A DNA stretch of 64,000 nt from an uncultured Saprospiraceae bacterium. Its GTDB lineage: Bacteria; Bacteroidota; Bacteroidia; Chitinophagales; Saprospiraceae. The stretch is taken from the NCBI GenBank assembly GCA_938007965.1, contig CALLMH010000003.1:1-64000 (forward strand), given 5' to 3'. The notes under the pieces are model-generated. The model did not search any database and was not told the origin of the DNA. It saw only the letters and a list, made by a program, of their open reading frames with translations. Of the stretch, positions 1 through 64,000 are shown in pieces. Position 1 is the first letter of the stretch; each line of letters begins with the position of its first letter. The position numbers and the translations under genes are program-made.

Positions 1-1506
1 GATGTTGCCAGTATAATATACAACAAATGTGCGACCTGCCATCGTACAGGTGAAATAGGCCCATTCACCCTTACATCGTATGAGGATGTATCTGGCAAAG
101 CGAATATTATCAAAGAGGTGATATCCTCAGGATATATGCCACCATGGAAACCAGACCCAGAATACAGCCACCTAATCGGAGAATACTTTCTTACGGATTT
201 GGAAAAGCAAAACATTATTGATTGGATCGATCAAGGAACAGAATATGGTAACAGCACAGAAGAGCCTGATCTACCGGACTTCCCCGAAGAATCATTGCTC
301 GGAGAACCTGATTTGGTTTTAGAATTTGAACAAGCGCATATACACCCAGGCAATGACCGTGACGAATATAGATACTTCGTTCTCCCTACTGGATTAACTG
401 AAGATCGAGTGATAAAAGCGATTGAATTGAGACCTGGAAACAGTCAAATAGTACATCATGCCTTATTCTTCGAAGATACTGAGGGAACGGCCGCTTCCTA
501 TGATGCACAAACTCCAGAATATGGATTTATCGGGTTTGGTGGATTTGGGACTGATGAGGTATTAAATCGTGACCAATATCCTGGATATGTACCAGGCACG
601 AAACCAATCTTCTACCCCGATGGTCTTGGTCAGAAGATGACAGCAGGATCTGATCTCGTGGTACAGATGCATTATGCACCATGGCCTGTTGACGCCTCTG
701 ACAAATCGAAAGTAAATATATTTTTTGCAGATGAGGAACAAGAAGAAATAGAAAGATTTGTCGATGATCGTATAATGCTGCCATTTGATCTTCAAGGCGG
801 TATATTTTCGTTTATATTACCACCTAATCAGAAGAAAGAATTTCACGGCACATGGACACTTGAAGAAGATAGAAGTCTTATCGGCTTATCCCCACATATG
901 CACTATCTGGGTACGGAATGGGAAGTATGGCTTGAAGATCCTGATGGTCAAAAAATAAATCTGATCAAAATCGAAGACTGGGATTTCAACTGGCAAGGTG
1001 GTTATTACTTTACGAAGCTAATCCCTGCGCTCCAAGGCTCAACTGTCCATGCGATTGCCAAATATGACAACACGATCACTAATCCACAGAATCCTTCAAA
1101 TCCTCCAATATTCGTTTCATGGGGAGAAGGAACTACTGATGAAATGTACTACCTACCCATATTGAGCATACCGTATAATGAAGGCGATGAAGACGTTGTA
1201 TTCAGTGATCCTACTTCTACTGATAATCCTACATATGGAAATGATAATTGGATCAAACCTATCTACCCTAACCCTATTCATCAAGGATTAGCAGCTGTAG
1301 ATTTCAACCTAGAAAGTGGTCGGGCGATTAGCATAAGTATCGTAGATATCGAAGGTAGATTAGTAAGAAGCCTAAGAACAAATGAATACTTCGGTATTGG
1401 AGCTCATAAAGTATTAGTCAATTCGAATCAACTCACAAGTGGAACGTATTTCATTAAAATACAAGGAGCTGGCATCAACCTATCTACTAAATTGATAAAA
1501 AGCTGA
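1..1506 (+). CDS. Cytochrome c / copper type II monooxygenase-like T9SS cargo protein (5' partial)
   Basis: The frame is open from base 1, so the start lies outside the window; 501 residues are visible. A CxxCH haem-binding motif sits at visible residues 10-14, and a later GYMPPW stretch could supply the axial Met. The middle resembles peptidylglycine-hydroxylating monooxygenase (PHM)-like copper type II domains: an HH pair in IVHHALFF, a His in VQMHYAPW and an HMH in SPHMHYLG are candidate copper ligands. The last ~80 residues form a T9SS type A sorting domain (YPNP, then SGTYFIKI and a basic tail), so the protein is probably exported and cell-surface attached. The substrate is unknown. The family is inferred from motifs; the cofactor content is the firmest part. 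Confidence 0.75.
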   Translation, partial: DVASIIYNKCATCHRTGEIGPFTLTSYEDVSGKANIIKEVISSGYMPPWKPDPEYSHLIGEYFLTDLEKQNIIDWIDQGTEYGNSTEEPDLPDFPEESLLGEPDLVLEFEQAHIHPGNDRDEYRYFVLPTGLTEDRVIKAIELRPGNSQIVHHALFFEDTEGTAASYDAQTPEYGFIGFGGFGTDEVLNRDQYPGYVPGTKPIFYPDGLGQKMTAGSDLVVQMHYAPWPVDASDKSKVNIFFADEEQEEIERFVDDRIMLPFDLQGGIFSFILPPNQKKEFHGTWTLEEDRSLIGLSPHMHYLGTEWEVWLEDPDGQKINLIKIEDWDFNWQGGYYFTKLIPALQGSTVHAIAKYDNTITNPQNPSNPPIFVSWGEGTTDEMYYLPILSIPYNEGDEDVVFSDPTSTDNPTYGNDNWIKPIYPNPIHQGLAAVDFNLESGRAISISIVDIEGRLVRSLRTNEYFGIGAHKVLVNSNQLTSGTYFIKIQGAGINLSTKLIKS

Positions 1507-1527
1507 AGCAATAAAGAACTTATGATC

Positions 1528-2817
1528 TCAATATAAATTGTAAGCAATTGCAAATACTACATACAGCAACAATGAATAAATGGTATGCAACTTAATATCT
1601 AAATAAAAGGAAAGGCGAATCCCTAATCTAATCTGACAATAAAAGACCAACAAAATCTTCTGCACTACATAAGCGACTACTGTAGCTGAGGCGATGCCTA
1701 ATATCCCATAATCCTCGATGAGGTAAAGACTAAGTAAGATATTTATTATAAGTTCTACAAGGCCTACCCACATCAATATTGAGTTTTTCTGTCTAGCGTA
1801 TAATATGACCTGAGGAAGAACGATACGACTGCATAGAATAAGCAGATAAATATTGAATACAAATGCCGACTCGATGTAGCCATCATCATATATTGTCCTA
1901 AATATAAGTGGACTCGTCAGCATCAATATTATACTGATCGGAAATAACCAATGCATCAATCCGTTTAATCTTGTTTTGATCTCCGCTAGGGTGAGTTTGA
2001 GATTATTTACCGCTAAAGGCATCATCGTAGCGACCATAGCAGTAATGAAGATCGTATTGATAGGCAGCTCTCTGGCTCCATATCGGAATACTGTAAACTC
2101 TTCTCTCGTATAGTATGCATCTACCAAGTACCCGTCTATATACTCCATCCCCCCGCCTAGCAATACATGAACAATTAATGGAGAAGCATAAATAATAAAC
2201 TTTCCCGCTGAGCCCAGATCTACAGTCCAACTTCCATATCTATGGATGAGGAAAACAGTATATAAAAACCTAATTCCAGCCCAAAAAGCTAAAAACATGA
2301 ATAAAGCTGATATGGAATGTAGCATAAAAGCAACTATACTCAGCCCTACAAAATAGCCAGCATAAGATAGAAAACCATAATAAAACAGATCCTGTGACTT
2401 CTCTTTTACTATTAGGATATGTTCTGATATAGAAGCTGTAATACCCAAGATCAAAAATATACTGAAATAAATAAAATTATCTTGAAATATTAGTTCCTTC
2501 CCATATCCACTATAAGATATGCCAAATGACGCAACCAAACCGAAAGATAAAAACACAATGCCCAATGTAGTAATCAAAGATGATTGATCTTCACCATTCT
2601 GTGCTGGAAAGTAACTTTTGAATGCATTCAAAAGTCCCATAGACCAAAAAAAAGATACTGCATTAGTAAGAAATAAAAACCACTCGAAATCACCAATTTC
2701 ATTCTTTGTGAATGACAACTTTACAAGCACGATACTCAACAAAATAGAAGATCCCAAACGAAGTGCTTGCAGTGATTGATATGCTCTAGTTGTGTCTGAT
2801 GTGATTTTCTGTAACAA
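1528..2817 (-). CDS. Polysaccharide biosynthesis flippase (Wzx/MATE-like membrane protein)
   Basis: A 429-residue protein made almost entirely of hydrophobic segments, about twelve to fourteen, separated by short charged loops. This fits the oligosaccharide flippase branch of the MOP superfamily, which moves lipid-linked sugars across the inner membrane. No catalytic motif is expected. The start appears to be TTG: no ATG lies in frame before the first membrane helix, and a stop is met two codons upstream. It converges on the preceding T9SS gene with 21 bases between stops and has no glycosyltransferase neighbour here, so the exported glycan cannot be guessed. Confidence 0.75.
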   Translation of the reverse strand: MLQKITSDTTRAYQSLQALRLGSSILLSIVLVKLSFTKNEIGDFEWFLFLTNAVSFFWSMGLLNAFKSYFPAQNGEDQSSLITTLGIVFLSFGLVASFGISYSGYGKELIFQDNFIYFSIFLILGITASISEHILIVKEKSQDLFYYGFLSYAGYFVGLSIVAFMLHSISALFMFLAFWAGIRFLYTVFLIHRYGSWTVDLGSAGKFIIYASPLIVHVLLGGGMEYIDGYLVDAYYTREEFTVFRYGARELPINTIFITAMVATMMPLAVNNLKLTLAEIKTRLNGLMHWLFPISIILMLTSPLIFRTIYDDGYIESAFVFNIYLLILCSRIVLPQVILYARQKNSILMWVGLVELIINILLSLYLIEDYGILGIASATVVAYVVQKILLVFYCQIRLGIRLSFYLDIKLHTIYSLLLYVVFAIAYNLY

Positions 2818-2986
2818 TGCGAGTTAATCCATGAATTAGTTGTGTAAATGTAAGAAACTATTTCATGTTCATTTTATTGCTCATATTAGAATTCGAATAT
2901 TCATGATATACTTTTACAATAGCAGTCTTATCTCCAGCGACAGTCATCCTCTAATCAGGCGGCGATTAATTGTACACCAAGTATGA

Positions 2987-3352
2987 TCAGTCTTTTTTTA
3001 CAAATTTCATCGATATACTATTGACGCAATGCCTAGTATTTTTTACGGTAAGGCGCTCACCTACGAAGACATGACCTAGATGTCCGTCACAATTATTACA
3101 GACGATCTCTACCCTCCTTCCATCTGCATCGGGTACTCTCTTTACAGCACCTTCTATCTCATCATCAAATGCAGGCCATCCACAACCAGAGTCAAACTTC
3201 ATCTCAGACTGGTACAAAGGGGCATTACATTGTCTACATATATAAGTACCCTCAACGAAGTGTTTGTCATATTCTCCTGTGAATGCCCTCTCGGTTCCTT
3301 TATTGATGATTACTCTCCTCTCTTCTTGACTCAACTCATTGTAATTAGACAT
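2987..3352 (-). CDS. msrB: Peptide-methionine (R)-S-oxide reductase MsrB
   Basis: Reduces the R-epimer of methionine sulfoxide in proteins, recycled by thioredoxin. At 121 residues it is a full-length stand-alone MsrB. Visible motifs are two zinc-binding CxxC pairs (C39/C42 and C85/C88), the CGWP segment with C57, and the catalytic Cys109 in RHCVNS. Its start overlaps the end of msrA by 8 bases, so the two are almost certainly one transcript with coupled translation. No signal peptide is seen, so it should be cytoplasmic. Confidence 0.95.
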
Positions 3353-3890
3353 AATCTTTTTTTAATTTGTGTGCAAATTTTGCTTTCAGCTTAGCTATCT
3401 TAGGATTGATTACAATGCTGCAATATGGGGCTGTTTTGTGATCATTGAAGTAATTCTGATGTTCCTCCTCCCCTTCATAGAAAACTACTGCAGGTGAGAT
3501 TTCGGTTACTATTGGGTCATCCCATACAAGCGGAGCTACTTCAGCTTTAGATATCTCAGCTATGGCTCGTTGATCATCATCATGATAAAATATCACAGAT
3601 CTATACTGAGTTCCTCGATCCGCTCCTTGCTGATTGAGTGTGGTGGGATTATGGGTAGCCCACAGTACATCTAAGAGCACCTCATAGGAAATAATAGATT
3701 CGTCGTACTCTATTTGGATTACCTCTGCATGTCCTGTAAGACCGCTACATATCTCTCTATATGTAGGATTCTTAACTTTTCCTCCCATATAACCAGATAC
3801 TACGTTAGTAACCCCTTCTAATCGTTGGAAGACCGCTTCAACACACCAAAAACATCCCGCACCAAATGTTGCTTTTTTCATTATTTTCAT
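3345..3890 (-). CDS. msrA: Peptide-methionine (S)-S-oxide reductase MsrA
   Basis: Reduces the S-epimer of methionine sulfoxide. The signature GCFWC carries the catalytic Cys13 near the N-terminus, and the [20 protein letters not shown] block is typical of the family. The length of 181 residues is normal. Translation may begin at the first ATG or at Met4, three codons on; the first is used here. It is upstream of and overlapping msrB, giving a two-gene repair operon for both methionine sulfoxide epimers. No periplasmic export signal is visible. Confidence 0.95.
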
Positions 3891-4029
3891 AGTATTGTAA
3901 CACCTTCACGTAAATAGATGTTTGAAAAAAACCAAGATTCTCTTATTTTTTTTCCCGAATGGTATGAATGCAGTAAAAGGATGAAAGGCACACTAGTAAT
4001 GGCTATAATTCGTCGGGAAACCACTTTTC

Positions 4030-4947
4030 TTAGTTTTCGGAAGAATCTCCAGACTCAGAATTAAGCATTAGCTCTTCTGCAGATTTCGCTTTAGATGATT
4101 GTTTGATAGGGCTATAGTCCGCTCCCCAATTGTATGATAAATAAACCCCTGAAAATAGATACCAGTCATTATCATTGGGGTCACCCCGTTGAGTACCAGT
4201 AGGTACTGATACGATACCTGTTCCTAGATATTCTCCAGTCCGATTCGTAAGCATCGCAGCGATTGGTCTGTTTGCAGCAATCAATTCTTCATATGACATG
4301 TAAGCATCACTCACGTCGTCAAGGTAATCTGTAAATGTAAATCTAGGAGTAAATTCTAACCCCAATTCAAAATTATCAAACAGATGAAAACTAAGCCCGA
4401 TGCCAAATGGGATATTAATTTGAGTTAATGCATATCTATCCTGATATCCTGGCAACCCCTGCCCTTCTGTACCTAATGGCTGTAGATCCACGATTTGTAC
4501 AATACCGAATTCATCGCGCATAAAAGTCTTCGGACTAAAATGAAATATATTGACACCTGTAGTATAATATATCTTCACCCCAAATTTATTGATTCTTGGT
4601 ACGAAGTAGTTAAGATTTACTTCTGTATTTAGTCCCAATTCGTAGAGTGGGCTTTCGAAACTGAGATTTCGCTTTTTTCGGCTGAGATCCTTTGATTGAG
4701 CGTCACGGCCTACTAACTTTCCAGTCATAAACTTAGCGTTCACCTTGAAGATTTCATTGACACGCATACCGACCATACTAGCCCAAGAAGCCTGTCCTGA
4801 AGAATAGCTTAATCGGTGCGAAGATGGAGCTAAATCTCCTTGATAGTAATTTGCACCCAGATATAACCGTGCCTCATATTCCTGAGAAGACAGTATACAA
4901 CTGGTTAATAAAAAAACGGTTAATATAAATATTTTACGTGAGTACAA
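4030..4947 (-). CDS. DUF6089-type outer-membrane beta-barrel protein
   Basis: A 305-residue protein beginning with a hydrophobic signal peptide that ends near LTSCILSSQ. The body consists of alternating aromatic/polar strands and an early LGANYYQGDLAPS segment, as in the Bacteroidota DUF6089 family of predicted outer-membrane barrels. The C-terminal ~30 residues are Ser/Glu/Lys-rich and probably periplasmic or disordered. A cysteine in the signal region could make it a lipoprotein, but the surroundings fit a type I signal better. The start is TTG: a stop lies two codons upstream and no in-frame ATG precedes the signal peptide. The function is unknown. Confidence 0.7.
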   Translation of the reverse strand: MYSRKIFILTVFLLTSCILSSQEYEARLYLGANYYQGDLAPSSHRLSYSSGQASWASMVGMRVNEIFKVNAKFMTGKLVGRDAQSKDLSRKKRNLSFESPLYELGLNTEVNLNYFVPRINKFGVKIYYTTGVNIFHFSPKTFMRDEFGIVQIVDLQPLGTEGQGLPGYQDRYALTQINIPFGIGLSFHLFDNFELGLEFTPRFTFTDYLDDVSDAYMSYEELIAANRPIAAMLTNRTGEYLGTGIVSVPTGTQRGDPNDNDWYLFSGVYLSYNWGADYSPIKQSSKAKSAEELMLNSESGDSSEN

Positions 4948-5161
4948 TACCTAGGTTTTCTTTCTGTGCGATAGATCATGCTATCATTAAATAATCTAAT
5001 AGTAAAATCAAATATCTTTATTATAAATGAAACGCCTAAAATTAAGCTTTTAGTTTGCAATCTACCTTACAAAGATAATCTCAGTTTACTAAATAGATGC
5101 ATAGCCGACAAATGAATCGACAAAGGATATAAAGTATAATCGTTTGTAAACTAGAGAAATA

Positions 5162-5677
5162 TCAAAACTGGCTCTCTATCAGACCTTCAGGAAGTGACAT
5201 TATTAGTATAGATTTTTCGATATCGAGATCAATCATAAACTCCGAAGCCAAAGGAATAAGAAATCTTCGTTCGGCATCATCTGTCACTATAGCCATCAGT
5301 TGTTGTGGATACTCCTCTATTGATTGGATCTTACCTACAGTGTCTCCTGATTTTGATTGGATCGAGAATCCTAGTAGTTTGTCCAATTCATTTTCTTCGA
5401 TATGATCTTTGATACTGATATCAGACTTGCGCAGTTTTAGTATGCTTCCCGTTATTTTCTTAGCAAGTTCTGGAGCATCTATATCTTCAAATTTCACTAA
5501 GAAGTGAGCATTGTCATCTAATGATTCGACAAAATATGGGATTACTGTTCCTGATTTTTCTACAAACCAAACATCAGACTTTATAAGATCCGATTTGAAA
5601 GCACTATCAGCATCTACTCTGATTTGTCCTTTCGTCCCGAATGATTTATTGAGCTTTCCGACAGTTATATATTCCAA
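5162..5677 (-). CDS. rimM: Ribosome maturation factor RimM
   Basis: RimM binds ribosomal protein S19 and assists late assembly of the 30S head. The 171-residue protein shows the N-terminal barrel opening (YITVGKLNKSFGTKGQIRV) and a C-terminal PRC-barrel with LLGFSIQSKSGDTVGKI and FLIPLASEFMIDLD, the family landmarks. The start is TTG, since no ATG is available before the conserved VGKL block. It lies 6 bases after a lipoprotein gene, so it is probably co-transcribed with it. The usual partners rpsP and trmD are not adjacent. Confidence 0.93.
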   Translation of the reverse strand: MEYITVGKLNKSFGTKGQIRVDADSAFKSDLIKSDVWFVEKSGTVIPYFVESLDDNAHFLVKFEDIDAPELAKKITGSILKLRKSDISIKDHIEENELDKLLGFSIQSKSGDTVGKIQSIEEYPQQLMAIVTDDAERRFLIPLASEFMIDLDIEKSILIMSLPEGLIESQF

Positions 5678-5683
5678 TGAAAA

Positions 5684-6427
5684 TTAGTTTTTGGTAAACG
5701 ATACTAAAGTCTGCGTAAGCTGAAACCCTCTCTCCGCTCGTTCTAACCATGGAAGACTCTCATTTCCATTTTGAGTGTCAAATATCTCCATCTTACGCTC
5801 CACCAATCCGAAATCTTTAGCGTATGTCTCTATACTGTATCGCCTACTTATAAATGTCACTTCATCAATATGGGTTACATCCAAAACATTAGCATAAGAG
5901 TTGTCACCAATAGTGCGCTGCTCTCCATCACTAATACCGTATTCCCAATCTTTATAGACGCTCATAAAATCTGCCGCTACAGGAAAGTCCGCATCTGAAT
6001 CAAAAAAGGCATTGCCATCCCACCTCGTACCATCCGTAGCTGGAAATACTAATTTGATAAACGGAAGATTACCTTCATTTTTAATAACACGCTCGTCATT
6101 TATAGATATATTTTTCACTCCTGTAACCTGCCAGTCGGAGATTTCATCTTTTTTGTAACTTATTTCTAATCTATAATTCCGTTCTCCATCTGTGTCACTT
6201 ATTAATTCCGTAACCTTTTCTCTTAAGAATGAATTACTCACGATATTGCCACTTCCTCCTTGTATAATCAGCACAGAATCTACAGAGTAAATCCATTCAT
6301 ACCCTACATCGAGCGGAAAATAATCATACCTAAATATACTATCGTCAGGCACCTCGATCTCATCCTCTCCACACGATAGAAAAGTAAATATACATAGGCC
6401 AAAAAGTAAATAAGCTAATGATTTCAT
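5684..6427 (-). CDS. Hypothetical lipoprotein
   Basis: A 247-residue protein with a clear lipoprotein signal: a basic start, a hydrophobic core and the lipobox FLSC followed by Gly-Glu-Asp. The mature part is acidic and beta-rich, with no catalytic motif I recognise; phrases such as YFPLDVGYEWIYSVD recur in Bacteroidota lipoproteins of unknown role. It is immediately upstream of rimM on the same strand with a 6-base gap, a position that probably reflects shared transcription and not a shared function. Confidence 0.75.
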   Translation of the reverse strand: MKSLAYLLFGLCIFTFLSCGEDEIEVPDDSIFRYDYFPLDVGYEWIYSVDSVLIIQGGSGNIVSNSFLREKVTELISDTDGERNYRLEISYKKDEISDWQVTGVKNISINDERVIKNEGNLPFIKLVFPATDGTRWDGNAFFDSDADFPVAADFMSVYKDWEYGISDGEQRTIGDNSYANVLDVTHIDEVTFISRRYSIETYAKDFGLVERKMEIFDTQNGNESLPWLERAERGFQLTQTLVSFTKN

Positions 6428-6621
6428 TGTATTCGTTATTATAAAAAATAATTATTGGTTTACGGAGATTAAGTTTTCTTTATTGTTATTGTCAGTGTTA
6501 GATATACAACTTAGTAGTGGGACATTATATTATATCGTAGATCGATAAAAGAGATATCTAAATGAATATTTACAATTAACGAATCGCTCGACTCGAATAC
6601 GTAAAAAAATAGATCCTGATT

Positions 6622-7734
6622 TTAGTTATTATTGGCCAATCCACTTCTAGATATAATGCCTCCTCCTACTACATCGTCTCCATCATAGAATACTGCAGAC
6701 TGTCCTGGTGCTATGCCGCTTACATTTGCATGAAACTCAACCTGTACATCTAAGCCATTATTAGATACTGTCGATAGAACTCCTTTGTCATTATATCGTA
6801 CTTGCGTCGTAAGCTCTAGTCCTTTTTCTGGCAGTGAAGCTAGTTTCTGCATATTTATCTGTCCTACTTGCATTCCGTTTCTAAACAGATCATCCGCTTC
6901 ACCAAGTATCACTGTATTGGTCTCAGGTATGATCTCAGTAACATATTTAGGAGTCAAAAATCCACCACCGAGTCCCTTACGCTGCCCTATGGTATAGAAT
7001 GGATATCCATCATGCGACCCGAGATTATTGCCATGTTTATCTAAGAATACGCCACCAGCAACTCGCTCTTCGAGTCCATCTACCCTTCTCTTCAAGAATC
7101 CTCGATAATCATTATCTGGCACAAAGCATATCTCGTAACTTTCGGCTTTCTTTGATAGCGCCTCGTGCCCCCAATCCTTAGCCATCTGTCTAATCTCTGG
7201 CTTAGTATAGTTGCCTAGAGGGAAGGCACTTCTTTCTAAGCATTCTTGATCTAGGCCCCATAATACATAGCTTTGATCCTTACGATCATCTTTTCCTTTT
7301 GAGATAAATTTGCGACCCAGTTCTTCTTTGATCACTGCGTAATGACCTGTTGCAATAAACTCACAATCCATTGCATCTGCACGCTTGATGAGTGCATTCC
7401 ATTTGATATGCGTATTACAAAGTACACAAGGATTCGGTGTACGACCCGCTATATATTCATCGACGAAGTTATCTATCACATAGTCACCGAACTCTTCTCT
7501 TATATCAATGATGAAGTGATGAAATCCCATCTGAACAGCCACCTCTCTGGCATCATTGATACTATCAAGACTACAGCACCCAGTTTCTTTCTTTGAAGAA
7601 CCACTACTTGCATAATCCCAAGTTTTCATAGTGATACCTACCACTTCGTATCCCTCTTCATGTAGCATCATAGCAGCGACAGTACTATCTATACCACCAC
7701 TCATTGCCACCAATACTCTTCCTTTCTTACTCAT
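6622..7734 (-). CDS. mnmA: tRNA-specific 2-thiouridylase MnmA
   Basis: Thiolates U34 of tRNA-Lys, -Glu and -Gln at the wobble position using ATP and a persulfide relay. The 370-residue protein has the N-terminal PP-loop SGGIDS (residues 12-17), the two catalytic cysteines (Cys103 in NPCVLC and Cys203 in EICFVPD), and the GQRKGLGGG segment before the C-terminal barrel. The length is normal. It is divergently oriented from the secreted subtilase, with about 290 bases between the two starts. Confidence 0.96.
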   Translation of the reverse strand: MSKKGRVLVAMSGGIDSTVAAMMLHEEGYEVVGITMKTWDYASSGSSKKETGCCSLDSINDAREVAVQMGFHHFIIDIREEFGDYVIDNFVDEYIAGRTPNPCVLCNTHIKWNALIKRADAMDCEFIATGHYAVIKEELGRKFISKGKDDRKDQSYVLWGLDQECLERSAFPLGNYTKPEIRQMAKDWGHEALSKKAESYEICFVPDNDYRGFLKRRVDGLEERVAGGVFLDKHGNNLGSHDGYPFYTIGQRKGLGGGFLTPKYVTEIIPETNTVILGEADDLFRNGMQVGQINMQKLASLPEKGLELTTQVRYNDKGVLSTVSNNGLDVQVEFHANVSGIAPGQSAVFYDGDDVVGGGIISRSGLANNN

Positions 7735-7953
7735 ATCGCTTGATCTTAAATTTAGCTAAAGTGATGCAAAATTAATCATTTATATATATTGAAATGTGAT
7801 ATTGCTGTCAAAAGAATATAAATTACCACACTAAAATCAGTTATTTAATAACAAGATCTCACGAAAGTATACAGTTGATTATTACCAAATAGTCTTCTAA
7901 ACGAATTACTACTGACGAAATAACGTTTTCAAAACATATTTTTAATAATGATA

Positions 7954-7965
7954 TATTATCTTTGA
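7954..7965 (+). promoter_or_regulatory. Candidate -7 element upstream of the subtilase gene
   Basis: The sequence TATCTTTG at 7957-7964 matches the Bacteroidota -7 consensus TAnnTTTG, about 60 bases before the subtilase start codon. No clear TTTG -33 box is found at the expected 19-21 base spacing, so this is a half-site prediction only. Confidence 0.35.
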
Positions 7966-8024
7966 ATGCGCTCAAGAGAATACGCGTAACAAAAGCCAAA
8001 ACCAATTTTAAACACAAGTAAAAT

Positions 8025-9638
8025 ATGAATAAATATATAATTATCTTTTTTTTGATCGCTTCGGCATTAAACATAAATGCCCAAGAAATTAAAAACGAAT
8101 ATATCATCACTTTAAAGCGGGGTCAGACTGAGCGTTTTATGAAGCAGATGAAGGCTACTCAGAGAAGTACAAGTTCGAGGATATTAAGTAAAGATTTGAA
8201 TATTGTGGAAGTTACAACATTTAGTGAATCTGATAAATATTTTGAAGAAGAACTAGATGATAACCCGCTCGTACAGGGATGGGGTTATAATATGACAACT
8301 CACAAACGGGCTATCCCAGATGATGAATACTTCGATCAACAGATCAGCTTACAATTAATAGAAGCTGCAGAAGCTTGGGATATTACCAAAGGCGGAAATG
8401 ATATCTATGATAGAGAGATAGTCATAGCTGTGTTGGATGATGGATTTGATTTCAGCCATCCGGAACTAGAAGACCGAATATACTTCAATACGCAAGAAAT
8501 CCCAGATAATGGTATTGATGATGATGCCAATGGATATGTAGATGACTACGTGGGCTGGAATGGACAAGAACAAGATGATTCGCATCCATTCACAGATAAT
8601 CATGGAATCGCTGTAGCTGGAATCATAGGCGCCAAAACAGACAATGAATCTGGTGTGTCAGGAATCAATTGGAATATAAAAATAATGCCTATCTCAGGTA
8701 TCGGACAGGTCAGCGATGTAATAGCCAGCTACCAATATGTATTAGATGCTAGAAGATTGTATAACGAATCAAATGGAACCAAGGGAGCATATGTAGTCGC
8801 TACTAATTACTCAGCTGGTATAAATAACGCTTTCCCTACTACACCAAGCCTCATATCATGGTGTGATATGTATGATGCTATGGGTGAGCAAGGAGTACTA
8901 TCGGCTGGAGCAACTACCAATGCAAATACCAACGTAGATGAAGAGGGAGATATACCTACCACATGCGATAGCCCTTACCTTATATCCGTGACTAATGTAG
9001 ATACTGATGACACGAAGGTCTCCAATGCGGGGTTCGGCGCGGAAAACATAGATATTGGTGCACCAGGAAGAGGAACTTTTGCACTCGGTGAAGATTCTGG
9101 TTATGATCAGAGTTTTGGAGGGACTTCAGCTGCAACCCCTCATGTAGCGGGCACTATAGCGCTATTATACAGTGCACCATGTAAATCTATCGCTGATATG
9201 GCTTTCACCAATCCGGGACAAGCTGCATTAGATATTCGAGATGCAATATTTGCGGGTGTAGATCCCAATACTACGCTAGAAGGGATCACTAGTACAGGCG
9301 GCAGACTTAACATATATAACTCATTGGAGAAACTACAGTTGGTGTGTGACGAACTGCAACTTCCATCAATAAAAGGACCTTTAGAAATCGTCAAAATAGC
9401 ACAGAATAGATCTACTAATATAGAAATAAGCTATATCACTCCCGACGAAACTGAATATAATATGCTCATCACAGATAGAATGGGAAGAACGATAAGGCAC
9501 GAAAGTTTTGTCCCGCCGACCACAGGAAGAAAAGTGATGAACATAGACGTATCTGATCTAGCTGTAGGTATATATTTTATTACTATATATAATGACAATA
9601 ATATCAATACCCAAAAGCTATTTCTGAATCAAGAGTAG
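8025..9638 (+). CDS. Secreted S8 family serine peptidase (subtilase) with T9SS sorting domain
   Basis: A 537-residue exported protease. A signal peptide ends near residue 19 (NINAQ) and is followed by an inhibitor-like prodomain. The catalytic triad is clear: Asp138 in VLDDG, His193 in DNHG and Ser368 in GGTSAATPHVAG, with oxyanion Asn261 in NYSAG. The last ~75 residues match a T9SS type A sorting domain (LAVGIYFITI and a short tail), so it should be carried across the outer membrane and probably anchored or released. The likely role is degradation of environmental protein. Confidence 0.92.
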   Translation: MNKYIIIFFLIASALNINAQEIKNEYIITLKRGQTERFMKQMKATQRSTSSRILSKDLNIVEVTTFSESDKYFEEELDDNPLVQGWGYNMTTHKRAIPDDEYFDQQISLQLIEAAEAWDITKGGNDIYDREIVIAVLDDGFDFSHPELEDRIYFNTQEIPDNGIDDDANGYVDDYVGWNGQEQDDSHPFTDNHGIAVAGIIGAKTDNESGVSGINWNIKIMPISGIGQVSDVIASYQYVLDARRLYNESNGTKGAYVVATNYSAGINNAFPTTPSLISWCDMYDAMGEQGVLSAGATTNANTNVDEEGDIPTTCDSPYLISVTNVDTDDTKVSNAGFGAENIDIGAPGRGTFALGEDSGYDQSFGGTSAATPHVAGTIALLYSAPCKSIADMAFTNPGQAALDIRDAIFAGVDPNTTLEGITSTGGRLNIYNSLEKLQLVCDELQLPSIKGPLEIVKIAQNRSTNIEISYITPDETEYNMLITDRMGRTIRHESFVPPTTGRKVMNIDVSDLAVGIYFITIYNDNNINTQKLFLNQE

Positions 9639-9672
9639 TGAAAACATTTTTTTATAGAATTCAAGATATTCC

Positions 9673-9703
9673 TTTTCGATTTAAAAAATAAATGTATCTT
9701 TGC
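9673..9703 (+). promoter_or_regulatory. Promoter of the tRNA-Arg / rpmB / rpmG cluster
   Basis: TATCTTTGC at 9695-9703 is an exact match to the Bacteroidota -7 box. A weaker TTTTC stretch at 9673-9677 lies near the -33 position. Transcription would begin around 9709, some 50 bases before the tRNA, so the tRNA and the ribosomal protein genes may share this promoter. Confidence 0.55.
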
Positions 9704-9756
9704 ACCTCGAATTAGAAAAGGTGATAGAGGAATACGAAATATTTACCTAAGTAAAT

Positions 9757-9833
9757 GGCCCCGTAGCTCAACTGGATAGAGTACTTGACTACGAATCAAG
9801 CGGTTGAAGGTTCGAATCCTTCCGGAGTCACCA
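9757..9833 (+). tRNA. tRNA-Arg (anticodon ACG), CCA encoded
   Basis: A complete cloverleaf: acceptor GGCCCCG, D-arm, anticodon stem CTTGA/TCAAG with loop CTACGAA (anticodon ACG at 9791-9793), T-arm GAAGG-TTCGAAT-CCTTC, acceptor CGGAGTC, discriminator A and an encoded CCA at 9831-9833. ACG is normally edited to ICG by TadA. The acceptor stem has a C-A mismatch (fourth pair) and a G-U pair, which is unusual; see findings. It lies 26 bases before rpmB, in the same direction. Confidence 0.95.
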
Positions 9834-9859
9834 AGAAACAAAAAAATAAAGATAAAACG

Positions 9860-10108
9860 ATGTCTAGAGTTTGTCAATTAACAGGAAAAAGACCTATATC
9901 AGGTAACAATGTCTCTCACTCAAATAGAAGGACTAAAAGAAGATTTTTACCGAATCTTCAAAAAAAGAAATTCTACATTCCTGAGTTGGATAGATGGGTT
10001 ACATTAAAGGTATCATCACATGCATTAAGAACTATCAATAAATTAGGTCTTTTAGCATATTTGAAAAAATTAGAATCTAAAGGTGTTGACACGGGTGTAA
10101 AGCTCTAA
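9860..10108 (+). CDS. rpmB: 50S ribosomal protein L28
   Basis: An 82-residue basic protein opening [20 protein letters not shown], the standard L28 start, and ending with the [17 protein letters not shown] block. The frame is open upstream into the tRNA gene, but translation from there would read the tRNA arm; the ATG at 9860 gives the normal L28 N-terminus and length. It is followed after 39 bases by rpmG and then a DUF4295 gene, a conserved Bacteroidota order. Confidence 0.97.
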
Positions 10109-10147
10109 TTCAATAATCCATTAGTTTAGATATAAAATACGCAGGAA

Positions 10148-10336
10148 ATGGCAAAGAAATCAAAAGGTAATAGAAATCAGATTATAATAGAGTGCACAGA
10201 GCACAAATCATCTGGTATGCCAGGTACGTCTAGATACGTAACCCAAAAGAACAGAAAAAATACCCCTGATAGATTGGAATTAAAGAAGTACAATCCTATC
10301 TTAAAGAAGTATACTATTCATAAAGAAATCAAATAA
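10148..10336 (+). CDS. rpmG: 50S ribosomal protein L33
   Basis: A 62-residue basic protein with the L33 pattern: [37 protein letters not shown] and [10 protein letters not shown] at the end. It has one cysteine and lacks the paired CxxC knuckles, so it is the zinc-independent (C-minus) form. It lies between rpmB and a DUF4295 gene that starts 2 bases after its stop, so all three are surely co-transcribed. Confidence 0.96.
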
Positions 10337-10338
10337 TC

Positions 10339-10515
10339 ATGGCTAAAGTATCGAAAAACTCGCGAGTAGGACAAAGAGCTGCAAATGCAGGATCAGGAAG
10401 AGACATGGTGAAAGTTGTGAAAAGCATCAAGAACCCTGTAACTGGAAAATATACCTACAAAGAAGTAATGGTTCATAAAGATAAAGTGAAAGAATTTTTC
10501 GCTGAGAACAAGTAA
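10339..10515 (+). CDS. DUF4295 family small basic protein
   Basis: A 58-residue lysine-rich protein starting MAKVSKNSRVGQRAANAGS and ending KEFFAENK. It begins 2 bases after the rpmG stop. DUF4295 proteins are known to me as a Bacteroidota-specific family encoded right after L33, so a ribosome-associated role is a fair inference, though none is shown by the sequence. The fixed position, start and end are directly visible. It is too short for a standard ORF cut-off and easily missed. Confidence 0.9.
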   Translation: MAKVSKNSRVGQRAANAGSGRDMVKVVKSIKNPVTGKYTYKEVMVHKDKVKEFFAENK

Positions 10516-10556
10516 TTGGTATTTCATACTGATTATAGCTTCTAAAATGAATACTG

Positions 10557-10584
10557 AAGGCTTTTCTTAATTGAAAGGCCTTTT
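10557..10584 (+). terminator. Candidate terminator after the rpmB-rpmG-DUF4295 genes
   Basis: A 10-bp stem with one G-U pair (10557-10566 with 10573-10582) encloses a 6-base loop and is followed by only a short T run. It lies 41 bases after the DUF4295 stop and before ftsY. It supports starting ftsY at 10706 and not at the upstream in-frame ATG inside this hairpin. Confidence 0.5.
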
Positions 10585-10705
10585 GGTGTTTAGAGTGTTT
10601 TCTAGTACGTACATGTACTCGGAATTTCTTGAATTGTATCTTAATTCACTAATAATCGTTTTATATTCGCATTTTGATTCCAATAATTATTTTAAGTCCT
10701 CGCAT

Positions 10706-11659
10706 ATGAGTTTTTTTAAGAAGTTTTTTACCAAAGAAAAAGAAGAAGACCTTAATAAAGGGTTGGAAAAAACTAAAAGCAATATCTTCTCACAGATTTC
10801 CAAAGCCGTAGCTGGTAAATCTACTGTCGACGAAGAGTTCCTAGATGAACTTGAAGGAATACTTATTGCATCAGATGTAGGACTAGATACGACGATAAAA
10901 ATAATCTCTAGATTAGAAGAACGAGTTGCAAAAGATAAATATATCAACACAAGCGATCTCAACAAGATCTTAAAAGATGAAATAGTCAGAATATTAACAG
11001 AAAACAAGACTGAAGACATCGAGGATTTTGAATTCGCGACTGATGATGTACCATATATCACGCTAGTCGTAGGGGTAAATGGTGTAGGAAAAACTACTAC
11101 CATAGGTAAGATAGCACATCAATATAACAAGAGAGGCAAAAGATTGGTATTGGGAGCGGCAGACACATTCAGAGCTGCGGCTGTAGATCAACTAGAGATT
11201 TGGTCAAAAAGAGCAGGTGTGTTTTTCTATTCTAAAGGGATGAATACTGATCCGGCGGCAGTGGCCTACGAAACAGTGCAGTTTGCCCAAAACATGGATT
11301 TGGATGCAGTAATTATAGACACTGCGGGTAGACTCCACACGAAAAAACACCTGATGGAGGAATTGACTAAGATCAAAAGATCTGTAGATAAGAAATTTCC
11401 AGGTGCACCACACGAAGTACTGCTAGTGCTTGATGCTTCCACCGGACAAAATGCAATAGAACAAGCTAAAAGATTTACTGAAGCAGTTGATGTAACAGCG
11501 ATAGCATTGACCAAGCTCGATGGTACGGCAAAGGGTGGAATCGTAATTGCAATATCTGACATATTCAAAATACCAATCAAATACATCGGCGTTGGAGAAG
11601 GCATGGAACACTTACAGATTTTCAATAAAAAAGCATTCGTAGATTCATTGTTCAGTTAG
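10706..11659 (+). CDS. ftsY: Signal recognition particle receptor FtsY
   Basis: GTPase receptor that docks SRP-ribosome complexes at the inner membrane. The 317-residue NG-domain protein has a short basic, Phe/Lys-rich N-terminus for membrane contact, then GVNGVGKTTT (P-loop), DTFRAAAVDQL, DTAGR and TKLDGTAKGG. The extensive N-terminal A domain of enterobacterial FtsY is absent, as is common in this phylum. The frame extends 45 codons upstream, but that stretch overlaps a hairpin and reads poorly; the ATG at 10706 gives the expected FFKKFFTKEKEE start. Its stop converges on blh with a 9-base gap. Confidence 0.95.
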   Translation: MSFFKKFFTKEKEEDLNKGLEKTKSNIFSQISKAVAGKSTVDEEFLDELEGILIASDVGLDTTIKIISRLEERVAKDKYINTSDLNKILKDEIVRILTENKTEDIEDFEFATDDVPYITLVVGVNGVGKTTTIGKIAHQYNKRGKRLVLGAADTFRAAAVDQLEIWSKRAGVFFYSKGMNTDPAAVAYETVQFAQNMDLDAVIIDTAGRLHTKKHLMEELTKIKRSVDKKFPGAPHEVLLVLDASTGQNAIEQAKRFTEAVDVTAIALTKLDGTAKGGIVIAISDIFKIPIKYIGVGEGMEHLQIFNKKAFVDSLFS

Positions 11660-11668
11660 AAAGAATGC

Positions 11669-12574
11669 TTATCTGTTATAAAATCTATTCATAACGATAC
11701 TATGCGGAAGCGTAATTAATGAAATCATAATAATAGATAACAACACATAGGATATCTCTATCAATCCGTTTTCAATAAGTAATAAAATCACTCCTCCACC
11801 TATGAAACTAATCATAGTGAATGGCAGGAGTAGTTTTATAAAATCTATGATTTCGAAGTTACTATGAATCCTTTTTGATTTTAAAAAATTAAACTCATCT
11901 AAAAGGACCTTAGCGGAATGTAAGACCACAAAATATAACGTAAAACCTACCAATAAAGGAAGTGTCGCAAAAGCAATATGTATTAAAGCCAAAATGTATA
12001 CTTCTTTGAGCATATTTTCGATCTTAAATATTTTCTTCTGAATTAAGTAAATGAAAAATATCACTAAGACTGTAGATGAAAGTATTAGTCCGTAAAAATG
12101 AGGTGTATAACTAAAGATATCAAGTAATGGATTTAAGTCAGCATAATCCGTAAATAAAACAACTAGCTCTTGATAATTATAGAGTATCATGCCTTCTAAA
12201 ATATTAATACCCCAAATTAAATATAGGAGAGCACTTGTTATGTTAGTATGATCGAAATAGTCTGAAAATTGTGACTCCCCAAAATGATAGGCAGATACTA
12301 ATAAGAATATGACAAAGGAAAAAGCAGGAAAAAAAAACCAAAGAATCAAATATAAAGCCATTGACGCTAAATAACCAGCGTAAAATTTTACTGGGTGCAT
12401 CTTCGAATCAGATAGGAAAAGTACATTGTCTATTGCCCCGTGAGGTATTCCAAATAAGGCTATCAAAGCACCGCAACTCATAAGCTGTACATCCATAGGC
12501 ATGATATCACAAAAAGATAGAATAGATATCAATACATACAATATAGATAAAAATATAAAGCTCAGTTTCGTCAT
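11669..12574 (-). CDS. blh: Beta-carotene 15,15'-dioxygenase (Brp/Blh family)
   Basis: Cleaves beta-carotene to two retinal molecules, the chromophore of the rhodopsin encoded just upstream. The 301-residue membrane protein has many hydrophobic helices and the family's histidine landmarks: FGIPHGAIDN (His45), SAYHFGESQFSDY (His97), VVLHSAK and, near the end, LPHSIVMNRF. An upstream in-frame ATG exists at 12619, but it lies inside a terminator-like hairpin; the ATG at 12574 begins a normal hydrophobic N-terminus. Lycopene and carotene synthesis genes are not in the window. Confidence 0.92.
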   Translation of the reverse strand: MTKLSFIFLSILYVLISILSFCDIMPMDVQLMSCGALIALFGIPHGAIDNVLFLSDSKMHPVKFYAGYLASMALYLILWFFFPAFSFVIFLLVSAYHFGESQFSDYFDHTNITSALLYLIWGINILEGMILYNYQELVVLFTDYADLNPLLDIFSYTPHFYGLILSSTVLVIFFIYLIQKKIFKIENMLKEVYILALIHIAFATLPLLVGFTLYFVVLHSAKVLLDEFNFLKSKRIHSNFEIIDFIKLLLPFTMISFIGGGVILLLIENGLIEISYVLLSIIMISLITLPHSIVMNRFYNR

Positions 12575-12614
12575 AAAAGAAAAATAAAATGGGGCCCAAT
12601 ATAAACCGGACCCC
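12575..12614 (-). terminator. Terminator or attenuator between rhodopsin and blh
   Basis: On the minus strand, a GC-rich stem (12614-12608 with 12597-12591, one mismatch) has a loop of about ten bases and is followed by a U-rich run across 12590-12575. It starts 14 bases after the rhodopsin stop and ends at the preferred blh start. It could end most transcripts after the rhodopsin gene and let a fraction continue into blh. Confidence 0.6.
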
Positions 12615-12628
12615 ATCACAAAATATAA

Positions 12629-13378
12629 TTATGGTGCAATTCTTTCGCTCTGTGTTGCTTGTATCGCTACAGAGTAAACTACTATCCCGAATCCTATCTT
12701 ATTGATCGCATCGGCGATGTTGTAGAATAAGTCTACCCCACTAGAGTTCCATCCGAAAGCTGTATTTAACCAACCGCCAGGCATACACATATACCCAATT
12801 GGATAGATTGCCCATCCTACGAGGATAAACCAGGCTAAAATTCTAACTCCTTTCTTCACAAGTGGATCTCCGCTATCTTTTGCTAATTGAGCTACCTCAC
12901 CAAACCATGCTGCATATAGTACATACAAATATCCTAATGTAGAAATGACTCCCCATAATACAGAGTGGCTTGCGCTACCTCCTGGAGGATTGTATGCTTC
13001 ACCTATATAACCTGCGACTAACATCCATACAGATGCTATAATTAGCTTCCACATGAGTCCGATTTTGGCTCCAGCATTCTTAGTCAACAAATAAAATTCG
13101 ACACACATCAACGGTACTGTCAATGTCCAATCGATGTACCTCAAGGCAGTAGGATTCTCTCCTGTAGCCATGTAGTAATCTCTCATATAAAAATAATGAA
13201 CAGCCGCTATACCTGTAATAAGTCCAGAAATAAGTAACGATAGTTTCCATTTATCTGATACCCGTCCACGTTCGAAAAAGAAAAATACAGAGGCGGCAAA
13301 CATGGCCATTCCTCCAGTAAAAAATGTAAACGCTACCGGATCATCTTTTGGAATTGCAATAACTTCTAATGGAAGCAT
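12629..13378 (-). CDS. Proteorhodopsin, DTE-type light-driven proton pump
   Basis: A 249-residue, seven-helix microbial rhodopsin. Helix C (RYIDWTLTVPLMCVEF) shows Asp83 (proton acceptor), Thr87 and Glu94 (donor), the DTE set of proton pumps and not the NDQ set of sodium pumps. Met91 is at the spectral tuning site (GPR position 105), predicting green absorption. Lys227 in NIADAINKIGF binds retinal; Asp223, Arg80 and His61 match the conserved counterion set. Gly143 aligns with the residue whose small size opens a carotenoid-binding fenestration in xanthorhodopsin. No cleaved signal is obvious. It is followed by blh in the same direction. Confidence 0.96.
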   Translation of the reverse strand: MLPLEVIAIPKDDPVAFTFFTGGMAMFAASVFFFFERGRVSDKWKLSLLISGLITGIAAVHYFYMRDYYMATGENPTALRYIDWTLTVPLMCVEFYLLTKNAGAKIGLMWKLIIASVWMLVAGYIGEAYNPPGGSASHSVLWGVISTLGYLYVLYAAWFGEVAQLAKDSGDPLVKKGVRILAWFILVGWAIYPIGYMCMPGGWLNTAFGWNSSGVDLFYNIADAINKIGFGIVVYSVAIQATQSERIAP

Positions 13379-13778
13379 AATATTATTATTAAAATGTTAA
13401 AAAATATTGTTTTCAACCTTAATAACCAGCCTCATTAAATTATGTTTAATAATATTGTAAATAAATTCAACAAATTAATATTTGAAAATATGATATTTCA
13501 CAACACATATTTCGAAGAATTGTGAGCATCAACACAATATAATATTAATATCATAGAAATAAAACGAACTAATAATATATGACAAATAAAAACAAAAAAG
13601 ATATATTATATAAAATAGAATATGTTAATACTAAGCAAACGTGCGTCATTTTAGACTACCAAAGAAGTGAGTTTGGTCCAGTTTAGAAAATTTATTTTCG
13701 AAAAACATTAAACATATAACTAATCCGATCTACTAATAAAAAATAATAAACCTAAGAAATATGACAAAATCGATGCTG
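13379..13778. other. Long AT-rich intergenic region upstream of rhodopsin
   Basis: About 400 bases without a credible gene on either strand. For the minus-strand rhodopsin, the best promoter-like pair is TTAATTTG at 13478-13471 with GTTG at 13504-13501, each one base off consensus and spaced 22 bases, which would give a leader of about 85 bases. No riboswitch or recognisable light-response site is seen. The promoter call is weak. Confidence 0.4.
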
Positions 13779-14048
13779 TTAAAATTCCAAAAACCCACCC
13801 TCAATATTTAAATCCTTAGGAATAATTTTAAATACGGTACAACTATCAGGAACGCTTCTATACAAGATCTCCAGTTCTCTATGGAGCATAGACATGACCT
13901 CCTCATAATCACCAGAAATGTAAGTAGACATAGCGGTAGTCCTAACTACAAGTGTTTTGTAGGATTTTATTTTTTTAATAAAAACAATAATCGGTTTCGT
14001 GTAATCTTCCATTAACGGATACAAAGACATCTCAACTGTTATTTTCAT
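13779..14048 (-). CDS. YkoF/MTH1187-like thiamine-binding domain protein
   Basis: A compact 89-residue protein with the pattern of the MTH1187/YkoF-like family: an opening VEMSLYPL, then a central VVRTTAMSTYISGDYEEVM and a final helix/strand. Members fold as ferredoxin-like domains, and some bind thiamine or hydroxymethylpyrimidine. No transporter genes flank it, so a transport role cannot be inferred. It stands alone between the rhodopsin promoter region and a hotdog-fold gene, with more than 120 bases on each side. Confidence 0.7.
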   Translation of the reverse strand: MKITVEMSLYPLMEDYTKPIIVFIKKIKSYKTLVVRTTAMSTYISGDYEEVMSMLHRELEILYRSVPDSCTVFKIIPKDLNIEGGFLEF

Positions 14049-14175
14049 TTATATGATATTTAAGCGATTAAGTAGATTCCTCTTATTATTGTAACAAGTA
14101 AAATTATTTTGTCTACGACAATATGAACTGTGAATAATTGACATATAAAAAAAGAGTAGATTCAAAATAAGATAG

Positions 14176-14628
14176 CTATTTCTTCCTTATGTATATCTCT
14201 TTCTCAACTTTACACACTACCCTATTATTAGCGTCTAATATTTCCGCAGTAAAGTGGTAAGTATTTTTTCCCAGTTCATCGACTTCAGATTTCATCTCAT
14301 TTAATTTGGAGATAGGAATCTCAAATAACGCGGTCACAGTGCCTATTCCAGGCCTTACAAACTCTATCGAGGCTGATTTATCCCATATAATATAGTCATC
14401 TCCAAAATGTGAATATGCCGCAAAAACAAAGAATGGATCAGTCATCGTATACAGTGAACCTCCAAAGTGCGTACCCGCCACATTACGATTGCACCAGCGT
14501 AGCTTCATCTCTACAAGATAGGAGTTTCCTAATTTCGAGTACTCTTTAATCCGAATACCCGCCCCAATAAATGGTGGATACCAATTAAGTAATTTCTTGT
14601 ACTTAAATAACTTTCTAATATTGATCAT
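14176..14628 (-). CDS. DUF4442 / hotdog-fold protein, possible thioesterase
   Basis: A 150-residue protein with the hotdog-family core: YPPFIGAGIRI, then RWCNRNVAGTHFGGSLYTMTDPFFVFA, where the N-x-x-G-T-H-F-G-G segment caps the central helix, and a second half with the IEFVRPG strand. These are features of the DUF4442 group, related to acyl-CoA thioesterases. The substrate is unknown, and the usual catalytic Asp/Glu cannot be assigned by eye. It is transcribed alone, divergently from the CHAP amidase gene. Confidence 0.75.
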   Translation of the reverse strand: MINIRKLFKYKKLLNWYPPFIGAGIRIKEYSKLGNSYLVEMKLRWCNRNVAGTHFGGSLYTMTDPFFVFAAYSHFGDDYIIWDKSASIEFVRPGIGTVTALFEIPISKLNEMKSEVDELGKNTYHFTAEILDANNRVVCKVEKEIYIRKK

Positions 14629-14903
14629 TCATATTGCTACTAATAATATACATATTCTCATAATCGTTGTCTTGCTAGAATCTATAGTTCGAAGATAATA
14701 CAATCCAATGAAGATATAATTGAATACTTAAATCAATTATTGATTCTATGAAAGGGTTCACTTCAATATACAATATTGAGAATAATTCAGTAGTAAATTG
14801 GACTCGATTCAGCATCTAGTATATTATCAATTCAAAAGGAATAAGACAATTGGATATATAATTTACAATATTTACATATTTTCGCGGCACTTTTAAATAC
14901 ACT

Positions 14904-15578
14904 ATGAAAATAAGAGCATCAGAGATAATCGCAGGTCTGACTACAACCATAATATTTGTAGCAATATTTTCTTTAGTCTTTGATGTACCCAAGATTCTAC
15001 CAGATTTCTCTGATTTTAGTGGATGGTTCCAACGTGATAAATCAGAAAACAAATCAAAATCATACGCAAAAAAATCATCAGGCAAACCCGGAAAAGTTAT
15101 CGACACATTTAACGGTGTCAATATATTCTACAATGGAAAAGTAGCTAATATCCAAGGTAGAAACGTAACAAAAGATGGATATAACCTAGGTCTCAAATAT
15201 CAATGTGTAGAATTCGTGAAGAGATACTATTATGAGTTCTATAATCATAAGATGCCCGACAGTTATGGAAATGCGAAGGATTTCTTCAGCTATTCTGTAT
15301 CAGATGGAGACATCAATTCTGAGCGTGGTTTGAGACAATTTAATCATCCTAGTCGTGCTAGACCAAAGATTGGTGACCTCATCATTTTTGGTGCCACACA
15401 GTGGAATGAATTTGGTCATGTTGCTATAATATCCAAAGTAAAAAATGACAAAATAGAAATCGCTCAGCAGAATCCTGGCAGTAATAATCCTAGCAGAAAA
15501 TGGTATGATCTGGATAAACAAGGTGATCAATATCATATAGGTAGTCCATATGTATTAGGTTGGCTAAGAAAAAGCTAA
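14904..15578 (+). CDS. Membrane-anchored CHAP domain amidase/peptidase
   Basis: A 224-residue protein with one N-terminal membrane helix (about residues 8-26), a Lys/Ser-rich linker and a C-terminal CHAP (NlpC/P60-like) domain. The catalytic pair is Cys101 in LKYQCVEFV and His172 in EFGHVAII, with the usual GDLIIFG segment between them. CHAP domains cut peptidoglycan peptides or glutathionylspermidine-type amides; the membrane anchor favours a cell-wall role. Its stop converges on the ACMSD-like gene with a 20-base gap. Confidence 0.85.
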   Translation: MKIRASEIIAGLTTTIIFVAIFSLVFDVPKILPDFSDFSGWFQRDKSENKSKSYAKKSSGKPGKVIDTFNGVNIFYNGKVANIQGRNVTKDGYNLGLKYQCVEFVKRYYYEFYNHKMPDSYGNAKDFFSYSVSDGDINSERGLRQFNHPSRARPKIGDLIIFGATQWNEFGHVAIISKVKNDKIEIAQQNPGSNNPSRKWYDLDKQGDQYHIGSPYVLGWLRKS

Positions 15579-15598
15579 CCATCTAAGAGATTGACCTC

Positions 15599-16633
15599 CT
15601 ACTCTCCTAACCAATTGCGTATATTCTTATTCCAGATATTGTCCTTCTCAGCGTTGCTAATTATACCATTTTCCGATGCCTCATCAACCACCTTCCCAGG
15701 ATAGCTGCCCGATACAGACTCTATCTCTCCCAGTGGATATGGATCATCCAGCCCCAATACAATCTGATCCGCTCCATGACGTTTCACCAACAATGCAAAA
15801 CTATCTACATCATGTACCAATGTGTCAAAATATACATTCTTCGCTCCGATGCTCTTCCTGGGATCTACTGCTCCTTCAAATAGATCCGGTCTCCCATCAT
15901 ATCCTTGTTTGCGTCTACCTAAGTTGACTTGACCATATTGATTGCCATGGGCGTAACAGGACCTTACATTTGGAAACTTATCCGGATAGTCCAATGCTGT
16001 AAACATATGATAGTGATCCGCCGTCTGAGCGCACATCCATATAAGGTGAAATCTCCACAATTGATCTTCTAGTGCAATCATTTTGGGTGCATCATAGGGA
16101 TGAATCTCAACCGCCAACCCCATTTGATCTGCATACTCCCATATCGGTTCTACTTCTTTATTAGCCGATGATTTCCACTGCCCATTCCTGTCTTGATAGT
16201 GCGTAGGCAGACAAAGAAGCTTCATCCCAAGATCCGAAACGCACCGATCCATCTCTCTCAATGCTAAATCAACATGAGCAGGTTGCACCACAAAACCACT
16301 GGTAAATTTACTCCTATTTTCCGCCTGTACCCTTGCATGAAAATCATTTTGGAAGCGAATGATATCACTGGTCATCTGCTCCCCTAGCCCATTACAGTAT
16401 AATTGAGATAAGGTGATCAAAACTTCATGGTCGATATTATTTTTATCCATCCACAATAGTTTCTCTTCTAGAAAAAAACTCGGGTCAGTTATTGGGCGTT
16501 TCCAATCTCCTTGCCTCATATATTTCCTGTCAGAATCTACCCAAAAACACTTCTTATCCTTCATGAACTGAGGAATCTCCTGGGGTTCAGGCAAGAGGTG
16601 ACCGTGAGCATTTATTCGTGTCTTTAATGGCAT
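15599..16633 (-). CDS. Amidohydrolase 2 family, ACMSD-like decarboxylase
   Basis: Resembles 2-amino-3-carboxymuconate-6-semialdehyde decarboxylase of the kynurenine pathway. The 344-residue protein has metal ligands HGH (His10, His12), a His in EIHPYD, a His in CYAHGNQ and an Asp in LGLDDPYPLGE, as well as the RPDLF and LVHDVDS segments shared with animal ACMSD. No signal peptide is seen. Kynurenine-pathway partners such as 3-hydroxyanthranilate dioxygenase are not adjacent, so the substrate is inferred from motifs alone; another amidohydrolase-type decarboxylase remains possible. Confidence 0.75.
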   Translation of the reverse strand: MPLKTRINAHGHLLPEPQEIPQFMKDKKCFWVDSDRKYMRQGDWKRPITDPSFFLEEKLLWMDKNNIDHEVLITLSQLYCNGLGEQMTSDIIRFQNDFHARVQAENRSKFTSGFVVQPAHVDLALREMDRCVSDLGMKLLCLPTHYQDRNGQWKSSANKEVEPIWEYADQMGLAVEIHPYDAPKMIALEDQLWRFHLIWMCAQTADHYHMFTALDYPDKFPNVRSCYAHGNQYGQVNLGRRKQGYDGRPDLFEGAVDPRKSIGAKNVYFDTLVHDVDSFALLVKRHGADQIVLGLDDPYPLGEIESVSGSYPGKVVDEASENGIISNAEKDNIWNKNIRNWLGE

Positions 16634-16909
16634 ATCTTATTTTGAATTGTTAGTGCAATATAGAGTATTTGAACTGTAGACCTAAGCTGTCAACTGTAAA
16701 ATGCAATTTATTGGAAATATAATTAACTGAGACTTTAAGGATACTTTCGGCTAAGTTAGATGAATTTCTTTCATAGCTGTACTTCTTTTCTTGACATTGG
16801 CAATTAGAAAAAATCAATTAATGTGCAACATATCATACCGTAAGGCTTTATGATTTATTTCATGAAAATCGATTTAAGAAGATAACCTTCACTGAAATAA
16901 TCGCTAATT

Positions 16910-16941
16910 AAAAAAGGCAACACAAAATGAATTGTATTGCC
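16910..16941 (-). terminator. Rho-independent terminator after lpd
   Basis: Inverted repeat GGCAA-x-ACAA / TTGT-x-TTGCC (16916-16941, one mismatch, small loop) followed on the minus strand by six T residues. It is placed 28 bases after the stop of the dihydrolipoyl dehydrogenase gene and is the only structure seen in the ~335-base gap to the ACMSD-like gene. Confidence 0.75.
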
Positions 16942-16969
16942 TCTAATTTTATTTTAATTCCATAACTAA

Positions 16970-18367
16970 TTATAGATGTATCACTTCATCATATGCTGCA
17001 GCGGTCGCTTCCATTACAGCTTCACTCATGGTCGGGTGAGGATGAACAGCTTTGAGGATTTCATGTCCTGTCGTTTCTAGTTTCTTAGCGACGATCATCT
17101 CAGCAATCATCTCAGTTACATTGGCACCGATCATATGCGCACCTAGTAGTTCTCCATACTTAGCATCATAGATTACTTTTACAAATCCACTTTTGGCTCC
17201 AGCGGCACTAGCTTTTCCAGATGCTGAAAATGGAAACTTACCTACTTTCAGTTCATACCCAGCTTCTTTTGCAGCGGCTTCCGTCATTCCTACACTTGCT
17301 ACCTCAGGGTCACAATATGTACATGAAGGAATATTATCATAATCTATAGTTTCAGGATGATGTCCAGCGATTTTTTCTACGCACGTGATACCCTCTGCAC
17401 TCGCTACGTGAGCCAATGCTTGAGTAGGAATTACATCACCTATAGCATAGATACCCTTGACATTAGTCTCATAGTAATCGTCTACTAGTATAAGTCCTCT
17501 ATCTGTCTTGATTCCCAGCATCTCTAATCCTATATCCTCTGTATTAGGTGTCACGCCGGCTGCAGAAAGTACTACATCGCACTCGATCACTACATCTTCT
17601 TCGTTCTTTCTGTTTTTGATTGTAACTTTACATTGTTTGCCCTTCGTATCTACTGATTGCACAGCATGGTTGGTAAGGATATTCATACCAGCCTTTTTGT
17701 ATATTTTGGTAATCTCCTTTGACACATCTTTGTCCTCTCTCGGGAGCAAGCCAGCATCCATAAACTCTACGACAGTCACCTCAGTTCCGATACTATTATA
17801 GAAGTGAGCGAACTCTACTCCGATAGCTCCAGCTCCTACGACTACCATCTTCTTTGGCTGTTTGGCCAGTGTCATGGCTTGTCTGTAACCGATGATTTTT
17901 TTCCCATCTATTGGCAGATTAGGTAGTTCTTTAGCTCTTCCTCCAGTCGCTATGATGATATTTTCTGAAGTATATTCTTTCTTTTTACCTTCTGCATCTG
18001 TAACCACTACTTTCTTTCCTCTGGCTAGTTTCCCAGTACCTTCTATGACAGTAATCTTATTTTTCTTCATTAAGAAGTTGACGCCTTTACTCATACCATC
18101 AGCTACACTTCTACTTCTTTTGATCATAGCATTAAAATCAGCCTTTGGCTTCGCTACCTTGATACCATAATCCTCAGCATGATTTACGTAATTGAATACT
18201 TGAGCAGACTTCAAAAGTGCCTTGGTTGGGATACATCCCCAATTTAGACAAATACCTCCTAAATTCTCCTTTTCTACCACAGCTACATTCATCCCCAATT
18301 GAGATGCACGTATTGCAGCTACATATCCTCCAGGTCCAGTTCCTATTATTATCAAGTCAAAGTTCAT
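16970..18367 (-). CDS. lpdA: Dihydrolipoyl dehydrogenase
   Basis: The E3 flavoprotein that reoxidises lipoamide in 2-oxo acid dehydrogenase and glycine cleavage complexes. The 465-residue protein has the FAD motif GTGPGGYVAA, the redox disulfide in GGICLNWGCIPTK (Cys40, Cys45), the NAD motif VVVGAGAIGVEFA, the second FAD motif GIYAIGDV and the C-terminal HPHPTMSEA active-site His. The length is normal. No E1 or E2 gene is adjacent, so it probably serves several complexes. A terminator follows. Confidence 0.96.
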   Translation of the reverse strand: MNFDLIIIGTGPGGYVAAIRASQLGMNVAVVEKENLGGICLNWGCIPTKALLKSAQVFNYVNHAEDYGIKVAKPKADFNAMIKRSRSVADGMSKGVNFLMKKNKITVIEGTGKLARGKKVVVTDAEGKKKEYTSENIIIATGGRAKELPNLPIDGKKIIGYRQAMTLAKQPKKMVVVGAGAIGVEFAHFYNSIGTEVTVVEFMDAGLLPREDKDVSKEITKIYKKAGMNILTNHAVQSVDTKGKQCKVTIKNRKNEEDVVIECDVVLSAAGVTPNTEDIGLEMLGIKTDRGLILVDDYYETNVKGIYAIGDVIPTQALAHVASAEGITCVEKIAGHHPETIDYDNIPSCTYCDPEVASVGMTEAAAKEAGYELKVGKFPFSASGKASAAGAKSGFVKVIYDAKYGELLGAHMIGANVTEMIAEMIVAKKLETTGHEILKAVHPHPTMSEAVMEATAAAYDEVIHL

Positions 18368-18611
18368 ATTTCTGATTTTCTTTATTAATTCTCTGAGTTA
18401 TCTAAATGATGCGCGAAGATAATAAGAATGTTTGTCTTGTTTGGTCGGATGAATGTAAGAATTAAGACTAAGTTCAAAATGTACAAGTAGATGTCCGAAC
18501 ACAAATCATCTTTTTCATTATAGGCGAAACTCATTTACTTTTGATAGTTGTATTTGATTCTTCCATGACCTAATGTAAAATTTCATTACATTTACGCGAC
18601 AACTATTGAAA

Positions 18612-19253
18612 ATGAGTAACACCGAAACAAAGAAAATTAAGCATATAGCGATTGCAGGTAATATTGGTGCAGGAAAGACTACCCTCTCTGAGATGCTATC
18701 CAATCATTATGATTGGACTGTGATGTATGAGGACACTAATACCAATCCTTATCTATCTGATTTTTATGAGGATATGCAGCGTTGGTCATTTAATCTTCAG
18801 ATTTACTTTCTCAATAGTAGGTATCAGCAAATTCTAGACATCAGGTCTGGTAAAGACACCGTGATACAAGACCGTACCATATTTGAAGATGCATATATTT
18901 TTGCCCCCAATCTTCATGATATGGGATTGATGGCAGAAAGAGACTTCAACAATTATTTTGATTTATTTAAATTGATGTCTACCCAAGTAGGTGCACCTGA
19001 CCTACTCATTTATCTCCAATCTAGCATTCCGACTCTAGTAGATCATATACAGAAAAGGGGCAGAGATTATGAAGGAAGTATGAGCCTTGATTACCTAAAA
19101 AGACTCAACGAAAAATATGAAAACTGGATCAGCAATTATACGGAAGGTAAGCTACTCATCATCAATGTAGACAACATGGATTTCAAAGCCAACAAAGAAG
19201 ATTTTGGTCTCATCGTTGAGAAAGTAGACAAGGAACTATATGGATTATTCTAA
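18612..19253 (+). CDS. Deoxynucleoside kinase
   Basis: Phosphorylates deoxyribonucleosides for nucleotide salvage. The 213-residue protein has the P-loop GNIGAGKTT (residues 16-24), the DRTIFED catalytic segment and the Arg-rich lid RGRDYEGSMSLDYL of the dCK/dGK family. Substrate preference (A, G or C) cannot be read from it. A TTG two codons upstream (18606) is in frame; the ATG at 18612 is preferred. A Rof-like gene follows 32 bases downstream in the same direction. Confidence 0.9.
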   Translation: MSNTETKKIKHIAIAGNIGAGKTTLSEMLSNHYDWTVMYEDTNTNPYLSDFYEDMQRWSFNLQIYFLNSRYQQILDIRSGKDTVIQDRTIFEDAYIFAPNLHDMGLMAERDFNNYFDLFKLMSTQVGAPDLLIYLQSSIPTLVDHIQKRGRDYEGSMSLDYLKRLNEKYENWISNYTEGKLLIINVDNMDFKANKEDFGLIVEKVDKELYGLF

Positions 19254-19285
19254 TTTTTTATTCACAATCTAATCGCGCAAAGAAT

Positions 19286-19549
19286 ATGTCTGATTACGTG
19301 CCTATTGACTGTAATTTCTATGACGAACTGGTTCTACTTTCGATGAGAAGAACGCGCATCACCTTCGTTCCCAATAAGTATAATGTACCTGAGGATGACT
19401 ATATTGTAGATTTAGTCACAGAGGCAAGTAAGGAGGAATTTATGATTATGAAATCAGGCATCAGAATAAGACTTGATGAAATCTCAGCAGCTTCGGATAA
19501 TTTGATATTTCTAAATGCTGGCGAGCGCTTCTTTGATGAAGAAGAATAA
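19286..19549 (+). CDS. Rof-like (YaeO family) protein, possible Rho-binding antiterminator
   Basis: A small acidic protein of 87 residues. Its start (YVPIDCNFYDELVLL) and central pattern (IVDLVTEASKEEFM... IRIRLDEI) follow the layout of Rof, an Sm-like fold that binds Rho and blocks its RNA loading. The similarity is to short motifs only, so the family call is moderate and the Rho role is inference. It is downstream of a deoxynucleoside kinase, probably in one transcript, and converges on a UbiA gene. Confidence 0.6.
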   Translation: MSDYVPIDCNFYDELVLLSMRRTRITFVPNKYNVPEDDYIVDLVTEASKEEFMIMKSGIRIRLDEISAASDNLIFLNAGERFFDEEE

Positions 19550-19563
19550 TCAACTTAAGATAA

Positions 19564-20427
19564 CTACACGTACAAATCTAATATCAACAATACGCCAAAA
19601 ACCATACTCGCTACTCCATTTGTAGTAAAAAATGCCATATTCACTTTTGATAAATCATTCGCTTTTATAAGCGTATGCTGATAGATTAATAAACCAATGA
19701 ATATGGCCGCGCCAATGTAGTGAATCACTCCAAGTTCGATGTAATCTAAGGAAACAAAATATGTAGCTAATATAATCAAAGCTCCCGTCAGCACATGAAA
19801 TAAAGAACTGACCAGAAGCGCTTTATCTTTACCTAGCCATACTGGTGTAGAGTGCAACTGTAGAGATTTATCAAATTCGAAATCTTGGAGGGCGTAGATA
19901 ATATCAAATCCAGCTACCCAGAACAGTACAGCTGCACCGAGTAAAACCGTCACTAAGCCAAATTCTCCTGTAACAGCCATGTATGCACCTATGGGAGCCA
20001 ATGCTAAGCCTAGACCGAGTACTAAATGACATAGCGCGGTAAAACGCTTGGTATAACTGTAGCCAAGTGTGATCGCCAAGGCTATTGGACTTAGATAGAA
20101 ACAAATATCATTGATAAAATAGGTAGTAACAATCAGACCGATACTATTCAATATCACAAACCATAGTACTGATTTTTCAGGTATAATTCCCGCAGGAATC
20201 TCTCTTACCGCCGTTCTTGGATTCATACCGTCTATATCTCTATCTTGCCATCTATTGAATGCCATCGCCGCATTTCTAGCGAATATCATACACAAAATAA
20301 CCAAACCCAATATTTTCAAATCAAAAGTATGATCTGGTCTATTCACTCCTAAGAAATAACCAATCATAGCAAAAGGTAGTGCAAATACGGTGTGCGAAAA
20401 TTTAACAAGATTTAGGTAGTTCTTCAT
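19564..20427 (-). CDS. UbiA-type aromatic prenyltransferase (4-hydroxybenzoate or MqnP-like)
   Basis: A 287-residue, nine-helix membrane protein that attaches a polyprenyl chain to an aromatic ring in quinone synthesis. The two Asp-rich magnesium-binding motifs are NRWQDRDID and the second in YALQDFEFD. The opening NLVKFSHTVFALPFA and the RTAVREIPAG segment resemble the UbiA-like branch that includes MqnP of the futalosine menaquinone route. No other quinone genes lie nearby, so ubiquinone-type and menaquinone-type use cannot be separated, although Bacteroidota generally make menaquinone. Confidence 0.85.
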   Translation of the reverse strand: MKNYLNLVKFSHTVFALPFAMIGYFLGVNRPDHTFDLKILGLVILCMIFARNAAMAFNRWQDRDIDGMNPRTAVREIPAGIIPEKSVLWFVILNSIGLIVTTYFINDICFYLSPIALAITLGYSYTKRFTALCHLVLGLGLALAPIGAYMAVTGEFGLVTVLLGAAVLFWVAGFDIIYALQDFEFDKSLQLHSTPVWLGKDKALLVSSLFHVLTGALIILATYFVSLDYIELGVIHYIGAAIFIGLLIYQHTLIKANDLSKVNMAFFTTNGVASMVFGVLLILDLYV

Positions 20428-20597
20428 TATAGTAATTAACTATATGTCTGATGATAAGTTGACCAAAAGTAAATAAAAATAAGAAGATCGGGTTATTGCA
20501 CCCTGTTTCCAATAAGTAGTTTTGACCTCTCAATGCAAAATTTAACTTATCTTAGTATTTTTCAACAATACCATAATAGATTACAGACACAGATTTT

Positions 20598-22883
20598 ATG
20601 CGATTCTTAGTACTTATCATTATTTTTCTACCCATCATTACCATTGGACAGAGTACACAAATTAGAGTTTTGGATCAAGACCTTACTGAACCTCTGATAG
20701 GCGCAAATGTACAATATGGAGAAAATAGAACCGTCACAGACATCAATGGTAATTTTGATTATTCCCACTCTACCTTTCCAGATATTATTAAAGTAAGCTT
20801 TATCGGTTACAACGATAAAATAATCTCAATAGAATCGATTGCCGATATACCAAAAGTAATTTATCTATCTGACAATCTATTGTTGGAAACAATGACTGTC
20901 ACAGCCTCAAAATATGAAAGGCGGCTCAGCGAATCGACTGTGTCCGTAGAGGTTTTGAAAGCTGACCTCATCTCCAATACCAACACAATCACCATCGATG
21001 ATGCCCTAGATAAAGTATCGGGTGTGCAGATGGTCGATGGACAGGCTAATATACGTGGAGGCAGTGGCTATTCGTATGGTGCAGGATCGAGAGTAATGCT
21101 GCTTATAGACGACATGCCCGCTCTGCAGACGGATGCTGGTTTTCCTAATTGGGGAGATATACCTGTAGAAAATATCGATCAAGTAGAGATTGTAAAGGGT
21201 GCATCTTCGAGTCTTTACGGATCTGCAGCGCTCAATGGAATCATCAACATTCGAACAGGAACTGCTACAGCTACACCGCAAACCAAGATAACAACCGCAT
21301 ATACGAGATATGACAATTATCAAGATACGGCTAAGCATTGGTCTGGAGATACCGCTCGATATTCCTATATGATGAGTGCAGTCCACAAACAGAAATTTGG
21401 GAAGTTAGATTTTGTTGCCAATGGATTCTATAATAAAGAAGAGAGCTTCCTAAGAGACACTAGAGAAAGTAGATTCAGAGTGGGCGTAAAATTAAAATAC
21501 AGATTATCTGACAAGGCATTTGTAGGTATAAACACGCTCGTCAACAAAGGGAATGACAGTGATTATTTCTTATGGGAAAATAATGATGCCCGTGCCGTAA
21601 ATCCATTCCCAGGTGCCGTTGCCGTAAGTGAAGTGTTGCGATATTTCATAGACCCTTCATTCGTCTACGAGGACCCTTATGGCAATAATCATAGGTTACT
21701 AACTCGATATCACAGGATAGAAAACAATAATAGCGGTAACCAATCCAACTTCTCAACTACTAATTATGGTGAGTATCAATTCCAGAAGAATTTAGATTCG
21801 CTAGATCTACTTATGACGACTGGTGTTGTAGGTTCTCATTCATCTACGGATGCAGAGCTATTTGGAGATACTACTTTTACTACTAATATATGGGCCTATT
21901 ATGCGCAACTGGAAAAGAAAATAGATAAACTAAACCTATCCGCCGGCCTGCGGTATGAATACAATGAACAAAATACCCCAGAAGAATTTAATGGGTTGAG
22001 TATCCCAAATGGAAAAATATCGGGAGGTAGATGGATTGGAAGACTTGGAGCAAGCTACGAGTATATGCCATTTAGCTCAGTGCGAGCGTCATGGGGTCAA
22101 GGTTATAGATTTCCTACCATCACTGAGCGATTTATTACTACCACGTTTGGTATTTTTCAGATCGCATCTAATCCTGATCTCATTCCTGAGGCGGGATGGA
22201 CTGCAGAAATCGGAATCAAACAAGGTTTCAAATATGGAGTCTTTAATGGGTTTCTCGATGGAGCTATCTTTACCAGTGAGTACCAAGATATGATGGAATT
22301 CACTTTTGGATTTCAAGGATTCAATCCTACTTTCCAATCCGAAAATGTAGGAGATACAAAGATCAATGGATTTGAAGTTAGTCTTCTAGGAACTGTAGAC
22401 CTAGGTCAAGTCTCTATCAGTGGTTTTGGTGGTTATACATACATAGACCCAACATATACTAACTACGAAGGTAATGATAGTTTACAATTAGGATTATCTG
22501 CCGATGTAAATGTACTAAAGTATAGATCTAAGCATAATGCGAAACTAGATCTTCAAACAGACTATAGAGACTTTTCAATAGGCTTATCATATATCAGGAC
22601 GAGCCACGTAGTCAATATAGATGCCGTACTAGAAGGAAGAGGATTCGAATTTGCACAGTTTCCAGATATCATAGGTGTAAAAGAATACAGAGAACTAAAT
22701 AACAACGGATGGCACAGATGGGATATCAGAGCATCATACAAATATCAGGGATTCAAATTCAGCTTTCTCGTCGCTAATCTTACCAACATCGAATACAAAC
22801 AACGACCTGCACTATTAGAAGCCCCAAGAAGTTTTGCACTCCGTATAGATTATACAATCGATTGGAAATCAACATCCAAATAA
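20598..22883 (+). CDS. TonB-dependent outer-membrane receptor
   Basis: A 761-residue receptor. A signal peptide (to about residue 17) is followed by a carboxypeptidase-regulatory-like beta domain (DLTEPLIGANVQYGENRTVTDINGNF), the plug (SVEVLKADLI, then NIRGGSGYSYGAGSRVMLLIDDMP and IEIVKGASSSLYGSAALNGIINI-like segments) and a large barrel ending in aromatic strands. It imports a substrate too large for porins using TonB energy. No SusD partner is present, so a siderophore, metal complex or vitamin is more likely than a glycan, but the substrate is unknown. I saw no cobalamin riboswitch upstream. A DUF547 lipoprotein follows after 66 bases. Confidence 0.93.
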   Translation: MRFLVLIIIFLPIITIGQSTQIRVLDQDLTEPLIGANVQYGENRTVTDINGNFDYSHSTFPDIIKVSFIGYNDKIISIESIADIPKVIYLSDNLLLETMTVTASKYERRLSESTVSVEVLKADLISNTNTITIDDALDKVSGVQMVDGQANIRGGSGYSYGAGSRVMLLIDDMPALQTDAGFPNWGDIPVENIDQVEIVKGASSSLYGSAALNGIINIRTGTATATPQTKITTAYTRYDNYQDTAKHWSGDTARYSYMMSAVHKQKFGKLDFVANGFYNKEESFLRDTRESRFRVGVKLKYRLSDKAFVGINTLVNKGNDSDYFLWENNDARAVNPFPGAVAVSEVLRYFIDPSFVYEDPYGNNHRLLTRYHRIENNNSGNQSNFSTTNYGEYQFQKNLDSLDLLMTTGVVGSHSSTDAELFGDTTFTTNIWAYYAQLEKKIDKLNLSAGLRYEYNEQNTPEEFNGLSIPNGKISGGRWIGRLGASYEYMPFSSVRASWGQGYRFPTITERFITTTFGIFQIASNPDLIPEAGWTAEIGIKQGFKYGVFNGFLDGAIFTSEYQDMMEFTFGFQGFNPTFQSENVGDTKINGFEVSLLGTVDLGQVSISGFGGYTYIDPTYTNYEGNDSLQLGLSADVNVLKYRSKHNAKLDLQTDYRDFSIGLSYIRTSHVVNIDAVLEGRGFEFAQFPDIIGVKEYRELNNNGWHRWDIRASYKYQGFKFSFLVANLTNIEYKQRPALLEAPRSFALRIDYTIDWKSTSK

Positions 22884-22949
22884 AAAAGAGCATCATTTAC
22901 AACATCTAATTCATAATAGATCGTTACTAATAATAACAATTAAGAAAAA

Positions 22950-24128
22950 ATGAAAAACAGAATCTTATACATCATAATACTAAGTACATGCCTAATCGGT
23001 ATTTCCTGCCAAGGAAAATCAGCAAAAAGTAAGACCAAAAGTCAATCCGATGAAATACTGAAAAAAGATGAAATAACTCCTTCTGTAAAAAGTGAAGCGA
23101 TACCTGATAATAATGACGCCAAAGAAAATCATACATCTAAAGAGATTATAGAAACTGAGTCATCAGAAATAGATGCAGAAATAGAGTCAGAACCACAAAA
23201 AACAGAAGAAACTCCTGCAAAAAAAATAATCACCGAAACTGCAACAGCCATCGATAAATCAACAAATAAAGCCGCTGAAATCGTAAAATCTAATTCGTCT
23301 GCAACAACTAATAACACCACAGTATCAGAGAACAAAGTGATAACATCTCAAACTACCACTGAAACTAAAAATGTCATAGACAAAGTATCTACTGAAATAA
23401 AACCAGTAAACAATCCACAAAATACTGAGACAGAAAAAATAACAAAACCTGAGAAACCAGCGAAGGTTATAGTGCCAGTAGACTATCCTAATCATAAGCT
23501 GTTTGATAGTTTTCTGAAAAATTATGTTTCTAATCAAGGAAAGGTCAACTATGCCAGCATGAAGAAAAAAGAAGCTGATCTTGATGAATATCTTACTACA
23601 TTAGAAAACACTAAATTCAACACTACTTGGACTAGAAATGACAAGTTGACTTTCTGGATCAATGCCTATAATGCCTATACGATCAAATTGATATTAAACA
23701 ATTACCCTCTAGGTAAAATAACGGATCTCTACAATGGCAAACCATGGGATCACAAATGGATCAAGCTGAATGGCAAAACACTATCTCTAAATAATATAGA
23801 AAATGATATCATAAGGCCAGAATTCAATGATCCGAGAATACACTTCGCTGTGAATTGTGCAGCCAAATCATGCCCTCCATTGCTGAACGCAGCATATTCA
23901 TCTCCAAATCTAGAATCTCAACTAGAAAGTCAGACGAAAAAATTTATCAATAACCAGGCACATAATATACTAAGTAAAAGCGAAATTACCGTATCAAAAA
24001 TATTTGACTGGTACGGCACTGATTTTGGTGACATAGCCACCTATATTGCTCGATATGCTGACACTACCGTAAAATCAAATGCAAAAGTAAAATTCAATGA
24101 ATATGACTGGTCATTGAATGGAATGTAA
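22950..24128 (+). CDS. DUF547 lipoprotein with long low-complexity linker
   Basis: A 392-residue predicted lipoprotein: lipobox GISC near residue 20, then about 140 residues rich in Lys, Thr, Glu and Ser with no fold visible, and a C-terminal DUF547 domain from about residue 170 (FWINAYNAYTIKLIL, HFAVNCAAKSCPPL, IFDWYGTDFG). DUF547 has NlpC/P60-like ancestry in some analyses, but its function is undefined. The linker would let the domain reach away from the membrane. It follows the TonB receptor gene by 66 bases and may share its transcript. Confidence 0.85.
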   Translation: MKNRILYIIILSTCLIGISCQGKSAKSKTKSQSDEILKKDEITPSVKSEAIPDNNDAKENHTSKEIIETESSEIDAEIESEPQKTEETPAKKIITETATAIDKSTNKAAEIVKSNSSATTNNTTVSENKVITSQTTTETKNVIDKVSTEIKPVNNPQNTETEKITKPEKPAKVIVPVDYPNHKLFDSFLKNYVSNQGKVNYASMKKKEADLDEYLTTLENTKFNTTWTRNDKLTFWINAYNAYTIKLILNNYPLGKITDLYNGKPWDHKWIKLNGKTLSLNNIENDIIRPEFNDPRIHFAVNCAAKSCPPLLNAAYSSPNLESQLESQTKKFINNQAHNILSKSEITVSKIFDWYGTDFGDIATYIARYADTTVKSNAKVKFNEYDWSLNGM

Positions 24129-24175
24129 TTATCTAGGAAAAAAACTTAACAAATCAACAATTAAAATTCCGCTTT

Positions 24176-24727
24176 TCATTTCTCATATTTATTCAATTTG
24201 AACAAGTAATCATCTACATCTTTGACGATTCCTCTCATGCCGAGTTCTATGACATTGAGGTCTTTGATCTTACCTTCAGAAATATTGAATGTGAGCATCG
24301 TCCTCATCTTGTGGAAGCCGTGGTGACCGTATGCCCCAGGATTCATATGAATCAGATTATTAGATTTGTCTCGAGATACTTTGAGTATATGAGAGTGCCC
24401 GCATATATATAGATTGGGCTTATGCTCAGCGATTAGCTCCTTGACTCTCGGTTTGTATCTTCCCGGATATCCACCGATATGTGTCATCAATACTTTTAGC
24501 CCTTCTACTTCGAAGATCTGATTTAGAGGATGTGCTTCACGTGTTTCGGCCGTATCTATATTTCCATAAACCGCTCTAAAAACAGGTGCTTTCTCTATGA
24601 TCGGTGCAATAGATTCCAATGAACCGATGTCTCCAGCGTGCCATATTTCATCCTTCCCTTCAAGGTTCTTGAGAATATCTTCTCCGACGTAGCTGTGATT
24701 ATCTGAGATGAGCGCTATAGATTTCAT
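24176..24727 (-). CDS. YfcE/MJ0936-type metallophosphoesterase
   Basis: A 183-residue phosphodiesterase of the calcineurin-like superfamily. The five metal-binding blocks are present in order: SDNH (Asp9, His11), HAGDIG, YGNID, LMTHIGG and CGHSH followed by NPGAYG. The family hydrolyses small phosphodiesters in vitro; the physiological substrate is unknown. It is a single cytoplasmic domain of normal length. It converges on the DUF547 gene with a 47-base gap and lies downstream of an MDR oxidoreductase on the same strand. Confidence 0.92.
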   Translation of the reverse strand: MKSIALISDNHSYVGEDILKNLEGKDEIWHAGDIGSLESIAPIIEKAPVFRAVYGNIDTAETREAHPLNQIFEVEGLKVLMTHIGGYPGRYKPRVKELIAEHKPNLYICGHSHILKVSRDKSNNLIHMNPGAYGHHGFHKMRTMLTFNISEGKIKDLNVIELGMRGIVKDVDDYLFKLNKYEK

Positions 24728-24804
24728 ATGTTTATTTTTATTGTTAGATATTATTTCGATGCACTAGTAGAGTATAAAATTTTTGACTTTTCTTATCCCA
24801 TTTA

Positions 24805-25758
24805 TTAATGAATCAAGACTATTTTTCCGAATTGATCACCAGATTCCATTCTCTGGAAAGCAAGATGAGCTTCTTCCAATCTGTATGTTCTATCCAATAT
24901 CGGTTTTATTTTATGAGTGCTTACAAATGTCAACATATCCTGAAAATCCCGGTCACTCCCCATTGTAGAACCGAGAATAGATATCTGTCTCCAAAAAAGG
25001 ATCTGTGGATTAAGGTTCTGATACTTACCCAAAGTCGCTCCATAAAATCCAATCCGTGCACCAGGATTACACAACTTTATCAGATGCTGAAATCCATCCC
25101 CTCCAGCACTATCTATGATTACATCAAATTTAGCATCTACATTTTTATACCATTCATCCTCTCTGTAATTATAACCCGATTTAGCTCCTAGTGAAACTGC
25201 TCTATCTATTTTCTCGTCAGAACTACTAGTTACGTATACTTCACATCCTAGAGCTACTGCGAATTGTATAACAAACTGTGATACGCCCCCTCCAGCTCCT
25301 GTGACCAATACTCTATCTCCAGATCTAGCATCACATCTAGATATTAGTACCCGATATGCGGTCAATCCTGCCAGCGGTAATGCAGCTGACTCTTCCATTC
25401 CCATATGAGTGGGCTGATCGTAAATATATTCATCCGAAATAGATATATATTCTGCAAATGTCCCATTTTGCGGAAGTCCTAGCACTTCAAACTTGTCAGA
25501 TTGTACACGTTCGTTATCCCCCCAATATAATCCAGGGTTTATGATTACACTTCTCCCATCTATCTCACCAACGCCATCAGACCCTAATATGACGCCTTCT
25601 TTGATACCTGGATACATTCCTTTTGTAATCCATACATCTCTATGATTTAGTGCAGAGGCAGTGAGACGAATGATACTATACCCAACTTTTTCCACAGGCA
25701 TATCTACATCTGTCCATTTTGCTGGATGTCCTACTTTATCTATAATTAGTGCTTTCAT
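24805..25758 (-). CDS. Zinc-independent MDR-family oxidoreductase (quinone reductase-like)
   Basis: A 317-residue medium-chain dehydrogenase/reductase. It has the GroES-like N-terminal half (ALNHRDVWITKGMYPG, VILGSDGVGEIDG) and a Rossmann half with VLVTGAGGGVSQFVIQFA for NAD(P) binding. The structural-zinc Cys cluster and the catalytic-zinc Cys/His set are not evident, so it belongs with the quinone oxidoreductase/enoyl reductase side of the family. The substrate is unknown. The preferred start is the ATG at 25758. Confidence 0.82.
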   Translation of the reverse strand: MKALIIDKVGHPAKWTDVDMPVEKVGYSIIRLTASALNHRDVWITKGMYPGIKEGVILGSDGVGEIDGRSVIINPGLYWGDNERVQSDKFEVLGLPQNGTFAEYISISDEYIYDQPTHMGMEESAALPLAGLTAYRVLISRCDARSGDRVLVTGAGGGVSQFVIQFAVALGCEVYVTSSSDEKIDRAVSLGAKSGYNYREDEWYKNVDAKFDVIIDSAGGDGFQHLIKLCNPGARIGFYGATLGKYQNLNPQILFWRQISILGSTMGSDRDFQDMLTFVSTHKIKPILDRTYRLEEAHLAFQRMESGDQFGKIVLIH

Positions 25759-26137
25759 TTATTTCAATTAGATTTTGGAACGCTTAGATGCGAGATTAAT
25801 GGACTATATACAAATGCCAATGCGATGCATGCGCAAAAATAATGATTTCTTTCCTATGACCTACAATCGAAACTGTATATCTGAAATTGCTAAAATATTG
25901 TTCGTTCTGATTATCTAGTCGGATTGAAGTACTTTCTATCATTATCTCCCACCAACTCTTCTGGTCGCGAGGGACTACATTTCAGTATAATCACTAAAGA
26001 TCAAATTTCATATTACAATTAATCATTATATGTTATATTTACATTTGGGGTGACCGATAAGACGATATACATTTAAAAAGAACGTAAGTAGGTAATATTA
26101 CTTGTATCAATTTATTCCAATTTCAAAATACTTAATT
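25759..26137. other. Divergent intergenic region with a -7 element for rmuC
   Basis: A gap of about 380 bases between the MDR oxidoreductase and rmuC starts. TACATTTG at 26040-26047 on the plus strand matches the -7 consensus and would give an 85-base leader for rmuC; no matching -33 TTTG is found. Nothing else in the region looks like a gene or structured RNA. Confidence 0.35.
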
Positions 26138-27427
26138 ATGAATAGTTCTATTATTATTTTAACAATTGTCACGGTATTTCTGATTGTGTTGGCTGTCATA
26201 TATGTAGTGATGCGCGGAGTAACTGCCGAAAAAGACAAAACGATCGATAGACTAGAAAGTCAGCTGATATTCATGACGCAAGAGTTGAATCAGGAGAGAA
26301 ATCTACTCGCGGAGTCAAAGCAAAAATATAATGACCTCTCCAACGACCATTCTACCCTATCTGCGAATCTATATAACCTACAAGAACGATATCAGGACCT
26401 ATTGTTGGATGAAAAAGGAAAGCAAGAGAAATTTGAGCTATTGGCCAATCGAATCTTGGAGGAGAAGACAAAGCGATTTGACGAACAACATAAAGAAGGG
26501 ATAAAAGAGATTCTCAATCCATTAAAAGATAGAATAAGCCGATTCGAGGAGAAAGTAGATTTGACCAATAAGGAAACAATATCTAGGCATTCGGCACTCA
26601 ATGCACAACTTAATCATCTCAAAGAACTCAATAGTCAGATCACTAAAGAAACAACCAATCTGACAAATGCACTCAAAGGTGATAATAAGGCACAAGGAAA
26701 CTGGGGCGAAATAATCCTAGAATCCATCCTTCAAAAATCAGGTCTGGAAAAGGATCGAGAATACATAGTTCAACCCACTTTCAAAAACGAGCATGGTAGG
26801 ATGATAAGACCTGATGTGGTAATCAATCTGCCTGATCAGAAGAAAATCATCATAGACTCTAAAGTGAGTTTGAAAGCATACGATAGTTTCCTATCTGCCG
26901 AGGATGATAAAGATCAATTGGTCGCACTAAAGGCACTTTCTCTATCTGTAAAATCTCACATCGACGGATTGTCCGCCAAAAACTACCACGACATCTATAA
27001 TATCGAAAGTCCAGATTTTGTATTGATGTTTATCCCAATAGATACAGCTTTTGCAGCAGCACTCAATCATAATCCTGATCTCTACAATTATGCTTTTGAT
27101 AAGAATATAGTTATCGTCACATCTTCTACTTTACTGGCTACATTGAAGACCGTAGACTCGATGTGGAAAAATGAAAAACAGCAAACCAATGCCATCGAAA
27201 TCGCATCGGAAGCGGGTAAGATGTATGACAAATTTGCCAATGTAATAGAAGATTTCATAAAGATCGGAGAACGATTAGATATGACTAAAAACATATATGA
27301 AGACTCGATGAAGAAACTACATACTGGAAAAGGAAGCTTGATCTCTAGAGCTGAAAAAATGAAAGCATTGGGTGCAAAAGCAAATAAGACTATAAGACCA
27401 AAACTTGTAGAACGAAGCATAGAATAA
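26138..27427 (+). CDS. rmuC: DNA recombination protein RmuC homologue
   Basis: A 429-residue protein with one N-terminal membrane helix (residues 3-23), a coiled coil of about 170 residues, and the C-terminal RmuC nuclease-like domain (GNWGEIILESILQKSGL, RPDVVINLPDQKKIIIDSKVS, PDFVLMFIPID). RmuC limits recombination at inverted repeats in E. coli; its PD-(D/E)XK-type lysine and aspartates are in the IDSKVS region. An in-frame TTG 12 codons upstream is less likely than the ATG at 26138, which starts right before the helix. Confidence 0.92.
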   Translation: MNSSIIILTIVTVFLIVLAVIYVVMRGVTAEKDKTIDRLESQLIFMTQELNQERNLLAESKQKYNDLSNDHSTLSANLYNLQERYQDLLLDEKGKQEKFELLANRILEEKTKRFDEQHKEGIKEILNPLKDRISRFEEKVDLTNKETISRHSALNAQLNHLKELNSQITKETTNLTNALKGDNKAQGNWGEIILESILQKSGLEKDREYIVQPTFKNEHGRMIRPDVVINLPDQKKIIIDSKVSLKAYDSFLSAEDDKDQLVALKALSLSVKSHIDGLSAKNYHDIYNIESPDFVLMFIPIDTAFAAALNHNPDLYNYAFDKNIVIVTSSTLLATLKTVDSMWKNEKQQTNAIEIASEAGKMYDKFANVIEDFIKIGERLDMTKNIYEDSMKKLHTGKGSLISRAEKMKALGAKANKTIRPKLVERSIE

Positions 27428-27434
27428 TGAGAAG

Positions 27435-28772
27435 TTAGAAACGCTTAACATGCCATTTCTTGCTTTTCAAGTACCACCATACCGCTGCTGTAATGCCTAG
27501 CCAATAAAAAATTTCTACTCCCCATACCCACATTAATCCCATATCCAAGTATTTTATAGCAATCACAGTATAAAGAATATAAAACCCGACGAACAAAGAT
27601 TGTATCCATAGTGCAGTCTTTGTATGCCCTGTTCCTGTCAGAGCATTCATAAATGTTGACCCAATCGAAAATACAGCTAAAATTACGACCAATAATGGGA
27701 GGAGAGATTTAGATTCATTTACGAGGATCATGTCTTCTCCTCCAAAAAGGGGGTAGAGAAAAAACTCTGGAGCAATAGCTACTGGCAACGAGATGAGCAA
27801 TGTAGTTAGTAAATTTAATTTTGCAGTTTTTATAGCAATTGGTAAGACAGCTTGTCTTTTTCTATTCCCAATGTAGTTGCTTACCAGTGTATTGATCCCT
27901 GCCGAATATCCCCAGCAAGGGATAGATAGTATTAAGTATACATTTCTTATCAAATTGGAGATTTCCAATGGTCGACTGCCCATATTCTCTATCAATGCAA
28001 AAAATACAAACCAAGACCCCAAGCCCAATATAGATTGCCAAACTATCGGCGCCGATATCTCATATGTTTGTTTGATCAAGGGTATGCTAAACTTCTCGAA
28101 GCCCGAAATCTTATAGGCTTTATTTGACTTATCAAAAAACATATATATGACAAAAGCCACAAACGCTACCACCTCCGCTAGAGTCGATGCTAATCCAGCA
28201 CCTGCAATCCCCATGGGCTCTATACCAAACTTTCCGTATATAAATATGTAATTGAGAAATATATTGACGATTATCAGAATGATGGTATCGTATATGATTA
28301 TTCTGGTCTTAGCCACTCCCGTATAAAATGCTACAAACGAAACACCGATATAACTAAAAAACACCCCAAAACTTCTTGGATATATGTATTCTAAGCATTT
28401 TTCATATATAACCGGATTATCGATAAAAAGACTAAAAAAGAACGCTGATCCAAAATACAGAAATAAGAAAATCGCAATGGCCATCATCAACTCAAACATG
28501 ACCAATGCCTTGAAGTAATCACCAGCTGCAGCATAATCTCTCTCTCCATGACGTCTAGCGATCAAGATCTGACCTCCACGAGAAAATCCATACCCAATAG
28601 AAGCAATAAGCAAATAGAATACTCCTACCAAGCCCACAGCCGCAAAATCTATCTCACTTACATGATATAGAAAGACATTATCGCAGAGCACGATGATATT
28701 CTGCGCTGCACTCCCCAACATGATGGGGACCGATATTGCCAATATTTGTTTGTAAGAGGTATTAAGCCGCAT
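27435..28772 (-). CDS. MATE family efflux transporter
   Basis: A 445-residue, twelve-helix MOP-superfamily transporter with an internal repeat of two six-helix halves. The opening (QILAISVPIMLGSAAQNIIVLCDNVFL) and GRGGQILIARRHGE-like segment after helix 2 fit the MATE family, which exports organic cations by sodium or proton antiport. The drug or metabolite is unknown. It is 88 bases downstream of the M48 protease gene on the same strand and converges on rmuC with 7 bases between stops. Confidence 0.88.
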   Translation of the reverse strand: MRLNTSYKQILAISVPIMLGSAAQNIIVLCDNVFLYHVSEIDFAAVGLVGVFYLLIASIGYGFSRGGQILIARRHGERDYAAAGDYFKALVMFELMMAIAIFLFLYFGSAFFFSLFIDNPVIYEKCLEYIYPRSFGVFFSYIGVSFVAFYTGVAKTRIIIYDTIILIIVNIFLNYIFIYGKFGIEPMGIAGAGLASTLAEVVAFVAFVIYMFFDKSNKAYKISGFEKFSIPLIKQTYEISAPIVWQSILGLGSWFVFFALIENMGSRPLEISNLIRNVYLILSIPCWGYSAGINTLVSNYIGNRKRQAVLPIAIKTAKLNLLTTLLISLPVAIAPEFFLYPLFGGEDMILVNESKSLLPLLVVILAVFSIGSTFMNALTGTGHTKTALWIQSLFVGFYILYTVIAIKYLDMGLMWVWGVEIFYWLGITAAVWWYLKSKKWHVKRF

Positions 28773-28860
28773 ATAACGTCGATAGGTACATTTATAGCGA
28801 TTATCTAATCACTATCTGTTCATAAAATACACTGAAGGAGAATCAAATAGGGTACCCCTA

Positions 28861-29694
28861 TTACTCATATTTTGCTATGGATTCTCTAATTTTCTGTCTT
28901 CTGTTCTCTGGGCTTGGGTGTGAAGATTGAAACTCTGGTTTAGCACCGCCTCCACTTGCGGCTTCTAGTATATCCATCACACCGATCAAATTCTCGGCAT
29001 CATATCCAGCTTCTAGCATGAGCCTTACGCCAAAATCATCCGACTCTAACTCTTGGTCTCTACCGTAACTCATACTACTATAGTTCCCTACGACGCTCGC
29101 CACTTGTGCTAGTGAACCATTGCCTCCAGAACCAATCATTACACTTTGTATCAATCCTTGGATGAAGCCTTGACTAGCCATTCGCTCGGCACCATGGCGA
29201 TGAATTACATGCCCAATCTCATGACCCAATACACCCGCAAGTTGATCTTCATTTTCGAATTTGCTATACAGTGCCGCTGTTATAAATACCTGACCACCTG
29301 GAAGTGCAAATGCATTTACTGTCCTATCATCTCGAAGCAAATGAAAATCGAATGGATATAATGATCTTCGTACTATGCTATTATTTACCAGCCGCTTACC
29401 CACATTGGCTACATGCTCTCGAGCGCGTTGATCAGGATGCATTCCTCCATGCTGCTGTGCCATCTGAGGCAGTGATTGTAATCCTATCCCTACTTCTTCT
29501 TCGGTCGTCCATTGTACTCTTTGTTCTTCGCCTGTAATAGGATTGGTCTGTGTATTAGTATAAAATTTGAATGCCTGAAAAGCGGCCATAGCGAGTCCGA
29601 TGATGAGCATCAACTTGAATCTGCTTGTACCCGCTCCTCTACCCTGTCTGCTGTATGGATCTCCCGTGCCTCCGTAATATCTTCCGTTTGCCAT
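28861..29694 (-). CDS. Membrane-anchored M48 family metallopeptidase
   Basis: A 277-residue zinc protease. A short Gly/Arg-rich N-terminus precedes one membrane helix (about residues 26-44), then comes the catalytic HEIGH (158-162) with the third ligand Glu in QELESDDFG, and the ALPGGQVFIT strand typical of M48B/Oma1-like enzymes. The likely role is quality control of envelope proteins, by family analogy. It is preceded by a small membrane protein gene, 23 bases away on the same strand. Confidence 0.9.
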   Translation of the reverse strand: MANGRYYGGTGDPYSRQGRGAGTSRFKLMLIIGLAMAAFQAFKFYTNTQTNPITGEEQRVQWTTEEEVGIGLQSLPQMAQQHGGMHPDQRAREHVANVGKRLVNNSIVRRSLYPFDFHLLRDDRTVNAFALPGGQVFITAALYSKFENEDQLAGVLGHEIGHVIHRHGAERMASQGFIQGLIQSVMIGSGGNGSLAQVASVVGNYSSMSYGRDQELESDDFGVRLMLEAGYDAENLIGVMDILEAASGGGAKPEFQSSHPSPENRRQKIRESIAKYE

Positions 29695-29717
29695 TGTTGT
29701 TTTCTTTTGTAGTTAGC

Positions 29718-29999
29718 TTATAATATTATTTCTGAAATGATACCGATAATAGTCATCGCAAATGCCGCTCGAATAGAATAATCAATATCTGGAATCATCT
29801 TGACAATAAAACAATAAATCAATACTGGGATGCACATGATCGCTACCAATGCAATCATCACCAACAATGAAAAACCAAATGCTTGAAAATATCCTACCAA
29901 AGGCAATCCACCTCCAGCGCCTTCCAATATAAAAAACATAAATGTAATGAGCATAAATGCGAGCATCACCCAACTACTCTTGTCCATTCTAAAATCCAT
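29718..29999 (-). CDS. Small hypothetical membrane protein (three predicted helices)
   Basis: A 93-residue hydrophobic protein with about three membrane helices and a Gly-rich turn (EGAGGGLPLVGY). I do not recognise the family. The frame is open further upstream: an ATG at 30065 begins 1 base after the stop of the GMC small-subunit gene and would add 22 residues. The ATG at 29999 is chosen because MDFRMDKSSW looks like a natural N-terminus; the choice is uncertain. It lies between the GMC pair and the M48 gene on one strand and may be co-transcribed with either. Confidence 0.6.
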   Translation of the reverse strand: MDFRMDKSSWVMLAFMLITFMFFILEGAGGGLPLVGYFQAFGFSLLVMIALVAIMCIPVLIYCFIVKMIPDIDYSIRAAFAMTIIGIISEIIL

Positions 30000-30066
30000 A
30001 ACTCTTTGTTTGTTACTATAATCTACTATCCATATCGAAATCGGCTGCAATAATACCAAATTCATT

Positions 30067-30639
30067 TTATAATGCATATGTCCCACCAACATCAGCCAAT
30101 GATATACATCCTTCATAAGGTCCTGGCACCGGTAAATAGACCAGTGCCTGAGTAGCTCCTATCTCAGATCCAAAAAATCCTGAAACTACCATACCTCGCA
30201 ATTCATTGAATATCTGAGGACTTTCGTCTCCATTCGCTTTTGCCGCCTTCGCTTCATCTGCAGTTTGTTGGATGACCGCATCCATCTCTTTTGAGCTTAG
30301 ATCCACAAATTTCTTCTTATATTTAGAATTTGATAACCGATCAAAAACTTTAATTCCCTCCTTAATCATAGATTTCTCATCATCTTCAAAGTTGTAGGTG
30401 ACAGCTTCGTCAAGGTATCTATGCACTAATGCATCTTTGGCACCAGGTGTATCCGTCTTAGGTATGATTCTTTCTGATACTTCTGCCAGTAGGTCGATTT
30501 CTGATTGTGTGAAAAATGACGGACTCCAATCATCGCTAGTATCAGCTTTACAGCCATTGAGCACAGCTAAGGATGCGCCACCCACCAATCCATAACCTAA
30601 AAAAACTGCCGATGCTTTTAATATATCTCTTCTTTCCAT
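30067..30639 (-). CDS. Gluconate 2-dehydrogenase subunit 3 family protein (GMC small subunit)
   Basis: A 190-residue partner of flavin-containing GMC dehydrogenases. The N-terminus (MERRDILKASAVFLGYG) is Tat-like and contains a possible lipobox LNGC, so the complex probably works outside the cytoplasm and is carried there folded. The body has the subunit 3 signature (FTQSEIDLLAEVSERIIPKTDTPGA... and FNELRGMVVSGFFGSEIGA). It lies 40 bases downstream of the GMC oxidoreductase gene, which has no export signal and may be exported with it. Confidence 0.88.
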   Translation of the reverse strand: MERRDILKASAVFLGYGLVGGASLAVLNGCKADTSDDWSPSFFTQSEIDLLAEVSERIIPKTDTPGAKDALVHRYLDEAVTYNFEDDEKSMIKEGIKVFDRLSNSKYKKKFVDLSSKEMDAVIQQTADEAKAAKANGDESPQIFNELRGMVVSGFFGSEIGATQALVYLPVPGPYEGCISLADVGGTYAL

Positions 30640-30679
30640 TGTTTCTTCTTATTATCTAATTTATAAAAAATTGCCCGAC

Positions 30680-32383
30680 CTATCCATTCTTTTTCAGATC
30701 GGATACCGCATGATCTACGGCTCTAGCAGTAAGTGCCATATAGGTCAATGATGGATTGACACATGCGGCACTCGTCATTGCTGCGCCGTCTGTCACATAT
30801 ACATTGGTCGCAGCATGGACCTGATTATTACCATTGAGTACAGATGTCTTTGGATCTCTACCCATCCTTGCCGTTCCCATCTCATGTATACCAAGACCAG
30901 GATTACAACCTCTATCGTATTCTTCTACATTCCTTAGTCCTGCACGCTCAAGCATTTCTGCGGCTGCAGACATCATCTCCTTACGCATTGCGTATTCATT
31001 ATCTTTCCATTCTGCATCCATGGTCAGTGTCGGAAGTCCGTGGATATCCTTTACTTCTTCATTGAGATAGATTCTATTTTCATGATATGGCAGACATTCG
31101 CCAAAACCCATCAAACCCATTGACCAATCACCTGGACTACTTGTTATTGCTTTTTTATAATCTGCACCAAAGTCAGCTTCAGCTACGTTTTGCCACCACC
31201 CAGCTCTAGATCCACCGCCCTGATACCCGAAGCCTCTGAGATAATCTTTTCGCTTAGTCTTAGAATCTATGTTTTGGAATCGTGGAATATATATACCATT
31301 GGGTCTTCGACCTTTATAGTACTGATCTGCAAATTTATCTGACTTTCCACTTGCTCCTAGTCTGAAGTGATGATCCATTACATTATGACCGAGCTCGCCA
31401 CTATCATTACCAAATCCATTGGGAAATCTTTCTGATTTACTATTCATCATGATCCATGTAGATCCGAATGCAGATGCACACAGAAATATAACCTTAGCGA
31501 AGTATTCTTTAATCTCTCCAGATTCAGCGTCTTTGATCCTTACACCTTTTGCTTTTTGAGTCTTATCATCATAGATGAGTTCCATCACGATCGACCATGG
31601 ACGTATAGTCAGATTCCCTGTAGCTTCGGCAGCGGGAAGCGTAGATGAATTACTACTAAAGTATGCTCCATACGGACAACCTCTCATGCATCTATTCCTT
31701 GACTGACATGAGCCTCGAGTACCTATAGGCTCAGTAAGATTAGCTGCCCTACCGATCATCATCATACGATCATTATAATTTTCTTTGATACGTGCGGCTA
31801 CTTCTTTTTCGATACAGTTTAGTTCCATTGGTCTTTGGAATATACCATCAGGAAGATGCGGAAGTCCAGCTTTCTGACCACTTACGCCTATGAATTTCTC
31901 CACCTTATCATACCAGGGTGCTATATCCTTGTATCTAATCGGCCAATCTACAGCTATACCTTCTTTTGCATTCGCTTCGAAATCCAAATCACTCCATCTG
32001 TATGACTGCCTGCCCCATAGAAGTGATCGTCCACCTACCTGATATGACCTTATCCAATCAAATGGCTTATCCTCGGTATATGGGTGCTCAGTATCTTTAG
32101 GCCATTGGTGGATATATGCTCTTTGGGTCGTATATCCTGTACGATTATTTTTTTCGTAATCTTTTAATTCTTCTTTTGTGAGTTTCCCCCTATTTTTCAT
32201 TTCCCAATCATCGAGGTTTGCTGTAGGATAGTCCCCATGCTTTACCATTCTTCCTCTCTCTAGTACCATGGTCTTCATTCCTTTCTCACACAATTCCTTG
32301 GCAGCCCATCCGCCACTGATACCAGAACCCACAACTATAGCGTCATAGGTCACTTCGTCTTTTCCATTATTGTTGAAATACAT
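30680..32383 (-). CDS. GMC family FAD oxidoreductase (sugar/alcohol dehydrogenase)
   Basis: A 567-residue flavoprotein. The FAD-binding motif VVGSGISGGWAA starts at about residue 17; then come the QVGGRSLLWGRQSYRWS segment, a Cys-rich stretch (CQSRNRCMRGCPYGAYFS) as in gluconate 2-dehydrogenase-like enzymes, and the C-terminal catalytic region with HEMGTARMG and the Asn of VNPSLTYMALTARA. It oxidises a sugar or polyol hydroxyl, passing electrons on; the substrate is unknown. The small subunit follows immediately. An isomerase-like gene lies 240 bases upstream on the same strand, which supports a sugar pathway. Confidence 0.88.
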   Translation of the reverse strand: MYFNNNGKDEVTYDAIVVGSGISGGWAAKELCEKGMKTMVLERGRMVKHGDYPTANLDDWEMKNRGKLTKEELKDYEKNNRTGYTTQRAYIHQWPKDTEHPYTEDKPFDWIRSYQVGGRSLLWGRQSYRWSDLDFEANAKEGIAVDWPIRYKDIAPWYDKVEKFIGVSGQKAGLPHLPDGIFQRPMELNCIEKEVAARIKENYNDRMMMIGRAANLTEPIGTRGSCQSRNRCMRGCPYGAYFSSNSSTLPAAEATGNLTIRPWSIVMELIYDDKTQKAKGVRIKDAESGEIKEYFAKVIFLCASAFGSTWIMMNSKSERFPNGFGNDSGELGHNVMDHHFRLGASGKSDKFADQYYKGRRPNGIYIPRFQNIDSKTKRKDYLRGFGYQGGGSRAGWWQNVAEADFGADYKKAITSSPGDWSMGLMGFGECLPYHENRIYLNEEVKDIHGLPTLTMDAEWKDNEYAMRKEMMSAAAEMLERAGLRNVEEYDRGCNPGLGIHEMGTARMGRDPKTSVLNGNNQVHAATNVYVTDGAAMTSAACVNPSLTYMALTARAVDHAVSDLKKNG

Positions 32384-32622
32384 AATTACTTTTTATTTTC
32401 AGATTTTTATCTTTATTAGATCCATTGCAAAATCTTATTTCATATAATTTTTAGCATTCAATGTTATATTCTAGATTTTTGCCTAGTCAATTAGTGAAAT
32501 TGACAAGAATCTTCCATGATTCTAAAACTAGAATGATAACAAACACCTTCTTCATACATTTACCCAATTTTACAATATTATATTTTCATAGATACTATCA
32601 TCCATAGACTCTGTATCACTAT

Positions 32623-33495
32623 TTACACATCACATATTTGAATCCCTTCTTTTAATGAAACAATCGGATCTTGTCTCGTTGGGATAAATTCTTGTGCTAC
32701 ATATCCATCATATCCCCCTTCATGGATGGCTTTCATGATCGCTTTATAATTCAATTCTTGTTTTTCGTTGATCTCGTTTCTTCCAGGCACTCCACCAGTA
32801 TGAAAATGAGAAATATATGACCTATACTTTTTGATCGTCTCTATTACATTGCCCTCCATGATCTGCATGTGGTATATGTCGTAGAGTAGTTTGAATTCAT
32901 CATAACCTAACTTACGTGCCAGTTCTACGCCCCACATGGTATGATCACACATATAATCTACATGTCCATGGCTCTTACTGTTGAGTAGTTCCATGACAAT
33001 TTTCACCTTATACTTTTGAGCTATTTTCATGACTGGATCGAGACCAACAGCACAATTTTCCATCCCTACTTCATCTGACATACCATTTCTATTTCCAGAA
33101 AAGCATATGATCTGCGATATTCCTTTTTCCGCCGCTCTTGGTATTAAGTCAGTATAGTCTGCCAATAATTTTTCGTGATTTTTAGGGTCATTAAATCCTT
33201 TTTCGATTCCGAGTTCACTACCGTTTGATATAGCACATGTGAGACCACGCTTTATCATAATATCCCACTCATTAGGATTGAGCAACTCTATAGATTTCAT
33301 ACCTAACTCCTGAGCGGACTCAGCAAGTTGCTCAAGTGGTATCTTACTGTAACACCACCTACATGCAGAATGATTTACTTTTCCTTTTAGAGAAAATGGT
33401 GCTTCCTTTAGGTTTGCATTACCAGAAGAACAAGAGCTCATAGCCATTGCTGAAGCGGCAAATATTGATTGTTTTAAGAGTTTACGTCTTTTCAA
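32623..33495 (-). CDS. Hydroxypyruvate isomerase-like TIM-barrel protein with export signal
   Basis: A 290-residue sugar isomerase/epimerase (xylose isomerase-like barrel). The stretch IICFSGNRNGMSDEVGMENC and the block VMELLNSKSHGHVDYMCDH and KLLYDIYHMQIMEG match hydroxypyruvate isomerases; metal ligands include the Glu of VMELLNS, the Asp of LYDIYH and the Glu of AQEFIP. Unusually, it begins with KRRKLLKQSIFAASAMAMSSC, a Tat-like and lipobox-bearing signal, so it is probably periplasmic. The start is TTG, with a stop four codons upstream. The true substrate is probably a keto-sugar from the neighbouring dehydrogenase; that is inference. Confidence 0.8.
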   Translation of the reverse strand: MKRRKLLKQSIFAASAMAMSSCSSGNANLKEAPFSLKGKVNHSACRWCYSKIPLEQLAESAQELGMKSIELLNPNEWDIMIKRGLTCAISNGSELGIEKGFNDPKNHEKLLADYTDLIPRAAEKGISQIICFSGNRNGMSDEVGMENCAVGLDPVMKIAQKYKVKIVMELLNSKSHGHVDYMCDHTMWGVELARKLGYDEFKLLYDIYHMQIMEGNVIETIKKYRSYISHFHTGGVPGRNEINEKQELNYKAIMKAIHEGGYDGYVAQEFIPTRQDPIVSLKEGIQICDV

Positions 33496-33847
33496 AATTA
33501 TGTTTTAATCCAATTCATTTATTGAGATAAATAATTAGTGTTTCTCAATTAGACCCAAAGTAAAAATTTTCTTGATTTATTTCATCATAATGCAGTCGAC
33601 ATATTTGTAAATTCTTAAAAAAGATAGAACAAAGCAGCTAATGCCTATTGTCAAATGCTATTATGTAATTTTACAATTATGCTAAATTCTTAACTCATAA
33701 AAGATAAGAACCTATAAAATATAAAGTAAATCCGAAATATAAGTCTTCATGACTCAGTATACTTCGAAGATATTCAACAATATATTACAATAAAATGTCA
33801 TATATGCAGTCTTAATCTTATATTTATAGTCGAATTCAAAAAACGTT
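33496..33847. other. Divergent intergenic region, no gene seen
   Basis: About 350 AT-rich bases between the hydroxypyruvate isomerase-like gene and the DUF5916 gene, transcribed away from each other. Short TATATTTA-like stretches occur, but no promoter with both boxes at the correct spacing, and no structured RNA or open frame, could be supported. Confidence 0.4.
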
Positions 33848-36067
33848 ATGCAGCGTCAAAAAAACTATCACTTACTTTTCTTCATTTTAATTATATCAGG
33901 ACTATCTTTTAGCGCGATTGCCCAGCCTGAAGTGACAGAGTTTAAAGATATATTTCAATTAAAAATAAAAAAAACTGATACTCCTATTAAGATAGATGGT
34001 ATTCTTGATGATGAGAGTTGGCTTACCGCTAATGTTGGTGGAAATTTTTGGCAAAAAGTACCTTTCTTCGCTGAAGGAGCTGATCCGAATACAGAGGTCA
34101 GACTTACATATGACGATAATAACTTATATGTATCCGCAAAATGCTATCAAAAAGAAAAAATCATAATACAATCCCTGAAAAGAGATGAATACTGGGACAG
34201 TGATGGGATAGCAATCATCTTAGACCCCCTCAATACACGAACTAATGCCTTCTTATTTGGTGTGACAGCGGCGGGTGCCCAGTGGGACGGCTTGCGTGCT
34301 TCAGGTGATATCAATAGTGACTGGAGCAACAAATGGTATAGCGATGTCCATGTCACTCAAGATTATTGGTCTATGGAAATGGCTATTCCATTACGAATAT
34401 TGAGATTTAGTCCAGATCAAGATTCTTGGGGCATGAACTTCGTAAGAAACCATATCAATGAAAATGAATACCATAATTGGACCGCTGTACCCGAATCGTT
34501 TTGGCCTCCAGACCCAGCATTCGCAGGTAGCCTAATATTCGAAACACCTCCAATCCCCAAAAAGGGAAATTTCAATATAATACCCTACATTACTTCATCC
34601 CTGACTAAACAAAGAGACATTGATCCCAAAATAACGGCTAATACAGGACTTGACGCTAGAGTTTCAGTGACACCTACACTTAATCTTGATCTCACATTCA
34701 ATCCAGATTTTTCGCAGATCGAGGTTGATGAATTAGTTACTAACCTAACCAGGTTTTCTATCTTTTTACCTGAGAAAAGAACATTTTTCTTAGAGAATAA
34801 TGATCTATTTGCTGATTTTGGCTATCCGGATGTACGTCCTTTTTTTTCTAGGACGATAGGTCTAGACAGCAGAAGGCAAGCTGTCCCGATTCTCTATGGA
34901 GCGCGACTTACAGGCAACCTTACCAATACACTCCGACTAGGAGTTATGAATATTCATTCGCTGGCGAGTGACAATTCTAATGCACAGAATCAGAGTGCTT
35001 TTAGTATGCAAAAACTATTCGGCAGGTCATTCGTCAAAGGAATGCTACTAAATAGACAAGGCTATGATGATTTCTCAGCAGTGGAAGGAGATTATGGGCG
35101 TAACACAAGCTTAGAAGCTGCATATGTAAGAGATGATGGCCAAGTATCTGCTTGGGTAGGAATACATCATTCATTCAAACCAGAAGTATCAGGCAATACA
35201 GGTTTCTACACCGCAGGTTTCGAATTCAACAATCCTGCATGGGAGGGAATCATTGCGAGTGCCATCACCCAAGAAAACTACTTCGCAGACATGGGTTTCG
35301 TTGCTCGAATACAAAATTATGATGCAGTCAGAGACACCATCATAAGAATCGGGTTCAATGACAATATAGCCAACCTCACCTACCGAATCAGACCACTAAA
35401 AGGAATCGTAGCACGTCATAACTTCAATGTAAATAACCAGGTCATATTCAACCCCAACTGGACTCTAAATGAGAGAACGAATCAGCTTAGTTATTCTATG
35501 GCATTCAGAAATACTGCACAGTTCAATGTAGGATATACGTCTACTGGTATTGATCTACTGTTTCCATTTTCTTTTGTTTCGGATGGTCTACCACTAGAAG
35601 CAAAGCAATATGACTTCTCCTTTGTCTCTGCTGGCTATAGCTCTGACGAGAGAAAACTGATTTCATATGGAATAAATGGGAGAACTGGAGGATTCTACAA
35701 TGGTCGTCTAAATCAAGCCAATGCAGATGTCAATTTTCGCGTACAGCCTTGGGGAAACCTTAGTTTTGGATATCAGTGGAATCAGCTAGACTTCCCCGAA
35801 GAATATGGACAGGAAACCATCACAGCATTCTTATCAACGCTAGAAATTGGGTTTACTCAGAATCTACTGTGGACTACCCTATTCCAGTACATAGATCAAT
35901 CTGAATTTATGGGTATCAATAGTAGATTGATGTGGAGATTCGCTCCAATGTCAGATATATTTTTGGTATATGTTGATAATTATGATGTGTTCAATGGTGT
36001 TGGAGGTCCTAGAGATATCCAAAGTAATAATAGAGCACTCGTTTTTAAGATTAATTATTGGTACTAG
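33848..36067 (+). CDS. DUF5916 outer-membrane protein with CBM9-like domain
   Basis: A 739-residue protein. A signal peptide ends near residue 26 (SAIAQ); a carbohydrate-binding family 9-like domain (about 40-230: IKIDGILDDESWLTA, VRLTYDDNNLYVSAKC, DSDGIAIILDP, MEMAIPLRILRF) precedes a DUF5916 barrel of repeated amphipathic strands ending in FKINYWY. The C-terminal aromatic residue is typical of outer-membrane barrels. The function is undefined; a surface glycan-handling role is suggested only by the CBM9-like fold. It is transcribed alone. Confidence 0.85.
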   Translation: MQRQKNYHLLFFILIISGLSFSAIAQPEVTEFKDIFQLKIKKTDTPIKIDGILDDESWLTANVGGNFWQKVPFFAEGADPNTEVRLTYDDNNLYVSAKCYQKEKIIIQSLKRDEYWDSDGIAIILDPLNTRTNAFLFGVTAAGAQWDGLRASGDINSDWSNKWYSDVHVTQDYWSMEMAIPLRILRFSPDQDSWGMNFVRNHINENEYHNWTAVPESFWPPDPAFAGSLIFETPPIPKKGNFNIIPYITSSLTKQRDIDPKITANTGLDARVSVTPTLNLDLTFNPDFSQIEVDELVTNLTRFSIFLPEKRTFFLENNDLFADFGYPDVRPFFSRTIGLDSRRQAVPILYGARLTGNLTNTLRLGVMNIHSLASDNSNAQNQSAFSMQKLFGRSFVKGMLLNRQGYDDFSAVEGDYGRNTSLEAAYVRDDGQVSAWVGIHHSFKPEVSGNTGFYTAGFEFNNPAWEGIIASAITQENYFADMGFVARIQNYDAVRDTIIRIGFNDNIANLTYRIRPLKGIVARHNFNVNNQVIFNPNWTLNERTNQLSYSMAFRNTAQFNVGYTSTGIDLLFPFSFVSDGLPLEAKQYDFSFVSAGYSSDERKLISYGINGRTGGFYNGRLNQANADVNFRVQPWGNLSFGYQWNQLDFPEEYGQETITAFLSTLEIGFTQNLLWTTLFQYIDQSEFMGINSRLMWRFAPMSDIFLVYVDNYDVFNGVGGPRDIQSNNRALVFKINYWY

Positions 36068-36106
36068 AATATTAAAAGGGCTTTCGTTTATTGCGAATAT
36101 TTCAAC

Positions 36107-37144
36107 TTATGAAATCTCTTTTAGCTTCTTATTCATTACATAAAACCATAGTGGTGGAATAAATGACATCAACATACTCCCAGGGTATCCAAGTGGTAGC
36201 TGAGGACTTTCTTCATGATGGCGAAGTACTTGATATTTTCTATTCGCTTTGAAATGATGATCGGAGTGCCTGGTCAGTTCATATAAGATTATCCTACCCA
36301 GCTCATGATTAGAATTCCATGAATGTCTCATATCTACCCGTTCGTATCGCCCGCTTGGCAGTTTTGATCTTAGCAATCCATAATGCTCTATATAATTGAT
36401 AGTTTCTAAGAGTAAAAATCCGACAATCGCAATCGCAACTGCGAAAAGCATAATCTCAAAACTAAAAATCAACCAAATACAAGAAAGATAAATCACCTGT
36501 ATTAATTGGAACCTGATCATCTCATTCTCAAATGAAAATATAGATTTATTATTTCTGCGCAATCTCTTAGCTTCTAATTTCCACGCATTTAGATAGCTGA
36601 ATACCGAAGACCTAAGCCAAAAGGTATACAGCATTTCTCCCTTTCTCGAAGTTGCAGGATCTTCTGGAGTTGCGATATTCACATGGTGGCCTTTATTGTG
36701 CTCAATAAAAAAATGCATGTAAAGGCTAGGAAGTAAGATTAACTTAGCGATCGTCTGGTCAAATGTATTTTGCTTGTGTCCGAGCTCGTGGGCTACATTG
36801 ATACCCGCGCCCAAAACTATCCCCACAGATAATGTAATACCCACCAATTCGAAAGTTTGGTGATTTCCCTTAGACAGCATAAGTAAATAACCGCCAATCA
36901 ATAAGAAAATCAAAGGAAGATTAGCATATAAAAGCAAATCAAAAATGGGATTGCTCAATCTTTCTTTCTCTTCTTTGGTAGACAAATTTTCAGTTGACCG
37001 ATTGACGAAAAACTCCATAACTGGAATAATAAAAAATGCAAATAGTACTGCCGACCAAGTCAAATATCCTGATGAAAAAACTGCAATAAATCCCGTCAGT
37101 GGAATAATATAAGCGGCTAAATATTTAAGCTCTGAAAACTTCAT
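36107..37144 (-). CDS. alkB: Alkane 1-monooxygenase (AlkB-type membrane diiron hydroxylase)
   Basis: A 345-residue integral membrane hydroxylase that oxidises terminal methyl groups of n-alkanes. All histidine boxes are visible: HELGH, EHNKGHH, the NYIEHYGL motif typical of AlkB and not of fatty-acid desaturases, and RHSDHHFKANRKYQ. Hydrophobic helices fill the spaces. An ATG at 37168 would add eight residues; 37144 (MKFSELKYLAAY) is preferred. Electron donors (rubredoxin, rubredoxin reductase) are not adjacent, so they must be encoded elsewhere. A related membrane hydroxylase for another hydrophobic substrate cannot be excluded. Confidence 0.88.
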   Translation of the reverse strand: MKFSELKYLAAYIIPLTGFIAVFSSGYLTWSAVLFAFFIIPVMEFFVNRSTENLSTKEEKERLSNPIFDLLLYANLPLIFLLIGGYLLMLSKGNHQTFELVGITLSVGIVLGAGINVAHELGHKQNTFDQTIAKLILLPSLYMHFFIEHNKGHHVNIATPEDPATSRKGEMLYTFWLRSSVFSYLNAWKLEAKRLRRNNKSIFSFENEMIRFQLIQVIYLSCIWLIFSFEIMLFAVAIAIVGFLLLETINYIEHYGLLRSKLPSGRYERVDMRHSWNSNHELGRIILYELTRHSDHHFKANRKYQVLRHHEESPQLPLGYPGSMLMSFIPPLWFYVMNKKLKEIS

Positions 37145-37238
37145 AAACCATTTACAAATTTTACTCAAAGTATAAATTTATAAAATGAAAATAAGAAACG
37201 AGCAAGCGTCAGTAGAAAAATAAATTGGATTCTGGAAA

Positions 37239-38603
37239 TCACAAAATATGTTGATCTACGAAGGCCTCCATTTTAGTAAAGAAATTAGCCAGGTCTTCAT
37301 GGCTATTACTTGCATTGACAGTTACTAATCTTATGAATTCCTGGTCTCTGAATTTGCCGTAGCCTACCATAATCTCTGCCTCTTCATAAAGTTTATTACA
37401 GATGATTTTCGGATCTACTCCCTTATAATTAAAACATACAGCTACAGAATCTCCTGTGTTGTAGAGTGTATAGTTAGGATTATCGGCAACGTAGTCTCTT
37501 GCTTTTTGAGCTAGATCAAATTGGTGATCTACGATATGCTCTAATCCACTAGTCCCGACAGACTTCCAGAGTGTCCATAATTTCAGTGTATCGTTTCGTC
37601 TTCCGCACTGCATAGATATCTTGCCTGGATTATACTCATCGTTTTCAGTTTGGTATAGATAACTAGCCTTATTGGCAAAAGTATCGTAGAGACATTTTTT
37701 ATCTTTCACTACTATGATACTACATGATAGTGGCGTAGAGAGCATCTTGTGCGCATTCAATGTAAATGAATCAGCCAACTCTGATCCATCAATATGATGT
37801 CGTAGCTTTTCTGAAAACATTACAGAACCACAGTATGCACCGTCTACATGGAACCACAGATCATATTTCTTACAGATTTCGCCTATCGGCCTTAGTGGAT
37901 CAAATGCACCTAACACAGTAGTTCCTGCGGTAGCATTTACAAAAGTAGGAGTATATCCTTTTTCTATATCTTCTTTAATAGCTTCTTCAAGAAGATCAGG
38001 CCTCATCCTACCATGGTCATCCGCGTCAATGAAACGGATGTTATCTCTCCCCATTCCTGCAAATGATACATTCTTAGGCAGAGAATAGTGAGATTCTGCA
38101 GATGTATATGAGATCATACGTTTTGACATTCCATCCGTACTTGCTTTTGGATCCTTTGCATCACGAGCCATCAGTAGTCCCATAAGATTGGTCATAGATC
38201 CACCTGGAGCTAATGTCCCTTCTGCAGCATCAGCGTCATAACCTACGAGGGTTGATACTTTTCTGATGATCGATTTTTCTACACCTATCTGTGGCCCTCC
38301 TACTTTGTAAGTGTACATGCTATTGTTCATGATTACAGAAAGTAGTTCTCCCAATATAGCTTTACTATTACGACCTCCAAATAACTGATTAAAAAACAGC
38401 TTCGATGCAGTCTTAGGTGTATTCAATATTAGCTTACGCAATACAGGGACAAACTCATCATCAATCATAGGTTCATCATTCAATTGAATGTCTATTTCAT
38501 CGTATAATCGCTCGACTGGTATCGGTGCTACTACAGGATTACTAACCTCGTGCTCCAACAAATCATTTACCAATTGTACAAATATATCAAGATCCTTTTG
38601 CAT
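37239..38603 (-). CDS. Group II PLP-dependent decarboxylase, cysteine sulfinate/glutamate decarboxylase-like
   Basis: A 454-residue fold-type I enzyme. PLP is bound by Lys286 in NAHKML, with His172 in SHYS stacking on the ring and Asp254 in HVDGA holding its nitrogen. FFNQLFGG, APGGSMTNL, ATAGTTVLGAFDPL and QCGRRNDTLKLWTLWK follow animal GAD and CSAD closely. The divergent neighbour, 181 bases away, is cysteine dioxygenase, whose product is the substrate of cysteine sulfinate decarboxylase, so that activity is the best guess. Glutamate, aspartate or diaminobutyrate decarboxylation remains possible. Confidence 0.85.
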   Translation of the reverse strand: MQKDLDIFVQLVNDLLEHEVSNPVVAPIPVERLYDEIDIQLNDEPMIDDEFVPVLRKLILNTPKTASKLFFNQLFGGRNSKAILGELLSVIMNNSMYTYKVGGPQIGVEKSIIRKVSTLVGYDADAAEGTLAPGGSMTNLMGLLMARDAKDPKASTDGMSKRMISYTSAESHYSLPKNVSFAGMGRDNIRFIDADDHGRMRPDLLEEAIKEDIEKGYTPTFVNATAGTTVLGAFDPLRPIGEICKKYDLWFHVDGAYCGSVMFSEKLRHHIDGSELADSFTLNAHKMLSTPLSCSIIVVKDKKCLYDTFANKASYLYQTENDEYNPGKISMQCGRRNDTLKLWTLWKSVGTSGLEHIVDHQFDLAQKARDYVADNPNYTLYNTGDSVAVCFNYKGVDPKIICNKLYEEAEIMVGYGKFRDQEFIRLVTVNASNSHEDLANFFTKMEAFVDQHIL

Positions 38604-38733
38604 AATAATATTTTAAATTTGAATGCAAAAGTATAATCATTATTGACAATACTAGACGTTAATATCTCTTATTTTAAAAAGAAAAATAGTATTCGATGCT
38701 AATGACACTTTAGTCGTTGGTATACCCTTATAT

Positions 38734-38764
38734 TTTGAAGTAGCCACATTATTTGCTATATTTG
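38734..38764 (+). promoter_or_regulatory. Consensus promoter of cysteine dioxygenase
   Basis: TTTG at 38734-38737, a 19-base spacer, and TATATTTG at 38757-38764 exactly fit the Bacteroidota housekeeping pattern TTTG-N19-TAnnTTTG. Transcription should begin near 38771, leaving only about 14 bases before the TTG start codon. Confidence 0.7.
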
Positions 38765-38784
38765 CAGTTCATCAAAAATGTGGT

Positions 38785-39318
38785 TTGAGAGTAATTACAG
38801 ATTTATCAGGACTTATAAAGGAATTAGACAAATCATCAAAAGATGAATATGCCGCCATTGGGGCTAAGCTAAATATACCTCCAAATCAACTCCAACAATA
38901 TTCACATTGGAACTCCAAATTTTACACAAGAAACTGTATCAAAAGAACAGATCACTACGAGCTGATACTACTTTGCTGGGAAGAAGGTCAAGTTACTCCT
39001 ATACATTGCCATGGAGGAGAAGAATGTTGGGTATATGTAATTGAAGGGTCACTGAAGGAGACGCATTATCTGTTAGACAATCAAAAACTCTCTCTCGAGA
39101 ATGTCGAAATACTCTCTAAAGGAGAAAAATCATTTATGTGTGATGAATTAGGCTTTCACAAACTAGCCAACATTAATGAAGGTAGATCTATAAGTCTACA
39201 TTTGTATATGGACCCTATAAACTCTTGTGGGAAATTTGACGAAAAGACAAAAAAATTCGAACAAGTAGATCTATCCTACTATTCATATGAAGGTAAAAGG
39301 GTAACGGAATTAATCTAG
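38785..39318 (+). CDS. cdo: Cysteine dioxygenase (TTG start)
   Basis: Oxidises cysteine to cysteine sulfinate with a non-haem iron. The 177-residue cupin has iron ligands His74, His76 (PIHCHGG) and His125 (GFHKL), the substrate Arg49 in FYTRN and the SLHLY pair His139/Tyr141. Cys81 sits five residues after His76, where mammalian CDO has Cys93, which crosslinks to Tyr157; Tyr141 is the matching tyrosine. Most bacterial enzymes have Gly there. The TTG is the only start codon in this frame; a nearby ATG at 38778 is out of frame. The consensus promoter just upstream agrees with the short leader. Confidence 0.9.
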   Translation: MRVITDLSGLIKELDKSSKDEYAAIGAKLNIPPNQLQQYSHWNSKFYTRNCIKRTDHYELILLCWEEGQVTPIHCHGGEECWVYVIEGSLKETHYLLDNQKLSLENVEILSKGEKSFMCDELGFHKLANINEGRSISLHLYMDPINSCGKFDEKTKKFEQVDLSYYSYEGKRVTELI

Positions 39319-39350
39319 TTTCTTCCCAATCAGAAAACTTACTCTCTAAT

Positions 39351-40010
39351 ATGAATACCTATCAATCTCTAAGCAATTATTGCATCGAGAATAACGCAAC
39401 TCTAGTAGCCGTTTCAAAAACCAAACCTAATAGTACAATCACAGAACTATACGATCAAGGTCAGCGGATATTTGGTGAAAATCGAGTCCAAGAAATAGTA
39501 GATAAACAGACTTCACTTCCAAATGATATTTTATGGCACATGATCGGTCACCTGCAAACCAATAAAGTGAAATACATTGCCCCATTCATAGAAATGATAC
39601 ACTCAGGAGATCGTAAATCATTACTCAAAGAAATCAATAAAGAAGCTAAAAAAGCAAATCGAAAGATTGACATCCTGTTACAAATCAAAATAGCACAAGA
39701 AGAATCCAAATATGGATGGGAATATGATGACTTACGAAATCAACTGTCCGATGGTCTACTAGTCCCATATGAGTACATCAATATCCGAGGTGTGATGGGT
39801 ATGGCGACATTCACCGATAATGAAATGCAAGTAAAAACCGAATTTACTAATCTAAAAACATATTTTGACGAATTGAAAGCGGATCATTTCGAGGATCTAA
39901 AGCAATTCGATACATTGAGCATGGGTATGTCTGGAGATTATAAGCTGGCTATAGAGTGTGGAAGCAATATGATTCGAGTAGGCTCTCTTCTGTTTGGTGC
40001 ACGCAATTAG
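39351..40010 (+). CDS. yggS: YggS family PLP homeostasis protein
   Basis: A 219-residue PLP-binding barrel without known catalytic activity that buffers pyridoxal phosphate. Lys23 in LVAVSKTKP binds PLP; FGENRVQE, WHMIGHLQTNK, GVMGMATF and LSMGMSGDY with the final GSNMIRVGSLLFGAR are family landmarks. It follows cysteine dioxygenase by 32 bases on the same strand, so both may be one transcript; the divergent decarboxylase is itself a PLP enzyme. Confidence 0.95.
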   Translation: MNTYQSLSNYCIENNATLVAVSKTKPNSTITELYDQGQRIFGENRVQEIVDKQTSLPNDILWHMIGHLQTNKVKYIAPFIEMIHSGDRKSLLKEINKEAKKANRKIDILLQIKIAQEESKYGWEYDDLRNQLSDGLLVPYEYINIRGVMGMATFTDNEMQVKTEFTNLKTYFDELKADHFEDLKQFDTLSMGMSGDYKLAIECGSNMIRVGSLLFGARN

Positions 40011-40153
40011 AATAATATATCAGAACTATGGCTATGCCTCATATTGCAATTATATTTATTGTACTACTCCACTGAACTCATTACGAAGTTCGAATGCATA
40101 ATGTGGCTAAACAATTACAGGCACAATGATGTTAATAGAAAAAAGGTTAAATT

Positions 40154-40351
40154 ATGTTTGGATGGTTATTCAAGAAAAAGTCAGATAGAGAGAAATTAGA
40201 ATTACAATACAAGAAGCTGAAAGTGCAAGCATACGAACTGTCCAAAACGGATCGAAAAACGAGTGATGCATTAAATGCAGAAGCTGAAGAAGTATCTAAA
40301 ATGATAGAAGAATTAGATATGCTTGAAGCAAAAGCTAGAAATAATAGCTAG
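40154..40351 (+). CDS. Small Lacal_2735-like protein
   Basis: A 65-residue, highly charged protein starting MFGWLFKKKSDREKLE and continuing as one or two helices with Lys/Glu heptads. It matches my recollection of the Lacal_2735 family, small Bacteroidota proteins of unknown function with the same FKKKS start. The aromatic-basic N-terminus could touch membranes. Its stop is 3 bases from the stop of the convergent NrtR-like gene. Confidence 0.7.
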   Translation: MFGWLFKKKSDREKLELQYKKLKVQAYELSKTDRKTSDALNAEAEEVSKMIEELDMLEAKARNNS

Positions 40352-40354
40352 TGC

Positions 40355-41044
40355 CTAAATTTCGAAATTAAAACCTTTTGCTTTAAATTCTTCATATTTA
40401 GAAGTTTCAAATTTATATAGTTTGGCGGGTCTGTGAGCAACACCAGTTTGATATTTTTTCACGTCAATAAGCAATCCCATAGATAGGAACTTCTTTCTAA
40501 AATTTCTTTTATCCAAGTTCTTATTGAGAACCGCTTCGTAGAGATCTTGGACGTCCGAAAGTGTAAATCTCTCAGGTAGAAGTTCAAATCCAATCGGCAT
40601 CTCTCGGACACTATTCTGTAGACGTCTTATACACTTCTGCAAAATTTCAAAGTGATCAAAAGGCAAACTTTCTAATTCAAATACATCGAACCACTTCACC
40701 TTAGAGGCGATTGATGCAGCTCTTGGCTTCAGGTTATCCATATTGACTAAAGAGTAATATCCTACTGTAATGACCCTTCCCAGGGGATGTCTATCCACTT
40801 TGCCGAATGTATGCACTTGATCTAGATATACGTCTTGAAGACCTGTCAGCTCCTTTAATATTCGTTTTGGGGCATCTCTTAAGTCTTCATCCACACGAAC
40901 TAAGTCACCCGGTAGTGCCCATTCGTTGATAAACGGAACTTCTGACCTTTTGATTAATAAGACTTTTAGAGTTGAGTTTTCTAAACCGAAAATAACATTG
41001 TCTACCGAGAAAGCAGACTTAAAAAAGGAATTTCTAAATGGCAT
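40355..41044 (-). CDS. NrtR-like Nudix-domain transcriptional regulator
   Basis: A 229-residue protein with a Nudix fold in the first ~140 residues and a C-terminal winged helix (FTLSDVQDLYEAVLNKNLDKRNFRKKFLSMGLL), the layout of NrtR-type regulators that sense ADP-ribose-like ligands. The Nudix box is degraded: consensus G-x5-E-x7-REUxEE reads here GDLVRVD then RILKEL, lacking key glutamates, so hydrolysis is probably lost and ligand sensing kept. In other bacteria such proteins control NAD or sugar genes; the target here is unknown. No NAD synthesis genes are adjacent. Confidence 0.85.
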   Translation of the reverse strand: MPFRNSFFKSAFSVDNVIFGLENSTLKVLLIKRSEVPFINEWALPGDLVRVDEDLRDAPKRILKELTGLQDVYLDQVHTFGKVDRHPLGRVITVGYYSLVNMDNLKPRAASIASKVKWFDVFELESLPFDHFEILQKCIRRLQNSVREMPIGFELLPERFTLSDVQDLYEAVLNKNLDKRNFRKKFLSMGLLIDVKKYQTGVAHRPAKLYKFETSKYEEFKAKGFNFEI

Positions 41045-41436
41045 AATAAATATGTCTTCTCTTGAGAGGAATCGCTCCCCTTACTAAGATATGTTTAATC
41101 ACTAAGCTTATGCTAAAATGAAAGTTTGTTATTTGATTTTATTATATACATGGTAATTAGATACCGATACAAAACTAAGTTTTTATCATTGGAATAAAAA
41201 ATATGAAGACTACAATTAGTGTATACTGTACATTAAGTAAACTAGAGTTTATTTTATCGTCCTGGTAAATTGACCAAAAATACCTCAAGAATGGATGAAT
41301 TTCATTTCAATAAGTGATTTAATATAAAGCGAGTACACCTGACTAGATCAGCTGATTAAAACAATGCGTAGTTCACATTATTGAAGAAATAATATATGAT
41401 CAAAGGGACTAATAATTATATTGCGAAAAAAAATCA
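41045..41436. other. Intergenic region between NrtR-like regulator and threonine aldolase
   Basis: About 390 AT-rich bases between divergent genes. Because the minus-strand neighbour is a regulator, operators could be expected, but I found no convincing long inverted repeat and no promoter with both boxes. No small open frame with protein-like composition was seen. Confidence 0.35.
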
Positions 41437-42453
41437 ATGATCAACTTAATAAGCGATACAGTAACTAAACCGACGAAAGGTATGCTACAGCAGATGATGG
41501 AGTCTGAGGTCGGTGATGATGTTTTCGGACAAGACCCTACGATCAATAAACTTGAAACTCAGGTCGCTAAAATGTTTGGAAAAGAAAAGGCGATCTTCTG
41601 TCCGTCAGGTACGATGACCAATCAAATAGCTATAAAATGCCACACGCAACCTCTAGATGAAATAATATGTGATCACTATTCTCATGTATATCAGTATGAG
41701 ACAGGCGGATACTCATTCAATAGTGGAGTAGCTGTGAATCTCATCCAAGGTACCAACGGTAAAATCACAGCCTCACAAGTAGAAACTGCTATAAAACCAA
41801 TATATGACTGGTTACCTATCAGTAAACTTGTAGTACTAGAAAACTCGTGCAATAAAGGCGGTGGTAGTTACTACACGCTAGATGAAATAGCACCTATCAC
41901 TTCGGTTTGTAAAGAAAAAGGTCTCAAACTACATCTTGATGGTGCGAGATTATTCAATGTATTGGTGGAGACAAATGAGACAACAGAAGATGTAGGGAGG
42001 AATTTTGATTCCATATCCATATGTCTGTCGAAAGGACTTGGTGCGCCAGTCGGTTCATTATTGATCGGAGATAAAGATTTCATAACCCAAGCAAGAAGAT
42101 TCAGAAAGGTGATGGGAGGAGGTATGAGACAAGCAGGCTATTTAGCCGCTGCAGGATTATATGCATTAGACCACCAAGTAGAGAGATTGAAAAAAGACAA
42201 TGATAAGGCTAAAGACATAGGGGCACTTCTAGAAAAACAATCTTACGTCAAATCAGTCAGACCTGTAAAAACTAACATTGTAATATTCGATCTAGCAGAT
42301 AATATAAAAGCTGACATATTTCTCAAGTCACTAGAAGATCAAGGTATACTGGCTTCTGCCTTTGGTCCTGAGACTGTACGATTCGTAACTCACTTAGATT
42401 ATAGTGATGATATGCACGACCGAGTTCTTGGTGTTTTAAGTGATGTATTGTAA
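41437..42453 (+). CDS. ltaE: Low-specificity L-threonine aldolase
   Basis: Cleaves threonine or allo-threonine to glycine and acetaldehyde with PLP. The 338-residue fold-type I enzyme opens with the family hallmark NLISDTVTKPT and VGDDVFGQDPT; Lys199 in CLSKGLGAPVG binds PLP, His83 in HYSHVYQYE stacks on the cofactor and Asp168/Arg171 lie in HLDGAR. The length is normal. It is transcribed alone and has a long upstream gap. Confidence 0.93.
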   Translation: MINLISDTVTKPTKGMLQQMMESEVGDDVFGQDPTINKLETQVAKMFGKEKAIFCPSGTMTNQIAIKCHTQPLDEIICDHYSHVYQYETGGYSFNSGVAVNLIQGTNGKITASQVETAIKPIYDWLPISKLVVLENSCNKGGGSYYTLDEIAPITSVCKEKGLKLHLDGARLFNVLVETNETTEDVGRNFDSISICLSKGLGAPVGSLLIGDKDFITQARRFRKVMGGGMRQAGYLAAAGLYALDHQVERLKKDNDKAKDIGALLEKQSYVKSVRPVKTNIVIFDLADNIKADIFLKSLEDQGILASAFGPETVRFVTHLDYSDDMHDRVLGVLSDVL

Positions 42454-42647
42454 GACAAGAAACAAAATTAAAATACGCTTGTTTGCGGAATAAAATGTAT
42501 CCTTACTTGAGGTTTTGAGTTGTAGAAATTTGTACTCTCAATAAATTTTCATTTGAAACATTCAAATTTTATTTTGAAGCTAAAATATTCAAAATCAACA
42601 CAATAAAAATCATAGAAAATAAATCTAAATTTATTTATACAATAATG

Positions 42648-42678
42648 CTTGTAATTACAAAAAAACCTTCTAGTTTTG
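42648..42678 (+). promoter_or_regulatory. Promoter of tRNA-Asp
   Basis: CTTG at 42648-42651 and TAGTTTTG at 42671-42678 are separated by 19 bases and fit the Bacteroidota -33/-7 pattern with one mismatch in the first box. Transcription would start near 42685, about 57 bases before the tRNA. Confidence 0.6.
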
Positions 42679-42741
42679 CATCGCTTTTATAAGGTAAAGC
42701 ATTCATTACATTCTAAATGTATATGATAAATAAATAACCAT

Positions 42742-42815
42742 GGTCTGGTAGTTCAGCTGGTTAGAATACCTGCCTGTCACGCAGGGGGTCGCGGGTTCGA
42801 GTCCCGTCCAGACCG
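42742..42815 (+). tRNA. tRNA-Asp (anticodon GTC)
   Basis: A full cloverleaf: acceptor GGTCTGG/CCAGACC without mismatch, anticodon stem CCTGC/GCAGG with loop CTGTCAC (anticodon GTC at 42776-42778), T-arm GCGGG-TTCGAGT-CCCGT and discriminator G at 42815. The CCA end is not encoded, unlike the tRNA-Arg in this window, so tRNA nucleotidyltransferase must add it. A strong terminator follows 5 bases later. Confidence 0.96.
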
Positions 42816-42819
42816 CATT

Positions 42820-42858
42820 AAGCCTCCAAATTTAATTATTTGGAGGCTTTTGTGTTTT
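42820..42858 (+). terminator. Rho-independent terminator after tRNA-Asp
   Basis: An 11- to 12-bp perfect stem (42820-42830 with 42839-42849, extendable by one T-A pair) with a small AT loop is followed by TTTTGTGTTTT-like sequence on the plus strand. It ends the tRNA transcript before the FkbM methyltransferase gene. Confidence 0.85.
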
Positions 42859-42881
42859 AAATTAAAATCAAAGGCTATCTT

Positions 42882-43601
42882 ATGCTCAATACGCTCAAAA
42901 ACCTGATAAAAAAACTTCCTTTTGACTTCACGAAGAATCAAGCGTATGATACTCAGACCAATGCAGTAATAAAACAAGTTTGCAAACAGGATAGCAACTG
43001 CCTTGACATCGGCTGTCATAAGGGTGAGGTCATGGATATTATATTAAGATATGCGCCAGAAGGTCGCCATTTTGGATTTGAGCCGATACCGCATATGTAC
43101 AAAGATTTGATCGCTAAATATAAGGGCACCAAGTGTACCATACATGAAGTAGCACTAAGCCATAAAGCAGGTGTATCAGTATTTAATCATGTAGTTTCTA
43201 ATCCAGCGTATAGTGGTCTCGTCAAACGGTCATACGACAGACCAAATGAAGTAGACGAACAAATAGAAGTTCGGACAGAAAAACTGGACACACTATTCGA
43301 CAAAGGAATGCAAATAGACCTCATAAAAATAGATGTAGAAGGAGGTGAACTTAATGTACTAAAGGGAGCCGTAGAAACAATAAAAAGAACCAAGCCAGTT
43401 ATCATATTCGAACATGGATTAGGAGCCTCTGAATTCTACGGTTCATCCCCTGAGAAGGTATTTGCATTGTTCACTGAGCTCAACTATAATGTATCGTTGA
43501 TGAAATCTTGGTTGGATGGAAAATCGGCATATAATCTTGAACAGTTCAAAAATCAGTTTTACAATAAGAAGAACTACTACTTCATCGCTTATCCTAAATA
43601 G
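42882..43601 (+). CDS. FkbM family methyltransferase
   Basis: A 239-residue SAM-dependent enzyme. The SAM-binding motif is CLDIGCHKGE, followed by the acidic loop FGFEPIPHMY, and the FkbM signature is the IDLIKIDVEGGELNVLKGA block. FkbM enzymes often O-methylate sugars or secondary metabolites; no glycan or biosynthetic cluster is adjacent, so the substrate is unknown. It begins 33 bases after the tRNA terminator stem and is the only gene of its transcript here. Confidence 0.88.
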   Translation: MLNTLKNLIKKLPFDFTKNQAYDTQTNAVIKQVCKQDSNCLDIGCHKGEVMDIILRYAPEGRHFGFEPIPHMYKDLIAKYKGTKCTIHEVALSHKAGVSVFNHVVSNPAYSGLVKRSYDRPNEVDEQIEVRTEKLDTLFDKGMQIDLIKIDVEGGELNVLKGAVETIKRTKPVIIFEHGLGASEFYGSSPEKVFALFTELNYNVSLMKSWLDGKSAYNLEQFKNQFYNKKNYYFIAYPK

Positions 43602-43635
43602 GATTCATCTATCGCAATCTTCCTATACAATACTC

Positions 43636-43672
43636 CCCAAAAATAAAAGAGGCCACACAATTGTGCAGCCTC
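43636..43672 (-). terminator. Rho-independent terminator after the MscS gene
   Basis: On the minus strand, GAGGC/GCCTC arms (43649-43672) enclose an inner CACAATTGTG self-complementary segment with a small internal loop; a T-rich run follows across 43648-43636. It lies 33 bases after the MscS-like stop, between two convergent genes. Confidence 0.75.
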
Positions 43673-43704
43673 AGAATAATTAGTCAAGATCTTTTTATAA
43701 AATC

Positions 43705-44511
43705 TTATACGTTCTTAATTTTTCTAGTTGGGTAAGCAACATCAATACCCGCCTCACCGAACGCTTTCTTTATCTCTTTGTAAGAATTAAAATAAACATC
43801 CCAGTAAGTCTTATCTGTCGCATAAGGACGAACAGCTAAAAGTATATTATTCTCATCGAACTTCTCGATTTCTATTGTAGGTGTGTCAGGTAACTTACTT
43901 GTTACTTTATCCAATGCCTTTGATATAATCCCTTGTACTTTGTCAAAGTCTTCCTCGTATGGCATAGCTACATTAAGATCTACTCTTAATTTACCATTAG
44001 CTGTTAGGTTAGTCATTATACCACTAGTAGCAATACCATTTGGCATAATTACTTTTTTGTTTTCTAAGCTGTTTATTACAGTATTGAAAACTTGGATCTC
44101 TTCTACATGACCAACAGTACCTTGGATATCTACAAGATCTCCTACTTTATATGGCTTAAAAATTAAAACCATAACACCCGCCGCAAAATGACTTAGCGTT
44201 CCAGACATTGCTGCACCGATAGCTAAACCAGCACCTGCAAGTAATGCTGCAAACGCAGTAATCTCAATACCAACAACTCCAGCTGCCGTAATAACAACTA
44301 ATATTTTAAGAAGGACACTTACTAATGACTTTAAGAATGGAATAAGATCTGCATCTAAGCCAGATTTTGTAAGAGATTTGCCAATCATTTTAGAAATGAT
44401 ATTAACAATCCAAAATCCAATAATGAGTACTAGTATACCTGCAATAATTTTTGGTGACCAACTTAGAACAGTTTCCCATAAAGCAGATAAATCAATATTT
44501 TGTAAGTCCAT
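43705..44511 (-). CDS. Small-conductance mechanosensitive channel (MscS family)
   Basis: A 268-residue channel subunit. Helix TM1 starts near residue 18; TM3 is the Gly/Ala-rich pore helix (FAALLAGAGLAIGAAMSGTLSHFAAG), followed by the beta domain (FKPYKVGDLVDIQGTVGHVEEI, VIMPNGIATSGIMTN) and the alpha/beta C-terminal part. It opens on membrane tension to release solutes during hypo-osmotic shock. The length matches the minimal three-helix type. A terminator follows. Confidence 0.95.
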   Translation of the reverse strand: MDLQNIDLSALWETVLSWSPKIIAGILVLIIGFWIVNIISKMIGKSLTKSGLDADLIPFLKSLVSVLLKILVVITAAGVVGIEITAFAALLAGAGLAIGAAMSGTLSHFAAGVMVLIFKPYKVGDLVDIQGTVGHVEEIQVFNTVINSLENKKVIMPNGIATSGIMTNLTANGKLRVDLNVAMPYEEDFDKVQGIISKALDKVTSKLPDTPTIEIEKFDENNILLAVRPYATDKTYWDVYFNSYKEIKKAFGEAGIDVAYPTRKIKNV

Positions 44512-45022
44512 AAAGCGTATAAATTTTTTTTTAACTATTTTGGTAGGGACTTAATGATTAACCCCACACAATATAATTTTGATTAATAATGATTTTTTGA
44601 CGGTATACTCTGCGAGAGGTCACATATAGAGTTAAATAACTATTAAGAAACGAAATTAAACCCAATATAGAATCTCAAAAGATCACGGAGCGGAAAATCT
44701 AAAAAAAAGGCTGAGTATATAGATAACCAATAAAACCGATTTTGGGCTGAAACACCTATAAACACGGTAATCATCTGAAAAATAATGAGCATAAACTTTT
44801 GTAGAATGCGGATATCACTTATTACCGAATATTCACAAGTATAGATAAAATATGTCATCTATAACTATGGCTTTTCCTATGAAAAAAAAATCCTATTGAC
44901 TAATTGTTACATATAAAATTGTTAAAATTCGACTCGTAATCCATCATCAATGATGGACAAAAAAATAGACCACCAAACACCGAGTTTGCTGGTCTACAAT
45001 ATAACAATACATTAAGTATTGT
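44512..45022. other. Intergenic region between MscS and MORN lipoprotein genes
   Basis: About 510 bases upstream of the MscS gene. The only long open frame (44643-44858, minus strand, 71 codons) is hydrophobic but resembles no family I know and has no promoter or operon support, so it is not called. The MORN gene's terminator occupies 44959-44996. The rest is AT-rich with no structure I can support. Confidence 0.4.
44959..44996 (-). terminator. Rho-independent terminator after the MORN lipoprotein gene
   Basis: A stem of about 12 pairs with one mismatch (TAGACCA-x-CAAAC / GTTTG-x-TGGTCTA, 44966-44996) has a short loop and is followed by seven T residues on the minus strand. It lies 26 bases after the stop codon. 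Confidence 0.85.
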
Positions 45023-45616
45023 CTAATTTTCTACAATGCCTCCACTTACTTTCTCCCCATTTTTGTACATGTACTCCATAGTTACTGCACCATCTTCATT
45101 GTAATATTTGAGAACACCATCTTGCTTTCCATTCTTAAAGCTCATTTCTTGTTGAATCTTTCCGTTGTTGAAATACTTCTTGGTCATCCCATCATACTCT
45201 CCATTTTTATAAGATACTTCTTGTAGCGGCCTACCATTCTTATATGTTCCAGACAATCCATCGAGTTTATTATTCTTGAAAGAAGTCATAGCTTCAATCA
45301 TTCCTCTAGAATTAAACTTTAATTCGACGCCATTCTTCATTCCTGCAATATAATTGGTTAAAGTACTGATTCGTCCATCAGCATCAAAGGTTGTCCACTG
45401 TCCACTTTTTTGTCCACCTATAAGATACCCTTGTTCCGTGGCTTTGCCATCAGCGCCTAATTTCTGAGCTACAGCTGCATTTGTCCCACTCAGATCATTG
45501 ACCGTATATCCAGACAAATCAGCGGGTACAGATTGAGTTGTTCCCCCTCCCCCGCCACAAGCGGTTATTATCATGGCACTTATGATAGCTAGCATAAAAG
45601 TCAATTGAGTCTTCAT
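45023..45616 (-). CDS. Lipoprotein with MORN-like (YwqK-type) repeats
   Basis: A 197-residue protein. The signal peptide ends in the lipobox ITAC, followed by a run of five glycines. The C-terminal two thirds holds about five repeats of the pattern YxNGxxxGxxKxYYxxGxxxxExxYKNG, as in MORN-variant or YwqK-type proteins. These repeats form beta hairpins that bind surfaces or partners; no enzymatic role is known. The Gly run after the Cys would be a flexible tether. A consensus promoter lies about 60 bases upstream of the start, and a terminator follows the stop. Confidence 0.82.
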   Translation of the reverse strand: MKTQLTFMLAIISAMIITACGGGGGTTQSVPADLSGYTVNDLSGTNAAVAQKLGADGKATEQGYLIGGQKSGQWTTFDADGRISTLTNYIAGMKNGVELKFNSRGMIEAMTSFKNNKLDGLSGTYKNGRPLQEVSYKNGEYDGMTKKYFNNGKIQQEMSFKNGKQDGVLKYYNEDGAVTMEYMYKNGEKVSGGIVEN

Positions 45617-45671
45617 ATTTCTGATTGTTTATATTATGATTATAGTAATTATATATTTCGTTATCTGTCAG

Positions 45672-45702
45672 CAAATTTAATATACTAGACTTTATAATCA
45701 AA
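45672..45702 (-). promoter_or_regulatory. Consensus promoter of the MORN lipoprotein gene
   Basis: On the minus strand TTTG (45702-45699), a 19-base spacer and TAAATTTG (45679-45672) match both boxes of the Bacteroidota promoter exactly. It is back to back with the polX promoter, whose upstream box begins 2 bases away. Confidence 0.65.
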
Positions 45703-45703
45703 A

Positions 45704-45735
45704 ATTGTTAGATGAAAATCTATTGTTTAGTTTTG
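45704..45735 (+). promoter_or_regulatory. Promoter of the PolX-like gene
   Basis: TAGTTTTG at 45728-45735 matches the -7 box; ATTG at 45704-45707 is a one-mismatch -33 box with a 20-base spacer. The leader to the ATG at 45814 would be about 70 bases. Confidence 0.5.
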
Positions 45736-45813
45736 CGCTATAGAATGATGTAATTCGCAGCAAAAGCATAATGATTTTTCTAATCTAAAATGAAGCGACA
45801 TAAATAGACACAA

Positions 45814-47439
45814 ATGACAAACAGAGATATAGCAAGATTCTTCAATAGATTAGCAAAAATCATGGAACTGCATGATGAGAATGTATTCAAAATAAGATCA
45901 TATTCGAATGCATATCTATCACTTAGAAAAATAGAACAGGACTTGGCGACTATGCCTCCTGAAGAGATAGCAAGTATCAAGGGTGTAGGTAAAAACATCT
46001 CTGATAAAATCCACGAACTGGTCTCAACGGGAACATTAGATTCTTATCAAAAATACGAGGAAAACACTCCACCCGGAATCGTCAAAATGCTCGATATAAA
46101 AGGATTCGGACCAAAGAAAATAAAAGTAATCTGGAAAGAACTCGGTATAGAAAATATTGGTGAATTACTCTATGCGTGTAATGAGAATAGACTAGTAGAA
46201 TTAAAAGGGTTCGGTCTAAAAACACAAGCATCGCTAAAAAAACAACTAGAATACTATATCGACAGTCAAGGGAAATTTCTATTTGATCATATTGAAAATG
46301 AAGCCAAAGAACTTGCAAATAAGATTAAAGAAAATTTTCCTAATCACAAGTCTACACTCACGGGCCTGACCAGAAGAATGATGCCTGAGGTTACAGGAAT
46401 CGACATCTTATCTACAATTCCTGATTCTGTAATCATAGAAAAAGTAGACGGTCTCGATATGGACGAAGATGGCTCAATGCTGCTATACAAAAACTATCCA
46501 GTTCACCTTCATTTTACATCCGATGTAGAGTTTGGAGCTACGACATTCAAAATGAATTCTGGAGATCAGTTCTTAGAACACATATCAGAAATCCCAAATG
46601 GTGATAAAGAGATAGACGTGTTCAACAAACTAGGACTCACGTATGTAGTACCAGAATATAGGGAATCTGAAACAGCTTACGAACAGTCAAAAAACAATCA
46701 ACTTCCAGTTCTCATATCTGACGAAGATATCAAAGGTGTCGTTCATAATCACTCAACATACAGCGATGGACTACATTCTGTAAAAGATATGGCAGACGAA
46801 TGCATCAAACTAGGATATGAATACTTCGTAATGTCTGATCATAGTAAGGCGGCTTTCTATGCCAATGGTCTGTCAGAAGATAGAGTTATGATGCAGATGG
46901 CGGAAATTGATCAATTAAATAAATCCTATGAGGATTTTAGAATATTCAAAAGTATAGAATGTGATATTCTAAATGATGGAAGCATGGACTACGGTAACGA
47001 CTTCATCAAAGAATTCGAATTGGTGATAGCATCGGTCCATACTAATCTCAAGATGGATCAGAAGAAAGCCAATGCCAGACTCGCAAAAGCTATAGAAAAC
47101 CCACACACTCATATACTTGGTCATCCGACGGGAAGGCTGTTATTAGCCAGAGAAGGCTACCCTATCGATCATGCATTTATCATAGATGCTTGCGCAGCAA
47201 ACGGGATGATTATCGAGTTGAATGCAAACCCCTCTAGACTAGATTTGGATTGGTCTTGGATTCCGTATGCACTTGAAAAAGGAGTTAAAATATCTATCAA
47301 TCCTGATGCCCACAGTAAAGATCAGATTCAATATATCCATGCTGGAGTATGCGCTGCAAGAAAAGGTGGCTTGACAGCAGATATGTGCTTGAATGCTCTA
47401 GGACTAAATGAATTTTCGGCATGGGTGGATTCACTGTAA
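45814..47439 (+). CDS. PolX-like protein: helix-hairpin-helix, degenerate polymerase domain, PHP nuclease domain
   Basis: A 541-residue protein laid out like bacterial PolX: an N-terminal 8-kDa/HhH part (residues 1-145, with IASIKGVGKNISDKI and LDIKGFGPKKIK), a pol-beta-type domain (about 150-290) and a C-terminal PHP domain (from 308). PHP metal ligands are intact: HNHSTYSDG (His311, His313), SDHS, ECDI, SVHT, GHPTGR and NPDAH. The polymerase site is altered: the canonical GS-x-RR is GLTRR, the first catalytic Asp is Gly195 (only Asp197 remains of the pair) and the third is His231. It is probably a repair nuclease lacking polymerase activity. Confidence 0.88.
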   Translation: MTNRDIARFFNRLAKIMELHDENVFKIRSYSNAYLSLRKIEQDLATMPPEEIASIKGVGKNISDKIHELVSTGTLDSYQKYEENTPPGIVKMLDIKGFGPKKIKVIWKELGIENIGELLYACNENRLVELKGFGLKTQASLKKQLEYYIDSQGKFLFDHIENEAKELANKIKENFPNHKSTLTGLTRRMMPEVTGIDILSTIPDSVIIEKVDGLDMDEDGSMLLYKNYPVHLHFTSDVEFGATTFKMNSGDQFLEHISEIPNGDKEIDVFNKLGLTYVVPEYRESETAYEQSKNNQLPVLISDEDIKGVVHNHSTYSDGLHSVKDMADECIKLGYEYFVMSDHSKAAFYANGLSEDRVMMQMAEIDQLNKSYEDFRIFKSIECDILNDGSMDYGNDFIKEFELVIASVHTNLKMDQKKANARLAKAIENPHTHILGHPTGRLLLAREGYPIDHAFIIDACAANGMIIELNANPSRLDLDWSWIPYALEKGVKISINPDAHSKDQIQYIHAGVCAARKGGLTADMCLNALGLNEFSAWVDSL

Positions 47440-47579
47440 TTAGAGCAGAATAAAGTTAGTCAGTGTATTTATTTTTCCCAAGGATAACTCAGTATGTTGA
47501 GGAACTAGGTAGCTAATTTCTGCGCTCTAGCAGTAAATTTTTTCCTCACCCGTAATATTACGCTAATCAAATAATTTGA

Positions 47580-48551
47580 TCACTCAAAAGGATACACTAC
47601 CCCAACCTGTCTTCGGATTTCATCTAATATTGCGATCACATTAAGACTATCTTGATGTGACCATTTAGAACTTTGTAGCTGATTATTTTCTATACACTTC
47701 ATACATTCTAGTATCTCATGAGCATAACCTCTTCCTATTGTGGGATGCTTATACCTGATTTCCTCATTAGGTTTGATGATCTGATAGCTTTGTGCTTCAT
47801 GCCATCGGCTGTCTATGATCAGTTGCCCCTCAGTACCATATATTTTGGAGGTCATATCACAATCTGTTTGCAATCCACTCATAAGTTGGGCTGATCCTCC
47901 TCCATAATCCAACAATGCGGTCATTTGTAGATCGATACCTCGATCCGTCACTATGCCTGATGCGGCAATCGACTGAGGCATTCCGAATAAGGTGTAGCAT
48001 AAAAATACAGGATACAAACCTACATCCAAAATAGATCCTCCCGCAAGATCAGGATTGAACAATCGACTGGTATAATCAATCTCTTTAAAAAACGAAAATG
48101 TAGAATGAAGATAAGTAGGAATACCAATTTCTCCTCCTTTGATTTTTGATATTACTTCTTCTATTACTGGGATGAACCTTGTCCATAATGCTTCCATAAG
48201 AAATACTCCTTTTTTCTGAGCCGCTTCGGTAAGCCGAGAGACTTGAGCATAATTTACGGCTAGGGGTTTCTCACAGAGCACATGTTTTCCTGCATCAATC
48301 GCTGCCATTGCATACTGAAGATGCGAATCATGCGGAGTAGCTATATATATAATATCTACATGAGGATCTTCTAGAATCGCTTCATAAGACCCATAAGAAA
48401 CCTCCGAATTATATCGACTAGCAAATGAATTCGCTTTTTCGATAGATCGGGATGACACTGCATAGAGATCACTGTCTTCTATCAGTAACAGATCCTTACA
48501 GAAGTGATTTGCTATTTTCCCCAATCCTAATATTCCCCATTTTAATCCCAT
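47580..48551 (-). CDS. Gfo/Idh/MocA family oxidoreductase
   Basis: A 323-residue NAD(P)-dependent dehydrogenase acting on a sugar or cyclitol. The Rossmann motif GILGLGKIANHF starts at residue 6; IIYIATPHDSHLQYAMAAIDAGKHVLCEKPLAVN carries the catalytic EKP lysine, and GGSILDVGLYPV lies in the C-terminal sheet. The length is normal and no signal peptide is visible, so it is cytoplasmic. The substrate is unknown. It converges on the PolX-like gene. Confidence 0.92.
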   Translation of the reverse strand: MGLKWGILGLGKIANHFCKDLLLIEDSDLYAVSSRSIEKANSFASRYNSEVSYGSYEAILEDPHVDIIYIATPHDSHLQYAMAAIDAGKHVLCEKPLAVNYAQVSRLTEAAQKKGVFLMEALWTRFIPVIEEVISKIKGGEIGIPTYLHSTFSFFKEIDYTSRLFNPDLAGGSILDVGLYPVFLCYTLFGMPQSIAASGIVTDRGIDLQMTALLDYGGGSAQLMSGLQTDCDMTSKIYGTEGQLIIDSRWHEAQSYQIIKPNEEIRYKHPTIGRGYAHEILECMKCIENNQLQSSKWSHQDSLNVIAILDEIRRQVGVVYPFE

Positions 48552-48661
48552 GTATTCTATATTTTACTATGGTGTAAGTTTATTAATAAATATTCATAAT
48601 GGTATTAAATAGAAATATCATTTTCCAAAAAACTAATATTTATATCAAACGTTTAATATTT

Positions 48662-49258
48662 ATGAAAGCTGAAAGAAATTATCTGATCCACCCATCATAT
48701 ATAGTGATGTATTTATTGTTGGCCGGTATATCGGCTTTATTCATAGGTTTTTCAGCCTCTTACCTATATACAAGGGTGCAAACCGATATACCTCCGATAA
48801 AGTTGCCGCCACTATTTTATTTCAACACCTTGATATTAATAGCAAGTAGCTATACGCTCAAATGGGCAAAACGGTCATACCTCGAAGACAATACGCGCAA
48901 CTACAAAATAGCATTGATAATCACATTAGCCTTGACCATTGGCTTTCTCGGATCTCAGATCTTGGCATGGTTACAATTGTTCAACAGTGATATATTTATC
49001 AATTATAATAATATGGCCTCTTATATGTATCTCATCTCAGGGATACACTTTGCCCATGTTGTTGCTGGAATCCCATTTCTAGTCGTATTCGTAGTGAATG
49101 CCGTACGTAAGATGAAAAGTCCAGTAAGTGTCTTGATCTATTTTAGTGATCTTGCGAAAAAACGAAGACTGGATTTATTTAATATTTATTGGCACTACCT
49201 TGATGGACTGTGGATCTATTTGGTTTTATTCTTTTTAGTGAACTGGTTGATTGGCTGA
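48662..49258 (+). CDS. Cytochrome c oxidase subunit III-like protein
   Basis: A 198-residue membrane protein with five helices, as in short bacterial CoxIII. The family segments are ALFIGFSASYLYTR (helix 1), LGSQILAWLQLF, SGIHFAHVVAGIPFLVV and the end YWHYLDGLWIYLVLFFLVNW, which matches the CoxIII YWHFVDxVW motif. It stabilises the proton-pumping core of haem-copper oxidases. No subunit I, II or assembly gene is adjacent, so it is an isolated copy. Upstream in-frame codons add an unlikely 21-residue extension; the ATG at 48662 is preferred. Confidence 0.87.
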   Translation: MKAERNYLIHPSYIVMYLLLAGISALFIGFSASYLYTRVQTDIPPIKLPPLFYFNTLILIASSYTLKWAKRSYLEDNTRNYKIALIITLALTIGFLGSQILAWLQLFNSDIFINYNNMASYMYLISGIHFAHVVAGIPFLVVFVVNAVRKMKSPVSVLIYFSDLAKKRRLDLFNIYWHYLDGLWIYLVLFFLVNWLIG

Positions 49259-49277
49259 CTTTATTATTTTCCAAGAT

Positions 49278-49314
49278 AAATAGGGATATCTGTAAATAAC
49301 TAATATCCTTATTT
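49278..49314 (+). terminator. Stem-loop after the CoxIII-like gene
   Basis: A 12-bp stem with one G-U pair (49278-49289 with 49303-49314) and a 13-base loop lies 19 bases after the CoxIII-like stop. No good T run follows on the plus strand, so it may end or protect the transcript; the terminator call is tentative. Confidence 0.4.
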
Positions 49315-49557
49315 CAAAACAGTTCATCTAACTACTTCTGAAAAGATTATCCGGCTCATTGGTCTTTTAGCATAAAAATTGTCTATCATATCATCAACCG
49401 CTCGCCCAAGAGTGGCTTGCTACAAAGAAGCAAACGCGAGTAGGCATTTTTAGCACTGTCAGTTTTCAATTGTTTCTCCGTAAAAAAAACTGAAACAAAA
49501 AACGAGTGTTTGCTAAACTAGCCATCTCTTATATCAAGACCCTACTCAGTTACTCTA

Positions 49558-50688
49558 TCAATACTTCAAAAACTTAATGATATCACTCGAATCTATCGAG
49601 CGAATTATTACAAAATACAGACCTGTTTCAAGACTTGACACATCCATATTCATAGTCCTAGAGTCGCTCGCTATTTGAGATATAATAGTCTGTCCTACTG
49701 CATCAACCACTATAATTTCCTTTACATCCTTTGGCAAATCTGATAGTGTAATATTATCTCTAACTGGATTGGGGAAAAGGTGAACATAATTTGTTTTTAC
49801 TATATTCTCATCACTCAGTGCTACCCCATTCAAATCGAAACGATTAAAGAAATTCCATATCTCTAGACTTGCATTAAAATCTCTATTGGTCGCACCAATA
49901 GTAATCGCTGCATCGGGCCATGTATGTGCGCCTCCATCAATCTTATAAAATACTACTTCTTTATCATCGGTACAGTCAGAATATTCAATCCGTTCTGCAG
50001 AACATCCATCATCTGTATTGATATCTTCTACAGGGATAATCTCAGGTGTAAGATTACAGTTGTTTTGACCAGCCCAAAAAAGGACAACCTCTTCGATCCC
50101 AGCTCCAATACTAGATCCTTCATACGCTACCGTCTGATCTGATGTCCCATGGATCTGCATTACAGGTATTTTGCGTACAGGACTACATTGAGCTAATTCA
50201 CTAGGTACCATAGAACCTGTCACAGAAGCAATAGCTGCGAATTTATCACTGGCCTCGCAAGCCAATTTATAACTCATAAATCCACCATTTGACATTCCAC
50301 AAGAATATAATCGTTTTTGATCAATATTATATTCTCCTGATAACGAATCGACTAAAGTACTCAAAAACCCAACATCATCAGCATCACTGCCAAATGCCCA
50401 ACCTACATTCCAACTCGCATCGACCCCATTTGGATAACAAACTATGAATCCATTTTCATCGGCTGTAGCATCCATACCACTGTAGAATCGTTGTTGTGAT
50501 GCACTAGAGGTAAATCCGTGTAAATTATATACAAATGGATACGACTTAGTGTCATCGTAATCCGTGGGCAGGTGAATGATATAATCCCTCATGATACCAT
50601 CGTGCTCGATAGAACCAGTTACAGTTTGTGCGCGCACTGAAAACAAAACTGCTGATAAAATGAAGGAAGCTAATATTTTTCGAAACAT
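49558..50688 (-). CDS. Secreted CE1/PHB-depolymerase-like esterase with T9SS sorting domain
   Basis: A 376-residue alpha/beta hydrolase of the LpqC/feruloyl esterase group. A signal peptide ends near residue 20 (VRAQ). The triad is Ser133 in CGMSNGG, Asp in HGTSDQTV and His in GGAHTWP; the oxyanion region is YNLHGFTSS. The last ~75 residues (LFPNPVRDNITL, LETGLYFVII) are a T9SS type A domain. It likely removes feruloyl or acetyl groups from plant or algal polysaccharide, or cuts polyester; which one is unclear. It starts 24 bases after the stop of the large T9SS type B gene, so they are probably co-transcribed. Confidence 0.87.
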   Translation of the reverse strand: MFRKILASFILSAVLFSVRAQTVTGSIEHDGIMRDYIIHLPTDYDDTKSYPFVYNLHGFTSSASQQRFYSGMDATADENGFIVCYPNGVDASWNVGWAFGSDADDVGFLSTLVDSLSGEYNIDQKRLYSCGMSNGGFMSYKLACEASDKFAAIASVTGSMVPSELAQCSPVRKIPVMQIHGTSDQTVAYEGSSIGAGIEEVVLFWAGQNNCNLTPEIIPVEDINTDDGCSAERIEYSDCTDDKEVVFYKIDGGAHTWPDAAITIGATNRDFNASLEIWNFFNRFDLNGVALSDENIVKTNYVHLFPNPVRDNITLSDLPKDVKEIIVVDAVGQTIISQIASDSRTMNMDVSSLETGLYFVIIRSIDSSDIIKFLKY

Positions 50689-50712
50689 AAGATTGTTTTA
50701 GTTTTATATAGA

Positions 50713-53310
50713 TTATTCGATAAGTAATGTGACATCTCCTGATATATACTCGATAGTGGCGTCAACTAATTCTATTTTGGCAAACCAAATGTATACGCCA
50801 CTTTTAGCGGGCCTATCATTAATATAACCGTCCCAATAGCCAATAGAGCTATCGAGTGTATTATTCAAACTGCTGAAGGCTACCCCTCCCCATCTATCGT
50901 ATATATCAAGACTATGAATATATCGAGTTGTACATCCTGCAGTAACTTCAAATATATCATTTTGATTTTGTGAAGATCTCAAAAATACATTAGGCGCAAA
51001 AATTAAATTTCTTTTATCTAAGAAAATATTTACAGATGCACTATCCGAGCATTGATAATCATTCTCTACTTTCAGCATATAATTGGACTGGACGAGAGGT
51101 TGGATCTGTGGATTAAGGCACTCTGAGCAGTCGAGACCCTCCTGCGGAATCCATTGATAGCTGACATCAGTATCGCCCGTGATTTCTGGGGTCAATATTA
51201 TAGGATCACAAAAATCAGAACTTATCTCCCTAGGCAATTCTAAAGTGGGGGTAGGCAATATATCGACTTCAAGACGCGCAGTATCTCTGCATGCACCATT
51301 ATCTGCAATCAATTCAATTATTCCAGAATCATTTGGCGTTACATCTAAGATTAGCAATATCGAATCTACAGTAATTAATCTATCATCTTTATTCCAATTG
51401 TATTCTACCTCTTGCCTTGTTCCCATGGCTTTTAGTCTTAGTGTATCTCTTTCGCAGACTTCTGAGGTGCCATCTATTGAGATATTAACCTCAGGCTTTA
51501 TGTCTACCTCTTCGAATATCTCTTGCATACAAAAACCATAGATAGCACTCGCCCTGTAAGTGCCTGATCTATTAGGATCTGTTTCCTCTATAATCGAATT
51601 GGAAACATCTGAACCGAAACTCCCAGGCCCAGTCCATCGGATGGTACCTGCTGGAGACACCATGCCATTCAGCTGTAGCGAAGAGCCTTCGCACACTGGA
51701 CTATTGGTACTTGTTTCTAATATCAATAACTCATTGGGAGGCTCTATGATGAGGGTTGTATCCCTTAATTTCAAACTACAGTTGTCACTCAATGATCTAA
51801 AATTAAAAACCTCATAATCACCTCGTATTAGAGAATCTATCATAAAAGAATTATTATCGTCAATGACCACAGAGTATACATTTTCTTCCCAGCCTATCTT
51901 ATTCCTTAACCCTACCTCAAAAGATTGCCCAGGAAAGAATTGTTCGGATGAAAAAATGATCTTACCATCATTTCCATTTATACAATCAGTAGGACTTATT
52001 ATTTGCCAGCTGACATCCTCTAAGTCTTGTTCGACTACAAAATATCTTGAAGGATCATTATCTACGCCTACCGTCGCGGGATCGTTAGATACCATCCGGC
52101 CATTATATCGATCTGGAAGGTTTTCTAGAAATGCTTGATTATAAACAGGTCCAGTTACGGCATCTATGGAAAGTACTGTCACCTCTATTTCTACAGTGGT
52201 TTTCTCAGGTATCAATAGCTCTGTAATCTCAAGTATATTACTTCCGAGTCCTATCCCTACTCCGTTAGTAATATTACCTTCAAAATCACCAACTACTTGC
52301 TTTATAACGATCCCATCTGGAAATGTATCTCGGAGAATCACGTCTTCTACAGGGACGAATGTATTGTTGTCTATCCTAAGTTTAAAAGTCTTTTCGTCAT
52401 TATTACAAAATATACCGACTGACGGCACACTATTGCTAAATATAAATGAAAATGGACAAGAACAACCGTCACTGTAAATTGCCGCGGGACTGTAGGATAA
52501 TACTTGGCCGATATCTCCATTAAATGCATTTACCGAAAATAATCTATTCTGTCTCGGATTAAATCCTTCTTCAGATGTTCCATAACCATGGAGACCTGAC
52601 TGTGGAGAAAATACGAATGCTCCTATATGAGATATAATATTATCGTTAATTTTTTGTCTTGGCGTAACCATACCTTTATTTGGCGCATTGAGATCAACTA
52701 TTATCTCTAGCATACTGCCTCTTGTGGAAGCTGGACCGAGCTCTGGATTTTCCACTATTCCTTGATACGAATATGCCAGTGAGGGTCTATTGGGATCTAC
52801 GGCAAAATCAAAAAGTATGTTTGTAAAATCACCACTAATCCCTGACGCTGGATCCCAATATAAATCTATCTCATCGATCAGCTGAAAAGCATCTGTAACT
52901 TCATAAACTAGAATGTGATGAGATTCATAATCATATACTAGATAAAGTCCATCTGGAGTGCAGTCTCCAGCAAAAGAGCTTAGCGGATCTACCGACTCTA
53001 GAGTGCCTATGACCTCGTAGGTATTATTCCTTTTTAAACGGACTATATTATTGGTATTTTTCTCAATTCCGTATATATAATTATCCTTCGAATTGAACCC
53101 CAATGCATCGAAACTTCCGCCTGTATACCTAGACACTGGACTGAAGAATGGTGGATTAAACGGTATAGGAACAGGACGAAATATAGTCGTAGTAGTACTA
53201 TCATTTAAGGCTATAAGCAACTGACCATCACAAGAAAAAGTCTGACTACTAGATGTCGAAACAACACCAAATACAAGGCAAAAGAATATGATCGCATCTA
53301 AAATTTTCAT
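50713..53310 (-). CDS. Large T9SS type B (gliding motility-associated C-terminal domain) surface protein
   Basis: An 865-residue exported protein. A signal peptide ends near residue 23. The N-terminal ~300 residues look like a repeated-strand propeller-like domain, then a DUF11-type beta domain, Ig/PKD-like modules rich in Cys pairs (PVCEGSSLQLNG, GTSEVCERDTLRLKA), and a C-terminal type B sorting domain (YDRWGG, YWDGYINDRPAKSGVYIWF). It is likely a surface adhesin or filament component. No enzymatic motif is seen. The esterase gene follows on the same strand. Confidence 0.85.
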   Translation of the reverse strand: MKILDAIIFFCLVFGVVSTSSSQTFSCDGQLLIALNDSTTTTIFRPVPIPFNPPFFSPVSRYTGGSFDALGFNSKDNYIYGIEKNTNNIVRLKRNNTYEVIGTLESVDPLSSFAGDCTPDGLYLVYDYESHHILVYEVTDAFQLIDEIDLYWDPASGISGDFTNILFDFAVDPNRPSLAYSYQGIVENPELGPASTRGSMLEIIVDLNAPNKGMVTPRQKINDNIISHIGAFVFSPQSGLHGYGTSEEGFNPRQNRLFSVNAFNGDIGQVLSYSPAAIYSDGCSCPFSFIFSNSVPSVGIFCNNDEKTFKLRIDNNTFVPVEDVILRDTFPDGIVIKQVVGDFEGNITNGVGIGLGSNILEITELLIPEKTTVEIEVTVLSIDAVTGPVYNQAFLENLPDRYNGRMVSNDPATVGVDNDPSRYFVVEQDLEDVSWQIISPTDCINGNDGKIIFSSEQFFPGQSFEVGLRNKIGWEENVYSVVIDDNNSFMIDSLIRGDYEVFNFRSLSDNCSLKLRDTTLIIEPPNELLILETSTNSPVCEGSSLQLNGMVSPAGTIRWTGPGSFGSDVSNSIIEETDPNRSGTYRASAIYGFCMQEIFEEVDIKPEVNISIDGTSEVCERDTLRLKAMGTRQEVEYNWNKDDRLITVDSILLILDVTPNDSGIIELIADNGACRDTARLEVDILPTPTLELPREISSDFCDPIILTPEITGDTDVSYQWIPQEGLDCSECLNPQIQPLVQSNYMLKVENDYQCSDSASVNIFLDKRNLIFAPNVFLRSSQNQNDIFEVTAGCTTRYIHSLDIYDRWGGVAFSSLNNTLDSSIGYWDGYINDRPAKSGVYIWFAKIELVDATIEYISGDVTLLIE

Positions 53311-53580
53311 AGAAATCTAAAAATACGAAATTATCTAAAATCACTTGAAGACTATCTTTCTATTAATGGGATCAAACTCTCCGTCGTGACATCTAGCAGA
53401 TTATGAAACGATGCCTTGTATTCTGCATATGATTATTTCTGCAAAGACGCTAGTTTTTGTTATTTCATTTTTTGATGAATAGGGTCGCCCATCACATCAA
53501 TTTTCCACTCGTCTAGCTCACGATCAAATACTGGCGAAATACTTAATCTGCCTTTTACTACGCCGCTAGCCTGATGTGCG

Positions 53581-55506
53581 CTACCCCAACTTCTCTACTT
53601 GCAACTCCCATTCTTCCATCTTAGCTTCTAGTTCCGACTGCATTTTTTGATATGCATTATTCTGTTCATTGAATGATGGATCTTTGTAAAATGCAGGATC
53701 AGCCATTTTTTCTTCTATGATTTTACTTTCTTTTTCTAGCTTCTCCATATCTCTTTCTAGATACTGAATTTTCCTTTTGATAGACTTTTCTTCCTCTCTC
53801 GACAGTTTAGGCTTCGTTTCTATTATTTTATTTGCAATTGGTTTTTTTTCTTCTTTTTTAATGGCAGATTTTTGCATTTCTACCTGACGCATATCGTCCA
53901 ATTTTCTCTTCTTTAGGTAGTATTCGATATCACCGAGATACTCATGTAATTTCTTATCTTTAAACTCTATCACCTTATCCGTAAGTCCCTCTAAGAAATC
54001 CCTGTCGTGAGATACTACGATCAATGTGCCTTTGTATTCTTTCAGCGCATTCTTTAGTATCTCCTTACTCTGTATGTCTAAGTGATTGGTAGGCTCATCG
54101 AGTAGTAGCACATTGCACGGATGCATAACTAGACTTGCCATAGCTAATCGTGCTCTTTCTCCCCCAGATAGTACAGATACTTTCTTATCTACATCTTCTC
54201 CGCTAAACATGAAACTTCCTAATATTGTCCTCGCCCTAGAACGCAATTCTTTGGGAGCTTTATCTTCCATTACTTGTAGGACAGTCTTCTTACTGTCTAT
54301 TAGTTCTGATTGATTTTGCGCATAATATGATATTTGTAGATTGTGACCTGGTACGACTTCGCCAGATGATGGATTTATATTGCCCATCAATATCTTAGCT
54401 AATGTGGTCTTACCCTGTCCATTCTGTCCGACGAATGCCACTCGGTCTCCTCTTTCGATCTGTATGGATACATTTTCCAATACATTCTTCGGTCCATAAG
54501 ATTTGGAGATATTACGCCCGACCATTATTTCTCTTCCCCCGCGAGGCACCTCAGCAAAACGGATCGCCATATTATCCGTAGCCTCGTCTACGATCTCGAT
54601 TCGCTCGACCTTATCGAGTTGTTTCTTCATTGACTGAGCCATTTTCGTTTTGGTCGCTTTCGCCATAAAACGGTTGATGGTCTTTTCTTTTTGTGCAAGT
54701 ACCTTTTGCTGGTTTTCGTAAGCATTGATCTGTATCTCCCGCATGGCAGCTTTCTCTACGATATATTTTTTGTAGGTGCCTTTGAATTCATTCATCCTTC
54801 CCAACTCTATCTCTAAGATTCGGTTGGTGACATTGTTCAAGAATGTAGTATCGTGTGATATGAGGATGACAATCCCAGAATAATTAATCAAGTAATTCTC
54901 TAACCAGATGATCGATTCTATATCGAGGTGATTGGTAGGCTCATCCAGAAGTAAGAGATCAGGTTGTCTGAGAAGTAGTTTTGTCAACTCGATTCTCATT
55001 TTCCATCCGCCGCTTAATTCATTGACCTTCTTATGAAACTCGAAATCTTGAAAGCCGAGACCTTTCAATACCTTTACAGCATTAGCTTCGAGCGTCGTAA
55101 GATCAAAATGCTCCATTTGAGCTGAGATATCTGAGATTCTCTCGATTAATTGACCATACTCTTTACTTTCGTAGTCTTCCCGCTGAGCGATCTCATCATT
55201 GATCTTATCGAGTTCTGCATTCAGCTCATTTGCTTCTTCGAAGCAACTCATCGTCTCTTCTATCACAGTCAACGATTCGTCAAGCTCAAACTCTTGTTTC
55301 AGATAACCAATGGTCGTATGTGAAGGCAATTCTATCTTGCCTGTATCAGGTCTTATGATATCAGCTATGATTTTGAGCATAGTGGATTTCCCTGCACCAT
55401 TTCTGCCTATGAGTCCGATTCGCTCTTTCTTTCCAATCATAAAGCTGATGTTATCCATCAGTATTCTATCTGCAAATTGCAGCGATATATCTCTTACGTA
55501 ATACAT
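53581..55506 (-). CDS. ABC-F family ATPase (translation factor type)
   Basis: A 641-residue soluble protein with two ATPase halves and no membrane domain. First half: GRNGAGKST, LSGGWKMRIELTKLL, LLLDEPTNHLD; second half: GQNGQGKTT, LSGGERARLAMA and another LLLDEPTNHLD. The linker between them is about 80 residues and Lys/Arg-rich, and a C-terminal coiled coil ends the protein, as in Uup/YfmR-type proteins that act at the ribosomal E-site. It is the last gene of a CPBP-M1-MazG-ABC-F run. Confidence 0.95.
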   Translation of the reverse strand: MYYVRDISLQFADRILMDNISFMIGKKERIGLIGRNGAGKSTMLKIIADIIRPDTGKIELPSHTTIGYLKQEFELDESLTVIEETMSCFEEANELNAELDKINDEIAQREDYESKEYGQLIERISDISAQMEHFDLTTLEANAVKVLKGLGFQDFEFHKKVNELSGGWKMRIELTKLLLRQPDLLLLDEPTNHLDIESIIWLENYLINYSGIVILISHDTTFLNNVTNRILEIELGRMNEFKGTYKKYIVEKAAMREIQINAYENQQKVLAQKEKTINRFMAKATKTKMAQSMKKQLDKVERIEIVDEATDNMAIRFAEVPRGGREIMVGRNISKSYGPKNVLENVSIQIERGDRVAFVGQNGQGKTTLAKILMGNINPSSGEVVPGHNLQISYYAQNQSELIDSKKTVLQVMEDKAPKELRSRARTILGSFMFSGEDVDKKVSVLSGGERARLAMASLVMHPCNVLLLDEPTNHLDIQSKEILKNALKEYKGTLIVVSHDRDFLEGLTDKVIEFKDKKLHEYLGDIEYYLKKRKLDDMRQVEMQKSAIKKEEKKPIANKIIETKPKLSREEEKSIKRKIQYLERDMEKLEKESKIIEEKMADPAFYKDPSFNEQNNAYQKMQSELEAKMEEWELQVEKLG

Positions 55507-55552
55507 GTGATCTTTTCGTTGTCTTGTATATATATAGTCGTCATCATGAGGA

Positions 55553-56029
55553 CTACAAACCCATTAATCCCTTAATATCAGCGGGTGAATATTTCACGGA
55601 TTTAAGTACTTTTTTATCCTCGGATCTATAAACAAGAAACTCGCCATCTTTCTCTTTGATGAAAGATTCAGTTCCTTTGGTTTCTAAGTAATGCTTTTGC
55701 GTATCTACTGCCTCTTCCATTGTTTTACAAGTCTTGCTCATATTAGATCGTTGCACCTCATCGAACAATGTCTTGAAGGAATCTCCAAGTCCAAATTCTA
55801 AGATTGCACCGCTCAATACATACTGAATGTCACACAGCGCATCGGCCACTTCCACGAGATCATTCGTGGCGATGGCTTCTTTCAGTTCATTCAACTCCTC
55901 TTGAAGCAGGGATATTCTTAATTCACATCTTTTTTTATCAGGTATGACGGCTTTATCCAATATTGGAAGGCTGAAAGTCTCATGGAATTTTGCGACATCA
56001 TTAAGAGCATTTGGCTCACTATATTTCAT
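55553..56029 (-). CDS. MazG-like nucleoside triphosphate pyrophosphohydrolase
   Basis: A 158-residue all-helical protein with the metal-binding pattern of the MazG/HisE superfamily: EELNELKEAI, then about ten residues and EVADALCDIQY, the EExxE...ExxD arrangement. An insert and a C-terminal ~60-residue extension (KDGEFLVYRSEDKKVLK) make it longer than minimal MazG domains. It likely hydrolyses non-canonical NTPs or dNTPs. It lies between M1 peptidase (25 bases upstream) and ABC-F (46 bases downstream). Confidence 0.85.
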   Translation of the reverse strand: MKYSEPNALNDVAKFHETFSLPILDKAVIPDKKRCELRISLLQEELNELKEAIATNDLVEVADALCDIQYVLSGAILEFGLGDSFKTLFDEVQRSNMSKTCKTMEEAVDTQKHYLETKGTESFIKEKDGEFLVYRSEDKKVLKSVKYSPADIKGLMGL

Positions 56030-56054
56030 TCTATTTATTTTCTTTTTTGTGAAA

Positions 56055-57911
56055 TTATTTTTCGTCCGTTGTCATTCTAGGCCACACATTATTAGATCTA
56101 TTCAAATCTAAAAAATTAACGGTTGGATTGATTTCTATCTTTTCTATTTTATCCACTGGACAATTAAGTTCAAGGTTATAAGTAGGATTTGTCCATGGCC
56201 AGTCCTCCATTATTGACACATTGTCTTCCTTCGACCAGTCATCACGCTTTTCTCCTCTCATAATGACCAATGGGATGTAATACGTTTCGGTTTTCCCTTT
56301 TGTAGTGGTTACGACAACTTCTATTGGCATGGGCATTTCACCGTATTGGTGTAGTACTAGCGTATTATCATAAGCTGTATCGATCGCATAATCAGGATAT
56401 TTCGTGGTATTGACCATATATTCATTATACCAGTCAAGCTCGAGACCTGACTCTTTTTCCATGACTCTTATGAAATCATTAGGATTAGGATGTTTGAACT
56501 TCCACTCGTCGAAATATCGTAACATACCACTTGCGAATGCTTTCTTCCCTACGATATACTGAAGCTGCTCTAGGAATATAGATCCCTTCGTGTAAGACCC
56601 TATACTGTAGGCTCTATTGGTTGTGTAATGATCAGCATGGGTACTCACAGGTTCATCCAAATCTGTGCCAGCGTGATTGGACTCGTAACCTCTGATAGAA
56701 CCTTCCATCGGATTAGAAGATACTTCTCCATTGACTAGCCCTTTTTCTTTTAGTAAATTCATCGTCTCTGCAGAACCAAAAGAAGTGAATCCTTCATCCA
56801 TCCATGGATAGAGTGCTTCATTAGTGGCAAGTATCATCTGAAACCATGAGTGCATCCATTCGTGTACGGATACACCTACGAGGCTTCCAAATGATCGCTC
56901 ACCTGTAATTAGAGTAGCCATTGGATACTCCATTCCTCCATCTCCGCCTTGGATAAATGAGTAGACAGGGTACGGATACTTTCCAAACCTTCCATTGATA
57001 TATTTCAAAGCCTCGTCCATCGTTTTAGGAAGATTTTTCCAATTCTCTGTGGTCCTTTCATTAGGTTGGTATAGGAAGTGCATCACAGTTCCATCATATG
57101 CTTCATGGACGATGTGCTCATAGTCTGGATCAGCGGCCCATACGAAGTCATGTATATTTTCTCCTACAAAATGCCAAACCAATCGCTCTCCTTTATCAGT
57201 TCCTTCTTTATCACTGTATCCTTTTCCGATCTGCATTGCATTTTGCAGCACTCCTGTTGCTCCGATGGTATATTTTCTATCCATTTCGATCTTTACATCA
57301 AAGTCACCCCATATGCCATGGAACTCTCTACCTACATAAGGGTTCGAATGCCAGCCTTGGTAATCATATTCACATAGTTTTGGGTACCATTGAGACATAG
57401 AATAATCGATACCTTCTTCATTGTCTCTACCTGATCTTCTAACTTGTAGCGGCACTTGACCTTCAAATTTCATCTCAAGATTTACCGTTTCACCTGGCTT
57501 GATCTTACGTCCAGCAAGATCTACCTCTAGAATAGTACCTACGACTTTGTATTTTACTTTCTTACCGTCTACTTTGAGACTCTTCACCTTTTGGTATCCG
57601 ATTTCTTCTTCACTCAGCTTTGATATTCGGTCTCCTACTCTCCTATCTGGATCAGCGATATTTCTAGATCTGACATCCATCATACTTCCTGGCTGGAATG
57701 CATTAAAGTATAAGTGATAAAATGCTCTGTCCAAAATGTCAGGCGAATTATTCGTATACTTAATTACTTGTTCGCCTTCGAACTGATGATTTTCAGAATC
57801 AAAATCTATGGACATCGTGTAATCTGCCTCTTGCTGCCAATAGCCCTTCTGAGCGAATGAGCTTATCGCAAATACTCCAAGAATAAGAGTTGAAATGATA
57901 TTTTTAATCAT
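56055..57911 (-). CDS. Secreted M1 family zinc aminopeptidase
   Basis: A 618-residue exported peptidase. A signal peptide ends near residue 20 (SSFAQ), followed by the M1 saddle domain (residues 22-230). The exopeptidase GGMEYP motif is at 325-330, and the zinc site HEWMH at 350-354 with Glu373 in DEGFTS. The C-terminal part is shorter than in full aminopeptidase N, as in the LTA4H-like/bacterial secreted group. It trims peptides in the periplasm or outside. It sits in a four-gene run, 32 bases after the CPBP gene. Confidence 0.92.
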   Translation of the reverse strand: MIKNIISTLILGVFAISSFAQKGYWQQEADYTMSIDFDSENHQFEGEQVIKYTNNSPDILDRAFYHLYFNAFQPGSMMDVRSRNIADPDRRVGDRISKLSEEEIGYQKVKSLKVDGKKVKYKVVGTILEVDLAGRKIKPGETVNLEMKFEGQVPLQVRRSGRDNEEGIDYSMSQWYPKLCEYDYQGWHSNPYVGREFHGIWGDFDVKIEMDRKYTIGATGVLQNAMQIGKGYSDKEGTDKGERLVWHFVGENIHDFVWAADPDYEHIVHEAYDGTVMHFLYQPNERTTENWKNLPKTMDEALKYINGRFGKYPYPVYSFIQGGDGGMEYPMATLITGERSFGSLVGVSVHEWMHSWFQMILATNEALYPWMDEGFTSFGSAETMNLLKEKGLVNGEVSSNPMEGSIRGYESNHAGTDLDEPVSTHADHYTTNRAYSIGSYTKGSIFLEQLQYIVGKKAFASGMLRYFDEWKFKHPNPNDFIRVMEKESGLELDWYNEYMVNTTKYPDYAIDTAYDNTLVLHQYGEMPMPIEVVVTTTKGKTETYYIPLVIMRGEKRDDWSKEDNVSIMEDWPWTNPTYNLELNCPVDKIEKIEINPTVNFLDLNRSNNVWPRMTTDEK

Positions 57912-57943
57912 ATTGGTAGTTTTATATTATTCCTAATAAAATA

Positions 57944-58924
57944 TTAATTTAATGTGTCAAATCTGTTATCTGTATACCTATTTTCTGACTTTTCTTTTCC
58001 TATTGGTTCGAATAGCATTTTGAATCCTCCCCATTTATACTTCTTGTTACAGATAAGCATAAAAGCCAATGATCCCAACAAGAATGTGGTAATCATGATA
58101 TATGGATTCACTATGGAGCACTTTATCATACTATCTGTTTGAAGTACACTTCCATCAAAAGAAAAGAAAGCTGCACCAAATATATTGGTCGCGGCATGTA
58201 CACCCAATGCTAATTCTAAACTATCATCCAGGACCGTAATAAGCCCTAAGAATAATCCGGCGCCAATATAATAAATCTGCATCGTCCAGAATCCAAACCG
58301 CTCAACCTCTGGATTAGCTCCATGGATAAGTCCAAAGATCACACTCGTTATCACCCAGGGAACCCACTTATTATTCGTTATTAAGGAGATACCAGGCATC
58401 ATGTAGCCTCTTATGACGAGTTCCTCCAGACTGGTTTGTATCGGTAACAACACAATACAAATAATCAGTAAAATGATCCATTTAATCGGTTTGAAATTCC
58501 AATAGTAAATTTCTGGGTGGATAAATGCTACAATTCCCTCCAAAATCAATCCTAATATAAACCATAGCCCAAAACCAAAAAATATCTTCTTGTAATCGAT
58601 ACTGAAGTTAGGTGTGATTAGCCTTTGGAAGGGTAACTTATGCAAGTATTTGATGGCTAACATAAAAGCCAACATCGCAAAAATAAAAATTGTAATCATC
58701 AAAACAAGACCTACGTTACTCGATAATTTTATAATGGAAAAATCCATCGTCTCCAAAAAGCGGTTCACGTCTTCAGTATTGATATCATTATGTCTTTTCA
58801 CTTGTAGCGTTTGTACTATTACCAACGGAATCTGACCAATCATATAACCTAGCATTACGATTGCCAATGTAGCAAGGTAAAGTAAAAAGTTATTTTTTCC
58901 ACTGGTTGCTTTCTGAAAAAACAT
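57944..58924 (-). CDS. CPBP family intramembrane glutamic endopeptidase
   Basis: A 326-residue protein with about eight membrane helices. The catalytic motif 1 is SLEELVIRGYMM (Glu-Glu and Arg) and motif 2 is SVIFGLIHGANPE (His), as in Rce1-like CAAX/bacteriocin-processing proteases. The substrate is unknown. A TTG at 58948 is in frame, but the ATG at 58924, just before FFQKATSGKNN, is a more natural start. It is the first gene of the CPBP-M1-MazG-ABC-F run on the minus strand. Confidence 0.87.
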   Translation of the reverse strand: MFFQKATSGKNNFLLYLATLAIVMLGYMIGQIPLVIVQTLQVKRHNDINTEDVNRFLETMDFSIIKLSSNVGLVLMITIFIFAMLAFMLAIKYLHKLPFQRLITPNFSIDYKKIFFGFGLWFILGLILEGIVAFIHPEIYYWNFKPIKWIILLIICIVLLPIQTSLEELVIRGYMMPGISLITNNKWVPWVITSVIFGLIHGANPEVERFGFWTMQIYYIGAGLFLGLITVLDDSLELALGVHAATNIFGAAFFSFDGSVLQTDSMIKCSIVNPYIMITTFLLGSLAFMLICNKKYKWGGFKMLFEPIGKEKSENRYTDNRFDTLN

Positions 58925-59015
58925 ATTTATAATTTTATCTGTGCACAAAAATACTATTACATAGCAAACAACGTCACTTATATATATAATAATCCTAATC
59001 TAACAACAGAATTCT

Positions 59016-59023
59016 TACTTTTG
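59016..59023 (+). promoter_or_regulatory. -7 element of galE
   Basis: TACTTTTG matches the TAnnTTTG consensus about 50 bases before the galE start. No TTTG is found at the expected -33 spacing, so only half the promoter is supported. Confidence 0.35.
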
Positions 59024-59072
59024 AGCGAAATATCGAACGAATCAATAAGACTGTAAAATCAAAACCTACAAT

Positions 59073-60089
59073 ATGAACATACTACTTACTGGTGGTACAG
59101 GATATATCGGATCACATACAGCTATTGAACTTATCAAAGCAGGATATAAAATTCATATTGTTGATAATCTTTCTAACAGTAATATCGATATGTTGGATAG
59201 AATAGAAAAAATATCAGGTACTAGACCAGAATTTACGAACCTAGATTTGACAAATCAGAAAGATGTAAAGCACTTCTTTGAGCGATATAATGATTTTGAA
59301 GGGGTCATCCATTTTGCAGCTCTGAAGAGTGTGGGAGAAAGTGTAAAAATGCCGCTCAAGTACTACAAAAATAATGTGGTCGGGCTATATAATTTGCTCA
59401 CCGCTATTAAAAATCATAAAATCAACAACTTAGTATTTTCGTCTTCTGCGACTGTATATGGTACTCCAGAAATACTCCCTGTGACTGAGGAATCACCTAT
59501 CGGATACACTCCATCTCCATATGGTGCTACCAAACAGATGTGCGAAAGAATTATAGAGGACTTTACGAGCTCTCTTGCTACATTCGAAGCCATATCTCTA
59601 CGATATTTCAATCCTATAGGTGCTCACGATAGTGGTCTGATTGGCGAACTACCAACTGGAACTCCAAATAACTTAATGCCATTTATAACTCAAACCGCTT
59701 CTGGAATCCGAGAAAAACTTTCTGTATTTGGTTCTGATTACAATACCTCTGATGGAACGGCAATACGAGATTATATCCATGTATCTGATGTAGCTATTGC
59801 ACATGTACATGCTATAAGATTTATTATTTCCAATAATGAAAATATCCACCACAAAGTGAATATCGGTACAGGAATAGGTTCTAGTGTACTAGAGATAATT
59901 CGGTCATTCGAAAAGACGACGGGCATCAAAATCAATTATCACCTTACAGATAGAAGAGCGGGAGATGTCGAAGCCGTATATGCCGATGTATCCTATGCGA
60001 AAGAACTACTCGGCTGGAAGTCAATATACAATATTGATCAAATGACAAAATCAGCTTGGATATGGGAGAAGGCTCTTCGCAATCTATAA
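59073..60089 (+). CDS. galE: UDP-glucose 4-epimerase
   Basis: Interconverts UDP-glucose and UDP-galactose using tightly bound NAD. The 338-residue extended SDR has the Rossmann motif GGTGYIGSH, catalytic Ser (SSSATVYG, residues 123-130) and Tyr150/Lys154 in SPYGATK, together with RYFNPIGAH and RDYIHVSDVA, all GalE features. The length is normal. It is transcribed alone and would supply galactose for surface glycans or galactose catabolism. Confidence 0.96.
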   Translation: MNILLTGGTGYIGSHTAIELIKAGYKIHIVDNLSNSNIDMLDRIEKISGTRPEFTNLDLTNQKDVKHFFERYNDFEGVIHFAALKSVGESVKMPLKYYKNNVVGLYNLLTAIKNHKINNLVFSSSATVYGTPEILPVTEESPIGYTPSPYGATKQMCERIIEDFTSSLATFEAISLRYFNPIGAHDSGLIGELPTGTPNNLMPFITQTASGIREKLSVFGSDYNTSDGTAIRDYIHVSDVAIAHVHAIRFIISNNENIHHKVNIGTGIGSSVLEIIRSFEKTTGIKINYHLTDRRAGDVEAVYADVSYAKELLGWKSIYNIDQMTKSAWIWEKALRNL

Positions 60090-60201
60090 CATAGAGCACT
60101 ATATGAATTATGAATTTGGTAATCCTCTCAGAAGTAAGGCTATCATACTCAAGCGGGTAAAAGGATATTCTGTATTTTGGAATATCCTTAAATAATTCAT
60201 A

Positions 60202-62466
60202 CTATCTAATAAGTGTTACATGTCCTTTTAGCTGATTCATCTCTCCTCTAGGTCCTGTATACTCAATCGTATATACATATACACCGACAGGACTATTTTC
60301 TTGGTTGTTATTATTCTTACCATTCCATCCGATCTGAGGATCTTCTGTTTCGTAGACTTTTTCTCCCCATCTATTCCATATATTCATTTTATAATCCTTG
60401 AAACCATCGAAAAACCCTTTCCCTTTAAACGTATCATTTAATCCATCATTATTTGGCGTAAATGCATTCGGCAAATGGAGAGTAACCAATGGTTCGATAT
60501 CCAGTAATATAGATAGCGAGTCCGTACATCCAGAAGGATGCGATACGATTTGTACAACTTCTACCAATCCAGTGTCGGGGAAAGTGTATGTAGGATTCTG
60601 CTCTAGAATACCGACTCCACCTATATTGTAAAACCAAGTAGCTGCTCCTACCGATTCATCAGTAAAATCAACTGTCTTATTAAATATTGATGGCATCTCT
60701 GGAGTAAAAGAAAAACCAGCTTCTGGACTTTCTAGTACTTTAATAAGATTGTTAAACGAACCATCTGTCTGACAATCTATGGGAGATGTTATTTCCACAG
60801 ATATCGAATAGGTACCTACATCGTCATAGATATGCGTTGGGCTCAACTCGTTGACCGTATTACCATCACCAAAATCCCAGATAACATCATACGTTGAGTC
60901 AATTGGGGAAGAAAGATTATCAAATCTAATACTTGCAGGCTGACAACCTACAAATATATTTGGATCAATTATAACCAATGGAGGTACCGGAAACCAGGTT
61001 AAATCTCTTACTAAACTATCTCTACATTCGTTTTTATCTTCGACTGCAAGTTTTATGGGTTTTACACCAGGTGTCTGATAACTATAACTAGGATCTTTCA
61101 AATCACTTGTCCCGTTTTGTTCAAAGGTCCATTCATGCACCAAAATGTCACCCGCACCCGAAAATGATAGATCAGTAAAATCAACAGGACCCGCTACACA
61201 TGTATCGTAAGCAAATTCAAAATCTGCATTGATTGCTGGGAAGATATTGACTGTCACGAAAGCAGTATCTTTACAATTATCGAAGTCTCCTTCATTGTTC
61301 AATAATAATAACCCATCGTATCTACCAGTATCTGGAAAAGTATAAGAAATATCCCTAGTATCGAACTCTACGAGATCACCGTTGACATCGAATTGCCAAT
61401 CATAAGAAAATATCTTGGTCTGATCAGTACTTAGATTAACGAAATCAATGTCAAAGTCTCCACACGAATTGACGATAAACCCGTCACCATCTACAATCTT
61501 ATCAGCTCCGATGCTTGCCTGCACGGCAACTTCGCAACTTGTAACGTTGAATTGAAAATCTCGACTTAGCCTACTTATTTCTACCCCATTTCGAAAAGTA
61601 GTGGCACAAACACCGACTACAAATTGACCTAATACCTGCGGAATACCAGATATCACACCAGTATTAGGATCTATCGAGACTCCATTACCCAATGGATCAT
61701 CAAATCTATAAGCTGGCAATCTGAAACTTACCTCATCGAATGGAGGTCTACAATTAACTGGGTCGGGAGTGATACCTGTACAAGCATCAGCCGAACCACC
61801 CATGACACCATCAGTACCTCCAGCTGTAAGTGGGGTACAAAACGAATATACAATTTGGTCTCCGTCCTTATCTGTAGCTGAATGATCAAAATTCAATAAA
61901 GAATTAGCACAAATAACTACAGGAGGAAAATCATTAAAAGTTGGACTATTATCTCCCTCTGACTGTGCAAAAGGGCTAATCGTTGCTGAGAATACCGCTC
62001 CAGTATCTTCAGGTACAAGGATATTGAATATCGAATTATTTCTACAACACCTTTGATAAGCTATCATGTAGGACTCTGTGGTGCTTTGTGTGAATGTAAT
62101 CGTAAACTTATAAACACCGCTCTGAACACCTACTCCTGTAGGGACTTCGAGGCATGGATTACCTGTATCAATATTAATATTGGATATATCCATTGGATTT
62201 TCAATGTATGTCCGCACATGACTCCATGAATTACCATTGCCTCGGAACAAACCAAACCTCCCTTGATTGTCAAACTGAGCTCCCCCTCCTTGACTATCAC
62301 GATACATTGTAAATAATACCTCAAATGTTACTTGATCACCTTGTCGACTCACAAACTCATAGGTCACATCTCCACCTACTATATGCTTAGCTTGAGTTAC
62401 TGATGGCACTAAGAAAAGTATAACTACAATAAAAAACAGAACTGGTTTCATGTATATTTTTTTCAT
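60202..62466 (-). CDS. Large PKD-domain T9SS type B surface protein
   Basis: A 754-residue exported protein. A signal peptide ends near TQAKHIVGGD; the N-terminal half has beta-sandwich repeats common in Bacteroidota gliding-associated proteins (FEVLFTMYRDSQGGG, the NNSIFNILVPEDTGAVF segment). Several PKD-like modules follow (VIWDFGDGNTVNELSPTHIYDDVGTYSI is the clearest motif region). The C-terminus is a type B sorting domain (LPNAFTPNNDGLND, YKMNIWNRWGEKVYE, SPVGVYVYTIEY). It is a probable adhesin or motility-related surface protein. The ATG at 62466 is preferred over the in-frame TTG one codon earlier. Confidence 0.87.
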   Translation of the reverse strand: MKKIYMKPVLFFIVVILFLVPSVTQAKHIVGGDVTYEFVSRQGDQVTFEVLFTMYRDSQGGGAQFDNQGRFGLFRGNGNSWSHVRTYIENPMDISNINIDTGNPCLEVPTGVGVQSGVYKFTITFTQSTTESYMIAYQRCCRNNSIFNILVPEDTGAVFSATISPFAQSEGDNSPTFNDFPPVVICANSLLNFDHSATDKDGDQIVYSFCTPLTAGGTDGVMGGSADACTGITPDPVNCRPPFDEVSFRLPAYRFDDPLGNGVSIDPNTGVISGIPQVLGQFVVGVCATTFRNGVEISRLSRDFQFNVTSCEVAVQASIGADKIVDGDGFIVNSCGDFDIDFVNLSTDQTKIFSYDWQFDVNGDLVEFDTRDISYTFPDTGRYDGLLLLNNEGDFDNCKDTAFVTVNIFPAINADFEFAYDTCVAGPVDFTDLSFSGAGDILVHEWTFEQNGTSDLKDPSYSYQTPGVKPIKLAVEDKNECRDSLVRDLTWFPVPPLVIIDPNIFVGCQPASIRFDNLSSPIDSTYDVIWDFGDGNTVNELSPTHIYDDVGTYSISVEITSPIDCQTDGSFNNLIKVLESPEAGFSFTPEMPSIFNKTVDFTDESVGAATWFYNIGGVGILEQNPTYTFPDTGLVEVVQIVSHPSGCTDSLSILLDIEPLVTLHLPNAFTPNNDGLNDTFKGKGFFDGFKDYKMNIWNRWGEKVYETEDPQIGWNGKNNNNQENSPVGVYVYTIEYTGPRGEMNQLKGHVTLIR

Positions 62467-62595
62467 CAATTTTCATTTTGAAAAATTAATCTCAAATATT
62501 AAACGTTAGTATTTTTTATTTGAGTATAAATAAATAACGATCATATCTACAAATAGATCATATATTATTTCATAACTGCAAATTTAGATTAAAAT

Positions 62596-63165
62596 ATGTT
62601 ATTTGATGATAAGCTAAGTGACATTATAAGGACATTAGAAAGCGATGGAGTGTTATTACATGCTCGAGATACTGTCTGGGGTCTCGCTTGCTCAGCCTTA
62701 TCCGAAAAAGGTATAGAAAAAATATATCAGATAAAACGACGAAATAGAAGCAAACCTATCTTAATGCTGGTGGATTCTATTGATATGATTAAAAAATATG
62801 TACCACATATTCATCCGAGGATTGAGACTTTACTTTTATTTCACAAAAAACCGCTGACCATAGTCTTTCCTAATGTGATCAATCTGCCAGATTATGCATT
62901 AGCTAAAGATAAAAGCGCCGCTATGAGAATCACTTATGATGTATATACAAATCATTTAATAAAGCTCTTGGACAATCCATTGATGTCTACATCCGCTAAT
63001 GTAGGTAATCAACCAATCGCTAGATCATTTCAACAAGTACCACGCGACATAGTGGAATCTGTAGATTTCGTATCGAAGCACAGAAATAGTGAAGAATTAA
63101 ACGGAAAACCATCCGTTATGATCAACTATAATACGGAGGGAGAAATTAATTTTCTTCGGCTGTAG
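62596..63165 (+). CDS. tsaC: L-threonylcarbamoyladenylate synthase (TsaC/YrdC-type)
   Basis: Makes threonylcarbamoyl-AMP from threonine, bicarbonate and ATP for t6A37 modification of ANN-decoding tRNAs. The 189-residue single-domain protein shows DTVWGLACSALSEKGIEKIYQIKRRNRSKP, with the KxR/SKP nucleotide-binding residues, PLTIVFPN, AAMRITYD and LMSTSANVGNQP. The Sua5 extension is absent. Its 3' end overlaps the convergent S41 protease gene by 20 bases. Confidence 0.93.
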   Translation: MLFDDKLSDIIRTLESDGVLLHARDTVWGLACSALSEKGIEKIYQIKRRNRSKPILMLVDSIDMIKKYVPHIHPRIETLLLFHKKPLTIVFPNVINLPDYALAKDKSAAMRITYDVYTNHLIKLLDNPLMSTSANVGNQPIARSFQQVPRDIVESVDFVSKHRNSEELNGKPSVMINYNTEGEINFLRL

Positions 63166-64000
63166 GTTTTATAAGATCGGTTAGCTTATCGGAAGAATAA
63201 AAATATTCTAATGATGCTTTTATAAATTCATCATTCGGCAATTCGAATTTGAAGACTGAGGTTTCATCATTTATATATTTTATAAGCGTAGATTCTATTT
63301 TGTTTTTGATATCATTTTGATAGCTCAGGATTACCTTTTTATTTTCTGGAGTTACTTTCGATGAGATGTAACTGTTGGTGATGGTTTCTGCAAATCTTGA
63401 GATAGAAGATGAATCAATATTGGCAGTATTTCCGGCCAACTTTCTAAAAACATATTGTGGAATCTCATTCATGATCTCACCATATTTCGGCTCAAATCTA
63501 GAAGAATCAATAGGAATAAAAATATCAGGTGTAATGCCGCCGCCACCAAATACTGGACGGCCAAACTTCATCGTTTTGTAGATTTCAGAATTTCCTTTTG
63601 CTATAGAATCTTCTGAGAAAAACTCACCACTGTAGTATCTTTCTTCATAGTCTGAGTAGTAATTAGCTTTGTCATCATAGGTCCTCTGTATACTTCTGCC
63701 AGATGGTGTGTAGTATCTAGCTACCGTAAGTCTTAATGCCCCGCCGTTATTTAGATCGTATTGTTCTTGGACGAGCCCTTTGCCAAATGACCTTCTACCG
63801 ATGATGACTCCCCTATCCCAGTCTTGAATGGCACCAGCCATAATCTCAGACCCCGACGCTGAATTTTCATCGATGAGTACAGCGATCTTATCGATTCTGA
63901 AGAATGTCTTTCCAGTAGTTTTATATTCTTGTTTTTTATCGTTTTTTCCTTGGGTGTATACCATTAGGTTCCCCTTATCTTTGAATAGTTGACTGAGAAT
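63146..64000 (-). CDS. S41 family C-terminal processing peptidase (5' partial)
   Basis: The visible 284 residues hold the catalytic half of a CtpA/Tsp-like periplasmic protease. The nucleophile is Ser in DENSASGSEIMAGAIQDWD and the general-base Lys is in RRSFGKGLVQEQ, followed by LRLTVARYYTPSGRSIQ. A C-terminal ~130-residue helical extension is seen, as in many Bacteroidota homologues. The start, signal peptide and PDZ domain lie beyond the window edge; the frame stays open to base 64000. Its last 20 bases overlap tsaC on the other strand. Confidence 0.92.
   Translation of the reverse strand: MLSQLFKDKGNLMVYTQGKNDKKQEYKTTGKTFFRIDKIAVLIDENSASGSEIMAGAIQDWDRGVIIGRRSFGKGLVQEQYDLNNGGALRLTVARYYTPSGRSIQRTYDDKANYYSDYEERYYSGEFFSEDSIAKGNSEIYKTMKFGRPVFGGGGITPDIFIPIDSSRFEPKYGEIMNEIPQYVFRKLAGNTANIDSSSISRFAETITNSYISSKVTPENKKVILSYQNDIKNKIESTLIKYINDETSVFKFELPNDEFIKASLEYFYSSDKLTDLIKPTAEEN

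Follow-up and report, generated by a model that had tools for sequence, protein, structure and literature searches.

A Saprospiraceae proteorhodopsin with an open glycine window that may admit a carotenoid ring beside retinal

In a 64,000-nucleotide stretch of DNA from an uncultured Saprospiraceae bacterium (CALLMH010000003.1, positions 1 to 64,000, hereafter the window), a rhodopsin gene lies next to blh. An earlier note, made from the letters of the window alone, had pointed to a glycine in helix E of this rhodopsin and suggested that a hydroxylated carotenoid such as zeaxanthin might serve as its antenna. The locus thus raises the question of whether the protein has room for a carotenoid beside its retinal, how far the rest of the site resembles that of the known carotenoid-binding rhodopsins, and which pigment the host might offer. 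The features of the rhodopsin gene that bear on this question are the following.

12629..13378, minus strand: DTE proteorhodopsin of 249 amino acids; the open reading frame spans these coordinates exactly; PF01036; best solved match 9jou/9jov
13130..13132, minus strand: codon of Asp83, the D of DTE, with Thr87 and Glu94 after it (joint alignment)
13106..13108, minus strand: codon of Met91, the tuning residue at position 105 of green proteorhodopsin (GPR) (joint alignment)
12950..12952, minus strand: codon of Gly143, equivalent of Gly156 in xanthorhodopsin (XR), Gly153 in Kin4B8 and Phe152 in GPR (phmmer and alignments)
12938..12940, minus strand: codon of Thr147, equivalent of Kin4B8 Thr157 (joint alignment)
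12791..12793, minus strand: codon of Tyr196, equivalent of Kin4B8 Tyr204 (joint alignment)
12776..12781, minus strand: codons of Pro200-Gly201, at the places of Kin4B8 Ser208-Tyr209 and of NM-R1 Thr-Pro, without a polar anchor (ungapped against 9jov between the common Tyr and Trp)

The rhodopsin reading frame, for which the earlier note had named no strand, lies on the minus strand, and its product matched Bac_rhodopsin (PF01036) with 151.2 bits in a Pfam search, against a cut-off of 24.6. It is the sole rhodopsin found in the 4.19-Mb, 113-contig host genome when this protein is the query (E <= 0.001), and a scan of viral_contigs found no relative. Twelve of the 80 homologues that were kept (the best 80 of 162) are titled Saprospiraceae, including four of the best five, and the rest bear mostly other Bacteroidota names. 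The joint alignment placed D83, T87 and E94 at the DTE positions and Met91 opposite Leu105 of GPR, in agreement with the DTE type and the Met at the 105-equivalent read from the sequence before. Met at this position marks a green-type rhodopsin by the established rule, and green absorption is to be expected here. N226-K227 is invariant across 32 aligned sequences, and by analogy with GPR K227 is probably the retinal lysine. The DTE motif and the relatives suggest that this member of the Bacteroidota proteorhodopsin group is an outward light-driven proton pump. One relative (L034, from genome G018) is a distant rhodopsin with N-T-Q, the chloride-pump pattern, at the D-T-E places, and it also has Gly at the Gly143 position.

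The phmmer search set Gly143 opposite the Phe of the FIIGCL segment in GPR chain 2l6x, which we take to be residue 152. In the joint alignment, Gly stands at this place in Kin4B8 (7ytb), XR (3ddl), GR (6nwd), the thermophilic rhodopsin 5azd and 9jov; GPR has Phe there and Med12 BPR (4jq6) has Trp. A Gloeobacter rhodopsin query supplied the sequences of the GR, Kin4B8 and XR chains. The two methods therefore agree with the equivalence to GPR Phe152 and XR Gly156 claimed earlier, to which Kin4B8 Gly153 can be added, and both give Gly rather than a bulky residue at the fenestration. A single MAFFT run had brought a Pro of GPR opposite Gly143, GPR having slipped by a gap; phmmer and the larger alignment both gave Phe. 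The WG-x-x-ST segment around Gly143 is common to Kin4B8, XR and GR, and since the predicted helix E spans residues 136-158, Gly143 would lie inside it. Thr147 stands at the place of Kin4B8 Thr157, which is named as a fenestration residue in the available part of PMC13093654.

Gly occupies the Gly143 position in 80/80 kept homologues (best 80 of 162) and in 15/15 relatives, which makes it no chance residue, and Thr occupies the Thr147 position in 75 of the same 80. These counts exclude the fragments L035 to L037 and include L034, and the two sets may partly overlap, L020 and L069 being almost identical in the tree. In PMC13043013 (2026), as far as its available text goes, the glycine is present in all Bacteroidota proteorhodopsins of subtree I. 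As glycine is the rule among the Bacteroidota proteorhodopsins compared, the glycine window here is not novel, and rhodopsins with such a carotenoid-sized opening are already known.

The best solved match was 9jov/9jou by phmmer and 9jou by Foldseek (E 9.2e-17; query TM 0.85, target TM 0.92), at ~52-54% identity. The entry title of 9jou is zeaxanthin-bound NM-R1, presumably from Nonlabens marinus, and 9jov and 9jou are identical over the stretch compared. The structure prediction proposed in the earlier note as a check gave a seven-helix model (pLDDT 87.0) whose best structural matches are proteorhodopsins and whose best solved Foldseek match is this zeaxanthin-bound protein; residues 191-220, at the end of helix F, are among its least certain parts (blocks of pLDDT 68-71). 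NM-R1 ranked third in VIA-align, with Z 29.4 and an rmsd of 2.1 across 230 residues, level with other chains of the proteorhodopsin type; the chains tied at Z 29 to 30 include two flotillin-associated rhodopsins and GPR. A 50-tip tree was built from 27 of the best-80 homologues, taken by every third locus number, together with the 15 relatives, this rhodopsin and seven PDB chains. This rhodopsin and 9jov fall in a 43-tip group with a support of 0.985, and XR, GR, Kin4B8 and 5azd fall outside it.

NM-R1 shares with our protein the fold, the helix-E Gly, DTE, Met at the 105-equivalent and the helix-F Tyr, but it has Gly at the Thr147 position and YMAGTPGW where YMCMPGGW is found here, so that Thr-Pro is replaced by Pro-Gly. 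KR1 of Dokdonia eikasta and EINA29G6 are, like this protein, fenestrated proteorhodopsins, and both are reported to bind lutein and zeaxanthin (PMC12308411, available part). Kin4B8 and XR have the same helix-E segment with Gly153 and Gly156, although the tree places them outside the proteorhodopsin group and they are only ~29-30% identical. GPR belongs with our protein to the DTE proton pump group, but its Phe152 shuts the opening and it has Leu105 in place of Met91.

The likeness is less complete in helix F. In Kin4B8, polar helix-F residues hold the 3-hydroxy ring of the carotenoid, and the S208A change brings zeaxanthin binding down to 2% (available part of PMC12308411). At Kin4B8 positions 204, 205, 208 and 209, the same source gives Y-A-S-Y for Kin4B8, Y-M-T-D for KR1, Y-I-T-E for EINA29G6, Y-M-M-A for XR and Y-L-M-L for GR; the series here is Y196, M197, P200 and G201. 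Tyr is thus present at position 204, but as GPR and Med12 BPR have the same Tyr, it does not set antenna rhodopsins apart. KR1 shares Tyr-Met at the first two positions. At 208 and 209 no polar residue was found; Pro/Gly stands in place of the Ser/Tyr of Kin4B8, the Thr/Asp of KR1, the Thr/Glu of EINA29G6 and the Met/Ala of XR. The segments of NM-R1 and of this protein align ungapped between the common Tyr and Trp, and Pro therefore stands for Thr, whereas MAFFT placed gaps there for Kin4B8 and GR, so that their register depends on a count starting at the conserved Tyr. Because 9jov has Thr-Pro, just the first residue of the pair is shared by all the hydroxycarotenoid binders in this comparison. 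The one unusual point of this rhodopsin is that, besides the glycine it does have, a further residue that probably holds the carotenoid is missing.

The helix-F motif was then counted in 81 sequences, a biased set made up of this rhodopsin and the best 80 of 162 homologues, and read YMCMPGG in 75, YMCMDGG in three, YMCMEGG in two and YMFMPGG in one. One search peptide was YMCMPGGW itself and the best 80 of 162 were kept, which inflates the share of Pro200. The 33 YMCM tips of the 50-tip tree, 31 with Pro and two with Glu, form one clade (support 0.998); the three Asp variants are absent from this tree. At the Pro200 place, located from the Tyr, the nine other DTE relatives have Thr (four), Glu (three), Asp (one) or Pro (one, L030).

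We favor, with a probability of about 0.6, a model where the helix-E wall, open at Gly143, lets a host carotenoid place its 3-hydroxy beta-ring next to the retinal ring of this Bacteroidota-type proton pump. Retinal would be supplied by the neighboring Blh, and the bound carotenoid, myxol or a similar monocyclic compound and possibly zeaxanthin, would pass violet-blue light energy on, speed the photocycle, or both. The match of Gly143, Thr147 and Tyr196 to the carotenoid site of Kin4B8 and XR in the alignment argues for this model, and Pro200/Gly201 in place of the polar pair near the carotenoid ring argues against simple zeaxanthin binding. The same two residues, standing instead of Ser/Thr plus a partner, could also mean that the opening is an inherited trait of the Bacteroidota group and that a clade lacking the helix-F anchor binds no carotenoid tightly, with a lipid or nothing filling the site and the pump using retinal alone. 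The S208A result in Kin4B8 (PMC12308411, available part) points in this direction, as do Pro in 75/80 and Asp or Glu in 5/80 homologues at this place (best 80 of 162, a biased set). We find this reading rather unlikely, as within those best 80 of 162 homologues Gly143 is kept in 80/80 and Thr147 in 75/80, and the ketocarotenoid-binding XR and GR have Met/Ala and Met/Leu at these positions (same source), so that the polar pair is not needed by every antenna.

A narrower form of the favored model, a sub-case and not exclusive of it, is that the chief effect of a bound hydroxylated carotenoid is a faster photocycle or a more stable protein, with little energy transfer. The title of Fujiwara et al. 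(2025) on marine Bacteroidota rhodopsins is in line with such a role, as is the zeaxanthin bound to NM-R1, the closest solved relative, but the title of a 2024 preprint names light-harvesting too, and a carotenoid acting mainly in this way seems to us improbable.

The carotenoid-making host that the earlier note had thought plausible is supported by the gene content of the genome. The genes crtB and crtI lie together on contig C110 (crtI: NF058655, 753.3 bits against a cut-off of 640) and crtD and cruF on C40 (crtD: NF042421, 709.7 bits against 500; cruF: PF04240 match), with crtY on C73 and a crtA-like gene on C75 (229 bits, under the cut-off of 300). The crtA-like, crtY, crtB and cruF proteins score under their NCBIfam cut-offs. 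A direct protein search found a CrtZ-like gene on C4, whose product is 47% identical to a Pantoea CrtZ query, contains four His boxes and has no Pfam or NCBIfam match. An absence of CrtZ had been considered when PF04116 gave only three generic hydroxylase genes (four matches), none of them CrtZ-like, and was set aside with this result. PF18916 (CrtYcd-type cyclase) matched nothing in the host. Of the two genes proposed for a genome check, crtZ was therefore found in a CrtZ-like form and crtW gave no match at E up to 1. These genes are spread over five contigs of a draft genome, whereas they form one cluster in Nonlabens spongiae, in which a gene set of this kind makes myxol (PMC11855829, available part).

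As crtD, cruF and the crtA-like gene point to a monocyclic carotenoid, either myxol or one like it, the main product is probably not zeaxanthin; by analogy with the N. spongiae pathway, such a monocyclic compound would be the likeliest main carotenoid of the host and zeaxanthin a possible one. The zeaxanthin antenna proposed earlier therefore stands in part: the helix-E glycine, the CrtZ-like gene and the zeaxanthin-bound closest solved relative speak for a hydroxylated carotenoid, but the probable main product and the lack of the polar helix-F pair speak against zeaxanthin itself. In a set of 60 genomes including the host, CrtZ was found in 46 and rhodopsin in 17, and their co-occurrence was not above expectation (CrtZ in 14/17 rhodopsin genomes and 32/43 others, p 0.74). 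The CrtW query gave matches in 10 of the 60, two near full length (39% with one internal stop, and 37%) and eight weak and partial. A xanthorhodopsin-like 4-ketocarotenoid antenna would fit the absence of the polar pair, as in XR and GR, but is highly improbable, as a CrtW query found no CrtW-type ketolase in the host (E <= 1) and the three PF00487 matches there are DesB-like, DesA-like (both under cut-off) and one without NCBIfam match.

Two features lie downstream of the rhodopsin gene.

11669..12619, minus strand: blh, beta-carotene 15,15'-dioxygenase (TIGR03753, 140 bits against a cut-off of 95.25; PF15461, 161.4 bits)
12588..12617, minus strand: terminator-like hairpin, T-rich at its tail, that follows the rhodopsin stop and precedes the likely blh ATG (stem of 13 bp, -20.3 kcal/mol, z -4.63, 0/200 shuffles as good)

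Both family matches confirm the blh gene on which the earlier note had relied. Its longest reading frame opens at GTG 12619, which would place the hairpin within it, but the ATG at 12574 gives 301 amino acids, near the 290-326 of relatives, and is the more likely start. Blh follows rhodopsin in 54/81 cases. The distance is no more than 250 bases in 49 of them (the window and 48 loci), and a strict terminator pattern occurs in 25 of those 49 gaps, against 0 times in 20 shuffles of each. A looser scan of the 90 bases after rhodopsin gave the pattern in 48/79. Among 45 stretches after rhodopsin genes, a count that leaves out the window, includes rhodopsins without blh after them and uses longest reading frames as gene calls, 21 were terminator-like and 39 of the 42 long enough to fold had z < -2, against two of 56 and 8/53 in the other co-directional gaps that these loci contain. 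Being related, the loci are not independent; the hairpin sequences vary between them. Rfam at gathering scores gave two tRNAs and nothing else within the window. L075, L076, L089 and L104 instead have their best Blh match (26-31% identity) on the opposite strand and upstream, its start being ~2.9-3.1 kb before the rhodopsin gene end.

A partial terminator, or an mRNA 3' stabilizer, keeping opsin far above Blh would fit such a hairpin, which may set the opsin:Blh ratio. In Dokdonia PRO95 blh is weakly expressed, although the gene order there may differ, and the available part of that report (PMC3587595) does not mention a hairpin of this kind, which is weak evidence that the observation is new.

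It is possible, though quite doubtful, that the YMCM[P/D/E]GG clade of Bacteroidota proteorhodopsins represents a separate type of carotenoid site, one that has the open glycine but lacks the Ser/Thr anchor of helix F and is suited to holding a monocyclic carotenoid, for example myxol, in a manner unlike that of Kin4B8 or NM-R1. We know of no experimentally tested member of this clade, whose records bear the names of Saprospiraceae, Cryomorphaceae, Cyclobacteriaceae, Flavobacteriales and others and include the cultured Cryomorpha ignava and Flexithrix dorotheae. It is a natural test of the need for the helix-F polar pair in hydroxycarotenoid binding. Carotenoid binding in the clade would mean that the published rule has to be widened, and its absence that glycine alone over-predicts antennas in environmental surveys.
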